This document shows, piece by piece, positions 1 to 64,000 of a DNA stretch of 64,000 nucleotides; the first letter of the stretch is position 1; the number at the start of each line of letters is the position of its first letter. The stretch spans positions 1-64,000 of the forward strand of contig NZ_ATUT01000004.1 in assembly GCF_000420345.1 (NCBI RefSeq), given 5' to 3'. The translations under genes were made by a program, and so were the position numbers. A model generated the notes under the pieces. That model ran no database searches. It was not told the DNA's origin and worked only from the letters and a program-made list of their open reading frames with translations. Origin of the DNA: Faecalicoccus pleomorphus DSM 20574. Lineage in GTDB: Bacteria; Bacillota_I; Bacilli_A; Erysipelotrichales; Erysipelotrichaceae.

Positions 1-232
1 TTCCATATTTTGTATCAAACTTTCTTTGATAGGAACCATTTCTAGAATTTTCGTTATTGGTTCTAGCGTATGGTTCATAATCAAGAAAAGCCGTCAACTC
101 ATATGCGAGTATTTCATTGAGAGATTTCTCCAACTCTGAACGAAACAGTTCAGTTACAGCCTGTTCAAAAGCTGGAAGATTGTTGTCATTAGAAAATAGG
201 TTTTTCATTAAAGATGTAGTAAAATAGTTCAT
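1..232 (-). CDS. IS256-family transposase, N-terminal 77 codons
   Basis: The visible 77 codons start MNYFTTSLMKNLF and contain the block ELTAFLDYEPYAR followed by RNGSY, which matches the N-terminal region of IS256-type DDE transposases (helix-turn-helix part, before the catalytic DDE residues). The enzyme would cut and join the element ends. The start ATG at 230-232 is preceded by GAAAGGA at a good distance. The C-terminal majority and all catalytic residues lie outside the window, so activity cannot be judged. Confidence 0.88.
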   Translation of the reverse strand, partial: MNYFTTSLMKNLFSNDNNLPAFEQAVTELFRSELEKSLNEILAYELTAFLDYEPYARTNNENSRNGSYQRKFDTKYG

Positions 233-342
233 GGGTATATTCCTTTCGTAAATTGTTTTTGGTCGAACTAATTTTACTAAGGATATACCTTTTTTTCTAT
301 ATTTCCAGAAAAACGAATTTACACAAGATATTTTATGCTATC
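1..342 (-). mobile_element. IS256-family insertion sequence, 5' end only
   Basis: The element runs off the left edge of the window. Its outer end is placed at 342 because the minus-strand sequence starting there begins GATA and carries TTGTGTAAA from position 17, the same layout I recall for the IS256 terminal repeat. The 8 bases beyond it (343-350, aaaattag) would be the target duplication, but the other end is outside the window so this cannot be confirmed. The transposase reads leftward from 232. Confidence 0.7.
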
Positions 343-876
343 AAAATTAGTAGAATTAAATAAATTGACAGAATTTCATAAGGATTAAAAGAAAATATTA
401 ACAACATATGCACAAAATTTTTTTCTATCAGTTATATATGATATAGGATTATTCAGATCCTAATTTGGATTTTTTCATTTATGCGACCACCAGCCCTTTA
501 TTGAAGGCTATAAAAAACAATCAATACGAAAATCACCATGATTCTTTTTCTTTACTTGATCATTCAAGCATGGTCTTAACGACAATCTACTACATAATCC
601 ATATAAACTTTATTTAATTATTACGTGTAGCGGCATAAAGTTATACCCGAAAAGGTATAACTGAATAAAATCAGAGATAAAATATACCCGATCGAGATGA
701 AAAGTCGGAAAGTTTTATCAACTGTACTATTAAATTGGGGAGATAGAAATTAAAGAAATTCATGTTTCCCCTTTATTTATGCGATTTTCTAAAAAAAATC
801 CAAATAGATTGGAAAATTATTTTTTATACTTTTTAGTTATTCGAATTGAGCTGTTCATAACTTGTTATATGCTTAT
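343..876. other. Gene-poor AT-rich stretch beside the IS element
   Basis: No credible coding region is seen on either strand. The stretch holds a perfect 9-bp inverted repeat at 639-662 (listed separately), a weak 6-bp hairpin followed by a T-run near 453-478, and many stop codons in all frames. A short minus-strand frame near 500-540 reads like the hydrophobic end of a membrane protein, but it is too short to name. It may be debris left by earlier insertions. Confidence 0.5.
639..662. repeat. Perfect 9-bp inverted repeat, 6-base loop
   Basis: AGTTATACC at 639-647 is repeated inverted as GGTATAACT at 654-662 around the loop CGAAAA. No T-run follows, so it is not a standard terminator. A second TATACCCG-like block lies nearby around 684-692. 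Function unknown: protein-binding site, RNA hairpin or remnant of a mobile element are all possible. Confidence 0.6.
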
Positions 877-913
877 GAAAAAAGAGTGGTCAATCGTAAA
901 GACTGACCACTTT
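877..913 (-). terminator. Rho-independent terminator after the DUF1697 gene
   Basis: AGTGGTCA (885-892) pairs with TGACCACT (904-911). Read on the minus strand the stem is followed directly by a run of six T. It lies about 45 bases past the stop of the 958-1497 gene. Confidence 0.85.
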
Positions 914-957
914 GTGCGATACTGGATATACCTGTTAAAACAGGCTTTGAAAAGCAA

Positions 958-1497
958 CTACATACAAACGATTTTTCTAACTGTATTTGCTGTCCTTATC
1001 GTTAATTTTTTACTGATATTTACATTTGCCGTCTTAGACCACCAATTTGTCTTTTGATATTCTTTTCGACTAAAAGACCAGAATACAATTTCTTTGTATT
1101 CCTTTATTTTTTCCAATCCCTCTTTAGGCTCTCCGATTTCGTTATATACATCTTTGTATGTAGCAGGTGGAATGATAAAAACCAAATTGTCATAAATCTC
1201 CTTATTTTCATTTCCCCACCAGTCAGGCGCATGATGTAAAATGTCCTCAAGCTTTTCCTTCGATGTGATAAAAACAGGAATATCTAAATGAAACTGATTT
1301 TTAATCATTTCCTCAATTTGACTTGTAATCTTAATTCTATCAGTTTCATCACTTGAAAAAATCACATTGCCACTGTTCAAATAGGTTTTAACCTCTGTAT
1401 AATCAAGTCTTTCAAAACATTGTTTTAATTCTATCATCGAAATTTTATTTTTACCGCTTATATTGATACCTCTTAATAAGGCAACGTATCTTTTCAT
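958..1497 (-). CDS. DUF1697 family protein
   Basis: The 179-residue product begins MKRYVALLRGINISGKNKI and has the family pattern of an early LLRGIN block, the LNSGNVIF block near residue 40 and a C-terminal TIRTANTV block, so it belongs to DUF1697. Length is normal for the family. The biochemical role of DUF1697 proteins is unknown to me. The start is the second in-frame ATG (1495-1497): AAGGAG lies 9 bases before it, whereas the first ATG (1513-1515) has no such site. It is a single-gene unit with its own terminator. Confidence 0.85.
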   Translation of the reverse strand: MKRYVALLRGINISGKNKISMIELKQCFERLDYTEVKTYLNSGNVIFSSDETDRIKITSQIEEMIKNQFHLDIPVFITSKEKLEDILHHAPDWWGNENKEIYDNLVFIIPPATYKDVYNEIGEPKEGLEKIKEYKEIVFWSFSRKEYQKTNWWSKTANVNISKKLTIRTANTVRKIVCM

Positions 1498-1640
1498 GTT
1501 TACATACTCCTTCATAACTTCTAATTTATAGAGATATTATACCTTTTTTCAATATTACCAAACGGGTTTTAGGGCAAATATACAAAATGTTATTTTGCCA
1601 AATTACTAAAAAGTGTTATCTTACCAATTCATTAGTACAG

Positions 1641-1672
1641 TTTAAAAGCCAGAATCCTATGTCCTGGCTTAA
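1641..1672 (-). terminator. Terminator of the PTS operon
   Basis: AAGCCAG (1646-1652) pairs with CTGGCTT (1664-1670). On the minus strand the stem is followed by TTTTAAA. It lies about 35 bases beyond the stop of the PTS gene. Confidence 0.75.
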
Positions 1673-1703
1673 AGTGTATATTATGATTGATTGTTTAAAA
1701 TCT

Positions 1704-3572
1704 TTACTTTGTTAAAATCTGTAAGATCCAGTCTTTATCCTGTGTAGTCTTCATTTTTTCTAAGACCGCTTCATCTTCCAGTGCAGTACAAACTTTGGAT
1801 AAAACTTCCATATGTTCCCCACCTTTACCGGCAATGCCAATGACTAGTTGTGCTTTTTCTTCACCGAATGTTACACCATCTGGATACTGCAACAGCACGA
1901 TACCGGTTTTCTTGATGGTATCATCTCCATGTGTTGTACCATGCGGAATAGCCAATCCCATACCGATATAGGTCGTGACAATTTTTTCACGCTCTAACAT
2001 TGCAGGTACATAATCTTGCGTAACATAACCTAATTGAACTAACAGCTCGCCGGAAGCAGTAATAGCTTCTTCTTTAGAAACTGATTTTTGTCTTAACAAA
2101 ATACCATCTTTGATCAATACATCTGATGCGAATAAAGAACTTGTTTCTTCTTCTGGTTCTTCCGATGTTGCCTCTGTCACTAAGGCATCTCCTGTAGAAA
2201 GCTGGAAATACAATTCATCAAGGGCCGGATCCGCCAGGAAATTCTTAATAGTAACCAAAACCGCCTGTGGCGCACAGACTTTGGCCCGATCCTGCAGTAC
2301 AGTTTGCACAACGGCAATGTCACAATCTGAAGGTATATTATCGACAGAAGTATTTGTCACTACAATATCCGGACGAACCGATTTTAATCGATTTCTAAAT
2401 TTTGTTGCACCCATTGCACTGGATCCCATACCGGCATCACAGGCAAAGACAATTTTCTTCGCATTGAAAATATTTTGTGCACTGATCAATCCTTTTGCCT
2501 GTGCTTTCATTCCACTGACTTGATTTTTGGCTTCTTCCAAAGACTGTGATTTTGTACTTGTCATTTTAATGATCGGACTGGCAACCGCAAAGGATACACC
2601 GGCGCCAAGTATAACACCTATTGCGGTAGGAATGATCGCATCCTTGGGAGCCATCGACATAAACGCAATGATCGATCCCGGAGAAGCCGGTCCCTGCAAG
2701 CCACATCCCATCAATGCATAGAAGGCAATTGCACATATGTTTCCTAAAATCGGTGCAACGATCACAATCGGATTCATTAAAATATAAGGGAAATAAATCT
2801 CATGAATTCCACCAAAGAAATGAATGATGATCGCACCCGGTGCGGAATCTTTAGTTGCCTGATCCTTGGAAAAGATCCAATAAGCTAACAACACGCCGAG
2901 TCCCGGCCCAGGATTGGCCTCCAACATATACATGATCGAGCGACCGGTTTGGGAAGCTTGTTCAATACCAATCGGTGTAAAAATGCCATGATTGATCGCA
3001 TTATTTAAGAACAGTACTTTGGCCGGTTCCACAAAAATTGCGACCAACGGTAAAAGGGCATGATTGATGAGAACGTTGACCCCCATCGTTAATATTGCTA
3101 AGATAGCTTCCATCAATGGACCAATCAGATAGTATCCAAAAATCGCCAGGATCATACCGAAAATGCCGACCGAGAAATTATTGATCAACATCTCAAAACC
3201 GGCTGGCATATGGCCTTCCATCATCTGATCGAATTTTTTGATGATCCATCCGGCCAATGGCCCCATAAACATCGCTGCCATCAACATCGGCTGTCCATCG
3301 ACACCGCCTACACCGGCAATACATCCCATGATGGCAATCGCACCCATAACCATTCCACGATCTTTTCCAATCATTCGACCGCCTGTTGCGGCAATTAAAA
3401 CCGGTAATAGATACGTTAACATATATGGTTGAATGGATGCCAGCTGCTCATTAGGAAACCATCCATCCGCTATAAAAAGGGCTGTGATAAATCCCCAGGC
3501 AATAAAAGCGCCAATATTTGGCATGACCATCGCCGATAGGAACTTACCAAATCTTTGAAGTGCATTTTTCAT
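1704..3572 (-). CDS. mtlA: PTS mannitol-type transporter subunit IICBA
   Basis: A 622-residue membrane permease/phosphotransferase. Residues 1 to about 340 are the mannitol-type IIC membrane domain, including GGIHEIYFPY at 254-263 with the family's conserved glutamate (E258). A IIB domain follows, with the phosphorylated cysteine in CDAGMGSS (C378). A fused IIA domain has the phosphorylated histidine in IPHG (H544). In many Bacillota IIA is a separate gene, so this is the fused form. The family phosphorylates polyols during uptake. It is the last gene of the minus-strand unit dehydrogenase-DeoR-PTS. No mannitol-1-phosphate 5-dehydrogenase (mtlD) is present, so the true substrate could be mannitol or another hexitol. 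Confidence 0.93.
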   Translation of the reverse strand: MKNALQRFGKFLSAMVMPNIGAFIAWGFITALFIADGWFPNEQLASIQPYMLTYLLPVLIAATGGRMIGKDRGMVMGAIAIMGCIAGVGGVDGQPMLMAAMFMGPLAGWIIKKFDQMMEGHMPAGFEMLINNFSVGIFGMILAIFGYYLIGPLMEAILAILTMGVNVLINHALLPLVAIFVEPAKVLFLNNAINHGIFTPIGIEQASQTGRSIMYMLEANPGPGLGVLLAYWIFSKDQATKDSAPGAIIIHFFGGIHEIYFPYILMNPIVIVAPILGNICAIAFYALMGCGLQGPASPGSIIAFMSMAPKDAIIPTAIGVILGAGVSFAVASPIIKMTSTKSQSLEEAKNQVSGMKAQAKGLISAQNIFNAKKIVFACDAGMGSSAMGATKFRNRLKSVRPDIVVTNTSVDNIPSDCDIAVVQTVLQDRAKVCAPQAVLVTIKNFLADPALDELYFQLSTGDALVTEATSEEPEEETSSLFASDVLIKDGILLRQKSVSKEEAITASGELLVQLGYVTQDYVPAMLEREKIVTTYIGMGLAIPHGTTHGDDTIKKTGIVLLQYPDGVTFGEEKAQLVIGIAGKGGEHMEVLSKVCTALEDEAVLEKMKTTQDKDWILQILTK

Positions 3573-3606
3573 ATTATTCTTCCTTACTAGAAAGTTGGGG
3601 AAGAGC

Positions 3607-4368
3607 TTATAGAATCGTTACCCCCATACTTTCACATTCTTCTTTAAATGATTCAGGAAGATGGAAATCACTGACTATGATATCGGCTTCTTTCATCGAA
3701 CAGAATTGATAGGAGCCATCTTTATCGATTTTAGAAGAATCCATCAAGATCACGACCTTGCGAGCATTTTGAATCGCAATTCGTTTGACCTGTGCATCCT
3801 GATACGATTCACAAGTAAAACCAGAGTTTTTGCTGAAACAAGTTACGCCCATAAATACAGTATCAAAATTGACATGTTCCAAAAATTGAACCGCATCGAC
3901 ACCTGTCACTGACAAAGAATTTACATTGATGGTGCCCCCAGCTAACATACAATGAGCCTGTTTCAAACGAGACAGCTCTACTGCACAGGAAATCGAATTA
4001 GTAAAGATGGTGCAAGGCTGATCCTTTAAAACATTCGACAACATGGTTGTTGTGCTGCCAGAATCAATAAAAATTGTTTGATTTGGTTTCACCAGTTCTA
4101 ACGCCTTACGGGCAATTATCTTCTTTTCTTCTGTATTTCGAATATAACGTTTCTTTAGTACATCATCATTTCCTGTAACGATTTCCAGAGACTTAGCTCC
4201 TCCATGGATACGAACCAGCTTTTGTTGTTCATCCAATGCTTTTAAATCGGTTCTTAATGTCATATCCGAGACTGAGGGAAAATGTTCCTTCAATTGATTA
4301 AACGTTACATTTCCTTGTTCATTGACATAGCGAACGATATCATTTCTTCGCTTTTCCATACCTTCCAT
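3607..4368 (-). CDS. DeoR/GlpR family transcriptional regulator
   Basis: 253 residues. The N-terminal DeoR-type winged helix (residues about 5-60, with SDMTLRTDLKAL as recognition helix region and RIHGGA after it) is followed by the DeoR C-terminal sugar-phosphate sensor domain (IDSGSTTT near 100, FMGV and the usual DSSK near the end). Such proteins repress sugar operons and release DNA when a phosphorylated intermediate binds. AGGAGG sits 7 bases before the ATG. It lies between the dehydrogenase and PTS genes and is probably their local repressor; a candidate operator is in the divergent promoter region at 5741-5765. Confidence 0.9.
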   Translation of the reverse strand: MEGMEKRRNDIVRYVNEQGNVTFNQLKEHFPSVSDMTLRTDLKALDEQQKLVRIHGGAKSLEIVTGNDDVLKKRYIRNTEEKKIIARKALELVKPNQTIFIDSGSTTTMLSNVLKDQPCTIFTNSISCAVELSRLKQAHCMLAGGTINVNSLSVTGVDAVQFLEHVNFDTVFMGVTCFSKNSGFTCESYQDAQVKRIAIQNARKVVILMDSSKIDKDGSYQFCSMKEADIIVSDFHLPESFKEECESMGVTIL

Positions 4369-4407
4369 ATATAAACCTCCTGCAGCCTATCTGCAGGAGC
4401 AGACAGA

Positions 4408-5673
4408 CTAAGCTTCTTCTTTAAAATGATGCAACAGGTATTCTTCAGCTTCCGGGCACCATAATCCTTTATTAGCTTCCACAATGTCCGCCAGCTTTCC
4501 ATAACGAGAATCCTGTGCCTCTTTGGAACGCAGATCTTCCAATGCAATTAATGGCATAGAGATATGCGTATAGATCAATTTCTTTCCTCCGGGGATCTTT
4601 GGCAAATTTAATGTCGTTTCGGCAGCCGCATCCAAACCGCCAATATGTGTTACCATAACAGCCGGGTTGATTCGTCCTTGTGCCGTCAACTCCAAAGATT
4701 CTATCATATCCGCTGTATTTCCACCGGTTGTTCCCATCACATGCGTAGAATTATAATGCACATCATAGAAATTCATCTTTGCGCTAAACTGATTATCCGT
4801 TGGACCGGCAAAGAAATTCAAACAGCCATCTCTGCCTAATACGCCGCTGGATTGTTCGACAACAGCCGCAACCGGTGCATAACAGAATACATCATCAAAG
4901 CCTGTTCCACCTGTCATTTCGCGTAAATATGCCACTGGATCTTCTAATTTACCTGTATTCACAAAGTGCAAGTCAATGCCGTCTTTTTTGGCATCTTCGA
5001 TTGGAAATAAATGGGCTGCCCGATCCAAACGTTCCTGATTTACATCCGTCACTACAATCATACTAGGACGAATATCACGATGCAAAGCATAGGTCAATGC
5101 GCCTAATCCCATCGGTCCGGCCCCAGCCATGATGGCAAGCTTTCCACCTTTTTTGATGCCCATCTCATGGGTATAGACGCCCATTTTTGTATGATAGGCT
5201 GCATTAAATGCCCCAATACTGCATGACATCGGTTCAGCCAGGGAAGCTTCGTAATATGCTTTTCCTTTATACTCTAACAGACATCCTAACTCCATAACTT
5301 CGGCAGGAATGATACAATATGTCGCATCACCTCCGAAAAACTCATAAGAATAACCCGGTGACCACATTGTTCCTTTGTAGTTTAGCGCCGGCTGCAGTGT
5401 AAATTTCATGCCCGGTTTAAACTTGTCTTGGTGTTTGGCGCCGACCTTGACGATATCACCGGCCATTTCATGTCCCATAATAGCCGGATGATCGGCTACA
5501 TCTTCATGCACTCTCTTGTGTTTCGTTCCTAGAATAGCACATTTATAAGTGGACATACAAATGCTATCGGAGACAACCTTGACCAAGATTTCATCTTCTT
5601 TAATTTCCGGTAATTCAAATTCATCTAACCGTAAATCATTCGCACCATGTAAGCGTACTGCCTTAACTTTCAT
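4408..5673 (-). CDS. Zinc-dependent dehydrogenase, L-sorbose-1-phosphate reductase (SorE)-like
   Basis: 421 residues of the medium-chain dehydrogenase family. The catalytic zinc ligands appear as the cysteine in SDSICMS (about residue 39) and the GHE motif near 67-69. The nucleotide-binding GAGPMGLG lies near 190. The four-cysteine structural-zinc lobe is absent. The long form and the SDSICMS start recall SorE-type L-sorbose-1-phosphate reductases, which interconvert a ketose 1-phosphate and a hexitol phosphate; substrate assignment is inferred. First gene of the dehydrogenase-DeoR-PTS unit, divergent from a 1-phosphofructokinase-like kinase, a context that fits oxidation of a polyol 1-phosphate to a ketose 1-phosphate. 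Confidence 0.75.
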   Translation of the reverse strand: MKVKAVRLHGANDLRLDEFELPEIKEDEILVKVVSDSICMSTYKCAILGTKHKRVHEDVADHPAIMGHEMAGDIVKVGAKHQDKFKPGMKFTLQPALNYKGTMWSPGYSYEFFGGDATYCIIPAEVMELGCLLEYKGKAYYEASLAEPMSCSIGAFNAAYHTKMGVYTHEMGIKKGGKLAIMAGAGPMGLGALTYALHRDIRPSMIVVTDVNQERLDRAAHLFPIEDAKKDGIDLHFVNTGKLEDPVAYLREMTGGTGFDDVFCYAPVAAVVEQSSGVLGRDGCLNFFAGPTDNQFSAKMNFYDVHYNSTHVMGTTGGNTADMIESLELTAQGRINPAVMVTHIGGLDAAAETTLNLPKIPGGKKLIYTHISMPLIALEDLRSKEAQDSRYGKLADIVEANKGLWCPEAEEYLLHHFKEEA

Positions 5674-5722
5674 TTTAACAACTCCTTTCCCTTTTTATTG
5701 TCGTTTCAAAAGTTACAACCCT

Positions 5723-5765
5723 ATATTATCACGATTATTCTTGTTGTCAACTGTTAAAACAACAA
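5723..5765 (-). promoter_or_regulatory. Promoter and candidate DeoR operator for the PTS operon
   Basis: On the minus strand TTGACA (5745-5750) and TAATAT (5723-5728) are separated by 16 bases, a near-consensus vegetative promoter. An inverted repeat TTGTTG (5741-5746) / CAACAA (5760-5765) overlaps the -35 box, well placed for a repressor such as the DeoR protein of the same operon. Confidence 0.7.
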
Positions 5766-5772
5766 TTTTTAT

Positions 5773-5801
5773 TTGACTTTCAACAATTCTAATGCTATTC
5801 T
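5773..5801 (+). promoter_or_regulatory. Promoter of the 1-phosphofructokinase-like gene
   Basis: TTGACT (5773-5778), 17 bases, then TATTCT (5796-5801) preceded by TGC, an extended -10. It is back to back with the PTS operon promoter, only 8 bases from the putative operator, so both directions could be controlled together. Confidence 0.7.
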
Positions 5802-5838
5802 GTACTTGTCAATCAGATAGATGAAAAGGAGACACATT

Positions 5839-6747
5839 ATGATCTATACCGTTACTTTTAACCCCTCATTAGATTACATTATTCAAGTCGATCATTTTAC
5901 CACCGGTCAAATCAACAAAACCACCTATGAAAAGATCCTTCCCGGTGGAAAAGGAATTAATGTAGCTATCGTTTTAGCCAATTTTGGTCATGAAAGCACA
6001 GCTTTAGGCTTTATGGCTGGTTTCACCGGAAAAGAAATTGAACATCGTTTGGAAAACTTTGGTTGTTCTTCATCCTTTATCCAAGTCAAAGAAGGACTTT
6101 CCCGTATCAATGTCAAAATGAAATCCGATGAAGAAACCGAAATCAATGGAATGGGCCCTGCTATCCAGCAGGAAGATATTGATAAACTGTTTGATCAACT
6201 CAAAGTATTAACCGATCAGGATGTTTTAGTTATCTCCGGAAGCATCCCAAAAACATTACCCGATACAATGTACGAACAAATCATAGAATATGTACAGCCG
6301 AATCACTGCAAGGTTGTAGTCGATGCCACGAATACGTTATTGATGAAAGTCTTGCGCTATCATCCATTTCTAATCAAACCCAATAATATTGAATTAGGTG
6401 AAATCTTTGATGTAACCTTAAACACGCAGGAAGAAGTCCTCCCTTATGCACATAAACTGCAGGAACTAGGTGCTCGTAATATTCTAGTATCGATGGCTGG
6501 TCAAGGAGCCGTTTTATTGGATGAGAATGGTAAAGAATATCGATTGCCGGCTCCGAAAGGAAATGTGATCAATTCCGTTGGTGCCGGTGATTCTATGGTA
6601 GCTGGTTTTATCTCCGGTTGTATTGAATCTAATTATGATTATGAATATGCATTTTTAAAAGGTGTGTGCAGTGGCAGTGCCAGCGCTTTTTCAGAAAACC
6701 TTTGTACCAAAGAAGAAGTAGAGACTTTAATGAACATCATGAAATAA
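5839..6747 (+). CDS. fruK: 1-phosphofructokinase-like PfkB family kinase
   Basis: 302 residues, a typical PfkB/FruK length. It begins MIYTVTFNPSLDYI, has GGKGINVA near residue 38 and the C-terminal PfkB signature with the GAGDSM anion hole and catalytic aspartate near residue 250. FruK enzymes phosphorylate fructose 1-phosphate to the 1,6-bisphosphate; some relatives act on tagatose 6-phosphate. The start is the second in-frame ATG (5839) because AAAAGGAGA lies 6 bases before it; the upstream ATG at 5821 overlaps that site. No fructose PTS is adjacent; the kinase faces the polyol PTS operon instead. Confidence 0.87.
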   Translation: MIYTVTFNPSLDYIIQVDHFTTGQINKTTYEKILPGGKGINVAIVLANFGHESTALGFMAGFTGKEIEHRLENFGCSSSFIQVKEGLSRINVKMKSDEETEINGMGPAIQQEDIDKLFDQLKVLTDQDVLVISGSIPKTLPDTMYEQIIEYVQPNHCKVVVDATNTLLMKVLRYHPFLIKPNNIELGEIFDVTLNTQEEVLPYAHKLQELGARNILVSMAGQGAVLLDENGKEYRLPAPKGNVINSVGAGDSMVAGFISGCIESNYDYEYAFLKGVCSGSASAFSENLCTKEEVETLMNIMK

Positions 6748-6748
6748 T

Positions 6749-6806
6749 AAAAAAGAAGGAGCTGTGATGGATAGTATCAAATCCATTCCAGTTCCTTCTT
6801 CGTTTA
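6749..6806. terminator. Bidirectional terminator between fruK and azlD
   Basis: A long hairpin: AAGAAGGA (6753-6760) with TCCTTCTT (6793-6800), continued inward by CTG/CAG and ATGGAT/ATCCAT pairs. An A-run precedes and a T-containing tail follows, so it can serve both convergent genes. Its distal edge touches the azlD stop codon. Confidence 0.8.
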
Positions 6807-7130
6807 AAATACTATTTGTACCAATAACATATAAAATACTGTTCCTGTCGCAATAGACAACAACATATTTCGTTTCCAAAGATGAATACCAATCACCACA
6901 AGGATTGCCAAGAGTTCCGGAATCGCATGATTGCCACTCCATAAGCTGACATTTCTTAAACAGTAAATGATCAAAAGTCCAAATAAAGCTCCCGGTAACA
7001 CTTTTCCTAAATATTGAATATATTTTGGGGTTTCTTTGTGGGCCGGAAAGACTAAAAAAGGAAGAAAGCGGGTAATCATCGTTCCCAAGACACACATGGC
7101 AACCGTTATGATTTGTTGTACAAGGCTCAT
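6804..7130 (-). CDS. azlD: AzlD family branched-chain amino acid exporter subunit
   Basis: 108 residues with about four hydrophobic segments and the [11 protein letters not shown] block near residue 20 typical of AzlD. AzlC and AzlD together form a membrane exporter family that includes branched-chain amino acid and azaleucine exporters. The chosen ATG (7128-7130) has AAGGAGAAGG just upstream and overlaps the azlC stop in an ATGA arrangement, so translation is probably coupled. Substrate in this organism is not shown by the sequence. Confidence 0.87.
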
Positions 7131-7837
7131 ACTATATCCTTCTCCTTTTCTTCCATGCTTTTTCTGGCAACACTCAAACAAACTAATATGCCGGAAATGG
7201 CAGGAATCATAAAATTATCCGCACCAAAGAATATCAACATCAACAAAGAAACACTCAATCCAATATATGAACTCAAATGGTTCTTGTCTTTTAGATACTG
7301 TTCTAAAAAGATCACCACAAACATAGCAGTCATCACAAAATCTAAACCTTCGGTATTAAACATGATCAAAGAGCCAAATAAACCACCTAACGTAGCTCCC
7401 AATACCCAATAAATCTGATTCAGTAAAGTCACAAAGAACATGAACCAGCCTGAATCCACATCTTTGGGAATATCGGCTGTATAGTTCACAGAAAAAGTCT
7501 CATCACACATACCAAAGATCAAATAGATCTTTTTCCAACCCATTCCTTTAAATCGATCCAACATGGAAATTCCATAAAAAATATGGCGCGCATTTAAGAT
7601 CAAAGTGACAATAAATGCCTGCAAGGGATTAAAAGCCCCCAACAAAAAATTGACACAGACAAATTCCACACTTCCCGCAAAGATCGTCATGGCCATCAAC
7701 ATCGGATACCAGAAGCTAAAACCGGATACATGCATATAAATTCCATACGACATCCCCAAGAATAAGAAACCCGTCATAATCGGAATGGTATGGGGAAAAG
7801 CACATTTCAACGCTTTCATTTTTACATTTGTTTTCAT
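7127..7837 (-). CDS. azlC: AzlC family branched-chain amino acid exporter
   Basis: 236 residues, multi-spanning membrane protein. Family features seen are FLFLGMSYG near residue 25, FAGSVEFV near 55, LNARH near 83 and CDETF near 112. It forms the main subunit of the AzlCD exporter. The start is placed at ATG 7835-7837: TAAGG lies 8 bases upstream, whereas a TTG two codons earlier is too close to it. It is followed by azlD with a 4-base overlap. Confidence 0.9.
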
Positions 7838-7883
7838 GCACAATACCTTACCACCAAGTTTTTATTCATTCAATATGAAACCA

Positions 7884-7892
7884 TGATAAAAT
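7884..7892 (+). promoter_or_regulatory. Extended -10 element directly before the start codon
   Basis: TGA followed by TAAAAT (7887-7892) ends 7 bases before the ATG at 7900, and no SD motif is present. Transcription would begin at or next to the A of the start codon, giving a leaderless mRNA. Confidence 0.55.
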
Positions 7893-7899
7893 AGAAACC

Positions 7900-10404
7900 A
7901 TGAAACAAGTAACCGTAGGTATTTTAGCCCATGTCGATGCCGGAAAAACCACCAGTATCGAAAGTATGTTGTATATAGCCGGAAAGCTGAAAAAGACCGG
8001 GCGTGTCGATCATCAAGATGCATTTTTAGACTACGATTCCCAGGAAAGAGAGCGTGGGATCACGATCTATTCCAAGCAGGCCTTTTTCCACTATAAAGAT
8101 ACTGATATCACCATTATAGATACACCCGGCCATATTGATTTTTCCAGTGAAATGGAGCGTTCTTTACAAGTGTTAGATCTGGCCGTATTGTTGATCAACG
8201 GGCAAGATGGAGTACAATCCCATACCAAAACCATCTGGGAATGTTTAGAACACTATCATGTTCCTGTTTTGATCTTTGTCAATAAGATGGATATATCCTA
8301 TCAATCTCAAGCTGATCTATTACAAGATCTACAGACGCATTTATCCTCGAATATCATTGATATGACATTAGATGATGCCCAAGAACAAATCTCTTTATGT
8401 GATGAAGCGCTATTGAATGAGTATTTAGAGAACAACACATTATCCAAAGACAGCTTACAAATCAGCTTTGCCAAACGAACATTTTTTCCGGTTCTTTTCG
8501 GAAGCGCCTTAAAAAATGAAGGCATCGATGTATTAATGGATACGATCATTGATTTATCTCTGGAAAAAGAATATCCAGATGAATTTGGTGCCCGCGTCTT
8601 TAAGATCACAAAAGATGAACAGGGAAATCGTTTAACCCACATCAAGATCACCGGAGGAAGCCTAAAGCCAAAACAAATGATTACAGAAACAGAAAAGGTC
8701 GATCAGATTCGATTGTACAATGGTCAAAGCTATCAGCTGCTTACACAAGCACATGCCGGTATGATCGTCAGCTTAAAAGGAATAGAAAATCTTTCTATTG
8801 GCCAGGGACTTGGTTTTGAAAAAGACAGTCTTGCCCCTTCTCTATCTGCCTATTTAAATTATCGTCTTTTGTTGCCGCCGGATAAAAAACCGATTGAAAT
8901 GATGCCGGTCTGTGATCAACTGATGAAAGAAGATCCCAGTCTTGAAATCGAATATAATGAAAATACCCATCAGATTTCTTTACGCCTGATGGGCGAAATA
9001 CAAATGGAGATCCTCCAAAAGAGGATTCAGGAACGCAGTGGTGTAACTGTCGGATTTGGTTTGGATCATGTACTCTATAAAGAAACCATTGCCGATAGTG
9101 TCATAGGTATGGGGCACTTTGAGCCTTTGCGTCATTATGCCGAGGTTCATGTACGACTTGATCCATTACCTCGAGGAAAAGGGTTGCAGTTTGAAAACGA
9201 AGTCAAAAGCGATGATTTAGCTTTAAACTGGCAAAGATTGATCCTAGGCCATCTACAGGAAAAAGTACATCGAGGGGTGTTGACCGGTTCACCAATCACC
9301 GACATGAAAATCACACTGATTGCCGGCAAAAGTCATTTAAAGCATACCGAAGGCGGTGACTTTCGACAAGCCACATATCGCGCTGTACGCCAGGGATTAA
9401 AAATGGCACAGTCCATCCTGCTAGAGCCGTATTATCGATTTATATTGACTTTACCATCGGAGCGTTTAAGTAAAGCTCTCTATGATTTAGATCTAAGAAA
9501 GGCAAAGGTAGAAATCAAAGAAGTCGGTTCACAACAGATGGAAATCACAGGGATTGCCCCGGTACGTACCATGATGAACTATCAAAATGAAGTCATTGCC
9601 TACACAAAAGGACTAGGAAAATTCAGTTGCGCACTCGATGGCTATTATCCTAGTGAAGAACAGGATAAAATCGTTGAGGAAATTGGATATGACAGCGAAT
9701 CCGATCTCAGAAATCCAACCGGATCTGTTTTCTGTGCCCATGGTTCCGGTTTCTATGTTCCTTATGATGAAGTCCAGGAATATATGCATATTCAAACCAA
9801 GAATCAAAACACTTCCTCTTATCAGGCAGTTAAGCATACAGTCAAAGAAGAGGAACTGAAGAAAGTCTTCAACAGTCTTGGTGGGCGAAATAAAAAAGAA
9901 GAAAAGAAACCGAGAAAGCCTAAAAAGAAAATTGATTTTGATACACAGCCAAAAGAAGTTGTGCAAAGAAAAGAAGACTGCTTGATCATTGACGGCTATA
10001 ACATGATCTACAGCTGGGACAATTTAAAACCTTTGGCTGCTCATAATATCGAATCGGCTCGTGATGCCCTGATCGATGCGATTTCTAATTATCAAGGCTA
10101 TCGACAAATTAAGATCTTGTTGGTGTTTGATGGATATCGGGTTCCTAATAATTATGGTTCATCTTATCGACAGGGTGGATTGGATGTCATCTATACAAGA
10201 ACCGGACAAAGTGCCGATCAGTACATTGAAAGAAAGGTTCATGAGCTAAAGGATAAATATCGCATCACGGTCGCAACCAGTGATGGCTTGATTCAAAATT
10301 CCATCTTAGCGAACGGAGCTCGTCGTATGTCCAGCAAAGAACTGGAAAACCAGGCATTATCGATCAACAAAAAAGCATTGCATCATCTGCAGCAGAATCA
10401 CTAA
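7900..10404 (+). CDS. Tet(M)/EF-G-like translation GTPase fused to a Rae1/YacP-like NYN nuclease domain
   Basis: 834 residues. The N-terminal GTPase has AHVDAGKT (10-17), RGITI (52-56), DTPGH (74-78) and NKMD (128-131), followed by EF-G-like domains including HTEGGDFRQATYRA in the domain IV region, as in ribosomal protection proteins. A lysine-rich linker near 665-690 leads to a C-terminal NYN/PIN-like domain (694-822) with acidic residues D698 (in IIDGYN), D744 (VFDGY), D773 and D795 (TSDG). The domain resembles Bacillus Rae1 (YacP), a ribosome A-site mRNA endonuclease. Inference: the fusion delivers a nuclease to the ribosome or couples rescue to mRNA cleavage. Tetracycline resistance is not implied. 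No SD; probably leaderless. Confidence 0.88.
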   Translation: MKQVTVGILAHVDAGKTTSIESMLYIAGKLKKTGRVDHQDAFLDYDSQERERGITIYSKQAFFHYKDTDITIIDTPGHIDFSSEMERSLQVLDLAVLLINGQDGVQSHTKTIWECLEHYHVPVLIFVNKMDISYQSQADLLQDLQTHLSSNIIDMTLDDAQEQISLCDEALLNEYLENNTLSKDSLQISFAKRTFFPVLFGSALKNEGIDVLMDTIIDLSLEKEYPDEFGARVFKITKDEQGNRLTHIKITGGSLKPKQMITETEKVDQIRLYNGQSYQLLTQAHAGMIVSLKGIENLSIGQGLGFEKDSLAPSLSAYLNYRLLLPPDKKPIEMMPVCDQLMKEDPSLEIEYNENTHQISLRLMGEIQMEILQKRIQERSGVTVGFGLDHVLYKETIADSVIGMGHFEPLRHYAEVHVRLDPLPRGKGLQFENEVKSDDLALNWQRLILGHLQEKVHRGVLTGSPITDMKITLIAGKSHLKHTEGGDFRQATYRAVRQGLKMAQSILLEPYYRFILTLPSERLSKALYDLDLRKAKVEIKEVGSQQMEITGIAPVRTMMNYQNEVIAYTKGLGKFSCALDGYYPSEEQDKIVEEIGYDSESDLRNPTGSVFCAHGSGFYVPYDEVQEYMHIQTKNQNTSSYQAVKHTVKEEELKKVFNSLGGRNKKEEKKPRKPKKKIDFDTQPKEVVQRKEDCLIIDGYNMIYSWDNLKPLAAHNIESARDALIDAISNYQGYRQIKILLVFDGYRVPNNYGSSYRQGGLDVIYTRTGQSADQYIERKVHELKDKYRITVATSDGLIQNSILANGARRMSSKELENQALSINKKALHHLQQNH

Positions 10405-10435
10405 ATTCTGCTTGCCTACGCAATGCTTTTCTTTT
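10370..10435. terminator. Terminator hairpin spanning the GTPase-NYN stop codon
   Basis: AAAGCATTGC (10372-10381) pairs with GCAATGCTTT (10420-10429), and inside it AGCAGAAT (10391-10398) pairs with ATTCTGCT (10405-10412). T-rich sequence follows on the plus strand and an A-run precedes, so it can end both convergent transcripts. Confidence 0.75.
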
Positions 10436-11012
10436 GTGCCGCAAAGACCCAAAAACCTTTATCACGATTTACTTTTCGTACTGCGCATCCTTTTTCTTCC
10501 AAATACTGAATAGCGCTTTGAGCACCATGTTGTTTACGCATCACCAGCCAAAAGCGACCATCATTTTCCAAATGTTCCAAACATTCATCAAACAAGCGAT
10601 AAATCACTTTTTTCCCGGTGCGAATCGGTGGATTCAATAAAATACATTCAAATTGACCTTCGCACACACCATCCTGACAAAACACATGCGCTTGTACATG
10701 GTTTTCGACTATGTTCTTTTTCGCAAGTTCAACAGCCTTTTCATTGATATCGATCATAGTCACCCGGGCATCCCATTCTTTTTGGCAAACGATACCAACA
10801 GGTCCGATACCACATCCAAGATCCAACACCGAAGAAGGTCTGTTCTCTTCTTTTAACACCGTTTCCAACAAGATCCTTGTTCCGGTATCCAATTTATCCT
10901 TACTGAAAACTCCGGAATTTGAATGAAGTCTATAAGATTTTCCGTTTATCTGAAAAGAAAGAATTTGTGGCTTATCTTGTAAGGTCTTATCATTTTCAAA
11001 ATACTGACTCAT
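10416..11012 (-). CDS. RsmC-like class I SAM-dependent methyltransferase
   Basis: 198 residues. VLDLGCGIGPVGIV (about residues 63-76) is the SAM-binding motif I, and the NPPIRTGK block near 130 is the NPPF-type catalytic motif of the RsmC/RlmG rRNA guanine N2-methyltransferase group. It is the short single-domain form (YbxB-like) common in Bacillota. Target is probably 16S rRNA, by family only. The start is ATG 11010-11012, 6 bases after a TATAAT box and without an SD, so the mRNA is probably leaderless; the longer in-frame extension would start upstream of the transcription start. Confidence 0.85.
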   Translation of the reverse strand: MSQYFENDKTLQDKPQILSFQINGKSYRLHSNSGVFSKDKLDTGTRILLETVLKEENRPSSVLDLGCGIGPVGIVCQKEWDARVTMIDINEKAVELAKKNIVENHVQAHVFCQDGVCEGQFECILLNPPIRTGKKVIYRLFDECLEHLENDGRFWLVMRKQHGAQSAIQYLEEKGCAVRKVNRDKGFWVFAAQKKSIA

Positions 11013-11018
11013 GCGTTT

Positions 11019-11024
11019 ATTATA
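11019..11024 (-). promoter_or_regulatory. -10 box of the RsmC-like gene, leaderless layout
   Basis: TATAAT on the minus strand ends 6 bases before the ATG. A TTGGCG about 18 bases further upstream could be the -35; it lies inside the glgB terminator stem, so terminator and promoter overlap. Confidence 0.6.
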
Positions 11025-11030
11025 CATTGG

Positions 11031-11063
11031 AAAATAAAAAAGCGCCAACACTAAGTCAGCGCA
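11031..11063 (-). terminator. Terminator of glgB
   Basis: GCGCTGAC and GTTGGCGC (minus strand, 11055-11062 and 11042-11049) pair with two G-U pairs, followed by a run of six T. It overlaps the probable -35 of the next gene. Confidence 0.75.
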
Positions 11064-11069
11064 ATTTCT

Positions 11070-12896
11070 TTACTTTTCTACTTCAAAGACAACAGCTCCT
11101 AAAGCCGGTACATTCACTTCAATCATGAATGGTTGATTATGTCTAGGAATACGGATAGAGTGACATGTCTGTGGTGTCTCATTATCCCAGGTACCATGGT
11201 ATTTCTTCCATTGCGTATTCAATATTTCTTTATAGACCCCTTTATCCGGCACACCGAACTGTTGGTGATCATAACCATTGGTAGAGAAGTTTAAAATAAT
11301 GACATAATCTTTCTTCTCTCCTCGACGAATATAGGAGAACATATTTTGCGATTGATTATCGGCATCGATCCATTGAAAACTGGACCAGTCATAATCTTTA
11401 TTCCAGAAGGCATCATTTTCGTAATATAACTTACCTAAGTCTTCAAAGAAATGTTCAAAGGCATCATGCATCGGATATTCACGCAAGAACCAGTCACAGC
11501 TCTTTTGTTCATCCCATTCACGCAGCTGTCCGATATCATTTCCCATAAAGTTCAGTTTCTTACCAGGATGCGTAAACATATACGTATATAAAGCACGTGC
11601 CTGAGCAAATTTATCATCATAGCTTCCCCACATCTTATCTACGATCGTACACTTTCCATGTACCACTTCATCATGGCTAAACGGCAAGATAAAACGTTCT
11701 GAATAGAAATAAGCCATAGAGAAAGTCACATCATAATGATGCCATTGACGATAGATTGGGTCTTTCTTTAAATAAGCTAAGGTATCATTCATCCATCCCA
11801 TATCCCATTTATAGTCAAATCCAAGTCCACCATCCAATGTAGATTTTGTAACATTTGGAAAATCGGTAGAATCTTCCGCAATCAACATAATGTTTCCGTT
11901 ATGTGCTTCATTCAGCATATAATTCATCCGCTTCATGAAATCACAGGCGCCTTCATTAACCCCATTGTTTTTATTGCCGTGCCAATAGATCGCATTAGAG
12001 ATCGCATCCATGCGCAATCCATCAAAATGATACACTTCCAGCCAGAAATTGGCAGCACTCATTAAGAAAGAACGTACTTCTTCTTTCCACAGGTTAAAGT
12101 TTAATGTATCCCATTGGGAATTGGCATCTTCTTCTCGATCGTACTCATACGTTGGTGTTCCATCAAACAGACGAAGTGCATAATCATCGCGTACAAAGTG
12201 AACCGGCACAAAATCCATGATGACACCGATACCCGCCTTATGCAGTTCATTGACAAAACGCATCAGCTGTTTATTTGTTCCATAACGTGATGTGCTGGAG
12301 AAATATCCTGTACACTGATAGCCCCATGAACCATCAAACGGATATTCATTTAAAGGCATAACTTCTACATGAGTATAATGTTTTTGCTTACAGTGAATAA
12401 TCAATTCTTCAATGATCTGGTCATAATGTACGAAGTCTTCCATATCTTCGTCCTTAATCCAGCTTCCTACGTGCATTTCATAAATATTCACTGGTGAATC
12501 AAAACCTTTGTTTCGCTTCTTCATCCATTCGTGATCTTCCCATTCATCAAATTTCAAAGAAGAAATGATACTGGCATTATTGGGTCTTAACTCACTGTAA
12601 AAGGCATATGGATCGACTTTATCGATCGTATCTCCATTTGCACGCACGACACGATATTTATAAGAATCTCCTTCTTTGGCATTTCGTATCGTGCAAGACC
12701 AAATACCCTGATCGTCTTTCTTCATGACATTCTTTTTTTCATCCCAGTTGTTAAATGTTCCGATAACGGAAATGGATTGAGCATGAGGTGCCCAAACTTT
12801 AAATTCAACAGATTTTGGTTTAACATGCGCTCCGAAAATATTATACGCTCTTAATTCTCTTCCTTCAAAAAAGGCTTTTGTCTTTTTATGGTCCAT
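11070..12896 (-). CDS. glgB: 1,4-alpha-glucan branching enzyme
   Basis: 608 residues. An N-terminal CBM48 domain (about 15-110) precedes a GH13 barrel with the nucleophile D297 in GLRMDAIS, the acid/base E341 in LIAEDST and the third catalytic aspartate D409 in SHDEVVHGK, then a C-terminal beta domain. It makes alpha-1,6 branches in glycogen-like glucan. AAGGAGG lies 10 bases before the ATG. No glgC, glgA or glgP is adjacent, so the partner genes must be elsewhere. A CcpA-like cre motif lies upstream at 12973-12988. Confidence 0.95.
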   Translation of the reverse strand: MDHKKTKAFFEGRELRAYNIFGAHVKPKSVEFKVWAPHAQSISVIGTFNNWDEKKNVMKKDDQGIWSCTIRNAKEGDSYKYRVVRANGDTIDKVDPYAFYSELRPNNASIISSLKFDEWEDHEWMKKRNKGFDSPVNIYEMHVGSWIKDEDMEDFVHYDQIIEELIIHCKQKHYTHVEVMPLNEYPFDGSWGYQCTGYFSSTSRYGTNKQLMRFVNELHKAGIGVIMDFVPVHFVRDDYALRLFDGTPTYEYDREEDANSQWDTLNFNLWKEEVRSFLMSAANFWLEVYHFDGLRMDAISNAIYWHGNKNNGVNEGACDFMKRMNYMLNEAHNGNIMLIAEDSTDFPNVTKSTLDGGLGFDYKWDMGWMNDTLAYLKKDPIYRQWHHYDVTFSMAYFYSERFILPFSHDEVVHGKCTIVDKMWGSYDDKFAQARALYTYMFTHPGKKLNFMGNDIGQLREWDEQKSCDWFLREYPMHDAFEHFFEDLGKLYYENDAFWNKDYDWSSFQWIDADNQSQNMFSYIRRGEKKDYVIILNFSTNGYDHQQFGVPDKGVYKEILNTQWKKYHGTWDNETPQTCHSIRIPRHNQPFMIEVNVPALGAVVFEVEK

Positions 12897-12972
12897 AAAA
12901 CCCGAACCTCCTTAACTTCATCTTCTATTTTACAACGCTTTAAAACGTTAGAAAAGATGCTTTTTAGACAAA

Positions 12973-12988
12973 ATGATAACGATTACAC
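12973..12988. promoter_or_regulatory. Candidate cre (CcpA-binding) site
   Basis: ATGATAACGATTACAC matches the catabolite-responsive element consensus WTGNNARCGNWWWCAW at 15 of 16 positions. It lies in the divergent region between glgB and the cysteine desulfidase gene, about 27 bases upstream of the latter's probable -35, so it could affect either direction. Confidence 0.6.
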
Positions 12989-13022
12989 AAATAAAACAAA
13001 ATGTCTAATAAAAATTGGACTC

Positions 13023-13061
13023 TTTTTAAGTTTCGTATAATCGTATTGAAACTCTTAAAAA
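13023..13061 (+). promoter_or_regulatory. Promoter of the desulfidase gene with flanking inverted repeat
   Basis: A TATAAT (13036-13041) sits in the loop of an inverted repeat formed by TTTTTAAGTTTC (13023-13034) and GAAACTCTTAAAAA (13048-13061). TTGGAC at 13015-13020 is a candidate -35 but only 15 bases away. The symmetric arms around the -10 look like an operator; the regulator is unknown. Confidence 0.5.
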
Positions 13062-13099
13062 TCTATGGGAAAATATCTCTTGCGAAAGGGTGTTTAACT

Positions 13100-14377
13100 A
13101 TGAATCAATCCGATATCAATTACCAAAATTATGTGAACGCATTAAAAAATGAACTGGTTCCTGCCATGGGATGTACCGAGCCGATTGCCATCGCCTATTG
13201 CGCTGCCACAGCCTTTAAAAACTTAGGTGAAAATTGTGATCAGGTTCTTATTGAAGCCAGTGGAAATATCATAAAGAACGTTAAAAGCGTGACAGTGCCG
13301 AATACGGATGGATTAAAAGGAATTGAAGCGGCCGCTGCTGCCGGCATCGTTGCGGGAGATGCCGATAAAAAGCTGGAAGTCATCAGTCAGGTAACCAAAG
13401 AACAAAAAGAAAACATCCATTCTTTTTTGAAATCGATTCCTATTACCGTTAAACCGTTAGATTCTGTCATTCCTTTAGATCTGATTGTGACGGTGCATAG
13501 TGAATCACATTCTGTTTCAGTTCGTATTGCCGGTGGGCATGATCATATCCTATGGATCAAAAAAGATGGAGAGCTCATTTTTGATGGGAAAACCATTTCT
13601 GAATCAAGTACTGTTGATCATTCCTTTATGCGCGTTAAAGATATCATTGATTTTGCCAACTGCGCAAATTTAGAGGATGTCAAAGAAACCTTGGATCGTC
13701 AGATTTCTTACAACATGGCGATTGCCCAAAAAGGAATAACAGAAAGCTATGGAGCAAATATTGGTAAGATCCTTTTAGAAAGAGATCCTGATAATCTTCT
13801 CAACAAGGCAAAAGCCTATGCGGCAGCTGGCAGTGATGCGCGAATGAGTGGATGTGAGTTGCCTGTTATTATCAATTCCGGAAGTGGCAATCAGGGAATG
13901 ACTGCCAGTATTCCTGTTATCGTCTGGGCAAAAGAAAAGAATCTAAGTTCGGACAAATTATATCGAGCACTTTTGATTTCCAATCTGATTACCATGCATT
14001 TAAAATATGGCATTGGAAAGTTAAGCGCCTATTGTGGTGTTGTCAGTGCCGGTGTAGGGGCCGCCTGTGGTATCTGTTATTTGGAAGGCGGCGATCTGCA
14101 TGCGATATCTCATACTTTGGTCAATGGTATCGCGATGATTTCCGGTACAGTTTGTGATGGAGCCAAACCGAGCTGTGCAGCCAAGATTGCCAGCGCTTTG
14201 GAAGCCGGTTATTTAGGCTATGAAATGTATAAAAATGGCCAGCAGTTTAAAGATGGGGAAGGTATTGTGACCAAAGGTGTAGAAAATACGATCCGAAACA
14301 TTTCTTTATTAGCCAAGGAAGGTATGAAAGAAACGGATAAAGAAATCATTGAGATCATGACCGGTAATCGTTGTTGA
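13100..14377 (+). CDS. L-cysteine desulfidase family protein (UPF0597 / serine dehydratase alpha-like)
   Basis: 425 residues. The family marks are the early MGCTEP motif (about residue 25), CGICYLEGG in the C-terminal third and CDGAKPSC just after it; these cysteines fit the oxygen-sensitive Fe-S cluster of L-cysteine desulfidase/serine dehydratase-type enzymes. Characterised relatives degrade L-cysteine to pyruvate, ammonia and sulfide. Which amino acid is used here is inference. The ATG at 13100 is chosen because AAAGGG lies 9 bases upstream; the frame is open further 5' but that part contains the promoter. Monocistronic with a terminator at 14403. Confidence 0.88.
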   Translation: MNQSDINYQNYVNALKNELVPAMGCTEPIAIAYCAATAFKNLGENCDQVLIEASGNIIKNVKSVTVPNTDGLKGIEAAAAAGIVAGDADKKLEVISQVTKEQKENIHSFLKSIPITVKPLDSVIPLDLIVTVHSESHSVSVRIAGGHDHILWIKKDGELIFDGKTISESSTVDHSFMRVKDIIDFANCANLEDVKETLDRQISYNMAIAQKGITESYGANIGKILLERDPDNLLNKAKAYAAAGSDARMSGCELPVIINSGSGNQGMTASIPVIVWAKEKNLSSDKLYRALLISNLITMHLKYGIGKLSAYCGVVSAGVGAACGICYLEGGDLHAISHTLVNGIAMISGTVCDGAKPSCAAKIASALEAGYLGYEMYKNGQQFKDGEGIVTKGVENTIRNISLLAKEGMKETDKEIIEIMTGNRC

Positions 14378-14402
14378 TAAAAAAACATTTTAAAATAAAA
14401 GG

Positions 14403-14442
14403 AACCTCTGGTTTTACTCCCAGAGGTTTTGTTGTTTTGATA
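14403..14442 (+). terminator. Terminator after the desulfidase gene
   Basis: CCTCTGG (14405-14411) pairs with CCAGAGG (14420-14426), followed by TTTTGTTGTTTT. Confidence 0.88.
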
Positions 14443-14478
14443 TGAATCAAGGAAAACTTTGTTTTGTCTTGCAATGAC

Positions 14479-16188
14479 TTATGATTGTCTTCTTTTTAGC
14501 ACAACTAGAATGCCAGCTGATAAAACCGATACAACACCTGCCACACTCGCTAGCTTTGCCCCAAACGAAGTTGCGGTGTTTGTGCCTTTGGCTTTATCCG
14601 TGTTTTTATGCGATGCAGGTTTTTGTGCTAAAGAAGATTCTTCTTTCTGATCTGATTCCTGATTATTTTGTTTATCTTGAACAGTTACCGTAATGGTCTT
14701 AGAAGCACTGGCCCCTTGAGAATCCGTTACCGAATAGGTCAATTGGTATTTGCCGGCTTTTCCCGGTTCAATGCTGCCTGATACCACCACTTTATCAGTA
14801 AGATTTCCATCTTCTGCATCCGTGGCTGATACACCATTCATTGGATCAAAACAATCTCCTACTTGCATAGTGACATCCTGGACATGGAGCACAGGAACCG
14901 TATTCGTGATCAAAGAAGGTTTAGTAAAGGCAGTATAAGAAATTTTTGCCTTGTCTAATGTTTGTTGTGTTTTTGATCCTGCCTGCACATAGATTGTATC
15001 GATGCCTTTTAACGCATTGGTTCCTACATACGTGATGTTGTTTGGAAGTGTGATTTCTGTTAATTGATTACAACTGTTAAAGGCATTTGGACATAAACTT
15101 GTCAGACTTTGTGGCAGTTTTACACGGACTAAATTGTGACATGTATTAAAAGCTTCTCTTCCAATGGAAGTTACACCATCGGGTATTGTAATTTCTTCCA
15201 TGGCCGTTCCATAGAAGGCTCGTGCCCCAATTGTCTTTAAAGTGCCTGGTAATGTGATTTTTGAAAGATTATCATTGCCATTGAACGCATAATCACCAAT
15301 CTTTACTACGCCTTCAGGAATCACAACACTGGTCATTTCATCATTGGACCAGAAGCTATAACTACCGATTTCTGTGACTGGTTTTTGAGCAATTGTAGAT
15401 GGAATGACAAGATCTTTATCATCGCCTCGATAATCGGTAATCGTTACATTTCCCTGATTGACAGTATAAACGTAATCCCCTTCCACTCCCTCTACATGAA
15501 TTGTACAAGTCGCAAAGGCCGGAGCATCTTGCCCTTCATTCTTTCCAACACTGGTTGCCGTGATGATAGCCGTTCCTTCATTCACAGCTGTCACTAAGCC
15601 ATTTTCATCAACCGTGGCAACAGCATCGTTGTCTGTTGTCCAAATGAGATCTGTATTGGTTGCATCTCCGGAATACGAATTTAAACGCAACTGAAATGTA
15701 TCCCCCTGTACCAATTCTTTTTCATCTTCATTCAGTCCAATACTGATAGGATAGACTTCCGGATCTATTTCCTGGTAATTGTATTTTGTTCCAATTGCTT
15801 CGATTGTTGTCGATCCTTTATTCACTTTAAGCTGAATCGATCTTTCAAAGCTGGTAGAAGTTAAACTGGTAATATTGTCGGGTAATGTGAGTGTCGTTAA
15901 CGCATCGCAATCGGCAAAAGCATTTGAACCGATTTTATATAAAGACTGTGGTAAATCAACAGTACTTAAACTTGTACAATTATTAAATGCATCATTGGCA
16001 ATTTCTTTTACACCTTCCGGCAATGTGATAGAAGATAAACTCGTGCAATACGCAAAGGCCCCTTGTGAGATAACCGAGATGTTACCGGATATACTCACCT
16101 GTCTTAAAGAACGATTGGCCCGAAACGCATTCTTTCCTATCGAAGTGACACTGGAAGGAATCACTACAGAGGTTAACTTTTTACTCAT
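14479..16188 (-). CDS. BspA-like leucine-rich repeat surface protein, C-terminal part of a frameshifted gene
   Basis: 569 codons from an internal ATG. Two blocks of LRR_5/BspA repeats (signature AFxxCxxLxxIxLP) flank a Big_2 bacterial Ig-like domain near residues 150-230. A DUF5011-type Ig-like domain (near 440-510), a low-complexity linker and a C-terminal transmembrane segment with KRRQS tail follow. No LPXTG motif is visible before the membrane segment. The reading frame is open upstream to the end of the neighbouring 16212-17084 gene, and the sequence continues that protein after a one-base shift, so this is the 3' half of one gene and unlikely to have its own start: the ATG has no SD. 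Probable role: host or matrix adhesion. Confidence 0.8.
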   Translation of the reverse strand: MSKKLTSVVIPSSVTSIGKNAFRANRSLRQVSISGNISVISQGAFAYCTSLSSITLPEGVKEIANDAFNNCTSLSTVDLPQSLYKIGSNAFADCDALTTLTLPDNITSLTSTSFERSIQLKVNKGSTTIEAIGTKYNYQEIDPEVYPISIGLNEDEKELVQGDTFQLRLNSYSGDATNTDLIWTTDNDAVATVDENGLVTAVNEGTAIITATSVGKNEGQDAPAFATCTIHVEGVEGDYVYTVNQGNVTITDYRGDDKDLVIPSTIAQKPVTEIGSYSFWSNDEMTSVVIPEGVVKIGDYAFNGNDNLSKITLPGTLKTIGARAFYGTAMEEITIPDGVTSIGREAFNTCHNLVRVKLPQSLTSLCPNAFNSCNQLTEITLPNNITYVGTNALKGIDTIYVQAGSKTQQTLDKAKISYTAFTKPSLITNTVPVLHVQDVTMQVGDCFDPMNGVSATDAEDGNLTDKVVVSGSIEPGKAGKYQLTYSVTDSQGASASKTITVTVQDKQNNQESDQKEESSLAQKPASHKNTDKAKGTNTATSFGAKLASVAGVVSVLSAGILVVLKRRQS

Positions 16189-16211
16189 AAAGGCATTGTC
16201 CTGAATCGATG

Positions 16212-17084
16212 TTACCGTTTTCCCTGGATCGTACTTGGAATCTGAAGATCGGTTTTAGTTCCTGTGTATCCGATGATCATAACTTGATCATTCTCGATCT
16301 TATACTTTAATCCCTGATACAAACCATTAACACTGACTACACAAGTTGCGGAAGCCGGTTCGGATTGTCCTTCATTTTTTCCAACACTGGTCACCGTAAT
16401 CTTGGCTGTACCGGCCCCTACAGCAGTAAGGGTCCCATTCTCGACTTTCACTACGTTTTCATCACTGGAAGTCCAAACCACTTCCTTATTTGTGATATCG
16501 GAGCCTTTATAACCCACAGAAATTTTTTCAGTTTCTCCTTCATCTAGTGTAAGTGTTGATGAAATAGATAATCCCGTTGGATAGATTTCTTCTGGCTTTT
16601 GATCTGAAACAATAATCGTACAAACCGCTTGTATAGTTGGCGATCCTGTAACAGTAGCTGTAATTTCTGCCTCTCCTTTTTGGTGGGTTATTAGATTTCC
16701 GTTGGCATCAACAGAAACAATCGAAGGGTCACTCGAACTCCAGCTGATACCCGTTGTCTTGTCCCAATTTTGTGCACCGGTAACCGCAACGACATTAAGA
16801 GCAGCAGTTTCATTCACACCCAGATTCAACAAGGTCGCATTAAGTGCAATTTTTGTTGGATATACAACCTCGTTCTCATCCAGTGTAACTGTATTTTTTG
16901 ATGCGACTTCTTCTGTTTCTTCCTGTATCGTCTTTCCTTGATCTAATTCTTGTGGAATCTTTGCAATTTCTTCTTGATTCACATCAGTTTCTTGCGCTTG
17001 AACGTTCCATGGTATGCCAGGAGCGATAGAACTGAGTGCAATTAAACCCGCAAAAATGACTTTTGAACACTTTGATCTTTTCAT
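16212..17084 (-). CDS. BspA-like surface protein, N-terminal part (truncated by frameshift)
   Basis: 290 codons: signal peptide (basic MKRSKCSK start, hydrophobic core, cleavage near AQA at about residue 31), then two Big_2 Ig-like domains (about 73-160 and 165-250) and the beginning of an LRR block that ends abruptly at IQGKR-stop. Adding one A to the A4 run at 16218-16221 restores IQGKTVTSIQDNAF, which joins the next frame (14479-16188) and matches the equivalent place in that fragment's own repeat. The whole gene would encode about 870 residues. AGGAGG is 35 bases from the ATG with a perfect hairpin in between (listed separately). Confidence 0.85.
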   Translation of the reverse strand: MKRSKCSKVIFAGLIALSSIAPGIPWNVQAQETDVNQEEIAKIPQELDQGKTIQEETEEVASKNTVTLDENEVVYPTKIALNATLLNLGVNETAALNVVAVTGAQNWDKTTGISWSSSDPSIVSVDANGNLITHQKGEAEITATVTGSPTIQAVCTIIVSDQKPEEIYPTGLSISSTLTLDEGETEKISVGYKGSDITNKEVVWTSSDENVVKVENGTLTAVGAGTAKITVTSVGKNEGQSEPASATCVVSVNGLYQGLKYKIENDQVMIIGYTGTKTDLQIPSTIQGKR

Positions 17085-17091
17085 GTTTGTC

Positions 17092-17125
17092 TCACAAGCA
17101 ACAAAGTATCTTGTGATTCCCTCCT
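17092..17125 (-). promoter_or_regulatory. SD sequence separated from the start codon by a perfect hairpin
   Basis: On the minus strand AGGAGG (17120-17125) is followed by TCACAAG (17110-17116), an 11-base loop and CTTGTGA (17092-17098), then 7 bases and the ATG at 17084. Linear distance from SD to ATG is 35 bases; with the 25-base hairpin folded it is 10, a normal spacing. No in-frame alternative start lies nearer the SD. Confidence 0.6.
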
Positions 17126-17143
17126 CTTCTTAAATACAAGCAG

Positions 17144-17171
17144 ATTATATCGCCTCTATTTTCAAGAACAA
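17144..17171 (-). promoter_or_regulatory. Promoter of the BspA-like gene
   Basis: TTGTTC (17166-17171), 16-base spacer, TATAAT (17144-17149) on the minus strand. Transcription would start about 12 bases before the SD. Confidence 0.6.
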
Positions 17172-17293
17172 TGGACATAAAGCGTGTTTAACAGACATTT
17201 AACTCAGCATTTGATTCATCTTATTATTTATTTCAAACTTATTATATTCTCATAACATTTTTATAACATTCCTTAAGGCGATGTTTTAACCAC

Positions 17294-17322
17294 AAAAAAA
17301 GAGAGCGAGTAGCTCTCTTTTT
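17294..17322 (-). terminator. Terminator of rpoBC
   Basis: AAAAAGAGAGC and GCTCTCTTTTT form an 11-bp stem with a 5-base loop, directly after the rpoC stop and followed by more T on the minus strand. Confidence 0.9.
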
Positions 17323-17323
17323 G

Positions 17324-20300
17324 TTATTCTGCACTTAATGTTGAATCGGATTCATGAATATCGATTGATTCCACATCCAGACTTGCATCCCCAAGAATGC
17401 TTTCTGCCTCAGCGGCATCTTCATGCAGGCTTGCTTCTTCATCTAAAGAATTTGCCCCTACGATCTTATCGAATTCTTCATCTTCATTTTCGTGCATACG
17501 AGCTAAACGTTTATCACGCAGCTCTTTTGCCTTTTCTTTAACCAGTTCATTTTGAGGTCGATTACCGGTACATCCCGTTCCTGCCGGAATCAGTTTACCG
17601 ATAATAACGTTTTCCTTCAAACCGATCAAATGATCGACTTTACCTTTGATTGTCGCATCGGTAAGTACTTTTGTCGTTTCCTGGAAACTTGCCGCAGAAA
17701 GGAAAGAATCCGTTTCTACCGAAGCCTTGGAAATACCTAACAATACCGGTTTAAACTGTGCCGGTGTTTTTCCTGTCAACAACGCATCACGGTTGATCTT
17801 AGTGATGTTGTTCAAGGATAACTGCACACCTACATTCAAGTCGGTATCACCACTGTCGGTTACGATGACACGTTTCATCATCTGTTTAATCATAACTTCC
17901 AGGTGCTTATCGGAAATTTCGATACCCTGAGACTGGTAAACCTTCTTAACTTCCTTCAAAATGTAGTCTTGTACTTCACGTACACCGGCTACACGAAGCA
18001 GTTCTTTTGGATCTAATGGTCCTTCTGTCAAAGCTGTACCGGCTTCGATATGTTCACCGACCTGTACCCACGGACGCATGGTCTGGTTGGCATTGATCTT
18101 GTGTGAAATGCTTTCGCTTTCACTGGTAATGATAACCTCCTGACGCATTGTACCTTCAATACGTTCAATTGAAGTAATCTCACCGCTGATCTGGGCAATG
18201 ACCGCTACCCCTTTTGGACAACGGGCTTCAAACAACTCCTCAACACGAGGCAAACCTTGTGTGATATCCCCGGTTCCGGAACCGGCAACACCACCGGTAT
18301 GGAATGTACGCATGGTCAGCTGTGTACCTGGCTCACCGATACTTTGTGCCGCCATGATACCAATAGCTTCACCCACTTCAACATCTTTTCCGGTTGCCAT
18401 GTTACGTCCGTAACACTTACGACATACACCGGAACGAGATTTACAAGTAAATACTGAACGGATATACATACCTTCGATACCTGTATCGACGATACGTTTT
18501 GCCAATTCTTCGGTAATGAACTCATCACTGGCAATGATCAGTTCGCCTGTTTTTGGATCGGTCACATCTTGTTTTGAGTAACGTCCGATCAAACGATCCA
18601 TCAATGGTTCGATCACTGTATTGTTCTTGCGATCGACTAATGCTTCTACCCAATAACCGCGGTCAGTTCCACAGTCGTCTTCTTTGATGATAACATCCTG
18701 GGCAACGTCAACCAAACGACGAGTCAGATATCCAGATTCGGCTGTTTTCAAGGCGGTATCGGTCAAACCTTTACGCACACCATGTGTACTGGTAAAGAAT
18801 TCGGATACGTTCAATCCTTCACGGAAACAAGAGTAGATCGGTACCTCGATAATAGAGGATACATATTCGCCCCCGCTGGATTTACCATGACCCGGTTTAG
18901 CCATCAATCCACGCATACCGGCCAACTGTGTAAAGTTAGAACGGTTACCACGGGCACCGGAACGAGCCATCATGTTGATTGGGTTTTTACGAGGCAGATT
19001 GGCTAACAATTCGTCGGCAATCTCATCCTTTACATTTTCCCAAAGTTTATTCAAATGGCGTTCCCATTCTTCCATCGTCAACATACCTTTTTTCTGCAGA
19101 CGTTTTAATTCTTCGGCTTTATTACGACCATATTCGACATGCTCTTCTTTATTTGGTGCTACCTCGATATCACTTAAAGATACCGTAATACCCGCAACTG
19201 TCGAATATTTAAATCCCATGGATTTGATCTGGTCCAGAATTTCAGCTGTTTGATCAACAGAATAACGGTTGAAGACTTCGGCAATAACTTTTCCTAAATC
19301 TTTTTTCTTTACAGCCGGTGTGATTTCTAAATTTGCGATGTATTTCTTCACATCCATGCCCGGCTGTACAAAATATTTATCCGGTGTTTTTTCAAAGTTT
19401 TCCTTTGAGACTTCATTCAAATATGGGAAGTCTTCCGGGAACATTGAGTTAAAGATCAATTTTCCGACCGTTGTCACTAAATAATCATTTTCATGAATCA
19501 GATCGAAGCTTGTTTTCTTTAAGCCACGTACCGGTAAAGCAATACGTGAATGCAGATGTACCTGTCCAGTCTGATAGGCCATCATCACTTCTTTTTCATC
19601 TAAGTAAACATGTCCTTCATTAGCAGCATATGTTCTCCATTGCGCGGCTTCTTTTGGACAGTCTTTGTCTTCATAACGCTGGGCTTCTTCTTCCAACTCT
19701 TGTTTGGTTTCTTCCATGGTTAGATAGAAGTTACCCATAACCATATCCTGCCCTGGAGTAACGATTGGTTTACCATCCTTAGGACCTAAGATATTATGGC
19801 TTCCTAACATCATAACCAGGGCTTCCGCACGAGCTTCTTCACTCAATGGTACGTGAATGGCCATCTGGTCACCGTCAAAGTCGGCATTGAAGGCTGTACA
19901 TACTAATGGGTGCAAACGCATAGCACGTCCTTCAACCAGTTTTGGCAAGAAGGCCTGAATACCTAAGCGGTGCAATGTCGGCGCACGGTTCATCAATACT
20001 GGATAGCCATCAATAACCTTTTCCACGACATCCCACATCTTAGGATCACGGCGTTCAATCAGTTTTTCCGCATTTTTAGGATTTGCAGCTAAACCCTGGT
20101 TCACGATTTCATTGATGATGAATGGTTTAAACAGGTTGACTGCCATTTCACGTGGAATACCACACTGATACATCTTCAGATCCGGTCCAACGGCGATAAC
20201 ACTTCGTCCAGAGAAGTCAACACGTTTTCCTAACAAGTTCTGACGGAAACGGCCCTGTTTACCCTTTAAGGAATGAGACAGAGATTTCAAGGCACGTCCA

Positions 20301-21226
20301 CCGGCACCGGTAATCGGTTTGGAACGACGTCCGTTATCAATCAGCGCATCCACTGCTTCCTGTAACATACGTTTTTCGTTTTGAACGATAATGTTTGGTG
20401 TTCCTAAATCCAACAGCTTACGCAGACGGTTGTTTCGCGTAATGACACGACGATATAAATCGTTTAGATCGCTGGTTGCGAAACGTCCACCATCCAGCTG
20501 CAACATAGGACGCAGATCCGGTGGTATTACCGGAATATTGGTCAGGATCATCCATTCCGGTTCGTTTTCACTTTGACGGAACGCATTGATCGTATCCAAA
20601 CGTTTGATCAACTTTTTACGTTTTTCACCCTGGGCTTTATCCAAAGCTTCCTGTACGTTCTGATATTCTTCTTCCAGATCAACATCCTGTAACAAACGAA
20701 GTACGGCTTCGGCTCCGGTCTGTGCCGTAAAAGCCTGACTTCCGTAAATCGCGATATTTTCACGATATTCTCTTTCCGAAAGAATTTGTTTATAGGCTAA
20801 GTCCGTATCCTTTGGATCAGTTACGATATAGCTGACAAAATATACAACTTCTTCCAACTGTTTTGGTGTCACATCCAACAACAAAGCCATACGGCTGGGG
20901 ATTCCACGCAAGTACCAGATATGAGCCACAGGTGCTGCTAAATGAATGTGTCCCATACGTTCACGACGAACGCTGGCCTTTGTGATTTCTACCCCACAAC
21001 GGTCGCAGACAACACCCTTAAAGCGCACTTTTTTATATTTTCCACAGGCACATTCCCAGTCCTTGGTTGGACCGAAAATGCGCTCGCAGTATAAACCGTC
21101 ACGTTCTGCTTTTTGTGAACGGTAGTTGATTGTTTCCGGTTTCGTAACTTCACCATGCGACCACTTTAAAATGGTTTCCGGCGAAGCTAAACGTACCTGA
21201 ATTGAGGCAAAATTATTGATTGACAT
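17324..21226 (-). CDS. rpoC: DNA-directed RNA polymerase subunit beta'
   Basis: 1300 residues, normal for a Bacillota beta' without large insertions. The N-terminal zinc-binding cysteines are in the CACGKYKKV and CDRCGVE blocks (about 60-80). The catalytic NADFDGD is at 447-453, and the second zinc site is near [11 protein letters not shown] (about residue 900). The C-terminus is an acidic tail. Only 3 bases separate it from the rpoB stop. With rpoB it forms the catalytic centre of RNA polymerase. Confidence 0.98.
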
Positions 21227-21229
21227 GTA

Positions 21230-24200
21230 TTACTCAGCCTCCTCTTCTTCTATTTCATCGGTATTTTCTTCTTCCATATCGTTGACAAGTTCTTCTTTTG
21301 GAAGCGGTTGATGTGCTACTGGCACATCATCGTCATCATCCGGGTTCAGATCAACTTCATTGTTGTTTTCATCCAACAGACGAACATCGATAGCCAAACC
21401 TTGCAGCTCGTGTACCAATACACGGAAAGATTCAGGAACACCCGGTTCCGGAATGTCCTTACCTTTGATGATGGCTTCATATGTCTTGATACGTCCCTGA
21501 ATATCATCGGATTTGATTGTTAAGATTTCCTGCAGTGTATGTGCAGCCCCATAAGCTTCCAAAGCCCAAACTTCCATCTCTCCGAAACGCTGACCACCAT
21601 TTTGTGCTTTACCACCTAACGGCTGCTGCGTTACTAGTGAATATGGCCCTGTAGCACGGGCATGCAGCTTGTCGTCAACCATGTGTGCCAGCTTGATCAT
21701 ATACATGACACCGACACTGATTCGTTCATCAAATGGCTGACCGGTCTGTCCGTCATACAATACTTGTTTACCATCGCTTGTCATCTGTGCTTCTTTCATG
21801 ATGTCGGCCAATTCTTCATTGGATACACCATCGAATACCGGTGTGGCAAATTTGACACCAAGCTTTTTAGCGGCATAGCCTAAATGGATTTCCAAAATCT
21901 GTCCAATGTTCATACGTGATGGCACACCAAATGGGTTCAAAATAATATCAATTGGCGTTCCATCAGCCGTAAATGGCATATCCTCGATCGGAAGGATCTT
22001 AGAGATAACACCCTTGTTTCCATGTCGTCCAGACATCTTATCCCCTTCAGAGATCTTACGTTTCTGAACAATATAGACTTTCACACGCATATTCACTCCC
22101 GGTGGAAGTTCGGATCCATCACCGCGTTTAAAGACACGGATAGAATGCACGATACCGGCTCCACCATGAGGAACCTTCAAAGAGTTGTCACGAACTTCAC
22201 GTGATTTCTCACCAAAAATAGCCAATAACAGTTTTTCTTCCGGTGATACTTCACTCTGTCCTTTCGGCGTTACCTTACCAACTAAGATATCGCCCTCTTT
22301 TACTTCGGCACCGACCATGATAATTCCGTTTTCATCCAACTTACGAACCGCACTTTCACCCACGTTTGGAATATCACGGGTAATTTCTTCCGGTCCTAAC
22401 TTTGTATCACGGCAGTCAATATCGTATTCTTCAATATGAATGGATGTATAAACATCATCGCTGACCATACGTTCAGACATGATAATGGCATCCTCGTAGT
22501 TATAACCATACCAGGTCATGTAGGCAATCGTTACGTTTTGTCCTAAGGCCAATTCACCGTTTTCCATCGAAGGACCATCGGCTAAAATATCGCCTTTTTC
22601 TACTTTTTCACCAACTTCTACGATTGGACGCTGGTTGATGCAGGTAGAAGCATTGCTTCGGGCAAATTTACGCAACTGATAGGTATGTTCTTTATGATCT
22701 TCCGTTTCCACAACAATGCGAAGACTATCGACATACTTAATGGTTCCATCTTCCTTGGCAACGATTCCGACACCGGAGTCTTTGGCAATCTTGTGTTCGA
22801 TTCCAGTTCCGACATATGGTGAATGCGGCTGCAACAAAGGTACGGCCTGACGCTGCATGTTGGCACCCATCAGGGCACGGGAAGCATCGTCATTTTCCAG
22901 GAATGGGATACAAGCTGTGGCTACCGATACGATCTGTTTTGGACTAACGTCAGCCAGTTCTACATCCTCACGATTGGCAATGATCGTTTCCCCACCTTTA
23001 CGCACAACGACATGTTCATTGATCAAACGACCATCACGAACCTCGTTGGCCTGGGCAATCAGGTAATCACTTTCTTCATCGGCGCTTAAATACACCGCTT
23101 CTTCCTGTACGGTACCATCTTTATTGACAATACGATATGGTGTCTGAATGAATCCATATTCGTTGATCTTAGCATACGATGTCAAGTTGGAAATCAAACC
23201 AATGTTTGGACCTTCTGGGGTTTCGATTGGACAAATACGACCATAGTGAGAAGTATGAACATCTCGAACCTCGAAACCGGCACGATCACGTGTCAAACCA
23301 CCAGGTCCTAAGGCAGAAATACGACGTTTGTTTGTCAATTCAGCCAATGGGTTCTGCTGGTCCATGAACTGTGAAAGCTGTGAACTCGAGAAGAATTCCT
23401 TGATAGCCGCTGTTAACGGACGAATGTTTGTCAGCTTTCTTGGTGTCAGGTTCTCCAATTCCTGAATGGACATACGCTCTTTGACAACACGTTCCATACG
23501 AGATAGACCGATACGGAACTGGTTTTGGATCAGTTCACCAACTGAACGAATACGACGGTTTCCCAACATATCGATATCATCGGTCGTACCTACACCTTCC
23601 ATAACATTCATATTATAAGAGAAGAAGGCATACATATCCGACATAGTGATCGTGTGCTTATTGGCCAATGGATCATTTCCGCAGATCTTGATTTCATCGC
23701 CTTCTTTATCGATGACATAGACTTCCTGTACACAGGCACCGATCAACCATGCGGTGATTTCTTCCTGGTTGGCACGAATACGCAAGGCCTTCACAACATC
23801 CTCTTCCAGAGTATCCGGCTCTACACCTACGGTATAGCGTGGTGCTACTAATTCCATCTGCGCATCCACAATATCCTGTCCTTTGGCATTGGTCAAACGA
23901 CCCAAAGCATATAAACGCTGTCCATAGTTAAATACAGACTCACTGTTTTCAGCTGTCAAAACAACCGGGCGAGCGATCAATCCACCGTAAACGGCAATTT
24001 CTTCCACTTCCTGCAGTTCTTTAACATCTTGTGCGGTCAGTACAGTTCCCTGTTCGTAATATACGCCATCCACTTCTACATCTTTCGCCAGAATTCGTCC
24101 GATCAAGCCACTGTTATAGCTTGTTGGAACGCTGACGATGTCTTCTTCATGGAATTCAGAACGGAACGGATAAGGCGTACAATATGGTCCTTTGGCAAGC

Positions 24201-25324
24201 TGTTCACGTAGTGCATTTCGCTGGTCACGATGAATCACCGTACCCTTTTCCATAAACACATTGCCATCGACATCCACGATATCATGCGCAAGCGTTGTAC
24301 CATCCATTCGAGCAATCGCATTCAATTTTTTACGCAGCTTATAACGTCCGGCTTTTGTCAGATCATAACGACGATGATCAAAGAACTTTGCCTGCATTAA
24401 CGTAATGGAACCATTTAACGTAGGAATTTCATCACTTCTCTGGTTTTCATAGAAAGACAATAAAGCTTCCTGTGTCGTCTTCACTTTGTCATTCAACAAT
24501 GTGTTTTCAATTTCTTCATATTTTCCAAAGAACGCCGTATATAACAACAAATACAAGTTCATGTATTCACGATTTTCCGGATCTGTTGCGACTTCATCCC
24601 AGTTTCTTCCCATGGCCTTTAAGAAGATTTCCATCTGTGTTGTATCTGTTGTATTTTCATTCACTTCCAGATTCAAAGACATACCGATTGCTTTAAAAAG
24701 GATCGTAAATAAAATCTTACGGCGACGGTCGATTGATACATTGATTGTTCTTCCGTTTGATGTCTTCTTTTGTTCAGTCATGAATTCCAGCCAAGTTCCA
24801 CGACTTGGAATCAATTCACAAGCATAGTTTTGTTTTCCGGTTTTTTCATCGTAACTTTCCGAGAAATAAGCCCCCGGACTACGCACGATCTGCGAAACGA
24901 TAACACGTTCCGCTCCATTGATGATAAATGTTCCGGTTTCCGTCATTAACGGGAAGTCACCTAAATAAACTTCTTCGTTTTTCGTAACAACTTCTCCGGT
25001 GTCCGTATCAGTAATTTCCAGTTCCATTTCCGCATACAAAGGTGCTGCATAATTGCACTCTCTGTACATGGATTCTTCCGCATTATATTTTGGCTGTGCA
25101 AAATGATAGCGAAGAAAGTTCAATTTGATATTTTTTCCGTAGTTTTCAATCGGATAAATTTCTTCGAATACTTCCTGAATTCCCTGTCTGGTAAACCATT
25201 TAAATGAATTGGTCTGAATCTCAACAAGGTTAGGTAATTCCAGTTTTCCACTTACTTTGGAATAATCTCGACGTGTTGCTTTTTTGCCACATTCGAGGAT
25301 GTGATACGCTTTGTTTGTGTCCAT
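21230..25324 (-). CDS. rpoB: DNA-directed RNA polymerase subunit beta
   Basis: 1364 residues. Typical beta blocks include the rifampicin-region [20 protein letters not shown] (starting near residue 510), [18 protein letters not shown] and the C-terminal region with [19 protein letters not shown]. An acidic tail rich in D and E ends the protein. The second in-frame ATG (25322-25324) is chosen: GAAAGG lies 9 bases upstream of it but directly abuts the first ATG. No ribosomal protein genes (rplJ, rplL) precede it; it has its own promoter at 25405-25433, and a GNAT gene on the same strand lies upstream. Confidence 0.98.
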
Positions 25325-25404
25325 GCATGCCATCCTTTCGTTGATTTTTGTCTTGCGTCGTAGCTAAAGGCGCACTACCCCCTTAGACTATTATGCAATT
25401 TATT

Positions 25405-25433
25405 ATATTAGCTTATAGAATGCAAACTGTCAA
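25405..25433 (-). promoter_or_regulatory. Promoter of rpoBC
   Basis: Consensus TTGACA (25428-25433), 17-base spacer, TAATAT (25405-25410). The leader to the rpoB start is about 75 bases and no attenuator is seen in it. Confidence 0.8.
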
Positions 25434-25512
25434 TTCTATATTAACACATTTTCTTGACAAATTTTAAAAAATGTTCTTTCCCCGAAAAAATCGGCCTTTT
25501 TCCATACTTTCC

Positions 25513-25914
25513 TTAAAATTGTTTACGCACCATAGCTGAATAATTCACATACTCAAAAAAACCATAGCGTGTGTAAAAGATTTTTGTGGATGGATCGGAA
25601 GAAATCACTTTTATATAGAGCAGCTCATCAAAAAAGCTTAAAATCTGTTTCATCATCTGGTCCGCAATATGCATTCCCTGATATTCGGGATCGACTAAAA
25701 GATAATGAAGAAACGCAACGGTTTGACCATCATCTAAAGCACGTACCAGTCCGACCAGTCGATCTTGATCCCAGGCTGAAATCACATGTGTCGAGTTTCG
25801 CATTGCTTTTTCCAGCTTTTCCGGATAATTGCCCGACTCCCAGTTTACAGATAAAAACAGTCTTTGCAGCTGCGATGCGCTAAATTCCTTTGTATCCTTG
25901 TATTCAATAGGCAT
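25513..25914 (-). CDS. GNAT family N-acetyltransferase
   Basis: 133 residues, a compact GNAT fold. LHYLLVDPEYQGMHIADQMM (about residues 70-90) covers beta4 and the acetyl-CoA pyrophosphate-binding loop, here QGMHIA, a variant of the usual Q/RxxGxG/A. FYTRYGF near 120 is the common C-terminal motif. Substrate unknown. The ATG at 25912-25914 is used because GAGAGG lies 7 bases upstream; the open frame continues 29 codons 5' but through the terminator of the preceding HAD gene. Confidence 0.82.
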   Translation of the reverse strand: MPIEYKDTKEFSASQLQRLFLSVNWESGNYPEKLEKAMRNSTHVISAWDQDRLVGLVRALDDGQTVAFLHYLLVDPEYQGMHIADQMMKQILSFFDELLYIKVISSDPSTKIFYTRYGFFEYVNYSAMVRKQF

Positions 25915-25944
25915 CTTTTTTCCTCTCACTTTCCCTGTATCCAA

Positions 25945-25979
25945 AAATAAAGAAAAAGATCTCATCACAAGATCTTTAT
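25945..25979 (-). terminator. Terminator of the HAD hydrolase gene
   Basis: AAAGATCT (25970-25977 on minus) pairs with AGATCTTT (25955-25962), followed by TTCTTTATTTTT. It overlaps the HAD stop codon. Confidence 0.85.
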
Positions 25980-26797
25980 TCTGTTTCCAGTACATGCTCA
26001 AACAAAAAACGTCCTAATGCACTTTCATCATTTGTATATTCACTGACCACATTGGCAGCCGCTTTGGCACCATCCGATCCATTTTTCATGCAGACACCCA
26101 TGCCTACCTTCTCTAACATCTGAATATCATTGGCTTCATCGCCAAAGGCCACACAGTTTTCCAGATTCACCCCAAAGTGCTTGCACAGCTTTTGAATTCC
26201 ATACCCTTTATTGATAGCCGGATCACAATATTCAAACAAGTTATTGGCCGTATTAAAACCAACACAGTCTTCTCGTTTAAACTTTTTAGAGCGCTCTAAA
26301 ACTTGTGGCATATATTCTGGATCACAATAAATGATCAGCTTGTTCACTGTTCGATCCTTCAAGAAACTTTCCAGATCGATTTCAATTTCGGTTTCACCAA
26401 ACAACTTCGCATGCGCTCTTGTTTCCGGAGTGGATTTACTGGTATAGCGAATATCCCCAACCAACACATGAAAAATGACATCCATATCCTGATAAAAATG
26501 TATGATATCCAGTATGATCTCTCCATCCAATAAATGATATTCTTCTTTGGTACGACGACGTATATCATAGATCACACCGCCATTCATCCCCATGATAAAG
26601 CTGACACTGTCCGCAATCTTCCATTGTTCAAGCATCGCATGCACAGTTTCTACCGGACGTCCGGAAGCGATACCGAATAAGATTCCCTGATGTTTTAAAG
26701 CGCTGATGGCCTTACGATTAAGATCGGATACTTCCTTTTGACTGTTCAAAAAAGTTCCATCTAGATCAGTTGCCACTAAAGTCACTGTATTCTTCAT
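25976..26797 (-). CDS. Cof-type HAD family hydrolase
   Basis: 273 residues. HAD motif I is DLDGT (D11, D13), motif II the ASGR block near 45, the motif III lysine INKGYG near 195 and motif IV GDEANDIQML near 220, with a C2-type cap between. Such Cof/YidA-like enzymes dephosphorylate sugar phosphates or cofactor intermediates; the substrate is not determinable here. AAAGGAGAG precedes the ATG. It lies 16 bases after the phosphoesterase gene and is probably cotranscribed with it. Confidence 0.9.
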   Translation of the reverse strand: MKNTVTLVATDLDGTFLNSQKEVSDLNRKAISALKHQGILFGIASGRPVETVHAMLEQWKIADSVSFIMGMNGGVIYDIRRRTKEEYHLLDGEIILDIIHFYQDMDVIFHVLVGDIRYTSKSTPETRAHAKLFGETEIEIDLESFLKDRTVNKLIIYCDPEYMPQVLERSKKFKREDCVGFNTANNLFEYCDPAINKGYGIQKLCKHFGVNLENCVAFGDEANDIQMLEKVGMGVCMKNGSDGAKAAANVVSEYTNDESALGRFLFEHVLETE

Positions 26798-26813
26798 ACG
26801 TTCTCTCCTTTAA

Positions 26814-27449
26814 TTATTTCATTTCCAAAGCTTGCTCGTTCTTTCTTCGCTGTTGATCGATTGCGATCCATTCATCCAATGTCATAGGCTGATAATCAGA
26901 ATACATGCAGAAACAATTGATAAATTGACATGATACGTGTTCCATACTCCCCGCAATACTGCGATGCATCTGCTTTTGGACAAAGTTTTGATACGCATCC
27001 AGGTACATTTGATCCTGCGTTTTATGAATATGCCCATGCAGCATAAACGTTTTGGGATTGCCGCTTTCATCTTTTCTATATTGTCCATTGTAACAGGCAA
27101 TCGGATAATGACAAAGAACGACCTTTCGTTTATTTTCATTCAATTCCGCATAGTCTTTGATCCATAAAAAGCGGGAGGCATCAAAGTCCTTATCGTTTAG
27201 AAAGTGGTCATGGTTTCCCTTGATCAAGTACAGACGTCCATGAAGCTGCTTCAAAACTTCCTGGGTTTCATCGGCCTTTCCCCAACTGAAATCACCTAAT
27301 ATGACAACTTCATCATTCTTTCGCACTTTCGCATTCCACTGCTCGATCATATAAGCGTTCATCGCCTCCACCGATTCAAAACCTCTTTGATCCATATGTT
27401 CATTTAATGCACGATGAAAAAAATGACAGTCCGCAATATAATAGCGCAT
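26814..27449 (-). CDS. Metallophosphoesterase family protein
   Basis: 211 residues with calcineurin-like metal-binding motifs in order: DCH near residue 7, GDFSWG near 52, GNHDH near 79, CHYP near 113 and GHIH near 138. The order and spacing fit the small bacterial phosphoesterases often listed as YfcE-like or phage-like. Substrate unknown. GGGAGGTGAG lies just before the ATG. First gene of a two-gene unit with the HAD hydrolase. Confidence 0.88.
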   Translation of the reverse strand: MRYYIADCHFFHRALNEHMDQRGFESVEAMNAYMIEQWNAKVRKNDEVVILGDFSWGKADETQEVLKQLHGRLYLIKGNHDHFLNDKDFDASRFLWIKDYAELNENKRKVVLCHYPIACYNGQYRKDESGNPKTFMLHGHIHKTQDQMYLDAYQNFVQKQMHRSIAGSMEHVSCQFINCFCMYSDYQPMTLDEWIAIDQQRRKNEQALEMK

Positions 27450-27465
27450 GATCTCACCTCCCTAA

Positions 27466-27491
27466 TGAAAAAAAGCGGTCAAGCCGCTTTA
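27466..27491 (-). terminator. Terminator of the lipoprotein gene
   Basis: AAAGCGG/CCGCTTT stem with a 5-base loop (27472-27478 and 27484-27490) followed by seven T on the minus strand; it begins within the stop codon region of the lipoprotein gene. Confidence 0.9.
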
Positions 27492-27989
27492 CTCTACTGT
27501 ACATGTATAACCAGAAGCTTCCTGACTTTTACGAGTCTGTTTTAACGAGATATGCTCGCTATCCCTTTCTCCTTCCTGTAAAAGACCGGCTTCTACAAGT
27601 TCTTTGTCATTGGCAATTTCATAATTTACACGCAATGTGATCTCTACATGATCTTCTACTATCTTTCCGGTTGCCTCAACACCTTTCAGGTCATATAAAG
27701 ACTGTAGCGACTGATTGATCTTATCTTGAATACTTTGTGCATCCAGATCCTCTCGTATTCCCAGATCCGCAAAAGACATCGTAAATACCTGTGTCATATT
27801 TTGAATCTGATCTCCTTTTGCCTCAAACGTTAACGTATCGTTTTTATCACTGGTACATGTCATTGTGGCCGGCGTCTGATCTTCTTTCTGTTCTTTTTGT
27901 GTACGGCTATTATCCGTATTAAAATCACTTAATCTGGCACACCCGCTAAGCAATGTCACCGCTACCAGGATCATCCCCAATTTTTTCAT
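27489..27989 (-). CDS. YehR/DUF1307-like lipoprotein
   Basis: 166 residues. A lipoprotein signal peptide ends in the lipobox LLSGC (C17), so the mature protein should be lipid-anchored on the outer face of the membrane. The rest resembles the DUF1307 (YehR) group: a repeated pattern of charged and hydrophobic stretches with LDAQSIQDKINQ in the middle. Function of the family is unknown. It lies 29 bases after the aminotransferase gene and may be in the ABC transporter transcript, but its own terminator follows. Confidence 0.75.
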   Translation of the reverse strand: MKKLGMILVAVTLLSGCARLSDFNTDNSRTQKEQKEDQTPATMTCTSDKNDTLTFEAKGDQIQNMTQVFTMSFADLGIREDLDAQSIQDKINQSLQSLYDLKGVEATGKIVEDHVEITLRVNYEIANDKELVEAGLLQEGERDSEHISLKQTRKSQEASGYTCTVE

Positions 27990-28018
27990 TTCATCAGCCC
28001 CTTAACGCCTACAGTGTA

Positions 28019-29113
28019 TCATAAGCCTTTTTTAGATTTCAAGATATCAAAAAGGCGGATCAAGCCTTCTTTAAATTGATCTGGATCTTGCCCCAGACCT
28101 AAACGCATAAAGCCTTCCTGATCAAAACAAGCGCCGGGCACAAAAAAGATGCCGTGCTCCTTTAATAAATATTGCGCTGTTTTCACGCTGTCTTTCATCC
28201 CTTTGATTTCTAAAAAACATACGGTTCCGTTTTCGGGAATCACACAATCAAATAGATCTAGATCCTTTAACCATTCTTTTAGGAAGGACCGATTTTGATC
28301 CAGGATCGCATTTGTTCTCTGCAGGATCGATTCTTTGTTTTCTAAAGCCGCTGTACCTAAGGCATCTAATAAAGGGCCCGTTGAGATCATCGTATAATCT
28401 CTTCGACTGTTGATCTTAGTGATGAGGTTTGAATTGGCTTTGATCCATCCTAAACGAAGTCCCGCAAGACCATACATCTTGCTTAAAGAAGATGTACTGA
28501 TTCCCCTTTGATACAGATCACTGATGCTTGGCAAACGATTTGGATCCCGATAAACTTCATCGCATAAAATATAGATTCCTCTTTGATCACAAACCTTGAT
28601 CAATTCTTCTAAAAAAGGAAGATCATATTGTGTACCGGTTGGATTATTCGGATTATTTAAAACGATCAATTTTGTATGCTCCTGGATCGCATCCAAAAAA
28701 TCCTGCAGATTAGGCTGCCATAAGCTTTCCGGAAGAAGTTGAATCGTAGAAACTGTACACCCTAAAGACTGGGGATAACTGACAAACTGCTGATATCCCG
28801 GAACACAGGCAATCACATGATCCTGTGGCTCTAATAGGGTTTCCATCACAAGCACATTGGCTTCCAGACAACCGTTGGTGGTGGTGATATTTTCTTCACT
28901 TCCGGTTTTATATAAAGATAAAATCTGTTGCCGAAATGCCAAACTTCCCTGAATTTCTCCATAATCCAGAACCAGTTTGGATAAATCTGTCTTCACCATT
29001 TGCAAGAGTTGCTCCATAGAAAAAGAAGAAGCACAAGTGTCCGTCAAATTGTACCTAGCTTGTCCTTCATTCTCATTCATCCATTGTTCAACTTTAAAAT
29101 CAGCTAATTTCAT
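28019..29113 (-). CDS. Pyridoxal-phosphate aminotransferase, class I/II
   Basis: 364 residues of the aspartate aminotransferase fold. NNPNNPTG near residue 153, DEVYRD near 185 and the PLP lysine in [16 protein letters not shown] near 212 are all present. The N-terminal arm is short. The start overlaps the ABC ATPase stop by 4 bases (ATGA), so it is translationally coupled to an amino-acid importer; it probably works on the imported amino acid. Substrate not determinable from sequence. Confidence 0.9.
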
Positions 29114-29841
29114 TCGTAGAATACCTTACTTAGAAAATCTTTAGCACGATCCGATTGTGGATTGGAGAAAAACTCTTCACTCGGTGAATCTTCCACGATC
29201 TCGCCATGATCTAAGAATACAACACGACTTCCCACTTTGCGGGCAAAGCCCATTTCGTGTGTGACCACGATCATCGTCATTCCTTGTTTTCCTAAATCTT
29301 TCATAACTTCCAGCACTTCCTTGATCATCTCAGGATCTAGAGCACTGGTTGGTTCATCAAACAACATCATTTCCGGATTCATACATAAAGCACGGGCAAT
29401 CGCCACACGCTGTTTTTGTCCTCCGGAAAGATTGTTGGGATAGGCATCTTTCTTGTCGGCCAGTCCAACTCTTTCCAAATACGTCAAGGATGTTTTTTCC
29501 GCTTCTTCCTTAGAACGGTTCAATACTTGAATCTGTGCCAAATTACAGTTTTCCAGTACCGTCATATTTGGAAACAAATTAAAGTGCTGGAACACAAAAC
29601 CCATCTTATTGCGCTGTTGACGATATTTCTTTTCATCCTTGGGATCCATCAACTCCCCATTCATATAAATTTTCCCCTGATCTACTTTTTCAAGACCATG
29701 AATGCACCTTAACAATGTACTCTTACCGGAACCGGAAGGACCAATCAAAGAAACGATTTCGCCCTGATTGACTTCCAGCGATACATCTTTAAGTGCATGC
29801 AGTTGTCCGAAATTCTTTCGAATATGTTCTACTTTAATCAC
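29110..29841 (-). CDS. Amino acid ABC transporter ATP-binding protein
   Basis: 243 residues, GlnQ/HisP size. Walker [10 protein letters not shown] (about 33-41), Q-loop FQHFNLF, signature LSGGQKQR near 137, Walker [11 protein letters not shown] near 160 and switch histidine in VVTHEMGFA near 194. It powers uptake of polar amino acids together with the permease and binding protein upstream. It overlaps the permease by 8 bases and the aminotransferase by 4. Confidence 0.96.
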
Positions 29842-30517
29842 TGACAGCCAACCTCTTTTCTACTCGTTTTCCAATATAAGAAATACTGATTGTCATCACC
29901 AAATAGAAGATTGCCGCTAAAAAATAAGGCGACATAACTTCATAGTATTCAGCACCTACGATCTGGGCGCTCTTTAACAATTCAATAGCACCAATGGTAC
30001 TTGTCAGAGAGCTGTCTTTAATCAAAGTGACAAACTCACTGATGATCGGTGGAACGATCAACTTAAAGGCTTGCGGCAATACGACAAACCGCATGGTCTG
30101 CCATGAGCTTAATCCTAAAGTTTCACAGGCTTCCCATTGTCCTTTATCCACACCGTTGATCCCACTTCGAATCAGCTCCGTTGAATATGCACCGGAGTTA
30201 ATGCTCATGGCAATGATACCAATTAAATACACATTGATTCGCAATACTTCGCCGGTAATGGCGGTATAGATCGAAGGAATCACCGAGAAGATGATCAAGA
30301 TCTGTAACAACATTGGTGTTCCTCGAATCACTTCTACATAAAAGTTACCGATCGCACGCAATACGATATATTTAGAACGTTTGGCACTGGCTCCTAAAAC
30401 ACCGAGTATCAAACCAATAAATAGGGATAGTATGGCCATCCCTAATGATACTAACGCTCCTTTCGCAAAGTATAGCGCCGTCTCAAGTGTAAATACTTGC
30501 TCAAAGGCTGAAAACAT
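29834..30517 (-). CDS. Amino acid ABC transporter permease
   Basis: 227 residues of the HisM/GlnP family with about five transmembrane segments. The EAA loop, which docks to the ATPase, is [20 protein letters not shown] near residue 128-147, and [13 protein letters not shown] near 60 is also typical. As the only permease gene in the unit, it is expected to form a homodimer. It is 19 bases downstream of the binding protein. Confidence 0.95.
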
Positions 30518-30536
30518 ACTATCCCTCTTCTTTCAT

Positions 30537-31304
30537 TTATTCTACTGCCGTAAGACCGTATTCTTCACACATCTTGGCATAATCATCACTGGCGATGAAT
30601 GCTTCGATGCATTTATTGATCAAATCGATCATATCTGTATTGCCTTCTTTGGCAATGATGTAGTTCTTTTCATCCATCAAGACACCATCTAATACAGTAA
30701 AGTTTCCACTTTCGGCATAGCTCTTGGCAACACCGGAGTCGATAACGGCCGCATCATACTGATTAGCACTCAAGGCATTCATGATATCCTGTACGTTTTT
30801 CAAACCTGTTACTTCTCCACCGGCATCTTTGGCAGCCTGTTCTCCGGTTGCCCCGGTTTGTGCCGCAATTGATTTTCCGGCCAGCTGATCGATGGAAGTA
30901 ATATCAGAACCAGCCGGTACAACGGCTACCTGTGCAGAACCAAGATATGGTTCGCTCCATTCTACTTTTCTGTCTTCATCGTAAGTGAATCCAGAAATTC
31001 CCAAATCGATCTGATCACCCTGAATCTGTGTAACGATGTTATCGAAGTCCATCTGTTTAAACTCGAACTTATAAGAAGTTTCTTCATTTTCATTCAGGTA
31101 GTTTTCAAACCAGTCAACCATGTCGATATCAAACCCTACCATCTCATTATCTGTATTCAGACTTTCATAAGGTTCATAATCCGGTGAAATACCAATTGTG
31201 ATCGTTTTTGTATCTTTGTCTTCTGTAGCCGGTTCACTGCTTGAACATCCAACCATTGTGGCAGCCATAGCAGCTGCTAATCCCATTTTTAATAATTTAC
31301 TCAT
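30537..31304 (-). CDS. Amino acid ABC transporter substrate-binding lipoprotein
   Basis: 255 residues. Lipobox MVGC (about residue 19) then a family 3 solute-binding fold with GISPDYEPYE, GFDIDMVDWF and the GISGFTYDEDRKVEWSEPY region, as in polar amino-acid binding proteins. The start is ATG 31302-31304, with GAGGAG 7 bases before it; an ATG five codons upstream lies inside that SD. It is the first structural gene after a T-box and an arginine-rich leader ORF, which hints at arginine or another basic amino acid, but the pocket has not been modelled. Confidence 0.93.
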   Translation of the reverse strand: MSKLLKMGLAAAMAATMVGCSSSEPATEDKDTKTITIGISPDYEPYESLNTDNEMVGFDIDMVDWFENYLNENEETSYKFEFKQMDFDNIVTQIQGDQIDLGISGFTYDEDRKVEWSEPYLGSAQVAVVPAGSDITSIDQLAGKSIAAQTGATGEQAAKDAGGEVTGLKNVQDIMNALSANQYDAAVIDSGVAKSYAESGNFTVLDGVLMDEKNYIIAKEGNTDMIDLINKCIEAFIASDDYAKMCEEYGLTAVE

Positions 31305-31349
31305 ATGTTTTCTCCTCATCTTTCTCTCTTCTAATTTTTCTTTTTTTGT

Positions 31350-31409
31350 TTACTTGTTTTTAGATGCGAATCTATCGCATCGTCGTCGGTCTTCTTTACT
31401 CATTCGCAT
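31350..31409 (-). CDS. Arginine-rich 19-codon leader ORF between the T-box and the ABC operon
   Basis: ATG-initiated, 19 residues, MRMSKEDRRRCDRFASKNK, with GAAAGG just upstream (9 bases before the second ATG). Five arginine codons include three consecutive CGA. The start region AGATGCGAAT (31402-31411) is exactly complementary over 10 bases to ATTCGCATCT (31362-31371) near its end, and a second copy GATGCGA (31375-31381) can pair with the same target, giving two exclusive hairpins. This is the layout of a leader peptide sensing ribosome stalling. No T-run follows the hairpin, so control would act on translation or stability. Not a known family. Confidence 0.5.
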   Translation of the reverse strand: MRMSKEDRRRCDRFASKNK

Positions 31410-31420
31410 CTTCCTTTCTA

Positions 31421-31648
31421 TAAAAAAAATCGCCCTTCTTACAAAGGACGATTAACTCGCGGTACCACCTTAATTCCATCCGCCATACGGATGACACCTC
31501 ATTCTTAACGCGAATACACGATCATTGCCTCACACTTTCGACAATGCGACTCCAAGACACGTTCCAGATTTCTTCCTGCGAATTTTCACCAGCCATTCGC
31601 TCTCTGTAAAGAAAACCATCTGTACTCCTTCTCTTCTTTGTCTTTATG
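31421..31648 (-). promoter_or_regulatory. T-box riboswitch upstream of the amino acid ABC operon
   Basis: Read on the minus strand: a stem I region with the AGTA loop motif and the GGTGAAA apical loop, then the T-box core AAGGTGGTACCGCG (31458-31471) and a strong terminator AATCGTCCTT/AAGGGCGATT followed by eight T (31422-31453). Uncharged tRNA stabilises the antiterminator. The specifier lies in GGAACGTGTCTT: CGT (arginine) if a purine follows the specifier as in glyQS, GTG (valine) if read directly after GGAAC. Arginine fits the polar amino-acid transporter and the arginine leader ORF better, but this is inference. Confidence 0.93.
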
Positions 31649-31654
31649 GACATA

Positions 31655-31682
31655 ATTATACACACGAAATCCTTTTTTGCAA
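31655..31682 (-). promoter_or_regulatory. Promoter of the T-box transcript
   Basis: TTGCAA (31677-31682), 16-base spacer, TATAAT (31655-31660) on the minus strand. Transcription would begin near 31648, immediately before stem I. Confidence 0.7.
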
Positions 31683-31729
31683 CAAAAAGTTGAAAATTTT
31701 TGAAAGCATTTTCTGAAAACGACTTACAT

Positions 31730-33085
31730 TTAATTTTTCAAAGACTGTAACGGTGCCGGAATACGACCCCCACGATTGATCATGACATCGTTTTGGGTCT
31801 GACGAATCGGCATAACCGGACCGGAGCCCAAAAGCCCGCCAAAATCTAACTCTTCCCCGACCTCTTTTCCAATAGCCGGAATAATACGAACCGCTGTTGT
31901 TTTTGAATTGACCATACCGATGGCCGCTTCATCCGCAATCACACCGCTGATAATCGAAGCTGAAGTATCACCGGGAACAACGATCATATCCAAACCGACG
32001 CTGCACACAGCTGTCATGGCTTCCAATTTTTCTAACGATAAAACACCGGTTTTAGCCGCATGAATCATGCCGGCATCTTCGCTGACGGGAATAAAAGCAC
32101 CTGATAAACCACCGACATTAGAAGTGGCCATGACGCCGCCTTTTTTGACCGCATCATTCAACATCGCAAGACATGCGGTGGTTCCATAAGCTCCGCAGGT
32201 TTCTAAACCCATTTCTTCCAATATATACGCTACACTGTCGCCAATTGCCGGTGTTGGTGCCAAAGATAGATCCACAATACCAAAAGGAACACCGAGCTTT
32301 TCTGAAGCTACCGTACCTACAAGCTGTCCCATACGAGTAATCTTAAAGGCTGTACGTTTGATCAAATCAGCAATCTTATCCATAGGCAAAGTTTTATCGG
32401 CTTTGGCAAGAACCGCACGTACCACGCCCGGCCCGCTGACACCGACATTGATGACACAATCGGCTTCGCCTACACCATGAAAAGCACCAGCCATAAAAGG
32501 ATTATCTTCCACAGCATTACAAAAAACAACAAGCTTGGCAGCGCCCAAACAATGATCATCTTTGGTCAATTGTGCGCATTCTTTAATGATACGCCCCATC
32601 TGTTTTACGGCATCCATATTGATGCCGGCCTTTGTCGACCCGACATTGACACTGGCACAAACGTGCTGTGTTTTCGCCAAAGCTTCAGGAATGGCCTCGA
32701 TCAACTCTTTATCCCCACTGGCATAGCCCTTTTGTACTAAGGCACTGAAACCTCCGATAAAATCAACACCCAGTTCCTGTGCACATTCTTCCAGTGTCAG
32801 TGCGTATTTGACCGGATCTCCACCAGATACTGCCACCAACATCGATATAGGCGTCACACTGATTCGTTTATTAACGACCGGAATCCCATATTCCTTCCCA
32901 AACTCATTGCCCACCTTGACAAGATCTTTGGCTTTGGAGCAAATTTTCTTTTTAATTTTTTCACAGCTTTTATCAATATCGGTATCCATACAATCCAACA
33001 AAGAAATTCCCATGGTAATGGTACGAATATCCAAATATTCTTCATCGATCATTTTTATCGTTTCTAGTATTTCTTTTGTCTGCAT
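31730..33085 (-). CDS. DUF711 (PFL/UPF0210) family protein
   Basis: 451 residues, the normal length. The family pattern of glycine-rich blocks is present: [12 protein letters not shown] near 85, [11 protein letters not shown] near 220, [10 protein letters not shown] near 330 and VVPGDTSAS near 373. DUF711 proteins are distantly related to pyruvate formate-lyase-type barrels but have no established reaction. It follows an ACT-domain gene by 8 bases; the DUF711/ACT pair is conserved in Bacillota, suggesting amino-acid-dependent control. GGAGGGA precedes the ATG. Confidence 0.92.
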
Positions 33086-33093
33086 AGTCCCTC

Positions 33094-33363
33094 CTAGATT
33101 TTATGCATGGAATCAAAGATATCCTGATGCATAACACGGATCACAAGATCTTTTTCTTTCCCTAACTGATCCATATGATCACTAAAAGAAGACAAAGAAG
33201 TTTCCATGTTTTCTAAATCTACGCTCATGGTCATTGTGAAAAAGCCATCTACGATCGTTTGACTCACATCCAACACATTGATGTTGGCTTTGGCACATTC
33301 GTTGGCGATCATTGCCAAAATGCCAACTTTATCTTTTCCGATCACGGTAATAATTGCTTTCAT
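33094..33363 (-). CDS. ACT domain-containing protein (UPF0237)
   Basis: 89 residues covering a single ACT domain: start [20 protein letters not shown], the usual betaalphabetabetaalphabeta pattern and the VDLENME stretch near residue 52. ACT domains bind amino acids as regulatory ligands. It is always next to DUF711 in many genomes, and here it precedes it by 8 bases, so it is probably its regulatory partner. Confidence 0.92.
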
Positions 33364-33374
33364 GTTCTCTCCTC

Positions 33375-33860
33375 CTAAAACGGCAGGCTGACTACCGCAT
33401 ACTTTTCCAGCTCAAATGGTTCATAGGCATCCTGCAGTCCCTGCACATTGACAGCAAATTCATCCGGCATAAATGTCACAGTATTTTGGTGATGCAGTCG
33501 ATCCAAGATCTTTTCACTCTGTTCTTTGGCCAAGGTCTTCCTTTTCTTAAAGCATACCTCGTTAGCGGCATTGACCAAAAGAAGTTCCACATCTAAGATT
33601 TCTTGATTCAAAAGCGAATCTTTGGCATCGCAATCCTGTACATTAAAATAAAAATCACTGCTGTCGATATCCCCACCCTCAAAAATGAATATGGCAATAT
33701 CCATCGTGTAACAAAAATGAAGCTTTGCGCCTTTTTGTAAAAGCGCAATCTCTTCATCACTCCAGGATTCATCTTTGATCACCAGCATAAAACGATCATC
33801 CACATAATCCATAATGGCACCAAAATCTACATCATAAGGAAATTTTTCTACTGTTTTCAT
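33375..33860 (-). CDS. Uncharacterised 161-residue protein heading the ACT-DUF711 operon
   Basis: I do not recognise a family. The protein is acidic, has no signal peptide or membrane segment, and alternates short beta-like hydrophobic runs (FMLVIKD, AIFIFEGG, VELLLVN) with charged loops. It ends 11 bases before the ACT gene, so the three are probably cotranscribed. The ATG has no SD; TATACT lies 7 bases upstream, preceded by TGT (extended -10), so the mRNA is probably leaderless. Confidence 0.7.
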   Translation of the reverse strand: MKTVEKFPYDVDFGAIMDYVDDRFMLVIKDESWSDEEIALLQKGAKLHFCYTMDIAIFIFEGGDIDSSDFYFNVQDCDAKDSLLNQEILDVELLLVNAANEVCFKKRKTLAKEQSEKILDRLHHQNTVTFMPDEFAVNVQGLQDAYEPFELEKYAVVSLPF

Positions 33861-33867
33861 AATTCAC

Positions 33868-33873
33868 AGTATA
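33868..33873 (-). promoter_or_regulatory. Extended -10 box, leaderless layout, overlapping the pta terminator
   Basis: TATACT on the minus strand, preceded by TGT, ends 7 bases before the ATG at 33860. The upstream T-run belongs to the pta terminator, so promoter and terminator abut. Confidence 0.5.
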
Positions 33874-33874
33874 A

Positions 33875-33908
33875 CAAAAAAACTGTCAGTCCAAAAGAAC
33901 CAACAGTC
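33875..33908 (-). terminator. Terminator of pta
   Basis: ACTGT (33903-33907 on minus ACTGT) pairs with ACAGT (33882-33886), extended by GTTC/GGAC inside, followed by seven T. Confidence 0.75.
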
Positions 33909-33922
33909 AAATTCGAGGTTAA

Positions 33923-34897
33923 CTAGATACCTAATGCTTTTTGAGCAGCGGTAACGATAGCCATTTTATAGATTTCCTGTGAAGTACATCCACGAGATAA
34001 GTCATTGATCGGTGCATTCAATCCCTGTAATACCGGTCCAATGGCCTGCCATCCACCTAAACGAGCGGCAATCTTATACCCAATGTTTCCACTGGAAAGA
34101 TTTGGGAAGATAAACGTATTGGCATGTCCGGCAACCTTTGAATTCGGAGCCTTTAAAGCAGCAACTTCCGGTGCTACGGCACAGTCAAACTGCATTTCCC
34201 CATCTACTTCAAAATCGATTGGCATACGTTTTAAACGTGTAGCCGCTTCCGCCATCTTGGCAACACATTCACCCTTGGCACTGCCCATGCTGGAGTAAGA
34301 CAACAAGGCTACTTTAGGTTCGATACCAAACTGACGAGCTGTATGGGCTGTCTGTACAGTGATTTCAACCAATTCATCCGGTGTAGGATTAATATTGATA
34401 GAACAATCTCCCATGATGTATTGTTCAGAGCCTTTGACCAATAAGAAACAAGAACTTACTAATGGCTGGCCCGGTGCTGTTTTGACAAGCTGCAATGCCG
34501 GACGAATCGTATCGGCTGTAGAGTAAGTCGCACCTCCTAACAAACCATCGGCAATTCCCATCTGCACTAACATAGTTCCAAAATAGTTGGAAGACTGTAA
34601 TGCCTTACGGCACTGTTCCAGATCCATTTTACCACGACGAAGTTCAACCATTTTTACAGCCATTTCTTCAATACCATCATAGTTTAATGGATCGATTTGT
34701 TCGATGTTTGAAACATCCAGTCCATTTTCTTCAGAACATTTCTGAATTTGTTCCGGAGAACCTAACAAAATCGGATGTACAACATCGTTAGCCTGCAAAT
34801 CAATGACAGCTCTTTGTACACGTGGATCCCATCCTTCTGTAAATACAATACGGATTCCTTTTCCTTTTACTTTTCCTTCTAGTTCATTAATTATCAT
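33923..34897 (-). CDS. pta: Phosphate acetyltransferase
   Basis: 324 residues, the short Pta form without the N-terminal regulatory domains. Family blocks seen include FTEGWDPRVQRA near residue 20, the GLLGGATYSTADTIRPALQ block near 120-138, SCFLLV, MGDCSINI and the C-terminal NDLSRGC. The enzyme interconverts acetyl-CoA and acetyl phosphate, the route to ATP via acetate kinase in fermenters. GAGGT lies 8 bases before the ATG. No ackA is adjacent. Monocistronic with its own terminator. Confidence 0.96.
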   Translation of the reverse strand: MIINELEGKVKGKGIRIVFTEGWDPRVQRAVIDLQANDVVHPILLGSPEQIQKCSEENGLDVSNIEQIDPLNYDGIEEMAVKMVELRRGKMDLEQCRKALQSSNYFGTMLVQMGIADGLLGGATYSTADTIRPALQLVKTAPGQPLVSSCFLLVKGSEQYIMGDCSININPTPDELVEITVQTAHTARQFGIEPKVALLSYSSMGSAKGECVAKMAEAATRLKRMPIDFEVDGEMQFDCAVAPEVAALKAPNSKVAGHANTFIFPNLSSGNIGYKIAARLGGWQAIGPVLQGLNAPINDLSRGCTSQEIYKMAIVTAAQKALGI

Positions 34898-35334
34898 TTT
34901 TCACAACCTCTTTCGTGTCTAGTATAAAACAAAGTGTCCTACAATGCACGTAAAACGTTGTGAAGTTTTTATCAATTGTAAAATGAAAAAATCCATCCTA
35001 AAATTTATCATTTTTGACAATATTTCTTTTTAAACTATTTCTTTCATTGCATAAAAAGAAAACGGATAAAATAACTTTTTTCCACTACTATCTATATCTC
35101 TATCACAAATGTTTTTTGTTGATTTTCACTGGTTTCAACATTTTTATAAACAAGTTGAAAAGTCTTCGTGATTTTATTCTTTAATTTTTCTAACACTTTA
35201 TCTTCTATAAAGGTATGTATAAAAGTTTTCGTTCCTATTTCATGGCAATACTGTATTTAAGCAACATTTCAAATTAACAAATCATATAAAATAAAAAGAC
35301 CATCATCAATTCCTTAGCCTATGGCCGAAGGAGG
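34898..35334. other. AT-rich intergenic stretch with one startless open frame
   Basis: The right part holds the promoter and leader of the Fst-like toxin. The left part holds the pta promoter region (a TATACT on the minus strand near 34920). Minus-strand 35092-35256 is open for 54 codons with a coding-like composition (many K, E and aromatic residues) but has no start codon and no SD, so it may be a remnant of a lost gene. No family could be named. Confidence 0.4.
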
Positions 35335-35345
35335 TGAATGGCCAA

Positions 35346-35458
35346 ATGGAAAAATTAATAAATACAATCATCACTTTATTAGTACAGTCTTTACTACATC
35401 TTATAAAAAGATGCTGGATCGACTGTTTGATGGTGGTAAAACGAAAAGAGGGAACTAG
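35346..35458 (+). pseudogene. Fst-like type I toxin, frameshifted
   Basis: AAGGAGG (35328-35334) precedes an ATG at 35346 encoding MEKLINTIITLLVQSLLHLIK, a hydrophobic single-span start. In this frame no stop occurs before the transcription terminator (next stop 35475). With one extra A in the A5 run at 35405-35409 the frame continues LIKKMLDRLFDGGKTKRGN and stops at 35456-35458 in the terminator loop: a 37-residue membrane peptide with a charged tail, the Fst/par toxin layout. The SD lies in the loop of a GGCC/GGCC hairpin (35323-35343). As sequenced the toxin is broken, or the base is a sequencing error. Confidence 0.6.
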
Positions 35459-35472
35459 CACTTCCCTCTTTT
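35444..35472. terminator. Bidirectional terminator shared by toxin mRNA and antisense RNA
   Basis: AAAAGAGGGAA (35444-35454) pairs with TTCCCTCTTTT (35462-35472), an 11-bp perfect stem flanked by A-run and T-run in both directions. Confidence 0.9.
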
Positions 35473-35541
35473 CTTAATGAATGGCCTAATAGAATGACCA
35501 AATAGCAATCATCTCGGTTAGCACAATGAACTTCCTAACCT
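35444..35541 (-). ncRNA. Antisense antitoxin RNA (RNA II-like) of the Fst-like locus
   Basis: A consensus promoter at 35548-35576 points leftward into the toxin 3' end, and the transcript would run about 98 bases to the shared terminator. It is complementary to the toxin mRNA at the terminator and, through the direct repeats, to the toxin ribosome-binding region, as RNA II is to RNA I in the pAD1 par system. Confidence 0.65.
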
Positions 35542-35547
35542 AGTCAC

Positions 35548-35576
35548 ATTATATACAGTAATGAAAAGTATGTAAA
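35548..35576 (-). promoter_or_regulatory. Promoter of the antisense antitoxin RNA
   Basis: TTTACA (35571-35576), 17-base spacer, TATAAT (35548-35553) on the minus strand, stronger than any promoter seen for the toxin, as expected for an antitoxin RNA. Confidence 0.75.
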
Positions 35577-35610
35577 CAAAACAATCTTCTTTATGCTACC
35601 ACTTATGATT

Positions 35611-35748
35611 ATGGACAGACATACTTTTATATCTACAACTTTGGACAGATACGGGCACTTATTAGATGTTGATGGAGATGAAATTTTAGGAGCAAAAAAA
35701 ATTAAAAAAGTTACGCACAAATTACGCATTATCACTTCTAACACATAA
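35611..35748 (+). pseudogene. Tyrosine recombinase (integrase) C-terminal remnant
   Basis: 45 codons including ISTTLDRYGHLLDVDGDEI, which matches the C-terminal end of phage-type integrases around the catalytic tyrosine (in DRYGHL). The rest of the catalytic domain (R-H-R residues) is missing upstream, and no start or SD is present. It lies 36 bases from the 3' end of a tRNA gene, the usual place of an integrase beside an attachment site, so it marks a lost or decayed integrated element. Confidence 0.7.
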
Positions 35749-35779
35749 AAAAAGTGCCTTACATAAAGCACTTTATTGA
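35746..35779 (-). terminator. Terminator after the tRNA gene
   Basis: AAAGTGC (35768-35774 on minus) pairs with GCACTTT (35751-35757), then a run of T. It follows the tRNA 3' end by about 10 bases. Confidence 0.85.
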
Positions 35780-35783
35780 CTAT

Positions 35784-35859
35784 TGGTAGTGCGTACGGGG
35801 TTCGAACCCGTAAATGCAGCCTTGAGAGGGCTGTGAGTTAACCATTTCTCCAACGCACC
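35784..35859 (-). tRNA. tRNA-Glu (anticodon CTC)
   Basis: 76 bases including an encoded CCA. The cloverleaf is complete: 7-bp acceptor stem with a G1-U72 pair, D stem, anticodon stem CAGCC/GGCTG with loop CTCTCAA (anticodon CTC at 34-36), 5-base variable loop, and T arm ACGGG/CCCGT around TTCGAAC. The anticodon reads GAG, hence glutamate. Low-GC Bacillota usually manage with a TTC anticodon, so a CTC isoacceptor is an addition. Confidence 0.9.
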
Positions 35860-35900
35860 ATTTGATGTGTATTCATTTTACCACCAAAGCTACAAAAAAG

Positions 35901-35930
35901 AAATAAAAAAGTTCCCATTGCGGGAACTTG
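35901..35930 (-). terminator. Terminator of hsp20
   Basis: AAGTTCCC/GGGAACTT stem with a short loop followed by six T on the minus strand, just after the hsp20 stop codon. Confidence 0.9.
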
Positions 35931-35931
35931 A

Positions 35932-36357
35932 TTAAAGAATTGGGATATACTTTGTTTCTTCCTCTTCTTTTTTAGCTTGTGTAGGAACCGTGATCTTTAA
36001 TTCACCATTTTCAAAGCTGGCCTTGATATCCTGTTGTCTGACATTATCTCCGACATAGAAACTACGTGAACAAGAACCGCTGAAACGCTCCTGACGAACG
36101 ATGCGTCCCTGATCGTCTTTTTCTTCATTATTAGAGTTTCTTGTTGCGGTTACTTTCAAATAACCATCTTTTAACTCTAACTGAATGTCTTTTTTATTGA
36201 TGCCCGGCACTTCCATATTCAATTCATAATATCCATTCTTTTCGGTAATATCTGTCTTCAATAAATTAGCCGGTGTCTTGGATGCATAATTATCATTAAA
36301 CAAGTCATCAAACAAATCAAATGCTCTATATCCTGGATAGAATTTCATACATATCAC
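35932..36357 (-). CDS. Hsp20/alpha-crystallin small heat shock protein
   Basis: 141 residues. The alpha-crystallin domain covers about residues 32-130 (DITEKNGYYELNMEVPG start, LKDGYLKVTA, RSFYVGD and the FENGELKITVP end). The N-terminal arm starts MICMKFYPGYRAFDLFDDLF; the internal ATG at codon 4 could also be the start. It is an ATP-independent holdase chaperone. Control is visible: two CIRCE-type HrcA operators flank the promoter (36391-36460), so it should be heat-induced by release of HrcA. Confidence 0.94.
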   Translation of the reverse strand: MICMKFYPGYRAFDLFDDLFNDNYASKTPANLLKTDITEKNGYYELNMEVPGINKKDIQLELKDGYLKVTATRNSNNEEKDDQGRIVRQERFSGSCSRSFYVGDNVRQQDIKASFENGELKITVPTQAKKEEEETKYIPIL

Positions 36358-36390
36358 CTCCGCATTAAACGTAATGAATATTCTATCGAG

Positions 36391-36460
36391 TTAGCACTCT
36401 ATTTCTAACTCTGCTAATATTATAGCACGATTTTTAGCACTGTAAAGTAAAAAGTGCTAA
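36391..36460 (-). promoter_or_regulatory. hsp20 promoter with two CIRCE (HrcA) operators
   Basis: CIRCE half-sites TTAGCACTC and CTCTGCTAA (36391-36417, 9-base gap) lie downstream of the -10, and TTAGCACTG / AAGTGCTAA (36434-36460, 9-base gap) overlaps the -35. Between them on the minus strand are TTTACA (36441-36446) and TATAAT (36419-36424), 16 bases apart, with an extended TGC. HrcA bound at either site would block RNA polymerase. Confidence 0.85.
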
Positions 36461-36475
36461 AAAATAAAAATCAGG

Positions 36476-37024
36476 TTACATTTTCACCTGATCTTTAATG
36501 CGAAGGCACAATTTCATTGTCAAATACAACACAAATGCCTCGATAGGAAACATAAGCACATTTTTTAAGATACGTTCACTGACAAGCACCCAGAAAGCAT
36601 TGCCATACATCATAGAAAGCCATAATGAGTTTAAGACAAGATTGACGATCAGTATGACAGATAAACGCGCCAATGCACAACGTATGATCCCTATTTTTTC
36701 CTGCTTATAGAAAAATAGAGAATACAGCACCGCAATCACGACCGCACTGATCATAAACCATGGCTGATAAGGCCCTACCGGACGAAGCATGTAATTGATC
36801 GTATCTAATACAAATGCAGCAATCATATTGGGATAAGGCCCATAAAAATAACAACTGGCTGCGACGGCAATACTTCCAAAAGAGATCTTCAACATCGGTG
36901 TTAATTGAATAGAAAACATATTGAGGATCACATTCAGAGCGCAAAATAAGCTCACGCCAACCAAAACACGTACATCTTTTAAAGATTTCGCATTTTCTTT
37001 AAACATAACAAAGTATTGATTCAT
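36476..37024 (-). CDS. folT: Folate ECF transporter S component
   Basis: 182 residues, about six membrane segments. The FolT pattern is present: ALNVILNMFSIQLTP, LKISFGSIAVA, FYGPYPNMIAAFVLDTINYMLRPVGPY and the aromatic WFMISAVVI stretch. S components bind the vitamin and need the shared EcfA/EcfT energising module encoded elsewhere. Expression is under a tetrahydrofolate riboswitch immediately upstream, which supports the substrate. GGAGG lies 9 bases before the ATG. Confidence 0.93.
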   Translation of the reverse strand: MNQYFVMFKENAKSLKDVRVLVGVSLFCALNVILNMFSIQLTPMLKISFGSIAVAASCYFYGPYPNMIAAFVLDTINYMLRPVGPYQPWFMISAVVIAVLYSLFFYKQEKIGIIRCALARLSVILIVNLVLNSLWLSMMYGNAFWVLVSERILKNVLMFPIEAFVLYLTMKLCLRIKDQVKM

Positions 37025-37083
37025 ATAAAAATACCTCCTTTCCCATCGTGCAATGGAAAAAGAGGCATAGTTTGTCCATTACA

Positions 37084-37180
37084 ACAGCGGGATGCAAAAT
37101 ATGTATCGCAAGAACTCTTTTCGTTTTCAGACCAACTCCCCGTGTCTGAAACACTTAACGCACATATTTTTACTCTGCTA
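37084..37180 (-). promoter_or_regulatory. Tetrahydrofolate (THF) riboswitch
   Basis: Minus-strand RNA with the conserved AGAGTA near the 5' side, GCGTTAAGTG, GGGAGTTG and the closing TTGCATCCCGCTG, the known THF-class I aptamer landmarks and spacing, directly before folT. Downstream, AATGGA and TCCATT form a stem whose loop carries a CCTCTTTT stretch able to pair with the folT SD AAAGGAGG, so control is probably at translation initiation. Confidence 0.9.
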
Positions 37181-37187
37181 TAAAATG

Positions 37188-37215
37188 ATTATACTGCAAT
37201 CCAGGATACATGCAA
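37188..37215 (-). promoter_or_regulatory. Promoter of the folT transcript
   Basis: TTGCAT (37210-37215), 16 bases, TATAAT (37188-37193) on the minus strand; the start lies just before the riboswitch. Confidence 0.7.
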
Positions 37216-37230
37216 TAAAAACAGTAAACT

Positions 37231-37395
37231 TTAATCGTTTTGTTTTCCGTAAATCTTACCGTTTGTCGCATCCACCAGTGTTTGCATATTTAAATTGTCT
37301 TCTTTGGCTAAATCGTAAATCTTGCTCATAGCTTTCAAAAATTCTTCTTCGGATTCATACTGCATAGCCAAACTTTGTAATCGTTTAATACTCAT
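37231..37395 (-). CDS. Small uncharacterised protein, 54 residues, paralogue of its neighbour
   Basis: Starts MSIKRLQSLAMQYESEEEF and ends GKIYGKQND. It is clearly related to the product of 37385-37558: both begin MSI, have a Y-S-E-FLK-MS-Y core at the same spacing and a charged tail. It overlaps the upstream gene by 11 bases, with its ATG inside the other's last codons, so translation is coupled. It lacks a signal peptide and membrane segment. Function unknown. Confidence 0.6.
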   Translation of the reverse strand: MSIKRLQSLAMQYESEEEFLKAMSKIYDLAKEDNLNMQTLVDATNGKIYGKQND

Positions 37396-37558
37396 AACGT
37401 TTTTTCTTTTTCATCCCTTCTACAAATTCATTGGCACGTTTTGTGAATCCATCTTCACCTTGCGTATGACATGCCTTATAAAAATCAGACATATCTTTTA
37501 AAAACTGCTCCTTGCTGTCATAGCCCCAGATCAGGCCGGTAAATATTTGAATACTCAT
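37385..37558 (-). CDS. Small uncharacterised protein, 57 residues
   Basis: Product starts MSIQIFTGLIWGYDSKEQF and ends with a lysine-rich KKKKRYEY. Related to the next small gene (37231-37395) across the N-terminal 30 residues, so the pair is probably a tandem duplication. No SD precedes the ATG at 37556-37558; a TATCTT box ends 6 bases before it and TTTACT lies 17 bases further up, so the mRNA is probably leaderless. No family recognised. Confidence 0.65.
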   Translation of the reverse strand: MSIQIFTGLIWGYDSKEQFLKDMSDFYKACHTQGEDGFTKRANEFVEGMKKKKRYEY

Positions 37559-37629
37559 GTTTATAAGATACAAAGAACAACATACAAAGTAAAGACATAT
37601 GCACCATAGGCTTTACATGGCAGCCCATA

Positions 37630-37663
37630 ATAAAAAGCGCATTCTTAATAAATACGCTTTTTA
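37630..37663. terminator. Bidirectional terminator after the repeat surface protein gene
   Basis: AAAAAGCG (37632-37639) pairs with CGCTTTTT (37655-37662), with further AT pairs inside. Confidence 0.8.
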
Positions 37664-37700
37664 TACTGATTTTAATTTTTAGTCATTTAATGAGTAAAAA

Positions 37701-39245
37701 TTATTTTCTGTTTTTACGACGAAGTAATGCGATCATTCCACCTAATGCAACACTCATTGTTCCAAAGATTCCGGCTAATGGCATCGCAACACCTGTATCA
37801 ACGCCCTTATCTTCTTTCTTGGAATCTTCCTTTGCATTTGTCTTTTCTTCGTCTTCTTTACCTTCGTTTTTGTCTTCAACAGCTTTTACTTTAACGAAGA
37901 CTTCAGCGTTCTGACCGTATTCAACATCTAAAGATAATGAATCTTCATCCTCAACCAATTCATAACCCTTAGGCGCTTTCAAGTCAACAGTGAAAGTATG
38001 CACTTCGCCTTTTACACCGTCAGCTGTATAGGCCTCATCTTCGCCAACAACTTCATTTGTACCTTCTTTTACATATTTGACAACCAATGTGGCTGTATCT
38101 TGTTCTACTTCATGAGTCTGAACTTTATGTAAAGTAATAGTATATGGGTTATTGGCATCCACAAAGAAATCTCCGGTTTGAATCAATTCATAGCCTTCCG
38201 GCAACTGTAATTCGGAATAGTTGGCAATTCCATCATCATCTAAGTCAACGAAATAGTCTCCGCCACCTAAGTTGTTTCCTTCTTCATCAACGAATGTAAC
38301 ATTGATGATCGTTCCTTCTACTTCTTTCTTCAATGTGATTTCATAGTCTTTATTTGCATCCACAAAGAAATCACCGGTTTCTGTCAAATTGTATCCTTCC
38401 GGCAACTGCAGTTCAGAATAGTTGGCAATTCCGTCACCATCTTCATCTACAAAGTAGTCTCCGCCACCCAGGGCTTTTCCACCTGTGCTCTTATAAGTCA
38501 CGTGGATGATTGTACTTGCAGCTTTTACAACTTTAGCCTGATATGATCCACCGGCTACTACATAGAAATCACCGGCTTCGGCTAATTTATAACCTTCCGG
38601 TACATATTCATTCAATACAGATAAATTCTGTACACCGGCAGGTAAGAAATAATCACCGCCGCCTACCGCATTTCCGGCCGCATCCACAAACTGTACATTT
38701 GTGATTACATTCTCTACTTCTTCAACAGCTTTATTAACTTTTGCCTGATAAACCCCACCGGCTTCCACATAGAAATCACCGGCTTCAGCCAACGTATAGC
38801 CTTCTGGTACATACTGACTCAAAATGGATAAATTCTGTACACCGGCAGGTAAGAAATAATTTCCACCACCTGCATAGTTTCCGTCTGCATCAATAAATTG
38901 TACACTGGCAATAACAGTAGCAGTTTCTTCTACAGCTTCTTTAGCCCGGACTGTAACCGGAATAATGTCAGCAGAGCTCACAACAGTAAATGAGCCATCA
39001 CTAACCAATTCATATCCCTGTGGCAAAGTCAGTTCAGAAAACTGATGAGCTCCTGTTGTCAGATTTACAGTCGTTGTTTGAACCACTGTACCATCAGCCA
39101 ATACGAACTCAATCTGCTGCAGGATTTGTTTTTCTTCTGCAGCTGGCTGCGTTCCTTCTGCATTGGCCACCAAAGGTGCTGCGACTGCAGGGATCATTGT
39201 CACTGCGACAAGACCGGATAATGCACTCTTAGTTATTTTTTTCAT
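37701..39245 (-). CDS. Repeat-bearing cell-surface protein with C-terminal membrane anchor
   Basis: 514 residues: signal peptide ending near ANA (about residue 29), a leading MucBP/Big-like unit, four tandem units of about 65-70 residues each with GGG(D/N)YF and LPEGY...GDF(F/Y)V, a threonine-rich domain, an acidic KED-rich spacer, and the end VDTGVAMPLAGIF followed by a membrane segment and RRKNRK. The VDTG motif is a divergent LPXTG-like position; whether sortase uses it is unknown. Units 3 and 4 carry DxDxDG loops (see repeats). Start ATG at 39243-39245 with AGGAG 8 bases upstream; an earlier TTG overlaps that SD. Monocistronic. Probable adhesin; function inferred. Confidence 0.85.
   Translation of the reverse strand: MKKITKSALSGLVAVTMIPAVAAPLVANAEGTQPAAEEKQILQQIEFVLADGTVVQTTTVNLTTGAHQFSELTLPQGYELVSDGSFTVVSSADIIPVTVRAKEAVEETATVIASVQFIDADGNYAGGGNYFLPAGVQNLSILSQYVPEGYTLAEAGDFYVEAGGVYQAKVNKAVEEVENVITNVQFVDAAGNAVGGGDYFLPAGVQNLSVLNEYVPEGYKLAEAGDFYVVAGGSYQAKVVKAASTIIHVTYKSTGGKALGGGDYFVDEDGDGIANYSELQLPEGYNLTETGDFFVDANKDYEITLKKEVEGTIINVTFVDEEGNNLGGGDYFVDLDDDGIANYSELQLPEGYELIQTGDFFVDANNPYTITLHKVQTHEVEQDTATLVVKYVKEGTNEVVGEDEAYTADGVKGEVHTFTVDLKAPKGYELVEDEDSLSLDVEYGQNAEVFVKVKAVEDKNEGKEDEEKTNAKEDSKKEDKGVDTGVAMPLAGIFGTMSVALGGMIALLRRKNRK
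38115..38945 (-). repeat. Four tandem coding repeats of about 200 bases
   Basis: Units 1 and 2 (near 38945-38535) share the AGVQNLSVLNEYVPEGY core; units 3 and 4 (near 38520-38115) replace it by DGIANYSELQLPEGY. Nucleotide identity inside each pair is high, so recent duplication is likely. Units 3 and 4 contain DEDGDGIANYSE and DLDDDGIANYSE, 12-residue stretches with acidic residues at positions 1, 3, 5 and 12 like a calcium-binding EF loop. Confidence 0.8.
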
Positions 39246-39327
39246 TTTCACATCTCCTAATTTTTTCAAGTTTGCTTTTTTTGTACAAAAAAAATAACTT
39301 TATGACCCATATTTAATATAAGTCACA

Positions 39328-39356
39328 TAAATAGCGCCCCCGTATGCAAAAGTCAA
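39328..39356 (-). promoter_or_regulatory. Promoter of the repeat surface protein gene
   Basis: TTGACT (39351-39356), 17 bases, TATTTA (39328-39333) on the minus strand. The leader contains a perfect 18-base AT palindrome at 39276-39293 around GTAC. Confidence 0.55.
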
Positions 39357-39455
39357 CTAGAAGTTATTATTTTGTTACAGAAAACAATCTCAAAGTTTTA
39401 GTTATCGTATAAAAACGCTCTGTACATAATTTGAATCTTCATCGTCTAAACATCA

Positions 39456-39516
39456 AAAAAAGCAGAGTTTTTTACCTTTTATTTCATCAGGTATACAAAC
39501 TCTACTCGCTTTTCTT
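39456..39516 (-). terminator. Terminator of the SPFH gene
   Basis: AGAGTTT and AAACTCT pair, with a TACC/GGTA part inside the loop, and seven T follow on the minus strand. Confidence 0.7.
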
Positions 39517-39538
39517 TTCTCAATTTTAAAAGGGGTCT

Positions 39539-40444
39539 CTACTTTGTTGGATTCTCTTCGATCGGTGTCTTTAACATCTCCGCAAAGATAGATTGCCTTG
39601 TCGTGCTCTCGGCAACCGATGTTGGAACAATGATCTTTGTCGCCTTGCCATCTGCTACTTTTTGTAAGGCATCAAATGATTTCAACTGAACGACGCGTGC
39701 ATCTACATTAGCTTCTTTTAACCGTTTCAGACCTTCCGATTCCGCATTGTATGTCAATTCGATAGCTTTGGCCTTACCTTGGGCAATCGCAATGTCCGCA
39801 TCACGTTTGGCCTGAGCACGTTTGATCATAGCCTGGGCTTCTCCATCGGCTTTTTTGATTTCCGATTCCTGGAAAGCTTCTGCCTGTAAGATCTTCTCAC
39901 GTTTTTCTCGTTCTGCCTTCATCTGCTTTTCCATGGCATTTTTAATCTCTGTTGGCGGATCAATGTTTTTTAATTCTACACGGCTGACATTGATACCCCA
40001 TGGATCGGTAGCTTCATCCAAGATGTCTTTTAACTTCACATTGATCGTATCACGGGATGTCAAAGCTTCATCCAAGGTCATATCCCCAATCAAGTTACGA
40101 AGCGTAGTAGCCGCTAAATTTTCCAGGGCGAATAAAGGATTGGCTGCTCCATAGGCAAAAAGCTTTGAATCAAAGATTTTGAAATAAACAACCGTATCTA
40201 CATAGATAGAAACATTATCCTTTGTGATAACGGACTGTGGTTCAAAATCCGCACATTGCTCCTTTGAAGTGGCTTTACAGGCAACTCTTTCAAAGAATGG
40301 AATCAAGAAATGAATACCTGCACTCCATGTCGTCTTGTATCTTCCTAAAAATTCAATAACATACTCTTCGGTCTGCGGCACAATACGCACTGTATAAAAT
40401 ATACAAATGCCAACAATGATCAAAATCGGTATCAATATAAACAT
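39539..40444 (-). CDS. SPFH domain (stomatin/HflK-like) membrane protein
   Basis: 301 residues. One N-terminal membrane segment (residues 2-22), then the SPFH/band-7 domain (about 22-200) with VPQTEEYVIEFLGRY, and a coiled-coil, A/K/E-rich helix (about 170-250) followed by a short tail. Such proteins form membrane ring assemblies or scaffolds. GAGGAG precedes the ATG. The 81-residue membrane protein gene lies 12 bases upstream and is probably cotranscribed. A second SPFH gene occurs at 51544. Confidence 0.9.
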   Translation of the reverse strand: MFILIPILIIVGICIFYTVRIVPQTEEYVIEFLGRYKTTWSAGIHFLIPFFERVACKATSKEQCADFEPQSVITKDNVSIYVDTVVYFKIFDSKLFAYGAANPLFALENLAATTLRNLIGDMTLDEALTSRDTINVKLKDILDEATDPWGINVSRVELKNIDPPTEIKNAMEKQMKAEREKREKILQAEAFQESEIKKADGEAQAMIKRAQAKRDADIAIAQGKAKAIELTYNAESEGLKRLKEANVDARVVQLKSFDALQKVADGKATKIIVPTSVAESTTRQSIFAEMLKTPIEENPTK

Positions 40445-40456
40445 AATAGCTCCTCT

Positions 40457-40702
40457 CTATCCATTTCCAAATACGAACACGATCAGAAAACTCAAAATGC
40501 AGATCATCACTACCATGGCCAAAACCATGATCAGCTTGTTTTTATCAGACATTCGAGAATCCTTTCGCCATTTTTGAACGGTTGTCCGATGCTTAAATAC
40601 ATGGCTTTGATAACGCATCTTTTTGGCATTGTCATACCCATAGAGTGGCTTCCCATTCAAAATCGTTCCTTTGTTTTTACTGGACTGTCCATTCAGGTTC
40701 AT
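40457..40702 (-). CDS. Small single-span membrane protein next to the SPFH gene
   Basis: 81 residues: a polar, basic N-terminal half (about 1-54) and a C-terminal membrane segment (about 56-78, IMVLAMVVMICILSFLIVFV). AGGAGAG lies just before the ATG. It ends 12 bases before the SPFH start. SPFH genes often have a small membrane partner (for example NfeD), but this protein is not NfeD-like. Function unknown. Confidence 0.75.
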   Translation of the reverse strand: MNLNGQSSKNKGTILNGKPLYGYDNAKKMRYQSHVFKHRTTVQKWRKDSRMSDKNKLIMVLAMVVMICILSFLIVFVFGNG

Positions 40703-40786
40703 ATGCTCTCCTCTACTTTGATTTCATTGTAGCACAGTTTAGGTTAAGAAATTCTATAGGCTTTATAAATTTATGTTAATTTTGAA

Positions 40787-41497
40787 TTAAGATTCCTCAT
40801 CTACCTTCAACATGCGATAGCCTACACCGATATGCGTTTGAATATAACGTGTGGAAGAACCTTTAGGTTCGATCTTTCTGCGCAAGGTAGCCATAAAAAC
40901 ACGTAAAGAGGCCACATCACTTTCCCAGCATGTTCCCCAGATTGCCTGGGTAATATATTTATGCGTCAATACTTTTCCCATATTTCGTGATAACAGGCAA
41001 AGCAGTTTATATTCGATCGGCGTCAAATGCAGCTCTTCGTCTTTTAAATAGGCACATCCTGCCGCATAATCAATATGAAGATCTCCATTGGTAAAGCTGG
41101 AGGCTTCACTGAGCGATGCATTCTGCAGGATAGAAAGTCTTCTTTGTGTGGCACGAAGTCTGGCCAACAATTCTTCCACGGAAAAAGGCTTGGTCAGATA
41201 ATCATCAGCCCCGGCATCCAACGCTTCGATCTTATCGCTATCTTCACTTCGCGCACTGACAACGATGATCGGCATATTGGACCAGGAACGCACCTTTTTG
41301 ATGATTTCCACTCCATCCATATCCGGTAATCCCAAATCTAATAAGATCACATCCGGATTATGACTGGAAGCCTCTAAGATGGCCTCCTGCCCATCTTTGG
41401 CACTCAAATACTGATATCCGTGTGCCTGAAGGGTCGTCACGATCAAATTCTTTACAGATATATCATCTTCTACTACTAGTATTTTCATCTTGTTCAT
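40787..41497 (-). CDS. kdpE: Response regulator, OmpR/KdpE type
   Basis: 236 residues. Receiver domain (1-115) with acidic pair DD near 11, phosphoacceptor D54 in LLDLGLPDMDG and K near 104; winged-helix DNA-binding domain (about 135-232) with TPIEYKLLCLLSRN and TLRRKIEP. Best fit is the KdpE subgroup because it is cotranscribed with a KdpD-like kinase. It overlaps the kinase gene by 4 bases. Target genes unknown, as no kdpFABC is nearby. Confidence 0.88.
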   Translation of the reverse strand: MNKMKILVVEDDISVKNLIVTTLQAHGYQYLSAKDGQEAILEASSHNPDVILLDLGLPDMDGVEIIKKVRSWSNMPIIVVSARSEDSDKIEALDAGADDYLTKPFSVEELLARLRATQRRLSILQNASLSEASSFTNGDLHIDYAAGCAYLKDEELHLTPIEYKLLCLLSRNMGKVLTHKYITQAIWGTCWESDVASLRVFMATLRRKIEPKGSSTRYIQTHIGVGYRMLKVDEES

Positions 41498-43020
41498 TGT
41501 ATTCCTCCTGCTGGCAATGTAAATGTGAATATGGCCCCATGTGGCACGTTATCTTCCACTTTGATCGTTCCATGATGCGCCTGAATCACATTTTGACAAA
41601 GCGCTAATCCAAGACCTAAGCTTCTTCTTGAATCCGCAATTTTGTCTGCCCCTGTATAAAACATTTCAAAAATCTTTTCTTTCTTTTCATCCGGAATGCC
41701 CGGTCCATCATCTTTGATCCTTACCTCAACTTGTTTATCGTTGGTACAAGTTTCGATTTGAATACTGGAACCAGGTGGTGTATATTTGATCGCATTGTTG
41801 ATCAAGTTCACCAGGACCTGCACGATCAGACGCGAATCCATCTTCGCCACTGTGATCGCATCCTTGGTCAAAAATTCAATCGAATGTTCTTTTTCATGTC
41901 TGTCGATCCGATTCAACGCTTCATCAATCACGTCTTCGATCACATCATCACTAATATGAAGGTCCAAACCACCCTCTTCCAAGCGTGTAATGGCCAAAAG
42001 GTTTTCCACTAAATCGATCAACCATTTGGAATCATCATAAATATCCGTATAAATATTATGGCGAACAGAATCGTCTAAAAGCGCCTCATGATTTAAAAGA
42101 TTACTGGCATTGCCGTAGATCGAAGTCAACGGTGTTCTAAGATCATGCGAGATCATTCGCAATAAGTTGGAACGCAGGCGCTCATTTTCAGCCAATATGG
42201 CCGCTTCCTCTTTTTCTTTTAAAATCTTCAGATTCTTTAAAGCCATGGCCGATTCCCCCAAAATCGACAACAAAATATTTTCTTCGAAGGAATCAATCTG
42301 CTCCTTTAAAGTTTCTATCCCGGCAATCCCAAAATAACTGTCATCCATATGAATCGGCGCGTACACACCATGTTCAGAGGCGATCAAACCGGCATAGGCT
42401 CCCTTTTTCAGCACTTTATCTACGACATTTTTCTCATTTTTATATAACATATCCTGCGAGATCGTCCCATATGTGATCGAAGGCTGCAGGTTTCCATCCT
42501 GTATCGGATAAATGATGATCCCTGTATTCATCAGCTTATGAAGCTGTACCGCCGTACAGGAAAAAACCTGTGATGCATCCTTAGCCTTGGAAAGCTGTTG
42601 GCTGGTATTAAATAACACCTGTGCGCTGTAAGCATCCTGTGAATACATACGCGCATGATTCTTTAACTGAATCGCCAAAGCACCGGCTAAAAAGGAGGCC
42701 GCAAAAAAGATCAAAAAAGTGGCAATGTGATTCTTATTATAGGCCTGAAAAGTAAATTGTGGATAGGTGAACAAATAATTAAAGCTCAACACGCTGACAA
42801 TAGAAAAGATCACACAATATAAACGATGACTTGTCAGTATCGCAAGGATCATCACGCCCAAAAGATACAACAATATGATCGTCGCATCGTCTAACCCCAT
42901 TCGATAAAACAAGCTGCCGATCCCGCTGACCACCAACAACATCAAAAGTGTCATCGATAAGTTATACAATACATTTTTCTTTGTATTTAAAAAATGATAC
43001 ATCTTATTTTTTCGATTCAT
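41494..43020 (-). CDS. kdpD: KdpD-like sensor histidine kinase lacking the N-terminal sensor domains
   Basis: 508 residues. The protein starts at the four-helix DUF4118 membrane region of KdpD (about 20-115), then a GAF-like region (130-260), HisKA with H292 in SHDLRTPLTS and an HATPase domain with N-box LINNAIKYTP, DDGPGIP and GLGLALC. The N-terminal KdpD/USP cytoplasmic domain of about 400 residues present in full-length KdpD is missing. No SD; TAAAAT preceded by TGG lies 6 bases before the ATG, so the mRNA is probably leaderless. It overlaps kdpE by 4 bases. Confidence 0.83.
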   Translation of the reverse strand: MNRKNKMYHFLNTKKNVLYNLSMTLLMLLVVSGIGSLFYRMGLDDATIILLYLLGVMILAILTSHRLYCVIFSIVSVLSFNYLFTYPQFTFQAYNKNHIATFLIFFAASFLAGALAIQLKNHARMYSQDAYSAQVLFNTSQQLSKAKDASQVFSCTAVQLHKLMNTGIIIYPIQDGNLQPSITYGTISQDMLYKNEKNVVDKVLKKGAYAGLIASEHGVYAPIHMDDSYFGIAGIETLKEQIDSFEENILLSILGESAMALKNLKILKEKEEAAILAENERLRSNLLRMISHDLRTPLTSIYGNASNLLNHEALLDDSVRHNIYTDIYDDSKWLIDLVENLLAITRLEEGGLDLHISDDVIEDVIDEALNRIDRHEKEHSIEFLTKDAITVAKMDSRLIVQVLVNLINNAIKYTPPGSSIQIETCTNDKQVEVRIKDDGPGIPDEKKEKIFEMFYTGADKIADSRRSLGLGLALCQNVIQAHHGTIKVEDNVPHGAIFTFTLPAGGIQ

Positions 43021-43026
43021 ATCATC

Positions 43027-43101
43027 ATTTTACCAAAAAATTAAATCCTGCGAGCAGTTTTCTTACAGCACATTTTTATTCCTTCGTTTTTACGATATAA
43101 T
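43027..43101. promoter_or_regulatory. Divergent leaderless promoters for kdpD-kdpE and addBA
   Basis: Minus strand: TAAAAT (43027-43032), extended by TGG, ends 6 bases before the kdpD ATG. Plus strand: TATAAT (43096-43101) ends 6 bases before the addB ATG, with TTTTTA 17 bases upstream. Neither start has an SD. Confidence 0.6.
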
Positions 43102-43107
43102 GAAACC

Positions 43108-45669
43108 ATGTTGAAAATTCCAGAACAAGGCATACTGATTGCACCGGCCAGTCTGCATCTGCCTTTATACCAAGCTATACATCAAGCCAAAGGAAACACG
43201 ATTGGTTTGGAAGTGTACAGCCTGCATTCCTTCATACAACAATTCTTCCAGGGACAAACTGTCGATGAAGTGGCGTTATTGTTTGAAACCATGAAAAAAT
43301 GTCAGGCTTGTTCTTCGACCAATGTGTTTTATTCCAGCCGGAAAAGTTATGATTTTATCCGCGACACCCTACAATTTGTGCGTCATGCCAAAACCTATGG
43401 CATCGATTTTCATACACTGCATGAAAACAGCCAAAAAGAAAAAGATCTCAAAGAGATCCTTTGTCTTCTGGAAGATTTGGATGTACGCGAAAAACAAATC
43501 CCGGGAATTTTAAAGCAGCCGTTTCATGCAGAGAATATTTATATCCTGCAGTATGAATATAGTGAAGAAGAAAGCCTCTGGATCGACTTCTTACTCCAAA
43601 ATGGGGCGCACACATTGGAAGAGGCAACAGAAACAGCTGTGCAGTATGTATCCGTGGCCAATGTCCGCAAACAGGCAACTTTGATCGCCCAGACCATCGT
43701 TGATCAATACGATGCCGACGATGTTTTTATCTGTTGTCACCAGGCAAGCCAAAGGCAGGTATTGGCACAAATGTTAGAGGCTTATCAGATTCCCTATACC
43801 TTTTTAACGGAAGATACGCCTTCTTTGCTACAGTATCAGTTGATTTGCTGCATAAAATGGATCGCCTTACAAGATATCGAAAGCTTTATCACGATGATCA
43901 ATGCCCTGCATCCTGATACCAAAGAAAGCATACAGCCAACCTTGCGACAGTTCCCAGATTTGTTTACGACCAGAAAATCGCATCTTCCGGATCTATATCA
44001 GGACAATGTTTTTATGGATCGTTATAGCTTTGAACATCTTCAAAAACAAATAGAAACGACATTGACATGGCTAGAGGAACACGATGCACTCTGCCATTGG
44101 ACATTACAGGATATAGAAGATGTCTTACAGTATATACAGGCACAAAATACCTGCACGATGGAAAATCTTCGGACATTCCATCAAATACAAGACGTGTTAA
44201 GAAAGTGCCTTCCTTCTTTGAAAACCAGGGAAGATCTCTTGTTTTTATGTGAATATTTAAACGCTAAAACAAATTCTTCAACGGCTTCTCAGATCCAGGG
44301 CGTTTTGATTGGAAAGCGCAGCGAGATCACAGCATTGCGAAAAGTTTGTTTCCTAACTGATGTCCATGCGCGCTCTTTCCCGGGTCTTTCTATGCATAGT
44401 GGTATTTATGATGAAACCTATTTAGCCGATCTTTCAGTTCCATCCTTAGCCACAAGGCTTAAAAAACAGCGTGATCAGCTTTTCACATGCCTTTCTTTGC
44501 CAAAGACTTTATATATCCTTGTACCGGAAGCTTCGTACGATGGAAAGGAAAATCCGGAAAGTCATGAGCTTGTACAGTGGATCGGCCAAAAAGCACAGTT
44601 TGTGGATGTCAAAGAAAGCTCTGTGTACGAAAAACCACAGTTTTCCCTAAACCCTTCTTTGGCAAGCTCGCTTTTCTTTCCGGAGGATCGTTTTACCGGT
44701 TCGATCTCTCGCCTAGAGTCCTTTGCCCGTTGTCCTTTACAACACTTTCTTCGTTATGGGTTGCATTTAAAAGAAAAACGAGAAACCATGGATATTCGTA
44801 TGCAGGGTTCGATCTATCACCATATTTTAGAAATCTTGATGGATACGTATCAAAAAGACTATACCAAGGCCGATACAAAAACAATCAAAAACCTCGTTCA
44901 AAACGAATTTACTTTTATTTGTAATGTTTATCCGCAACAGGCACCTTTCTTTGAAAGACACGTATGGGAGACAACCGATAAAATTTTAAAGATTTTAGAA
45001 CAGTTAGATGATTTTGAACACGATTGGCATATGCGTACTTCGCATCAGGAGTATAAAGTGCAGATGCAGCTGGATTGGCAAGGCACACCGATTCTTCTCT
45101 ATGGGTATATCGATCGTATCGATGCCTCGCAAAGCTCTTTTGTGATCTTTGATTACAAAAGTTCGGATAAAGATTTGTCCCTGCAGGATTTTGATGCCGG
45201 ACTAGCCCTGCAGCTGATTACTTATACAATTGCCTATGAAACAACCAGTGGCAGTCTGCCGGCAGGCTGTTACTATATTTCACTAAAGACATCGCCGCAA
45301 ACCGCTCTGGCCTATAAGGTCAACTATCGAAAAAAGGTTCCGGAGGCTACACCGTTAGATATCAAAGAACAGGCACAGGAGGCTGCCCAATCCAGGAAAT
45401 TTACCGGTCTGATGTTTCAGGATCTATCCATATACAGCGATCATGAGCATTTCGCCAGAAAAAAAGAACAGCCGGAATATCCTGAAATCAAAACACAATG
45501 GCAAACGATCCTCTTTTCCTTATTGGAAGACATGAAAAATGGTGTGATTCAGCCCGATCATGCCAAAGGTGCCTGTGATTATTGTGCCTATAAGGAGATT
45601 TGTCGAAACGCGGCCAATGAAGTCACAAAAGCCAATCGATTAGAACAGGAGGAAGAACATGCGCTTTAG
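43108..45669 (+). CDS. addB: Helicase-nuclease subunit AddB
   Basis: 853 residues, shorter than Bacillus AddB (about 1160). The N-terminal helicase-like part has no Walker A motif, as expected for a degenerate helicase. The C-terminal nuclease has the PD-(D/E)XK end IDRIDA then DYKSS (D682, K684), and the iron-sulfur cluster cysteines C542 (in ARCPLQHF), C823, C826 and C832. With AddA it processes double-strand breaks for RecA loading. It starts 6 bases after a -10 box without SD (leaderless) and overlaps addA by 11 bases. Confidence 0.92.
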   Translation: MLKIPEQGILIAPASLHLPLYQAIHQAKGNTIGLEVYSLHSFIQQFFQGQTVDEVALLFETMKKCQACSSTNVFYSSRKSYDFIRDTLQFVRHAKTYGIDFHTLHENSQKEKDLKEILCLLEDLDVREKQIPGILKQPFHAENIYILQYEYSEEESLWIDFLLQNGAHTLEEATETAVQYVSVANVRKQATLIAQTIVDQYDADDVFICCHQASQRQVLAQMLEAYQIPYTFLTEDTPSLLQYQLICCIKWIALQDIESFITMINALHPDTKESIQPTLRQFPDLFTTRKSHLPDLYQDNVFMDRYSFEHLQKQIETTLTWLEEHDALCHWTLQDIEDVLQYIQAQNTCTMENLRTFHQIQDVLRKCLPSLKTREDLLFLCEYLNAKTNSSTASQIQGVLIGKRSEITALRKVCFLTDVHARSFPGLSMHSGIYDETYLADLSVPSLATRLKKQRDQLFTCLSLPKTLYILVPEASYDGKENPESHELVQWIGQKAQFVDVKESSVYEKPQFSLNPSLASSLFFPEDRFTGSISRLESFARCPLQHFLRYGLHLKEKRETMDIRMQGSIYHHILEILMDTYQKDYTKADTKTIKNLVQNEFTFICNVYPQQAPFFERHVWETTDKILKILEQLDDFEHDWHMRTSHQEYKVQMQLDWQGTPILLYGYIDRIDASQSSFVIFDYKSSDKDLSLQDFDAGLALQLITYTIAYETTSGSLPAGCYYISLKTSPQTALAYKVNYRKKVPEATPLDIKEQAQEAAQSRKFTGLMFQDLSIYSDHEHFARKKEQPEYPEIKTQWQTILFSLLEDMKNGVIQPDHAKGACDYCAYKEICRNAANEVTKANRLEQEEEHAL

Positions 45670-48600
45670 TTTTGCCCAACAACAAGCTATCGATATTCGC
45701 GATAAAAATGTGCTGGTGTTTGCCAGTGCCGGAAGCGGCAAGACCAGTGTTCTTGTCCAAAGGCTTTGTCAGCTTGTGCTACAGGATAAAATTTCCATTG
45801 ATTCGATTTTGGCCATGACGTTTACCAATGATGCGGCCAATGAAATGAAAAGTCGTTTAAAAATCTCTTTGGAAAATGCACCTTCTTCTCCATATATTGA
45901 AGAACAGCTGGCGCTTTTGGAAACCGCAAGCATCTGTACGATCGACAGCTTTTGTCTTGGCATTGTACAAAATTATTATTATCGAATTCCCATCAGCTAT
46001 AAAATGTCTCGAACAATTGATGACACGATTCAAAAGCAGGCCTTTGATCAGGCCTATCAACAAGCCTGCTTTAGCTTACCTGTAAAGGAGATGGCCAATC
46101 TTTCTCTTTTCTTTTCCGGCTTTGGAAAAAAAGAAGATGACATCAAAAGAAGCTTGGAAGCCCTGATTCAAACCGCATGGTCCAAGCCGGAACCGGAAGA
46201 GTGGATTCAATCCCTGACAAAACAAACTTCTTCCCTGATGGAAAGCTGGTTCTTTCAATATTTTAAACAATGTACTCTTTCCATGGAGCAGATTCTTCAA
46301 GAGTTGATCTTAAAGACGGAAGACAAAGATCTTATTACCAAAAAAGAAGCCTTGCGCCCATGTCTGGAAGAACTGGATCGAAAAGACTATGCCCTGTTTA
46401 AAAGTTCTTTTTTGGTCTATCTTTCCAACACGGTACGTCTTAAAAACAAATATGATGATATCGATACAAAAAATGATAATGATGCCTATAAAAAGTTTGA
46501 AAAGAAGATCACCGATGTATTATTTGATAAGAATCTGTATGAAACAGAAACCAAGGAAACACAGGCATTAAAAAAGACGTTTTGTACCTTGGCACTGACA
46601 ACACAAAAATTCTATGCCCAGATCAAAAAAGAAAAAGAAGTGATGGATTTTGGTGATATGGAACACTTTGCCTATCAGCTTCTCAGTCAAAGTGATATTG
46701 CCAAAGAAGTGCAGAATAAATACAAAATGATCCTGGTGGATGAATTTCAGGATACCAACGATCTGCAGGAAAGCATTTTGTCTTGTTTTGCCCGTAAAAA
46801 CAATGTCTTTCGTGTAGGAGACATCAAACAAAGCATTTATGGCTTTCGTCATGCCAAGCCCGAGATCATGAAACATCATATGGAAAAGCAGGATGAATTT
46901 TCCTGTACATTGGTGCTGGATGAAAACTATCGTTCCAATGCCTCTATCATTGATTTCAACAATCATTTTTATAAAAAAATCATGAATGTAGCGGGAATGC
47001 CGGCACAGTTTGATCAAAAAGATATCGCAAAACCGGGCACAAAGGCCCAACGCGAAAGAGAACAATATCCGATTCGCTTTCTATATATGGAATCGGATGC
47101 ACTGGCTGATGAACTCGACATTTCTAAGCTGGAGGCAAAAACAAAAGCCAAAGAAAACAAGCTGGATATCTTAGCCCATGATATCTTAAAACATAGAAAA
47201 CAAGGTACTTCTTTCAAGGATATCTGTATTTTGACCAGAAGCCATGGTCCTCAGGAAGAGATCAAAAAAGCATTGGAGGCTTATGATATACCTGTACTGG
47301 CCGAGATCGATCATGGTTTTTATACCAATCCCAGCATTCAGATCGTTCTTTCCTGCCTGCAGGCCATTTTAGATCCTTATAACGATATCGCCTTATGCGC
47401 TACTTTATTCTCTCCATTTTGTCAGACTACACCTAACCAGCTGGCACAAGCCTGCCTTGGAAAAGAAAAAGGAGCATCTCTATATGTTCAGCTAAAAGAT
47501 ACTGATTTGATGCAGGATTACTTCACGATGCGAGAATGGAAGAACGATCCGGTTCCTTTACTGATTCGCAAGCTCTACGCCTGGCATGATTTTTATGAAT
47601 CACATACCAGTGCACAGGATAAAACCAATTTAGATTTATTCTTACAGTTTGCCAGTCAGTTAAACGATCCCATGGACCTGGAGGGCTTTCTGCAGCAGCA
47701 TGTACAGGCCAGTCGTTTTGACAATTTATCAGAAGCCTACCCTTATGGACGAGAAGCCGATGTCGTATCAATCAAGACCATGCATCATTCCAAAGGGTTG
47801 CAGTTTCCAATCGTGTATATTTATTCACAACATGAAACGAAAGATCGTATTTCTAACGAACCAATCCTGATCGATGAAAAACTGGGCTTAGGCTTTCTAC
47901 AGCTCGATGCCACAGGAAGGATCAAGCTTCCCAGTAAAGCCCATCTTGCGATCCGTACCAAAAAACTGCAGGATGAACTGGAAGAAGAAATGCGCGTTTT
48001 CTATGTGGCCACTACAAGAGCAGAAAAAGAATTGATTTTACTGGATTCCATTTCCAGCGCCAAAAACTATGAAGCCCCTTTATCTTTACAAACGCTCTTG
48101 AAAAGACAAAGCTATACCAGCTGGATCTTTCATGCGTATTATCATTCGACCACAAGTGAAGTTCACTTTGAAAAAGTCCAAAAGCTTTATGATCGACCAA
48201 CTTCAAAGAAAAACACAAAACGAAAAATGGAGCATACGGCATATGATAAAGAATCTCTTTCTTTTTCCAATGCGACCGCAACGCTAAACAAGCAATTGCT
48301 TCAGTGGCCGGAAGTTGATCTTAAACCTTCTACATCGGCACAGCGAGGAACCTTGTTTCATGAAATGGTTGCACAGTTGGCTTATCCATATCAAAAAGAA
48401 GATTTGATACAGTTTGCCAAAGTACATGGCTATGATTTAACTCGTTATGATCTGCAGCTTATTCAAGAATTGAATCAGAATACAGAATACGCTTTGTATA
48501 TGAAGGAAAAACATCGCTTTGAATGTCCATATATCATCAAAGAAAAACAAAACATCGTACATGGCTTTATGGACCTTGTCGTTTGGCAAAAAAAGAAGAT

Positions 48601-48778
48601 CGTAATCATCGATTTTAAAACCGATCATTTAGAAAGTGATGAAGAATTTATAGAGCAATATCATAAACAGCTGGAAACGTATCAGAACGCTATGAAACAA
48701 ATCGAGAATACGTCGATCGATACAAAAATCTATTCGTTTTACTTAAAAAAATTTATCGACATTCACAAAGAAGCCTGA
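45659..48778 (+). CDS. addA: Helicase-nuclease subunit AddA
   Basis: 1039 residues, UvrD-type helicase plus nuclease. Walker A ASAGSGKT (22-29), Walker B LVDEFQDTND near 360, a motif near 660 with TMHHSKGLQFP, the VATTRAEKELILLD motif, and the C-terminal RecB-like nuclease HGFMDLV...IDFKTDH near residue 980. It drives DNA unwinding and 5'-strand cutting. The start overlaps addB. AGGAGGAAG is 6 bases upstream. A short hairpin terminator follows at 48771. Confidence 0.96.
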   Translation: MRFSFAQQQAIDIRDKNVLVFASAGSGKTSVLVQRLCQLVLQDKISIDSILAMTFTNDAANEMKSRLKISLENAPSSPYIEEQLALLETASICTIDSFCLGIVQNYYYRIPISYKMSRTIDDTIQKQAFDQAYQQACFSLPVKEMANLSLFFSGFGKKEDDIKRSLEALIQTAWSKPEPEEWIQSLTKQTSSLMESWFFQYFKQCTLSMEQILQELILKTEDKDLITKKEALRPCLEELDRKDYALFKSSFLVYLSNTVRLKNKYDDIDTKNDNDAYKKFEKKITDVLFDKNLYETETKETQALKKTFCTLALTTQKFYAQIKKEKEVMDFGDMEHFAYQLLSQSDIAKEVQNKYKMILVDEFQDTNDLQESILSCFARKNNVFRVGDIKQSIYGFRHAKPEIMKHHMEKQDEFSCTLVLDENYRSNASIIDFNNHFYKKIMNVAGMPAQFDQKDIAKPGTKAQREREQYPIRFLYMESDALADELDISKLEAKTKAKENKLDILAHDILKHRKQGTSFKDICILTRSHGPQEEIKKALEAYDIPVLAEIDHGFYTNPSIQIVLSCLQAILDPYNDIALCATLFSPFCQTTPNQLAQACLGKEKGASLYVQLKDTDLMQDYFTMREWKNDPVPLLIRKLYAWHDFYESHTSAQDKTNLDLFLQFASQLNDPMDLEGFLQQHVQASRFDNLSEAYPYGREADVVSIKTMHHSKGLQFPIVYIYSQHETKDRISNEPILIDEKLGLGFLQLDATGRIKLPSKAHLAIRTKKLQDELEEEMRVFYVATTRAEKELILLDSISSAKNYEAPLSLQTLLKRQSYTSWIFHAYYHSTTSEVHFEKVQKLYDRPTSKKNTKRKMEHTAYDKESLSFSNATATLNKQLLQWPEVDLKPSTSAQRGTLFHEMVAQLAYPYQKEDLIQFAKVHGYDLTRYDLQLIQELNQNTEYALYMKEKHRFECPYIIKEKQNIVHGFMDLVVWQKKKIVIIDFKTDHLESDEEFIEQYHKQLETYQNAMKQIENTSIDTKIYSFYLKKFIDIHKEA

Positions 48779-48797
48779 AAAGGCTCTTTTTGTTTTT
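48771..48797 (+). terminator. Terminator after addA
   Basis: AGCC and GGCT form a short stem around TGAAAA, followed by CTTTTTGTTTTT. The stem begins inside the last codons of addA. Confidence 0.6.
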
Positions 48798-48894
48798 CAT
48801 TTCCTATATTTTCTATAGCGAATATCTTGTTCATATCCAATTTACAAGTTACAATAGATGCGTCTTTGTTTCATAAAAGACAAAGGAGAGGAAA

Positions 48895-50220
48895 ATGGAA
48901 AAATTATTTAAGCTCAAAGAAAAAGGGACTTCCGTAAAAACGGAAATTCTGGCAGGACTCACCACATTTTTGGCAATGGCCTATATCCTTGGTGTCAACC
49001 CTATTATTTTAGGGGATGCCGGTATGGATCAAGGCTCTGTATTTATGGCAACAGCCATATCTGCAGCATTCGCCAGTATTGTCATGGGACTTGTGGCCAA
49101 CTATCCGGTTGCGTTAGCAGCAGGAATGGGGGTAAACGCTTTATTCTCTTATACGGTTTGTTTGGGAATGGGATACAGCTGGCAGGCTGCCTTATGTGCC
49201 GTATTCGTTTCCGGTGTGATCTTTGTGTTGATTTCTGTGACCGGTATTCGTCAAATGATCATCAATGCCATACCGATCCAGCTAAAGCTTGCGATTGGTT
49301 CAGGTATCGGATTCTTCATTGCGTTTGTCGGTTTAAAAAATGCCGGTATCATCGTATCAAATACTTCGACAGCGGTAGGTATCGGTAATCTGACGGATCC
49401 GGCGGTACTTTTAGCAGTTGTCGGATTATTAGTAACGATTGCTCTTGTGATTAAAAATGTGCCGGCAGCCGTGTTTGTCGGTATGGTCATCACCGCCATC
49501 TTAGGAATCATTGGCGGTATGATGGGACTTGCCAATATGCCATCTTTACCAACAGATTTCACATTAAATCTTTCTATGCATGGAGCCGGCGCTTTCATGG
49601 ACGGCTTTGGCGAACTCTTCAGTAATCCGATGGCTGCTTTTGTGATCATCTTCTCTTTCTTGTTCGTGGACTTCTTTGATACAGCTGGAACTTTGATTTC
49701 CATTGGAAACCGCATCGGTTTGGTCAATGAAAAAGGTGAACTGGAAAATGCCGAAAAAGCCTTGTTGGCTGATGCGATCGGTACGGTATTTGGAGCTGCC
49801 ATCGGTACCAGCACCGTGACCAGCTTCGTAGAATCCAGCTCCGGAGTCGGTGTAGGCGGAAGAACGGGTCTTACAGCCGTTACGACCGGTGTTTTATTCC
49901 TTCTATCGATCCTGATTTCACCAATCATTTTAAGCGCTGTCACAAACGCGGTTACGGCACCGGCTTTGATCGTTGTCGGCGTTATGATGGCACAACAGCT
50001 AAAAGGTATCGACTGGGATGATATGGTCTATGCGACAAGCTCTTTCATTACAATTTTAATGATGGTCTTGATGTATTCCATCTCCAACGGTATTGCCTGT
50101 GGATTTATCGTCTATACTGTGGGAATGTGTGCTGCCGGACGAATCAAACAAATTCATCCGACAGTCTGGGTATTGATTGTAATCTTTATCATCTACTTTG
50201 CGACACCATACATGATGTAG
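48895..50220 (+). CDS. NCS2/AzgA-type purine permease
   Basis: 441 residues, about 12-14 membrane segments. MAYILGVNPIILGDAGMD near 29-45, GMGVNALFSY near 77-86, FVDFFDTAGTLISIGNRIG near 263-281 and TSFVESSSGVGVGGRTGLTAV near 313 are hallmarks of the AzgA/PbuG-like adenine, guanine and hypoxanthine permeases. AAAGGAGAGG precedes the ATG. A likely promoter TTGTTC-17-TACAAT lies near 48830-48860. No purine riboswitch aptamer is visible in the leader. Exact purine specificity is not fixed. Confidence 0.93.
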   Translation: MEKLFKLKEKGTSVKTEILAGLTTFLAMAYILGVNPIILGDAGMDQGSVFMATAISAAFASIVMGLVANYPVALAAGMGVNALFSYTVCLGMGYSWQAALCAVFVSGVIFVLISVTGIRQMIINAIPIQLKLAIGSGIGFFIAFVGLKNAGIIVSNTSTAVGIGNLTDPAVLLAVVGLLVTIALVIKNVPAAVFVGMVITAILGIIGGMMGLANMPSLPTDFTLNLSMHGAGAFMDGFGELFSNPMAAFVIIFSFLFVDFFDTAGTLISIGNRIGLVNEKGELENAEKALLADAIGTVFGAAIGTSTVTSFVESSSGVGVGGRTGLTAVTTGVLFLLSILISPIILSAVTNAVTAPALIVVGVMMAQQLKGIDWDDMVYATSSFITILMMVLMYSISNGIACGFIVYTVGMCAAGRIKQIHPTVWVLIVIFIIYFATPYMM

Positions 50221-50223
50221 CCA

Positions 50224-50266
50224 AAAGAAAAGATGGGGAAAATTTCATTCCTCATCTTTTTTTGTA
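50224..50266. terminator. Bidirectional terminator between the permease and the cytidylate-kinase-like gene
   Basis: AAAGATG and CATCTTT pair, continued by GGAA/TTCC inside, with seven T on the plus side and A-run on the other. Confidence 0.85.
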
Positions 50267-50270
50267 CCCT

Positions 50271-50948
50271 TTACTGTGCTTCTTCTTCAAAAGATACATT
50301 TTTATGTGCCAAATACTGATCAATATAAGCTCCTTTTAGTGTTTTTGTTCCCATCTTTATATCATAAAGTTCTGACAACATCTTTATGATATCATCGGTT
50401 TTCATTTTAGAGGTATTGATCATCATATCGTAATTGGAACTGGCACCCCATTTCTGACCGGTATAAAACTCATAGAAACCGGCACGTCTTTCATCTTTAT
50501 CATGAACAAACTTTCTTGCCTTTCGAGCCGGCACCTTATATTCGCTGATGCTCCAATTGATTCGTGTCTCCAAATCCGAATAAATAAACAGCTTTATCGT
50601 ATTGGGATGATCTTTTAAGATATAATCGGCACAACGTCCTACGATCACTGCACTTTCTCTCTGGGAAATCCCCTGAATCAATTCACAGGCTTTTTCATAC
50701 ACTTCGGAATTCACAGAAAGCTCTGTAATTGCCGATAACTTATGCCTTCCGGCTACTGAAAATAAGCCTTGTTCATTTCGGTTTTCTTCACGGAAAAAAT
50801 CTGGATCGATTCCAAAATCATTGGCAATCACTTCCATGATTTCTTTATTATAATAGCCAATGTCTAAATACTCTGCCAACTGTCTTCCTATTTCTCTTCC
50901 GTTAGAACCAAACTGTCGAGAGATCGTAATAATTACATTTTTATTCAT
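50271..50948 (-). CDS. Cytidylate kinase-like family protein
   Basis: 225 residues. The nucleotide-binding loop is the altered SRQFGSNGREIGRQLAE (about 9-25), not a classic GxxGxGK(S/T), matching the cytidylate-kinase-like PF13189 group. VGRCADYIL near 118 and an RINWSI region follow; the C-terminus is acidic. Substrate and role unknown. AAAGG lies upstream of the ATG, and TATAAT is about 20 bases before it. Confidence 0.83.
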   Translation of the reverse strand: MNKNVIITISRQFGSNGREIGRQLAEYLDIGYYNKEIMEVIANDFGIDPDFFREENRNEQGLFSVAGRHKLSAITELSVNSEVYEKACELIQGISQRESAVIVGRCADYILKDHPNTIKLFIYSDLETRINWSISEYKVPARKARKFVHDKDERRAGFYEFYTGQKWGASSNYDMMINTSKMKTDDIIKMLSELYDIKMGTKTLKGAYIDQYLAHKNVSFEEEAQ

Positions 50949-51004
50949 ATGATGTACCTTTTGTCTATATTATACATGATTTAATGGAAAGGAAAAATGG
51001 AAAG

Positions 51005-51048
51005 TAAAGGGATCCAAAGCATAAGTGCTCAAGATCCCTCTTTCTCTT
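51005..51048 (-). terminator. Terminator hairpin of the 99-residue protein gene
   Basis: GGGATC and GATCCC pair around AGCA/TGCT, then TTTACTTT on the minus strand. A second smaller CTCTTTG/AAAGAG hairpin lies just before it. Confidence 0.65.
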
Positions 51049-51073
51049 TCAAAGAGTTTTTGTAATGCTATAA

Positions 51074-51373
51074 CTAGTTATTGACTTCTGAATACTTTCT
51101 ACGTCCCGGATGCAGATTGTCAACATAATAGCGGATCGTTAATGTTCCTGCTACTTTCGTTTTAACTTTTGGTTCAACGATAAATCCGTCCCCTTCTAAC
51201 ATCGCATCCAACATAGCTTTACAGCAGGTAGTTGTATTACCTTTTACACCTGGTTCACATTCATTCATGAATTCCTTGGCATTGACTTCAATGTACAACC
51301 ACATCTTGTCATGTGCTTCTTGTTTCATTTCCTGTAAACGGGCTGCATACTGTTCCTGAGTCCATTTTTCCAT
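51074..51373 (-). CDS. Uncharacterised 99-residue protein
   Basis: No family recognised with confidence. The protein is soluble, rich in K and E, with MKQEAHDKMWLYIEVNAKEF near 15-35 and TTTCCKAMLDAMLEGDGF near 47-64, the latter including adjacent cysteines. It looks like a two-helix plus beta fold. AGGAAG lies before the ATG. It is a single-gene unit between a terminator and a divergent SPFH gene. Confidence 0.7.
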   Translation of the reverse strand: MEKWTQEQYAARLQEMKQEAHDKMWLYIEVNAKEFMNECEPGVKGNTTTCCKAMLDAMLEGDGFIVEPKVKTKVAGTLTIRYYVDNLHPGRRKYSEVNN

Positions 51374-51499
51374 GCTGATACTTCCTTTCCTTTCGTTTTC
51401 ATTTTACTCCTAAACACCCTATAAGACAAGATTTGGGGACTGACCAATGTGGTCATAGGTCCTATTTTTATGCATTATCCTTTACTTTTTATCGTTTTA

Positions 51500-51518
51500 T
51501 GATATCATAATGATATCA
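51500..51518 (+). promoter_or_regulatory. Two TGATATCA palindromes before the second SPFH gene
   Basis: TGATATCA occurs at 51500-51507 and again at 51511-51518, 11 bases centre to centre, just upstream of the gene's SD (TGGAGGA). One helical turn spacing fits a dimer-of-dimers repressor site. The regulator is unknown; the ribbon-helix-helix protein encoded two genes later is a candidate. Confidence 0.35.
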
Positions 51519-51543
51519 AATAGATATTTATGGAGGACAAGTT

Positions 51544-52557
51544 ATGCATCAGGAAGTTGTTCAAAAAGAAATAAATCCCATCAACGGATTTATAATGTTG
51601 TTCATTGGTTTGGTCGGTATGATCGGAAGCATCTTCTTATTTGTATGGGGCTGCATTATGGCTGCTGAAGAAACCAATGTCGGGCTCGGTGTGACTTTTA
51701 TCATTGGCGGTGTGATTCTGTTTATCATATTTTTGATTGTATTATGTGGTCTAAAAGTAGTAAAACCAAATGAAGCACTAGTCTTAACTTTATTTGGAAA
51801 CTATTATGGTACGATCTTGAAACCAGGTTTTTTCTTTGTAAACCCGTTTGTTTCTTATGTCAATCCGGTGTATCAAAACCGCATCACTTCACAAACTAAA
51901 AAAGTAGGTATCAAAGAAAACTCGATTGAAGTTAGCGGCATGACTTTAGGGAAAAAGACAGTCTCCCTCAAAAGCATGACCTTGGATAACGGTGTTCAAA
52001 AAGTCAATGATGTGCAGGGAAATCCAATCATCATCGGTGCCGTTGTGATTTGGAAAGTAGTCGATCCAACCAAAGCCGTCTTTAATGTAGAAGATTATGC
52101 CGAATTCTTATCCATTCAGGCGGACAGTACGATTCGTAATATCGCAAGACTGTATCCTTATGATGATCTGGATCAGGAAGAAAATGCAGATAATACAGAA
52201 AGAACGCTGCGCGGCAGCTCTGTGGCAATTGCCAACGATATGAAAGAAGAATTAGATCGTCGTGTTGCCTGTGCCGGATTGGATATCGAAGAAATTCGTA
52301 TCACGCATCTGGCTTATTCCGAAGAAATTGCGGCTGCCATGCTGCAAAGACAACAAGCCAATGCCATCATTGCTGCACGTCAGAAAATTGTAGATGGCGC
52401 CGTCGGCATGGTGAAAATGGCCATCGATAAATTAGGGGAAGAAGAAATCGTTCTTTTAGATGAGGAAAGAAAAGCACAAATGGTTTCCAATCTGTTAGTC
52501 GTTCTTTGTTCCAATAAGGATACACAGCCTATCGTCAACAGTGGATCGATCTACTAA
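51544..52557 (+). CDS. SPFH domain-containing membrane protein (second copy)
   Basis: 337 residues with two N-terminal membrane segments (about 15-40 and 50-70), then an SPFH/band-7 domain: VVKPNEALVLTLFGNYYGT, WKVVDPTKAVFNVEDY, and a helical C-terminal region (EEIAAAMLQRQQANAIIAARQ). Overall similarity to the 39539 SPFH protein is limited to the domain. TGGAGGA precedes the ATG. It overlaps the next gene (52557) by one base (TAATG), so the two are translationally coupled. Confidence 0.9.
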   Translation: MHQEVVQKEINPINGFIMLFIGLVGMIGSIFLFVWGCIMAAEETNVGLGVTFIIGGVILFIIFLIVLCGLKVVKPNEALVLTLFGNYYGTILKPGFFFVNPFVSYVNPVYQNRITSQTKKVGIKENSIEVSGMTLGKKTVSLKSMTLDNGVQKVNDVQGNPIIIGAVVIWKVVDPTKAVFNVEDYAEFLSIQADSTIRNIARLYPYDDLDQEENADNTERTLRGSSVAIANDMKEELDRRVACAGLDIEEIRITHLAYSEEIAAAMLQRQQANAIIAARQKIVDGAVGMVKMAIDKLGEEEIVLLDEERKAQMVSNLLVVLCSNKDTQPIVNSGSIY

Positions 52558-52802
52558 TGGATTTAGATCAAAAAGAAAAAAAGCTTCAGGAACGACAACA
52601 AAGATTAGCGCAATTGGAACAGGAAATTCTCGAAAAAGAAAAAGCATTAAAGCTCAAAGAAAAGCAGAAAAAACAACTCATCCTGCGACTTCCGGCTTCC
52701 TTATGGCAAGATATTGCGATTTGGGCGGAAGAAGATCTAAGAAGCATCAATTCACAAATTGAATATATTTTGAAACAAGCTGTGAATCAACACAAGAAAT
52801 AG
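52557..52802 (+). CDS. Arc-like ribbon-helix-helix protein with coiled coil
   Basis: 81 residues. Residues 1-40 are a strongly charged coiled coil (K/E/Q-rich heptads). Residues 43-75 (LILRLPASLWQDIAIW...SINSQIEYILKQAV) match the Arc/MetJ ribbon-helix-helix fold. It begins in the stop codon of the SPFH gene. Such Arc-like proteins are found next to SPFH genes elsewhere; the domain may bind DNA or only mediate assembly. Function unproven. Confidence 0.8.
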   Translation: MDLDQKEKKLQERQQRLAQLEQEILEKEKALKLKEKQKKQLILRLPASLWQDIAIWAEEDLRSINSQIEYILKQAVNQHKK

Positions 52803-52817
52803 AAAAGCTATATTTTA

Positions 52818-52847
52818 AAACCAGAAGACGAATCTTCTGGTTTTTTC
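52818..52847. terminator. Bidirectional terminator between the Arc-like gene and tex
   Basis: AACCAGAAGA and TCTTCTGGTT form a 10-bp stem with a CGAA loop, T-run on the plus side and A-run on the other. Confidence 0.92.
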
Positions 52848-52857
52848 AACGATATAA

Positions 52858-54999
52858 TTAAGGAATCAGCGTTAGCTGCACTTTCTGTTTTTCTTCATCA
52901 ATTTTATAGACCCAAACTGTGATCACATCTCCTACAGAAAGAAGCTCACCAGGATTATGGATTCTCTTTTTTGACATCTGTGAAATATGGATCAGTCCAT
53001 CTTCATGTAATCCGATATCGACAAAAGCACCAAAATCCACAACATTTCTAACAGTTCCTTCCAGTTGATCATGCACATGCAAATCTTCCATGGTAAGAAT
53101 ATCTTTGCGTAATAAAGGTGCATCATTTTGATCGCGATAATCGCGTAAAGGTGTGCTGATCGCATCTAAAATGTCTTTTAAAGTATAAGTATCACACAAA
53201 ACCTGATCCTGTATCTTTTGAAGAGATGTTTGTTCTAATGCTTTTTTTGCCTTATCTGTACCCATATCCTCTGTGTGCAAATCTAAAATTTGCAGCACCT
53301 GGCGAGCTATCTCATAAGACTCTGGATGAATGCCCGTTCGATCCAGTGGTTCGATACCATCTTCAATGCGAAGAAAGCCGGCAGCCTGTTCAAAAGACTT
53401 GGCACCGATTTTAGGGATTTTTTTAATTTCTTCTCTGGATGTGATTTTGCCATGCTCCTGACGGTAAGAAACAATACTGTTAGCCATGGATGTTGTGAGT
53501 CCTGATACATTTGTCAATAATACCGGACTAGCGGTATTGATATTTACTCCGACAAGATTAACAGTCTTTTCCACGACAAAGGAAAGGCGTTCGCCTAGTC
53601 TTTTCTTAGGAAGATCGTGCTGGTATTGACCAACACCAATCGATTGTGGATCGATCTTGATCAATTCTGATAAAGGATCCAACAATCTTCTCGCAATCGA
53701 TATGGCACTTCGTTGTTCGACTTTTAAATCCGGAAATTCTTCAATGGCCAGCTTACTGGCACTATATACACTGGCACCCGCTTCCGAGACGATCGTATAA
53801 GCTACCGAAAGATCATATTCTTTGATTACTTCTGCCACAAAGGCTTCACTCTCACGACTGGCTGTACCATTGCCAATCGCAATCAGATCGACATGATAGT
53901 CCTTACATAGCTGCACCAATTTTTTCTTTGCCTCCGGTATGCGAGCATTCGGTTGATGAGGATAGATCACGTCGACATATAACTTCTTTCCCGATGCATC
54001 GATCACCGCTAATTTACATCCCGTTCGAAAAGCCGGATCAAATCCCAGGATGATCTTATCCTTCATAGGTGGCTGTAATAAGAGTTTTTCCAGGTTCATA
54101 GAAAAGACATCCATACTGCTTTCCTGTGCTTTTTGCGTCAGTTCCGAGCGCACCAAACGTTCTATCGAAGGATAGACCAAACGCTTTAAGCCATCCAACA
54201 CAGCTTCCTGCACATAAACGGCAGTTGGTGATGAAGGATATCGAATCACTCTTTTCCATACCCAGTTTTCTATATATTCTTCATTAAATACAATCGAAAC
54301 GGAAATGACCTTTTGATCTTCCGCTCTATCGATAGCCATAATGCGATGTGCTGCCAAGGTCGATACTCTTTCTGAATAATCATAATACATGCGATATACT
54401 TTCGCTTCATCGTTATGATTCTTCTTGGCACTCGTTTGAATTCTTCCATATTGCACCATTGAGTCATAAATCTTATTTCGTATCTTTTGATCTTCGCTGA
54501 TCTTTTCCGCAATGATATCTTTTGCCTGTTGTATGGCATCCTTTACATCGACCACTTTTTCATTTAAAAATTGACTTGCGACAATTTCATCAAAAAAACG
54601 AGGAAAGCGTAAAAGCAGATCGGCCAATGGCTGCATTCCATTTTCAATGGCAATGCCGGCTCTTGTTTTCTTTTTCTGTTTATAAGGACGATACAATTCC
54701 TCGACTTCTGCCAGTTTGGTACAAGAAAGAACGCTATTTTTGATCGTATCATCCAACTTACCTAAAGTTTCAATACGTTCCAAAACCTCTTCCTTTCGTT
54801 TTGAAAGATGCACTTGATATTCATACTGTTCCTGAATCACACGAATTTGTTCTTCATCCAGTCCTTTTGTTCTTTCTTTTCGATAACGGGCAATAAAAGG
54901 AACGGTACTGCCTTCTTCCAATAATTCCAATGTATTATAGATTTGTTCCGGCTGCAGGTGATGTTCCTTTGCGATTTGTTCAATAATTGTTTGTTCCAT
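52858..54999 (-). CDS. tex: Tex family RNA-binding transcription/translation factor
   Basis: 713 residues. N-terminal Tex helical domain, YqgF-like nuclease fold with the FDPAFRTGCKLAVID block near 330, helix-hairpin-helix region (NINTASPVLL) near 485 and a C-terminal S1 domain (GTVRNVVDFGAFVDIGLHEDG) near 640-710. Tex proteins bind nucleic acid and the transcription machinery. The ATG at 54997-54999 is used (AAGGAG just before it); the open frame extends 17 codons further 5' without a good SD. Confidence 0.95.
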   Translation of the reverse strand: MEQTIIEQIAKEHHLQPEQIYNTLELLEEGSTVPFIARYRKERTKGLDEEQIRVIQEQYEYQVHLSKRKEEVLERIETLGKLDDTIKNSVLSCTKLAEVEELYRPYKQKKKTRAGIAIENGMQPLADLLLRFPRFFDEIVASQFLNEKVVDVKDAIQQAKDIIAEKISEDQKIRNKIYDSMVQYGRIQTSAKKNHNDEAKVYRMYYDYSERVSTLAAHRIMAIDRAEDQKVISVSIVFNEEYIENWVWKRVIRYPSSPTAVYVQEAVLDGLKRLVYPSIERLVRSELTQKAQESSMDVFSMNLEKLLLQPPMKDKIILGFDPAFRTGCKLAVIDASGKKLYVDVIYPHQPNARIPEAKKKLVQLCKDYHVDLIAIGNGTASRESEAFVAEVIKEYDLSVAYTIVSEAGASVYSASKLAIEEFPDLKVEQRSAISIARRLLDPLSELIKIDPQSIGVGQYQHDLPKKRLGERLSFVVEKTVNLVGVNINTASPVLLTNVSGLTTSMANSIVSYRQEHGKITSREEIKKIPKIGAKSFEQAAGFLRIEDGIEPLDRTGIHPESYEIARQVLQILDLHTEDMGTDKAKKALEQTSLQKIQDQVLCDTYTLKDILDAISTPLRDYRDQNDAPLLRKDILTMEDLHVHDQLEGTVRNVVDFGAFVDIGLHEDGLIHISQMSKKRIHNPGELLSVGDVITVWVYKIDEEKQKVQLTLIP

Positions 55000-55076
55000 A
55001 TTTTCTCCTTGTCGAGTTTTTATTATAACAGGTATTTTTGATCTTCTCAAAAGAGTTCTATGTGGACTTTTCTACT

Positions 55077-55112
55077 TTATAAAAGCCCGGCGTCTGAAAA
55101 CAGTACCGAGCA
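55077..55112 (-). terminator. Terminator of a short minus-strand transcript
   Basis: GCTCGG (55106-55111 on minus) pairs with CCGGGC (55085-55090) with one G-U pair, then TTTTAT. It lies 15 bases after the stop of the small ORF at 55126. Confidence 0.6.
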
Positions 55113-55125
55113 AAAAACATCACTA

Positions 55126-55176
55126 TTAATCCTTATTCTCATTCAAAAACAAAAAGGAGATTGCCACAAACAACAT
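55126..55176 (-). CDS. Putative 16-residue membrane peptide, possible type I toxin
   Basis: MLFVAISFLFLNENKD: a hydrophobic run then a charged tail, like the C-terminal half of holin-like type I toxins. AGAGGTGA lies 7 bases before the ATG and a terminator follows, so a discrete short mRNA is likely. A TATAAT sits upstream near 55225. No antisense promoter was confirmed. Could be a truncated toxin remnant or a chance ORF. Confidence 0.35.
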   Translation of the reverse strand: MLFVAISFLFLNENKD

Positions 55177-55289
55177 AAATATCACCTCTTTATAAAATTC
55201 CTAAATAATCTTATCTGAATTATAAATATCAAGTGAAAACAAGCCTATCCTTTACAATAATTATATACGACCGTTTTGCCAATATAAAC

Positions 55290-55323
55290 TAAAAAAAGAG
55301 ATTCTAATAAGCTAAAATCTCTA
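55290..55323 (-). terminator. Terminator of the methionine aminopeptidase gene
   Basis: GAGATTT and AATCTC pair around the stop codon region, followed by seven T on the minus strand. Confidence 0.8.
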
Positions 55324-56170
55324 CTCCTTTTTCTGTGACATAAATGGTATGTTCCCATTGTGCAGAAAGCTTTCCATCACTGGTGTAAGCCGTCCATCCG
55401 TTTTGTTTATCGATATATAATGTACTGACACCTTGATTGATCATTGGTTCGATTGTAAAGACCATGCCCGGTGCTACGACCATGCCTGTATTTTTGATTC
55501 CTACATGATGCACATAAGGATCCTCATGGAAGGCATTTCCTACACCGTGACCGCAGAAATCAGTAACCACACTGTATCCGTTTTTATGAGCATGTTCTTG
55601 AATGGCAGCACCGATATCACCGAAATAGCCCCATGGCCGTACCGCTTCAATACCGATTTGTAAACACTCTTTTGTCACATCCACCAATCGTTTAGCCTCA
55701 TCACTAACCTTACCGATGCAAAACATACGGCTGGCATCGGCATAATGACGATGTACGATCGTTGTACAATCTACATTGACGATATCGCCTTCTTTTAAAA
55801 TTACATTTTTATCCGGAATACCATGGCAGATTTCGTTATTCACCGATGTACAACAACTTTTCGGAAATCCCATATAATCTAAACAGGCCGGAATCGCTCC
55901 ATGGCTAACGGTGTAATCATAAACCATTTGATCGATTTCTTCGGTGGACATGCCAGCATGGATCTTTTCACCAACCATATCCAAGATTTCATTATTGATC
56001 TTAGCTGCTTTTTTGATCCACTTGATATCTTCCTCATTTTTGATCAAGTCATGACCAGGTACAATTTTCCCCTGTAATTTTAAAACATTGATATTGTCAT
56101 CCCATTCCTGATGGCAATGTTTATACTTTTTGCCGGATCCACACCAGCAAGGCATATTTTTACTAATCAC
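55304..56170 (-). CDS. map: Type I methionine aminopeptidase with N-terminal SEC-C zinc motif
   Basis: 288 residues. A SEC-C motif (CWCGSGKKYKHCH) opens the protein, then the MetAP fold: GIPACLDYMGFPKSCCTSVN, metal ligands D in VNVDCTT and DASR, H in CGHGVG, E in FTIEPM and QWEHTI. It removes initiator methionine. The start is a GTG at 56168-56170 with AGGAAG 7 bases upstream; the ATG 18 codons further 5' lies upstream of a TATAAT promoter, and an ATG five codons downstream is a possible alternative start. Confidence 0.9.
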   Translation of the reverse strand: MISKNMPCWCGSGKKYKHCHQEWDDNINVLKLQGKIVPGHDLIKNEEDIKWIKKAAKINNEILDMVGEKIHAGMSTEEIDQMVYDYTVSHGAIPACLDYMGFPKSCCTSVNNEICHGIPDKNVILKEGDIVNVDCTTIVHRHYADASRMFCIGKVSDEAKRLVDVTKECLQIGIEAVRPWGYFGDIGAAIQEHAHKNGYSVVTDFCGHGVGNAFHEDPYVHHVGIKNTGMVVAPGMVFTIEPMINQGVSTLYIDKQNGWTAYTSDGKLSAQWEHTIYVTEKGVEILAY

Positions 56171-56306
56171 ACTATCACTTCCTATTTGTTTTACTGAATC
56201 ATTATACACTTTTTCAACAATCATTCAAAAGTAATACCTCATTTCTCTAAAATTGCGTACAATATACATAACAATGCTTAGGTATCCCTATAGAAAGTGT
56301 CGTGCT

Positions 56307-57062
56307 ATGAAGAAAAGAAATCTGTGTATCCTTTTATTATTGTTTTGTTTCATTTTACCAACCCCCGTATATGCACGTGCAGGAGGTGGCGGTGGCGGAA
56401 GCAGCGGTGGAGGCGGAAGCGGTTCTTCCGGTCATTCATCGACTTCACAAAGATCGTCCGGCCCCTATTCCCCTTTAGCTAATGTCATTCAAACCGGTGT
56501 ATTTTGCCTGGTTGCCGGAGCAGGCGGTATTCTCTTTTCGATAAATCTCTATAAGAAAAAAAGAAAATCGCAAAACTTATTAAATAAGATCGATGATCTG
56601 GATCCATCCTGGAATCAAGATCAACTAGATCAACGCATAGAGGAAACTTACTATTCCGTACAAAAAGCCTGGAGCAAAAAAGATCTTTCTACGCTTCAGA
56701 AATATTTAAGTCCTCCACTATATGATCGATGGCTGATCAAATTAAATTTCATGGATCTTCGACATGAAGAAAACGTTTTGAAAAACATTCAATTACTCGA
56801 TCACAAAATCGTCAGTGTCCACGACTTTCAAGAAAATGAAAAAGACAGTTTTTGGGTTTATATTAAAGGAAAGATGATTGATTATACAGTGGATATGGAA
56901 ACAAGAGAGATAAAAGAAGGTTCCACCAAACCCAGCGAATTTATTGAATATTGGCGTTTTTTGCGAGACAAAGACACATTTGTATTAGATGAAATTGCAC
57001 AAAAAGAAGATAAAAGTTTAGATGTGTTTACTGATTTTAGTGAAAATAATTCCATGCGATAA
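56307..57062 (+). CDS. Tim44-like domain membrane-anchored protein
   Basis: 251 residues. A signal peptide or anchor (MKKRNLCILLLLFCFILPTP) is followed by a glycine/serine-rich stretch (about 25-52) and a second membrane segment (about 62-84). A Tim44-like domain (about 115-250) includes WSKKDLSTLQKYLSPPLYDRW and an IEYWRFLRDKD ending. The ATG at 56307 is chosen as signal-peptide start; SD is weak. Function unknown, probably at the outer face of the membrane. Confidence 0.75.
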   Translation: MKKRNLCILLLLFCFILPTPVYARAGGGGGGSSGGGGSGSSGHSSTSQRSSGPYSPLANVIQTGVFCLVAGAGGILFSINLYKKKRKSQNLLNKIDDLDPSWNQDQLDQRIEETYYSVQKAWSKKDLSTLQKYLSPPLYDRWLIKLNFMDLRHEENVLKNIQLLDHKIVSVHDFQENEKDSFWVYIKGKMIDYTVDMETREIKEGSTKPSEFIEYWRFLRDKDTFVLDEIAQKEDKSLDVFTDFSENNSMR

Positions 57063-57097
57063 GTCGAATTATAAATTCATAGTGAATATATAGGATA

Positions 57098-57216
57098 TAT
57101 ATTAAAATAAATCCAGACAGATCAACACAGGTAGTCCTGGTCGCTAGACCGGGGAAGCGTTAAACCTCGTTACTATAAATGGCCTATTTTTTACGGCCTA
57201 TAAGGAGGTGAGCGCT
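57098..57216 (+). promoter_or_regulatory. Leader of the holin-like toxin mRNA with SD-sequestering structure
   Basis: A TATATT box (57098-57103) precedes a 5' hairpin CCTGGTC/GACCGGG (57136-57142, 57147-57153). Further on, AGCG (57156-57159) pairs with CGCT (57213-57216) and ACCTC (57164-57168) pairs with GAGGT (57205-57209), hiding the toxin SD AAGGAGG (57202-57208). GGCC...GGCC (57181-57198) forms a local stem between them. Ribosome access would need structural change, as in other type I toxin mRNAs. Confidence 0.6.
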
Positions 57217-57303
57217 ATGAATTCATATGAAATACTGACCTTAGTCATCTTCATATTGAATCTAGTTGTTCTTTTTCTCTTGGAAATCATCAGAAGGAAA
57301 TGA
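57217..57303 (+). CDS. Holin-like type I toxin peptide
   Basis: 28 residues, MNSYEILTLVIFILNLVVLF then LLEIIRRK. The pattern M-x-x-YE-x-L start, single hydrophobic segment and basic tail is that of the putative holin-like toxin family (PF16935-type). AAGGAGG precedes the ATG at 8-9 bases. It is followed by a terminator shared with a convergent antisense RNA (57306-57400), the arrangement of txpA/ratA-type loci. Toxicity itself is inferred from family and layout. Confidence 0.75.
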   Translation: MNSYEILTLVIFILNLVVLFLLEIIRRK

Positions 57304-57305
57304 CA

Positions 57306-57356
57306 AATAAAAGAACTACCTGAACGAATTTTGGACAAGATTAGGCAGTTCTCTTA
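57306..57356. terminator. Shared terminator of toxin mRNA and antisense RNA
   Basis: AGAACTACCT (57312-57321) and AGGCAGTTCT (57343-57352) pair with one mismatch, 21-base loop, T-rich tails on both sides. Confidence 0.75.
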
Positions 57357-57400
57357 TGAAATATCTAAATCCAGGACTTCTTGTTGACCTGTCTTTTTAC
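57306..57400 (-). ncRNA. Antisense antitoxin RNA of the holin-like toxin locus
   Basis: A promoter TTGTAT (57429-57434) -16- TATAAT (57407-57412) on the minus strand drives an RNA of about 95 bases that overlaps the toxin transcript at its 3' end and ends at the shared hairpin. Its first bases (AGACAGGTCAACA, then AGTCCTGG) resemble the toxin mRNA 5' end. Confidence 0.6.
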
Positions 57401-57446
57401 ATGTTTATTATAACACATGCTCCAATACATACAAGTAAAATATGTT

Positions 57447-58298
57447 TTAGAATCCAATTTCAATCGTTAACATTCTGTCTTTTCCGGACATATCTTTGTG
57501 AACACAAATCTTAGCCTGCGGAAAATACTCTTTAGCTAAAGCACTTAAAGCTTCTCTTTGATCATATCCCATTTCGAAGGCTAAAAATGCTTTCTCCTTT
57601 AATACAAAATGGGCCTTCTCAAAAACATCCCGGTAAAACTTTAAACCATCTTCACCTCCAAACAAGGCTACATGTGGTTCATAATCGACAACGCTATGTT
57701 CCATTTTTTCATCCGAAGGAATATAGGGTGGATTGCACACACAAATATCACAATGCAGATTTCTTTCAATAAAAGGATCTAACATATTCCCAATAATAAA
57801 ATTCACATGCGCACCTAGTTTTTCATTGTTCTTTAAGGCAACCTGCACCGCCTTTTCTGAAATATCACTGGCAATCACATCAAGTTTAGGTTCTTCCAGA
57901 TTTAATGTGATTCCTATCGCTCCGGAACCTGTGGCCACATCAAACACATTGACATGTTCTCTGTTTCCAAAATGTTCATCATATAAACTCAGCACTAAAC
58001 CAACCAATTCTTCTGTTTCCGGACGAGGAATCAAAACATCTTCATTTACGATAAAATCGTAACCATAAAAGGATTCATAGCCTAGTACATAGCTTAATGG
58101 TTTCCCTTTTTCCATGTCATGGATGCCTTCCAGATAATCAACACGAATTTCATCGTCGATTTCTTCATCCATGTCCATATAGAGGTTGATACCCTTTTGT
58201 CGGCATAGCTCTACCATAAAAAGTTGTGCTGCCTGTTCGCCCTGCCCGGCTTTATACAATCGCTCTTTTCCTTCATGGATATAATCGCGATAACGCAT
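57447..58298 (-). CDS. prmC: Peptide chain release factor N5-glutamine methyltransferase
   Basis: 283 residues. N-terminal helical domain, then a SAM-binding VFDVATGSGAIGI near residue 121-133 and the signature NPPY (in CVCNPPYIPS near 190) that holds the glutamine. It methylates the GGQ glutamine of release factors. It directly follows prfA, overlapping by one base, the usual gene order in Bacillota. Confidence 0.95.
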   Translation of the reverse strand: MRYRDYIHEGKERLYKAGQGEQAAQLFMVELCRQKGINLYMDMDEEIDDEIRVDYLEGIHDMEKGKPLSYVLGYESFYGYDFIVNEDVLIPRPETEELVGLVLSLYDEHFGNREHVNVFDVATGSGAIGITLNLEEPKLDVIASDISEKAVQVALKNNEKLGAHVNFIIGNMLDPFIERNLHCDICVCNPPYIPSDEKMEHSVVDYEPHVALFGGEDGLKFYRDVFEKAHFVLKEKAFLAFEMGYDQREALSALAKEYFPQAKICVHKDMSGKDRMLTIEIGF

Positions 58299-59374
58299 TA
58301 GCTCTTTTCTCCTGCCAGCTTAGCCTGTTGATCGGCCAACTGTAAAGCATTCATCAAATCATCCAAACGACCATCCATGATACGATCCAACTGGTTGACA
58401 GTATAACCGATGCGATGATCAGTCACACGATTTTGCGGATAGTTATAGGTACGAATTTTTTCGGCACGATCTCCGGTACCAATCTTGGTACGACGTTCCG
58501 CATCGTTTTTCTCATCCAGTTCTCTTTGATGTTCTTCATAGACACGGGCACGGATCGTCATCAAGGCTGTGGCACGGTTTTCATGTTGCGAACGTCCATC
58601 CTGACATTTTACGATAATTCCTGTCGGCTTATGAATGATACGTACAGCACTGTCTGTCTTATTGATGTGCTGTCCTCCGGCACCGGAAGCACGCATCGTT
58701 TCGATTTCCAGATCATTCATATCAATGTCAAAATCTTCCTCTTCGATTTCCGGCATACACAATACTGTAGCTGTTGAGGTATGGATACGCCCCTGTGCTT
58801 CTGTCTTTGGTACACGTTGTACACGATGGGATCCGGATTCGAATTTTAGCGTTCCGTAAGCACCATCGCCATTAACCTTAAAAGAAATCAATGAATATCC
58901 TCCGGCTTCACTGTCTTCTGCTTCAATAACTTCGATCTTCCAACCTTTGGATTCACAATATTTTGAATACATACGGAATAAATCACCCGCAAAGATATTT
59001 CCTTCATCGCCTCCGGCAGCTCCTCGTATTTCAAGGATACAGTTATGTGAATCATTAGGATCTTTTGGTACCAACAACAGTTCTAATTTATCCAAATATT
59101 CCTGCATCAAAGGTTCCAGTCTTTCAATCTCGGCCTGTCCCAATTCTCTTAACTCTTTATCTTCTTCCTTAGACAGTTCTTTGGCATCTGCATATTCGCT
59201 CTCTGCCTGCTTATATTCCTGATACGTTTCTACAATGGGTGTCAGTTCGTTTTGTTCACGGCCCAGTTTAGCCATAGTCTTTCGATCGGATACGACATCC
59301 GGTTTCATCATTTCTTCATTGATTTCATTATATCGCTCAACAATCGAATCTAATCTTTCTTCCATTTTTGCCAT
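58298..59374 (-). CDS. prfA: Peptide chain release factor 1
   Basis: 358 residues. The GGQ motif lies in ASGAGGQHINKTDSAVR (about residue 230) and the RF1 codon-recognition region near 185-195 (VQRVPKTEAQGRIHTS) is present. GAAAGGATG precedes the ATG. Terminates translation at UAA and UAG. First gene of the prfA-prmC pair. Confidence 0.97.
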   Translation of the reverse strand: MAKMEERLDSIVERYNEINEEMMKPDVVSDRKTMAKLGREQNELTPIVETYQEYKQAESEYADAKELSKEEDKELRELGQAEIERLEPLMQEYLDKLELLLVPKDPNDSHNCILEIRGAAGGDEGNIFAGDLFRMYSKYCESKGWKIEVIEAEDSEAGGYSLISFKVNGDGAYGTLKFESGSHRVQRVPKTEAQGRIHTSTATVLCMPEIEEEDFDIDMNDLEIETMRASGAGGQHINKTDSAVRIIHKPTGIIVKCQDGRSQHENRATALMTIRARVYEEHQRELDEKNDAERRTKIGTGDRAEKIRTYNYPQNRVTDHRIGYTVNQLDRIMDGRLDDLMNALQLADQQAKLAGEKS

Positions 59375-59458
59375 ATTTCCAACATCCTTTCAACCCATTC
59401 AGTGTAACATAGAACCCCATGAAATGACAGTTTTATATGCTTATAATACACTGTTACT

Positions 59459-60946
59459 ATGGCACGAAAAAGAAGAACCTATGCATATAAAAGACGAAGA
59501 AAAAGAAAAGTACATAAACTGCGATTGTTTCTTATGGGATTTGTACTTATGGCAATCTTAGGATTTCTGACATTAAAATTCACCGAAAATGGTGTTTTTA
59601 CCGTTATTTCTGTCAATGAAAATGGAACCTTAGAAGAAGGTGTGTACAAACATTTTTGGCTTGCCCAGCTTAAAATGAACAGTCTGGATACGCAAGATGC
59701 CTATATCCAAAGAGAGGATGGAAAAGTCGTTGCGTTATCAAAAGGAATCGTCAATTTAAATACGAAAAGCGCTAATGAAAATACTTTATACACTATAGAT
59801 GGAACCGATGAACAAGGTTATACCAATGGCAGCTATGGTGCCGATGCCTTGTATTTAGATACCTCTATGGACGGAACGCAAGTTTTAATGCAGATTAGCG
59901 GTGTTAAGGGATGGGTGTCGGTAGAAGACATACAGCTTTACTTATTGAATGATACACTTTATTTATCCCATTATACGGTACAGGAAGATTCTTTGATCCA
60001 TACGATATCGACAGATCTGCTGCAAGGTGTCGTGAATTCCTTGTCGATTGGACCCGCTCCGGACTTTATGAAAGAAGACACTACGTATTATTCGTATGAT
60101 GGAAACTACTTCTATACCGATCTTTCCGTCATGCGGGAAGATATTCTGGTCCAGGACCATGAAAATGCTGTAAATGAAAATGCTTATTTTAATTTCTATC
60201 AATATGTACCACATCGTTCGACTACACAACTGACAAACGCCAACTATAATGCATATTTAAAAGAAATGGGTATCACACAAACAGCCGACACCTATCCTTG
60301 TGCCGATAATGAAAGTGTTCTTTACAATCTGGGATCGACTTTTATCGATGTACAAAATCAGACCGGAGTCAATGCTTCCATGATGTTTTCGGTGGCTTTA
60401 AATGAAAGTGGTTATGGTCAAAGTGAATATGCTTTGACCAACTATAATTTATTTGGTCATGCGGCTTATGATGAAAATCCGGACAGTGCCACAACCTACA
60501 AATCCTTGGAAGACTGTATCTATCAACATGCCTATGGATTCATTCAGAATGGATATGCCAATCCTGATGACAGTCGTTATCATGGCTCATGGTTTGGCAA
60601 TAAGGCAAGCGGCATCAATGTGCAATATGCCAGTGATCCATACTGGGGTGAAAAAGCAGCTCATTTTTATTATCAATTAGATACAAGAAGCAATCAAAAA
60701 GATCAAAAAAGCATTACCATTCATACAGAACTAGCCCAAAACGATATTCCTGTATATACCGATACAAAAGAAAGTTCCATCTTGTACACCATCCCGGCAA
60801 AGGAAATTGCCAGCTTTGTCATTGAAAAACAAGAGGATGACTGGTACACCATTGCCAGTGAAGCACCAGTATCCGATCAGAAAATCGATGTCAGCGCATC
60901 GTATCGCAGCAGTGTCGGTTATATCAAAATCAAAGATTTACACTAA
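59459..60946 (+). CDS. Glucosaminidase (GH73) with membrane anchor
   Basis: 495 residues. A very basic N-terminus (RKRRTYAYKRRRKRK) precedes one membrane segment (about 22-40), so it is a type II anchored wall enzyme. SH3-like stretches lie at about 80-160 and near the C-terminus. The GH73 domain has its catalytic glutamate E316 in ALNESGYG and NYNLFGH near 330. It would cut the glycan backbone of peptidoglycan. No SD; TATAAT lies 11 bases before the ATG, so the leader is only about 4 bases. Confidence 0.88.
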   Translation: MARKRRTYAYKRRRKRKVHKLRLFLMGFVLMAILGFLTLKFTENGVFTVISVNENGTLEEGVYKHFWLAQLKMNSLDTQDAYIQREDGKVVALSKGIVNLNTKSANENTLYTIDGTDEQGYTNGSYGADALYLDTSMDGTQVLMQISGVKGWVSVEDIQLYLLNDTLYLSHYTVQEDSLIHTISTDLLQGVVNSLSIGPAPDFMKEDTTYYSYDGNYFYTDLSVMREDILVQDHENAVNENAYFNFYQYVPHRSTTQLTNANYNAYLKEMGITQTADTYPCADNESVLYNLGSTFIDVQNQTGVNASMMFSVALNESGYGQSEYALTNYNLFGHAAYDENPDSATTYKSLEDCIYQHAYGFIQNGYANPDDSRYHGSWFGNKASGINVQYASDPYWGEKAAHFYYQLDTRSNQKDQKSITIHTELAQNDIPVYTDTKESSILYTIPAKEIASFVIEKQEDDWYTIASEAPVSDQKIDVSASYRSSVGYIKIKDLH

Positions 60947-60973
60947 AAAACCAAGGCGACCCTTGGTTTTTCT
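60944..60973. terminator. Bidirectional terminator between the glucosaminidase and the XRE gene
   Basis: AAAACCAAGG and CCTTGGTTTT form a 10-bp stem with a short CGAC loop, T-run on both sides. Confidence 0.92.
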
Positions 60974-61254
60974 TATGCGTAATAAAATTGAATCTGTTTC
61001 TCTTTGATATGAATCGATGGATAATCCGGTGCATACACACCAACCACAAAAGCATCCAAAGGCTTTCCCATCAATTTCGATAAAGCATACAAATTATCCA
61101 AGGTTGGCAAATTGGTTCCATCCAACCATCGATACACAGTTTGTACACAGCTTAAAGATAAATAATTTTGAATATCCTTGCAGGTATATCCTTTTTCGTC
61201 CATGATGCGTCGAATCTGTTTTCCTGTTTCCTTTTTATCAATATTTAAAAGCAT
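60973..61254 (-). CDS. XRE-family helix-turn-helix regulator
   Basis: 93 residues. The HTH spans about 8-62: GKQIRRIMDEKGYTCKDIQNYLSLSCVQTVYRWLDG with the WLDG and the LDNLYALSKLMG helix after it, an XRE-type DNA-binding domain. C-terminal part is short and unknown. The ATG at 61252-61254 is used because AGAGGTG lies 7 bases upstream; the longer open frame overlaps the preceding phosphatase gene. Targets unknown. Confidence 0.78.
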   Translation of the reverse strand: MLLNIDKKETGKQIRRIMDEKGYTCKDIQNYLSLSCVQTVYRWLDGTNLPTLDNLYALSKLMGKPLDAFVVGVYAPDYPSIHIKEKQIQFYYA

Positions 61255-61310
61255 GCTTATCACCTCTGGTTTCACACTAGCATATATTTCGTCATTATGT
61301 ATGGCATAAA

Positions 61311-62009
61311 TTAATAATAACAAACTTCCATCGTATCTAAGCATAAACAAGCTAACTTGCTTCTTTCATCCTGCATAGCACAGCCACAATCTATATCGAT
61401 ATAATGTGCTGTTTTTAAATCCCCTGTATCTGAATACACTTGCAGGTCTGGATGATAGTTTAACACAATGGTATGACCGGCAATGATTGTTTTGTTACGA
61501 AAAAAAGGACCGTTAGGATCCATGCGATCCCATACAAAATGTAAAGGATCCATCACATCCTCTCGATACAATATATTTTTCCGTTTTGCCTTTCCGGGTG
61601 CTGTATGACATAAATAAAAGGTTCGATCATTGACCTTGAAATCTGTATAGGCAAAAGGAAGCTTTTGCAGCGACTTCAGGATAAAGCTTTGTTCCTGCGC
61701 ATCGGCTTTATTATAAGCCGCCATAGTAGGCGCCCCACCATTTAAGATCCAATTTAAAACATGGATATCGTTAGGGATCCTTCCATGATATTTCTCTAAA
61801 AGCTCTAACATCATATACTCATGATTTCCCATCAAAAGATGCACATTCTCTCTTTGGAGAACATCTTTCAATATAAAATATCCATCCGGCCCTCGATCAA
61901 TCACATCCCCTAAGATCATCAAGCTATTTTGATCTAAATCGATATTTTCCAATAAAGCATCATATTTTTCACGTAAGCCGTGAATATCACTGCATACATA
62001 GACAGCCAT
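61311..62009 (-). CDS. Metallophosphoesterase, serine/threonine phosphatase-like
   Basis: 232 residues. Motifs SDIHG near 7-11, GDVIDRGPDG near 35-44, GNHEY near 61-65 and the AGHT block near 180 are those of PPP-type phosphatases (PrpA/bis-nucleosyl-tetraphosphatase-like). Whether it acts on protein or on nucleotides is undecided. GGGGGAT precedes the ATG. It is the first gene after the trk terminator on the same strand. Confidence 0.87.
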   Translation of the reverse strand: MAVYVCSDIHGLREKYDALLENIDLDQNSLMILGDVIDRGPDGYFILKDVLQRENVHLLMGNHEYMMLELLEKYHGRIPNDIHVLNWILNGGAPTMAAYNKADAQEQSFILKSLQKLPFAYTDFKVNDRTFYLCHTAPGKAKRKNILYREDVMDPLHFVWDRMDPNGPFFRNKTIIAGHTIVLNYHPDLQVYSDTGDLKTAHYIDIDCGCAMQDERSKLACLCLDTMEVCYY

Positions 62010-62068
62010 TCTATATCCCCCTTTTGATCCTTATCCCCTCAAGGATCTTATAGCTTTATCATTATACC

Positions 62069-62097
62069 AAAAAAGGCGGGTCTCCCCGTCTTTTAGT
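62069..62097 (-). terminator. Terminator of the trk operon
   Basis: GACGGG and CCCGCC (one G-U) pair with a GAGA loop, followed by a run of T on the minus strand; the promoter TATAAT of the next gene (62061-62066) follows at once. Confidence 0.85.
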
Positions 62098-63598
62098 CCA
62101 TTTTATTGAATTTTTTTCGGCGACACATATCCGGTAATTTAAATAACGGAAACAGAAAAATCAGAACGGGATAAATCTCCAATCGTCCCACCAGCATTGC
62201 GAAGCTGAGTACCAATTTAGAAAAATCCGAATACATCGCAAAGTTTCCCATCGGCCCCGCCAATCCAAAGGCTGGACCGACATTACCGATACAGGTAAAG
62301 ACCGAACTCACTGTTGTCTCAAAATCCAAGTTATCTAAAGAAACTAAAAAAATACATGCGAACAAAATCAACATAAAGCATCCAAAGTAAGCCATGATCT
62401 GCGATACTACACTATCATCGACGACTTTTCCATCCATGGTGATAGCTTCCACCTTTTGCGGATGTACCAGTCTTTGAATATCCAAACGAATCTTTTTTAA
62501 AATAATCACAAAACGAGAGACTTTAATACCACCGGCTGTCGATCCGGCACAGGCCCCCAATACCATCAGAAGTAACAAAATTCCCTTTGAGAACATAGGC
62601 CAGAGGTTGAAATCGGTCGTCGCATAACCGGTTGTCGAAATGATCGTAGCCACTTGAAAAGAAGCATAGCGTAAGCCTTCCAGGATGCCTCCATACATAT
62701 GTGATATATTCAAGGTAATCAAGATGATACAGCTGAACACCACAAATAAGTACATACGTAATTCTTCATTTTTAAAAATCTGTTTGAAATTCTTTAAAAA
62801 GAGAAAATAATACAAGTTAAAGTTTACACCAAACAACAACATAAAAACCGTAATGACGACTTCAAAATAAACATTGTTGTAGGCGCCGACGCTTAAAGAA
62901 GAAATACTGAAACCTCCGGTACCGGCAGTTCCAAATGTATAACAAAGTGTATCAAATAAAGGCATACCTCCTGCCAATAAAAAAACAATACACAACAAAG
63001 TTAGTCCCATATACATCACATATAAGATCATAGCGCTTTGTTGGATGCGTGGCACCAGTTTGCCAATCACAGGACCGGGCGCTTCGGCGCGCATAATATG
63101 CATGGATCGATCATTTGATTTTGGGAAAAACGCTAAGATAAATACCAAGATTCCCATACCGCCGATCCAATGTGTAAAACTGCGCCAGAACAGAATTCCT
63201 TTTGATAATTCCTCAACAGAAGGTACGATAGACGATCCGGTTGTGGTAAAACCGGAAACCGCTTCAAAGAAACAATCTACAAAGCTGGGAATCTCCTGTG
63301 ATATAAAATAAGGAAGACAACCAAATAAACTGGCGGTGATCCAACAAAGACCCACGGCAATCATACCATCTCTTGCGAAATAATCTTTACGATCCAGACG
63401 AATTCGAGATAGAGCAAATCCAACCAAAAGACAAATCGCAATAGTAATCAAAAAGTCATAAACGACTTTTTCTTTATACAACAACGAACAAATCAGTGGC
63501 AATACCATCAACAGGCCAAGACAGATCAATACATATCCATTCATATTAGCAATCAAGCGCCAATTGACTTTCTTCATTTTTCGTTTAAGCCAATACAT
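62093..63598 (-). CDS. trkH: TrkH family potassium uptake channel subunit
   Basis: 501 residues with about ten membrane segments. The four selectivity-filter repeats are visible: TTTGSS near 118, GTAGTGGFS near 225, STTGYATTD near 315 and IGNVGPAFG near 435. With TrkA it forms a Na+/H+-linked K+ uptake system. The start overlaps the trkA end by 14 bases. It is the only K+ uptake system visible here besides the KdpDE-like sensor pair. Confidence 0.95.
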   Translation of the reverse strand: MYWLKRKMKKVNWRLIANMNGYVLICLGLLMVLPLICSLLYKEKVVYDFLITIAICLLVGFALSRIRLDRKDYFARDGMIAVGLCWITASLFGCLPYFISQEIPSFVDCFFEAVSGFTTTGSSIVPSVEELSKGILFWRSFTHWIGGMGILVFILAFFPKSNDRSMHIMRAEAPGPVIGKLVPRIQQSAMILYVMYMGLTLLCIVFLLAGGMPLFDTLCYTFGTAGTGGFSISSLSVGAYNNVYFEVVITVFMLLFGVNFNLYYFLFLKNFKQIFKNEELRMYLFVVFSCIILITLNISHMYGGILEGLRYASFQVATIISTTGYATTDFNLWPMFSKGILLLLMVLGACAGSTAGGIKVSRFVIILKKIRLDIQRLVHPQKVEAITMDGKVVDDSVVSQIMAYFGCFMLILFACIFLVSLDNLDFETTVSSVFTCIGNVGPAFGLAGPMGNFAMYSDFSKLVLSFAMLVGRLEIYPVLIFLFPLFKLPDMCRRKKFNKMD

Positions 63599-64000
63599 CG
63601 TTGATATCCCTCAATCCGGCAATTTTACTGATTAAAATCAATGTATCACCAATTTCCACATATGAATCACCTTGTGCAATTTGCGGTTTTCCTTTTCGTG
63701 TGATGTAAGCCACCAGCATTTCTTTTTTTAAGGTCAGATCTTTTAAAGGAACTCCGATAAACTTACAGTTCTTTCGCACCCTAAATTCCAACACTTCCAC
63801 TTGATCATCTACGATTTTGATCAACGATTCGATATTGGAGCCTACACTATTCTGCATAGCGCGAACATACTGGCAAATTTGGTTAGCAGTAATATTTTTA
63901 GGTGTGATTGCATTTTCCAAACCAAGCTTCTCTAATAAAAAGCCCAAAGATACACGATTGACTTTTGGCAATACGTTTTGTACACCTAAGCTGGAAGCAA
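63585..64000 (-). CDS. trkA: TrkA family potassium uptake regulator, C-terminal part
   Basis: The gene is cut by the window end; about 138 codons remain. The end of an RCK_N domain (PKVNRVSLGFLLEKLG) and a full RCK_C domain (about the last 80 residues, EFRVRKNCKFIGVPL... GDTLILIS) are visible. It is the nucleotide-binding gate of TrkH. The frame is open to the edge without an internal stop. Confidence 0.93.
   Translation of the reverse strand, partial: ASSLGVQNVLPKVNRVSLGFLLEKLGLENAITPKNITANQICQYVRAMQNSVGSNIESLIKIVDDQVEVLEFRVRKNCKFIGVPLKDLTLKKEMLVAYITRKGKPQIAQGDSYVEIGDTLILISKIAGLRDINDVLA

Follow-up and report, generated by a model that had tools for sequence, protein, structure and literature searches.

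What might a translational GTPase and an mRNA nuclease do when they are joined in one protein? The question is raised by an open reading frame (ORF) of 834 amino acids that runs from ATG through stop on the forward strand of a 64-kb stretch of Faecalicoccus pleomorphus DNA, hereafter the window. The NYN domain at its C-terminus is related to Rae1 (YacP); few other nucleases of bacteria are linked to the A site of the ribosome. Rae1 is described as a ribosomal A-site endoribonuclease, and in Bacillus subtilis its gene adjoins yacO/rlmB, with which it is co-transcribed (PMC6613710). In 2015, a single sentence of one paper mentioned Tet proteins of ten Clostridiales that carry a YacP-like NYN domain, as maybe a new resistance mechanism (Atkinson, PMC4342817). 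A sequence-only reading of the window had considered that the fusion might already be annotated or characterised: the architecture had indeed been reported, as Tet, and no functional study was found in the literature covered, where PMC4342817 alone mentions the fusion (subscription journals lie outside this coverage).

Domain layout, predicted fold and GTPase family

ORF, Pfam and fold analyses agree with the sequence-only description of a single 834-residue frame with GTPase motifs, an EF-G-like body and a C-terminal Rae1/YacP-like NYN domain (Table 1). Pfam recovered all EF-G domains in order, followed by NYN_YacP, each above its curated cut-off; the NYN_YacP match (residues 695-832) reached E 6e-43 and 147 bits against a cut-off of 24.6. 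The G domain contains the P-loop AHVDAGKTT, the switch motif RGITI with T55, DTPGH with H78, NKMD and GSA. With these motifs and domains G, II, III, IV and V, the protein belongs to the translational GTPase superfamily. Domain IV is the part of EF-G and TetM that enters the A site. An assembly artefact or a chance ORF was ruled out, since the same fusion is found in hundreds of contigs and genomes.

Table 1. Features of the fusion gene and its start region, in nucleotide positions of the window.
Feature	Residues	Position	Strand	Basis
TAAAAT, -10-like hexamer, 7 nt before ATG		7887..7892	+	sequence
Fusion gene, translational GTPase and Rae1-type NYN endoribonuclease	834 aa	7900..10404	+	ORF, Pfam, model
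G domain	3-218	7906..8553	+	Pfam GTP_EFTU, E 3e-51
EF-G domain II	229-302	8584..8805	+	Pfam EF-G_D2
EF-G domain III	339-386	8914..9057	+	Pfam EFG_III
EF-G domain IV	391-504	9070..9411	+	Pfam EFG_IV, fold match
Domain-IV tip loop KHTEGGD, family-specific	481-487	9340..9360	+	alignment with TetM, TetO, EF-G
EF-G domain V	507-588	9418..9663	+	Pfam EFG_C
C-terminal extension, conserved, TetM-like position	589-632	9664..9795	+	alignment with TetM/TetO/EF-G; blastp end points
Disordered linker	633-693	9796..9978	+	low pLDDT
Linker motif EEELKKVF, short predicted helix	650-657	9847..9870	+	pattern count, model
NYN_YacP/Rae1 domain	694-834	9979..10401	+	Pfam, Rae1-structure profile, fold
First catalytic-type aspartate (DGYN), Rae1 D7	D698	9991..9993	+	109/109 fusions
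Aspartate (VFD), Rae1 D53	D744	10129..10131	+	109/109 fusions
Aspartate (AD), Rae1 D81	D773	10216..10218	+	109/109 fusions
Aspartate (SD), Rae1 D104	D795	10282..10284	+	109/109 fusions

An AlphaFold2 model of the full fusion, built with 24 homologues in the alignment, had a mean pLDDT of 84.8. Its GTPase body, the first 600-627 residues or so, matches EF-G with Z 40 and TetM, up to residue 627, with Z 32. In the linker, pLDDT falls below 50 at residues 635-649 and 657-688, on either side of a helix at 650-660. GTPase matches fill the fold-search list of the full-length model, so that Rae1 does not appear there, and the NYN domain was therefore folded separately. Predicted alone (pLDDT 91), it matches B. 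subtilis Rae1 (5MQ9) with Z 20.7, rmsd 1.7 A and 36% identity over 133 aligned residues, and the second-best match has a Z of only 9.0. The two Rae1 entries were also the sole matches in a profile search of the domain against structures (E 1e-41), and the Rae1 residue numbers in Table 1 are taken from this profile alignment. The NYN domain of the window ends at profile position 142 of 166 and is without the C-terminal segment of Rae1, which many clostridial fusions retain. The substitution R166P, in that segment, inactivates B. subtilis Rae1 (PMC6613710).

The GTPase is 28-31% identical to EF-G and Tet proteins. Its best NCBIfam match is tet_protect, with 402 bits against a curated cut-off of 775, and its EF-G score is likewise below the cut-off (294 against 659.4 bits). 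At the tip of domain IV the alignment places KHTEGGD where Tet proteins have SPVSTPAD and EF-G has HDVDSSE. In the GTPase tree, fused and unfused members form their own group, split from Tet and EF-G (100/99), within the limits set by long branches. Tet proteins form a separate group (100/99) with the fusion outside it. Because of the long branches (EF-G with Tet), we make no claim on the branching order of the three clades. As judged from scores, tip loop and tree, the fusion GTPase is a distinct clade, neither EF-G nor Tet. The family label 'Tet(M)-like' of the sequence-only reading is thus not supported. A true EF-G (1181 bits) is encoded elsewhere in the genome, as is a paralogue of EF-G2 type. 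It also encodes a separate 644-aa protein (C3:79566-81416; L248, L253) that is 68% identical to plasmid Tet(M), with SPVSTPAD intact, and is probably, from its sequence, a genuine tetracycline resistance gene.

Conservation and distribution of fused and free Rae1

If the nuclease were a relic, its active site should vary among homologues, and the acidic residues of the NYN domain had been singled out beforehand as the place where this would be seen. They do not vary. All 40 Erysipelotrichia fusions share the P-loop, T55, DTPGH with its catalytic-type histidine, NKxD and the four aspartates of the NYN domain, and the same GTPase motifs together with D698, D744, D773 and D795 are invariant in 109/109 fusions, Clostridia included. 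Residues D13, G15, K16, T17, T55, D74-H78, N128, K129, D131, G201 and A203 are the same in all of the 109-110 fusions compared, and the 40 fusions of the window's own class are 31-75% identical over most of their length. The tip loop is nearly as constant (D487 in 109/109 fusions, K481 in 108/109, T483 and H482 in 107/109). Because these residues are invariant in 109/109 fusions, the GTPase and nuclease parts are both under selection; with motifs and aspartates unvarying across the fusions, an inactive nuclease or an inactive GTPase is unlikely.

The linker is 58-140 aa long (median 70, 107 homologues). A loose EEL..IF-type motif, often followed by ..TYG, was found in 75/110 linkers, compared with a mean of 0.7 in shuffled sequences, and persists in the forms without domains IV and V that are described below. 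We can only guess that this conserved helix motif serves for docking, either to the ribosome or to the GTPase.

A profile search found one NYN_YacP domain in the F. pleomorphus genome, namely that of the fusion. A separate yacP gene, which the sequence-only reading had proposed to look for, is absent from the genome. In three overlapping samples, NYN_YacP was found in 58/96 genomes of the family, 29/296 of the class and, above cut-off, 39/392 of the phylum. By identical coordinates, G014 of the family sample is Catenisphaera adipataccumulans (G549) and G490 of the order is Longibaculum muris (G545), which places the window in the Erysipelotrichaceae of the NCBI taxonomy. In the phylum sample all NYN_YacP domains lie in frames of about 600-1100 aa, except one frame-broken copy; NYN_YacP is present there only as the fusion. 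Nearly all fusion frames have 820-930 aa, the exceptions being contig ends, the frame break of genome G077 and the short forms without domains IV and V. In G077 (L089 4943-7515) the frame breaks in the linker into ORFs of 712 and 160 aa, by sequencing error or natural fission. Every own-family genome with a clear GTPase also carries the NYN domain (53/53), with no GTPase-only remnant among them. The fusion gene is dispensable, because 38 of the 96 family genomes are without any NYN domain.

The fusion extends beyond this phylum. The best 80 relatives of the NYN domain in a collection of 84,980 species are almost all fused and belong mostly to Lachnospiraceae/Oscillospiraceae-type genomes. In Clostridia, NYN_YacP scored above cut-off in 188/291 genomes; in 84 of them it is a free protein of 160-217 aa, and in about 104 it is fused or lies on a fragment of a fusion that the contig end has cut. 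None of the 188 carries both. Independence would predict 30 such genomes, and the hypergeometric probability of finding none is about 1e-20, a value that ignores phylogeny and counts related genomes. The few second NYN matches in Clostridia are sub-threshold fragments or, in G694, two fusions, and G785 cannot be assigned clearly, as the frame of its GTPase continues past the contig end. Fused and free Rae1 thus exclude each other.

A mobile-element origin of the gene was considered and rejected: of the 1322 plasmid records that matched, no more than two reach a coverage of 80% of the query, the best of them a 518-kb Monoglobus replicon whose product is named only 'translation factor GTPase family protein'. 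Full-length, unannotated fusions are also present in two faecal 'Bacteriophage sp.' records (MT835563.1, 5421-7958; MT835514.1, 15276-17789).

Genomic locus, origin of the fusion and a natural deletion

The rlmB locus of F. pleomorphus reads cysS-mrnC-rlmB-sigma-factor-like gene (cysS, mrnC and sigma factor being named here from their translations), and only 26 nt separate rlmB from the sigma-factor-like gene at the place that rae1 occupies in B. subtilis. No yacP follows rlmB, and the fusion sits on contig C4 instead. Among free clostridial NYN genes, rlmB is next door in 17 of 22; the position after rlmB is treated here as the typical context of rae1, not as a strict definition. From the empty slot and the usual company of rlmB it follows that the free rae1 gene was lost in this lineage and that Rae1 is retained only on the GTPase. 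The neighbours of the fusion gene were tried as a functional clue and set aside: AzlCD, a PfkB-type kinase, a methyltransferase and GlgB are not conserved beyond the genus. Elsewhere in the window are a surface-type protein of 569 aa with leucine-rich repeats and a stretch resembling bacterial Ig domains (14479-16188) and two very large adjacent ORFs on the same strand, of 1300 and 1367 aa (17324-25333).

No Shine-Dalgarno (SD) sequence was found upstream of the fusion ATG (7887-7899). A TAnnnT hexamer ending 6-7 nt before the ATG is present in 10/15 homologues without SD (shuffled mean 1.2) and in 0/14 with SD; the upstream regions concerned are those of L066, L067, L068, L074, L076, L079, L084, L086 and L090. 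By this pattern, the fusion mRNA may be leaderless.

Unfused orthologues of the GTPase have 645-729 aa and are 35-43% identical to the fusion GTPase. Their blastp end points fall at query residues 630-638, the start of the linker. In the GTPase tree they form one group (99/90) beside the fused ones. Seventeen genomes carry an unfused GTPase; ten of them have a free Rae1 elsewhere and seven, from Clostridia, are without any NYN domain. The occurrence of the unfused GTPase beside free Rae1 in 10/17 genomes is a Rosetta-stone link between the two proteins. The GTPase can also work alone, because the seven other genomes have it with no NYN. The fused domains cluster together in the NYN tree (100/100), and their cluster includes a single free NYN, that of G804. 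G804 (L222, L264) has an unfused GTPase and a free NYN, which is not beside rlmB, and represents either a pre-fusion state or a later split. Judging by the two trees, a single origin of the fusion is compatible with the branching of both GTPase and NYN.

One genus, designated g3, provides a natural deletion. Two of its genomes (G005 and G094) encode fusions of 603-615 aa without domains IV, V and the C-terminal extension; after domain III come a stretch of about 20 aa, the linker motif and the NYN domain, with GTPase motifs and aspartates kept. The short-form loci are L069 (5846-7627, minus strand) and L276 (603-aa ORF, minus strand). A third g3 genome, G062, has the full-length fusion. The existence of these natural forms shows that domain IV is dispensable in this one genus. 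Their G-II-III plan is also that of RF3, which works without domains IV and V. From the deletion it would seem that what the protein cannot do without is its GTPase core and its nuclease.

Proposed function and comparison with known systems

We propose, with a probability of roughly 0.55, that the fusion is a replacement for Rae1 which is brought by its own GTPase to ribosomes that are stalled or have an empty A site, and which cuts mRNA there. A ribosome-linked, mRNA-cutting role is the best supported one because profile, fold and catalytic residues all identify the domain as a Rae1 and because it has replaced free Rae1. The proposal builds on the observed domain content, the conserved sites, the predicted Rae1 fold, the single NYN domain and the rae1 gene lost from the rlmB locus; it builds equally on the exclusion between fused and free forms, the distinct GTPase clade, the tree compatible with one origin and the fusion point after the C-terminal extension. 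From these we infer ribosome binding, A-site cleavage, coupling to GTP and the order of the steps. Counting against the proposal are the missing C-terminal segment of the window's NYN domain, the family genomes without any NYN, the Clostridia genomes that have the GTPase but no NYN, and the rivalry of domain IV and Rae1 for the A site.

In this view a flexible linker ties the Rae1 of this lineage to a distinct translational GTPase, which would handle recruitment to the ribosome. In its GTP form, the EF-G-shaped body would bind the factor site of ribosomes with an empty or blocked A site, where domain IV with its KHTEGGD tip might probe or clear the A site. The tethered NYN domain would then cut the mRNA at or close to the A site, either once domain IV has shifted or on an adjacent ribosome that has collided with the first, and the factor would leave upon hydrolysis of GTP. 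The sequence-only reading had the protein dock like an elongation factor and cleave the A-site mRNA, as a putative ribosome-rescue or stress nuclease. Cleavage of mRNA at the ribosome is the part of it that the Rae1 identity and the replacement of free Rae1 support best, whereas docking and cutting would call for two steps or for a tether: an EF-G-type domain IV would compete with Rae1 for A-site space, their simultaneous docking there is unlikely, and sequential action is the more plausible because they would share the site. Tentatively, and at somewhat less than even odds, the fusion could be a GTP-gated mRNA nuclease, in which the cycle of the translational GTPase decides on cutting, which displaced free Rae1 across the phylum and much of Clostridia, and whose nuclease came to stand in the place of domain IV in one genus.

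Coupling might also be absent. An EF-G-like factor and a free-acting Rae1 could be held together only to fix their stoichiometry, with cleavage outside the control of the GTPase, as the long disordered linker (58-140 aa), the seven genomes with an unfused GTPase and no NYN, and the ability of B. subtilis Rae1 to act without a fused GTPase would allow. We consider this rather unlikely, as the window's family shows no secondary fission, barring one frame break, and no GTPase-only remnant, and as the linker motif is retained far above chance, even in the forms without domains IV and V. Unlikely, too, and slightly more so, is a role in ribosome biogenesis or stable-RNA processing, in which the GTPase would check the interfaces of the subunits as they assemble, while precursors of rRNA or tRNA would be trimmed by the NYN domain. 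Such maturation was proposed earlier for NYN domains (quoted in PMC4342817), and PIN-like nucleases of the SSU processome and of RNase P are among the weak fold matches of the domain; yet Rae1, an A-site mRNA nuclease, is by far the closest in fold and profile, and absence from 38/96 family genomes would be unusual for an rRNA maturation enzyme. A protein giving resistance to tetracycline or another A-site antibiotic with an added RNase, as proposed in 2015, is very unlikely: the Tet classification in PMC4342817, the best match to tet_protect and the TetM-like length of the C-terminal extension are outweighed by the score far below the Tet cut-off, the replaced tip loop, the clade that excludes Tet and the separate Tet(M)-type gene with intact loop, and near-full-length plasmid matches are confined to the two records above.

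The fusion is the usual form of Rae1 in the window's lineage and in many Clostridia. A joined enzyme with both sites kept and free Rae1 dropped hints that, in many gut bacteria that are common, cleavage of the Rae1 type has a GTPase as partner or pathway, and the fusion is a ready construct for mutating nuclease and recruitment separately. Annotation is also affected, since fusions may be mistaken for tetracycline resistance genes although they are without the Tet loop.

The proteins noted by Atkinson in 2015 have the same architecture. They were labelled Tet, whereas here they fall in a separate GTPase clade that is far more widely distributed and replaces free Rae1. With the architecture itself known since 2015, what is new is that the GTPase is a family of its own, that the fusion has replaced free Rae1 and left the rlmB slot empty, that neither active site varies, and that a form lacking domains IV and V exists. 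Tet(M) and Tet(O) share the five EF-G-like domains and a short C-terminal extension with the fusion (31% identity) but belong to another clade, have the SPVSTPAD tip loop and are without NYN. EF-G agrees with the fusion in the order of its domains and in its GTPase motifs (Z 40), and its two domain-IV loops, GG.GQ.GHV and HDVDSSE, are both missing from the fusion. B. subtilis Rae1 (PDB 5MQ8, 5MQ9) shares the NYN fold and the four aspartates; it is a free protein of about 170 aa encoded beside rlmB, whereas the domain of the fusion sits on the C-terminus of a GTPase, at another genome site, and is without the last 24 or so profile positions. Other ribosome-associated systems that bring together a nuclease and an NTPase are Dom34/Hbs1 with Cue2 or NONU-1 and, in bacteria, MutS2 and SmrB; to our knowledge, none of them joins a GTPase of EF-G type and a Rae1 nuclease in one chain. 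Their proteins are unrelated to the fusion, and what all have in common is the idea that cleavage of mRNA on stalled ribosomes is coupled to a factor that is an NTPase or a GTPase.

What the first reader, a model, noticed from the sequence alone, without database searches (positions are those of the whole stretch)
31350..31648. T-box followed by an arginine-codon leader ORF with alternative hairpins
Seen: a T-box with terminator, then a 19-codon ORF with its own SD and CGA-CGA-CGA, whose start region (10 bp) and an internal copy (7 bp) compete for the same complementary segment. Known: T-boxes sense tRNA charging; leader peptides sense stalling. Inference: a two-layer arginine response controlling an ABC importer. 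The T-box specifier candidate CGT also means arginine.
Basis: partly seen in the sequence, partly recalled or inferred. Interest (0 to 1): 0.7.

Follow-up and report, generated by a model that had tools for sequence, protein, structure and literature searches.

The report
Double arginine sensor before transport genes
In a family of gut bacteria, an RNA switch that senses uncharged arginine tRNA is followed by a tiny gene rich in arginine codons, an arrangement that looks like two successive arginine checks on genes that import or make arginine; the parts are real and conserved, the effect of the second check is inferred.

Summary
A T-box (RF00230, 135 bits) reads CGU (Arg). After its terminator comes an SD-led mini-ORF, MRMSKEDRRRCDRFASKNK, then an amino-acid ABC importer. 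The Arg register was calibrated on this genome's own T-boxes. The genome is Faecalicoccus, or a very close relative. The leader is not local: a pattern scan hit 90 of 315 Erysipelotrichales genomes, nearly always at arginine T-boxes, before argG or a solute-binding protein. I extracted 117 non-redundant candidate leaders. In a survey of argG T-boxes not selected for the motif, about 40 of 65 have one. The Arg-Arg pair sits at codons 2-12, uses mostly CGA, and lies a nearly constant 69 nt (MAD 5, never under 50) upstream of the gene start, whereas the leader's stop codon wanders. So the stall site, not the peptide or its stop, is the conserved part. The start-codon hairpin is real (compensatory changes in three genera) but lineage-specific; the competing internal copy occurs only in Faecalicoccus. 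No terminator follows the leader. Best reading: tandem sensing of one tRNA(Arg), like B. subtilis rtpLP/anti-TRAP, in which stalling sustains expression of read-through mRNA. How stalling acts is unproven. Verdict: new variant of a known kind; no description found.

The parts
31655..31682 (-). promoter-like site TTGCAA-16-TATAAT
   Evidence: consensus scan; not tested
31441..31647 (-). T-box leader (RF00230), full length
   Evidence: cmscan 135.4 bits, E 5.9e-30
31559..31561 (-). specifier codon CGU (Arg), followed by G31558
   Evidence: GAA + 8 nt + GGAG register calibrated on the hisZ-like, tyrS, pheS, alaS and leuS T-boxes of the same genome
31461..31467 (-). T-box bulge UGGUACC; its variable base U meets G73 of tRNA-Arg(ACG) as a U-G wobble
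   Evidence: sequence, tRNA sequence
31422..31453 (-). intrinsic terminator and U-run of the T-box
   Evidence: sequence
31350..31409 (-). leader ORF MRMSKEDRRRCDRFASKNK (19 codons; conserved start is the second ATG at 31403-31401)
   Evidence: sequence; conserved in 3 further Faecalicoccus genomes and in other genera
31380..31388 (-). CGA-CGA-CGA, the proposed stall site
   Evidence: sequence; position relative to the gene start conserved across 99 loci
31362..31411 (-). start hairpin: arms 31411-31402 and 31371-31362, leader start codons in or at the 5' arm, Arg codons in the loop
   Evidence: covariation in 3 genera: 5 of 11 pairs changed on both sides
31363..31381 (-). alternative small hairpin GATGCGA / TCGCATC
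   Evidence: sequence; seen only in the four Faecalicoccus sequences
30537..31304 (-). solute-binding protein of an amino-acid ABC importer (likely start ATG 31304, SD GAGGAG)
   Evidence: Pfam SBP_bac_3; start supported by relatives
29834..30517 (-). ABC permease
   Evidence: Pfam BPD_transp_1
29110..29841 (-). ABC ATPase
   Evidence: Pfam ABC_tran; GlnQ-like by NCBIfam, below cut-off
28019..29113 (-). PLP-dependent aminotransferase, PRK07324-like, overlapping the ATPase gene
   Evidence: Pfam Aminotran_1_2; best NCBIfam NF005593, below cut-off

Best explanation
A two-stage arginine sensor that reads the same tRNA twice. Stage 1 (established family, specificity tested here): the T-box pairs its CGU specifier with tRNA-Arg(ACG); uncharged tRNA lets transcription pass the terminator. 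Stage 2 (inferred): every read-through mRNA carries, right after the terminator, an SD-led mini-ORF whose early CGA-CGA-CGA is decoded by that same tRNA. When Arg-tRNA is short, a ribosome stalls there, about 70-84 nt upstream of the importer gene, far enough away that a second ribosome can still start on the gene. When arginine returns, the leader is read through and ribosomes move on. I propose that the stalled state favours expression of the read-through mRNA (by shielding it from nucleases and/or by keeping leader ribosomes away from the gene's start), so that mRNAs made during starvation are switched off when arginine returns. Shown: both elements, their arginine specificity, their conservation and geometry. 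Inferred: that stalling occurs, its sign, and how it acts.
For: T-box. Arg register: in this genome GAA+8 nt+GGAG gives His, Tyr, Phe, Ala and Leu codons before the matching genes, GAA+9 nt gives Met, Lys and Val; ours is +8, CGU. By this rule 159 of 221 T-box motifs in the fetched loci parse as CGN, 152 of them CGU/CGC/CGA followed by a purine in the two common registers. Downstream genes are argG or solute-binding proteins. The genome has tRNA-Arg ACG, UCU, CCU and CCG, so the CGU specifier and CGA codons should use one tRNA. CGA is 16% of Arg codons in window genes but 211 of 234 leader Arg-pair codons; that set was enriched by a CGACGA search, yet in the argG set, not selected that way, CGA still predominates and CGU pairs are absent. 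Arg-Arg to gene start: median 69 nt, MAD 5, minimum 50, n=99; leader stop to gene start MAD 25; leader length does not correlate with it, rho 0.10. With footprints of about 18+20 nt assumed, no stalled ribosome would block the gene start in 99 loci. Specificity: in 20 genomes with 167 exact GTGGTACCGCG sites the CGACGA hits fall almost only on arginine T-boxes. Precedents: Trp T-box plus ribosome stalling at rtpA (PMC11255114); Salmonella speF orf34, where pausing at two consecutive Arg codons stabilises the mRNA (PMC6386406). RNase J (two copies) and RNase Y are encoded.
Against: No expression, stalling or decay data. Leaders are missing from about a third of argG T-boxes and from several close importer loci, so the second stage is dispensable. 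A stalled ribosome does not open the gene's start region in folding models (median gain 0.07 kcal/mol), so RNA refolding is not the link. The tested bulge base pairs only as U-G with tRNA-Arg(ACG) G73. Neither nuclease shielding nor ribosome traffic has direct support here.
Confidence: 0.55

Rival explanations
1. rtpLP-type masking. Complete translation of the leader brings a terminating or passing ribosome onto the gene's ribosome-binding site and represses it; stalling at Arg-Arg upstream leaves the site free.
For: In 58 of 99 loci the leader stop lies less than 30 nt upstream of the gene start, overlaps it (often ATGA) or the frame runs on into the gene. In this genome's argG copy the leader stops 1 nt before the argG ATG (L009). 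Same sign as the known Trp case (PMC11255114).
Against: In 41 of 99 loci, including this window (45 nt), a terminating ribosome would not reach the gene's start; several leaders end directly after Arg-Arg (MESSGRR, MKERRR). Stop position is the least conserved distance.
Confidence: 0.25
2. Alternative-hairpin switch: ribosome position decides between the start hairpin and the internal hairpin, and this sets importer translation.
For: Start hairpin supported by compensatory changes, 5 of 11 pairs, 0 of 500 shuffles reach the covariation score. Internal hairpin present in all four Faecalicoccus sequences.
Against: The internal copy is absent in the other genera. Start hairpins exceed shuffles in only 14 of 96 loci, median z 0.06. 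Neither hairpin touches the importer's start region, which is open either way.
Confidence: 0.08
3. Reinitiation enhancer or brake: leader ribosomes terminate and reinitiate on the gene, so leader translation raises expression and stalling in starvation lowers it.
For: General proposal for short leaders close to genes (PMC4833913); many leaders overlap or abut the gene. An Arg leader that represses on stalling is known, S. aureus rbfL (PMC13009471).
Against: Would oppose the T-box. Stop positions are not clustered at short distance. In rbfL the paused ribosome covers the gene's start; here Arg-Arg is never closer than 50 nt.
Confidence: 0.07
4. The CGACGA run is an RNA element (for example pairing with UCGUC of the T-box terminator strand), not codons.
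For: Matched leader/T-box pairs share slightly longer complementarity than mismatched pairs, 5.01 against 4.85 nt.
Against: The difference is tiny and not corrected for relatedness; CGG-CGA leaders of another family keep Arg-Arg without the motif; the run is in frame with an SD-led start.
Confidence: 0.05

Closest known systems
B. [quoted passage not shown]
   Same: A T-box and a following element read by ribosome stalling, both sensing the same uncharged tRNA, in tandem before one gene.
   Different: Arginine instead of tryptophan; argG and importers instead of a regulator; stall-to-gene distance conserved while the stop position varies; many genera. Details of the rtpLP leader are from memory, as the original papers were not available.
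Salmonella speF orf34 leader (PMC6386406)
   Same: Two consecutive Arg codons early in a leader ORF; low arginine gives pausing, stable mRNA and expression; CGA-CGA can replace the native codons.
   Different: No T-box; structured leader with Rho and RNase G involvement; gene is ornithine decarboxylase.
S. aureus rbfL leader (PMC13009471)
   Same: Short leader with rare Arg codons sensing arginine in a Firmicute.
   Different: Paused ribosome covers the downstream ribosome-binding site and represses; no T-box. Here the stall site is at least 50 nt away in all 99 loci measured.
Classical amino-acid attenuators (trp, his leaders)
   Same: Leader ORF with a run of cognate codons.
   Different: No terminator after the leader in this window and none seen in the inspected loci.

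Membership tests
T-box riboswitch (RF00230) | match to the family covariance model above the curated cut-off | tested here: met
   135.4 bits against 93
T-box riboswitch (RF00230) | specifier codon matching the regulated pathway | tested here: met
   CGU, register calibrated in the same genome; arginine T-boxes of relatives precede argG
T-box riboswitch (RF00230) | bulge UGGN complementary to the tRNA NCCA end | tested here: inconclusive
   UGG pairs with CCA; N is U against G73 of tRNA-Arg(ACG), a wobble only
T-box riboswitch (RF00230) | terminator overlapping the antiterminator | tested here: met
   terminator 31453-31428 with U-run overlaps the 3' strand of the T-box
T-box riboswitch (RF00230) | response to uncharged tRNA | not testable with these tools
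   needs an experiment
Tandem T-box plus leader peptide (rtpLP/anti-TRAP kind) | SD-led ORF after the T-box with a run of the cognate codons | tested here: met
   CGA x3 in this window; 117 non-redundant candidate leaders, a few of them parsing artefacts
Tandem T-box plus leader peptide (rtpLP/anti-TRAP kind) | terminating leader ribosome can reach the gene's ribosome-binding site | tested here: not met
   not in this window (45 nt); met in 58 of 99 loci
Tandem T-box plus leader peptide (rtpLP/anti-TRAP kind) | ribosome stalling alters downstream translation | not testable with these tools
   needs an experiment
Transcription attenuator with leader peptide | intrinsic terminator between leader and gene | tested here: not met
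   only the T-box terminator found in 31280-31720
RBS-occluding Arg leader (rbfL kind) | stalled ribosome covers the downstream ribosome-binding site | tested here: not met
   Arg-Arg to start at least 50 nt in 99 of 99 loci; 84 nt here

The most novel reading that the evidence does not exclude
A parked-ribosome leader: the regulatory agent is the stalled ribosome itself at a fixed stand-off of about 70 nt from the gene, with the leader's stop codon and peptide irrelevant, so that mRNA already released by the T-box is kept active only while arginine tRNA stays uncharged. This would be neither attenuation, nor RNA refolding, nor masking of the start site.
Probability: 0.3. Interest if true: 0.78.

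Novelty: new variant of a known kind. Interest (0 to 1): 0.66.

Why it matters
T-boxes act only at the moment of transcription. A second sensor on the finished mRNA, reading the same tRNA, would give fast shut-off when arginine returns, and would explain why a T-box alone was not enough. The one precedent known to me (B. subtilis anti-TRAP) would become one example of a wider design. The natural set, with the stall site fixed and the stop codon varied by evolution, makes the long-standing question of how a stalled leader ribosome influences a downstream gene directly testable.

Tried and rejected
Valine reading of the specifier (GUG): rejected by calibration and by GUA and GAG appearing in relatives where CGU and CGA stay arginine. 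Second terminator after the leader: none in the window and none seen in inspected folds. Stalled ribosome freeing the gene start from RNA structure: no gain. CGACGA pairing with the T-box terminator strand: negligible. Start hairpin as the general device: only some lineages. Extent beyond the order: in samples from the wider phylum/class the few hits outside Erysipelotrichales did not look like leaders by eye and gave no in-frame leader where parsed, or an implausible one; the samples seem dominated by small-genome relatives, so Lactobacillales and Bacillales remain untested. One fetch failed on a typing error and was repeated. Original rtpLP papers and the 2009 T-box review were not held.

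Full report
What is there. The finding lies on the minus strand. A promoter-like site (31682-31655) precedes a complete T-box (31647-31441, 135.4 bits) with its terminator (31453-31428). Directly after the U-run comes GGAAG, then an ORF of 19 codons, MRMSKEDRRRCDRFASKNK, with CGA-CGA-CGA at 31388-31380. The next gene is a solute-binding protein (likely start 31304), followed by permease, ATPase and a PLP-dependent aminotransferase. The importer's substrate is not fixed by family models (best hits are lysine/arginine/ornithine and glutamine families, all below cut-off).

The T-box reads arginine. The Rfam alignment leaves two registers, CGU or GUG. I calibrated the register on T-boxes of the same genome whose genes reveal the amino acid. 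GAA followed by 8 nt before GGAG gives CAC (hisZ-like), UAC (tyrS), UUC (pheS), GCU (alaS), CUC (leuS); 9 nt gives one extra base, then AUG (Met genes), AAA (lysS), GUA (valS) (gene names from the N-terminal sequences, by recognition). Ours has 8, so CGU. Relatives carry CGU-A and CGA-G, arginine in this register but valine and glutamate in the other. Across all fetched loci, 159 motifs parse as CGN. Many precede argG, which settles the pathway. The genome's tRNA-Arg(ACG) should read both the CGU specifier and the CGA codons. Its discriminator is G, so the T-box bulge UGGU pairs with it by a U-G wobble.

The leader is conserved. Three same-genus genomes keep MRM..EDRRRC..FAS; named records of two of them are F. 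acidiformans and an uncultured Faecalicoccus, so the window is Faecalicoccus or a very close relative. Other genera keep a leader with DRR at the same place, for instance Holdemanella MESDRRYEIIFDLHTKKGRNKT, whose stop overlaps the importer's start. A pattern scan (T-box core, then CGACGA 50-110 nt on) found it in 90 of 315 genomes and 24 of 79 genera of the order. Fetching the loci showed that nearly all hits are arginine T-boxes before argG or a solute-binding lipoprotein, with CGACGA in frame with an SD-led start. This genome has a second one, before argG (L009, MSEKVRRCGCRLYSLNEFKDGGE). Because that scan selects for CGACGA, I also surveyed argG without selecting for the motif (though some loci came from the first scan): 74 upstream regions, 65 with a T-box. 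The script counts 42 with an Arg-Arg leader; reading them by eye I remove two SD artefacts and count about 40. Another family of the order uses CGG-CGA, so the codons and not the letters are kept.

Controls. None of the other 19 T-boxes of this genome has such a leader. Twenty genomes hold 167 exact T-box cores (my sum); the CGACGA hits among them are, with one apparent exception, arginine T-boxes. In the wider phylum/class samples the few hits outside the order did not look like leaders.

Geometry. For 99 loci with an identified gene start, Arg-Arg to gene start has median 69 nt, MAD 5, quartiles 63-74, minimum 50; leader stop to gene start has MAD 25 and ranges from -303 (frame runs into the gene) to +138. 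Leader length does not correlate with the stall distance (rho 0.10). Leader start to gene start is about as regular (MAD 6), as expected with Arg-Arg at codons 2-12, so one cannot say which of the two is the anchor. The lower bound of 50 nt fits a need for two ribosomes to fit side by side (footprints assumed, about 38 nt together), which implies that the gene is meant to be translated while the leader ribosome is stalled. This argues against the S. aureus rbfL mode, in which the paused ribosome covers the downstream start (PMC13009471). Loci are related to each other, so these are descriptive numbers, not independent trials; a few of the 117 entries are parsing artefacts (for example L139, L140, and L227, which was left out of the distances).

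Hairpins. The start hairpin is real in one clade: eight sequences of three genera, 94% of cells paired, 5 of 11 pairs changed on both sides, covariation 0.477 against 0.244 in shuffles, 0 of 500 as high; slid controls far lower. I placed the two arms by hand before counting, which favours the structure. The peptide encoded by the 3' arm changes (FAS, FAL, DLH), so the pairing is kept rather than the peptide. The competing internal copy is in the four Faecalicoccus sequences only. Over 96 loci the leader start is no more structured than with a shuffled spacer (median z 0.06), though 14 exceed z 2 against about 3 expected. Neither hairpin involves the gene's start region, and a ribosome at Arg-Arg hardly changes that region's openness (median 0.07 kcal/mol). 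So hairpins look like a local addition that may limit how often the leader is entered.

Mechanism. Shown: two arginine readers in tandem, conserved, with a fixed stall-to-gene distance. Inferred: stalling at CGA codons when Arg-tRNA is short; a positive effect of stalling; the route. Two routes fit. Masking, as in rtpLP: ribosomes that finish the leader disturb the gene's start; possible in 58 of 99 loci, not in this window. A parked ribosome that shields the mRNA or holds back leader traffic: possible in all loci, indifferent to the stop position. RNase J and RNase Y are encoded here, and in S. aureus a T-box operon mRNA is degraded with RNase J2 involvement (PMC3771891). In Salmonella speF, pausing at two consecutive Arg codons stabilises the mRNA (PMC6386406). 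I favour the second, modestly.

Known or new. Tandem T-box and ribosome-stalling control is known for tryptophan in B. subtilis (PMC11255114). No paper in the searched library describes an arginine version or this distribution; most subscription journals are not in that library. Hence: new variant of a known kind.

Noticed in passing
window 37083-37179 (-): THF riboswitch (RF01831, 91 bits) just upstream of a 182-aa membrane protein (37024-36476); looks like an ordinary folate-transport arrangement.
   Followed up: no
L009 (own genome C1:302376-302646, -): Second arginine T-box plus Arg-Arg leader in the same genome, before argG; the leader stop is 1 nt before the argG start and its last codons contain the argG SD.
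   Followed up: yes
L102-L106, L191: argG loci of another genus with unusually long, structured spacers (59-149 nt) between leader stop and gene; they depart from the 69-nt rule and may work differently.
   Followed up: partly
L120, L128, L136, L148, L153, L157, L159, L164, L168, L178, L201: The leader frame runs without a stop into the solute-binding protein gene, so read-through would give an N-terminally extended protein.
   Followed up: partly
L085 (MKVLFLRLVKE), L093 (MNRVNLLR), L240, L242: Mini-ORFs after arginine T-boxes with only single Arg codons; possible decayed or incipient leaders.
   Followed up: no
window 28019-29113 (-): Aminotransferase in the importer operon resembles PRK07324 and, more weakly, capreomycidine synthase and GntC, enzymes acting on arginine derivatives; its substrate is unknown.
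   Followed up: no
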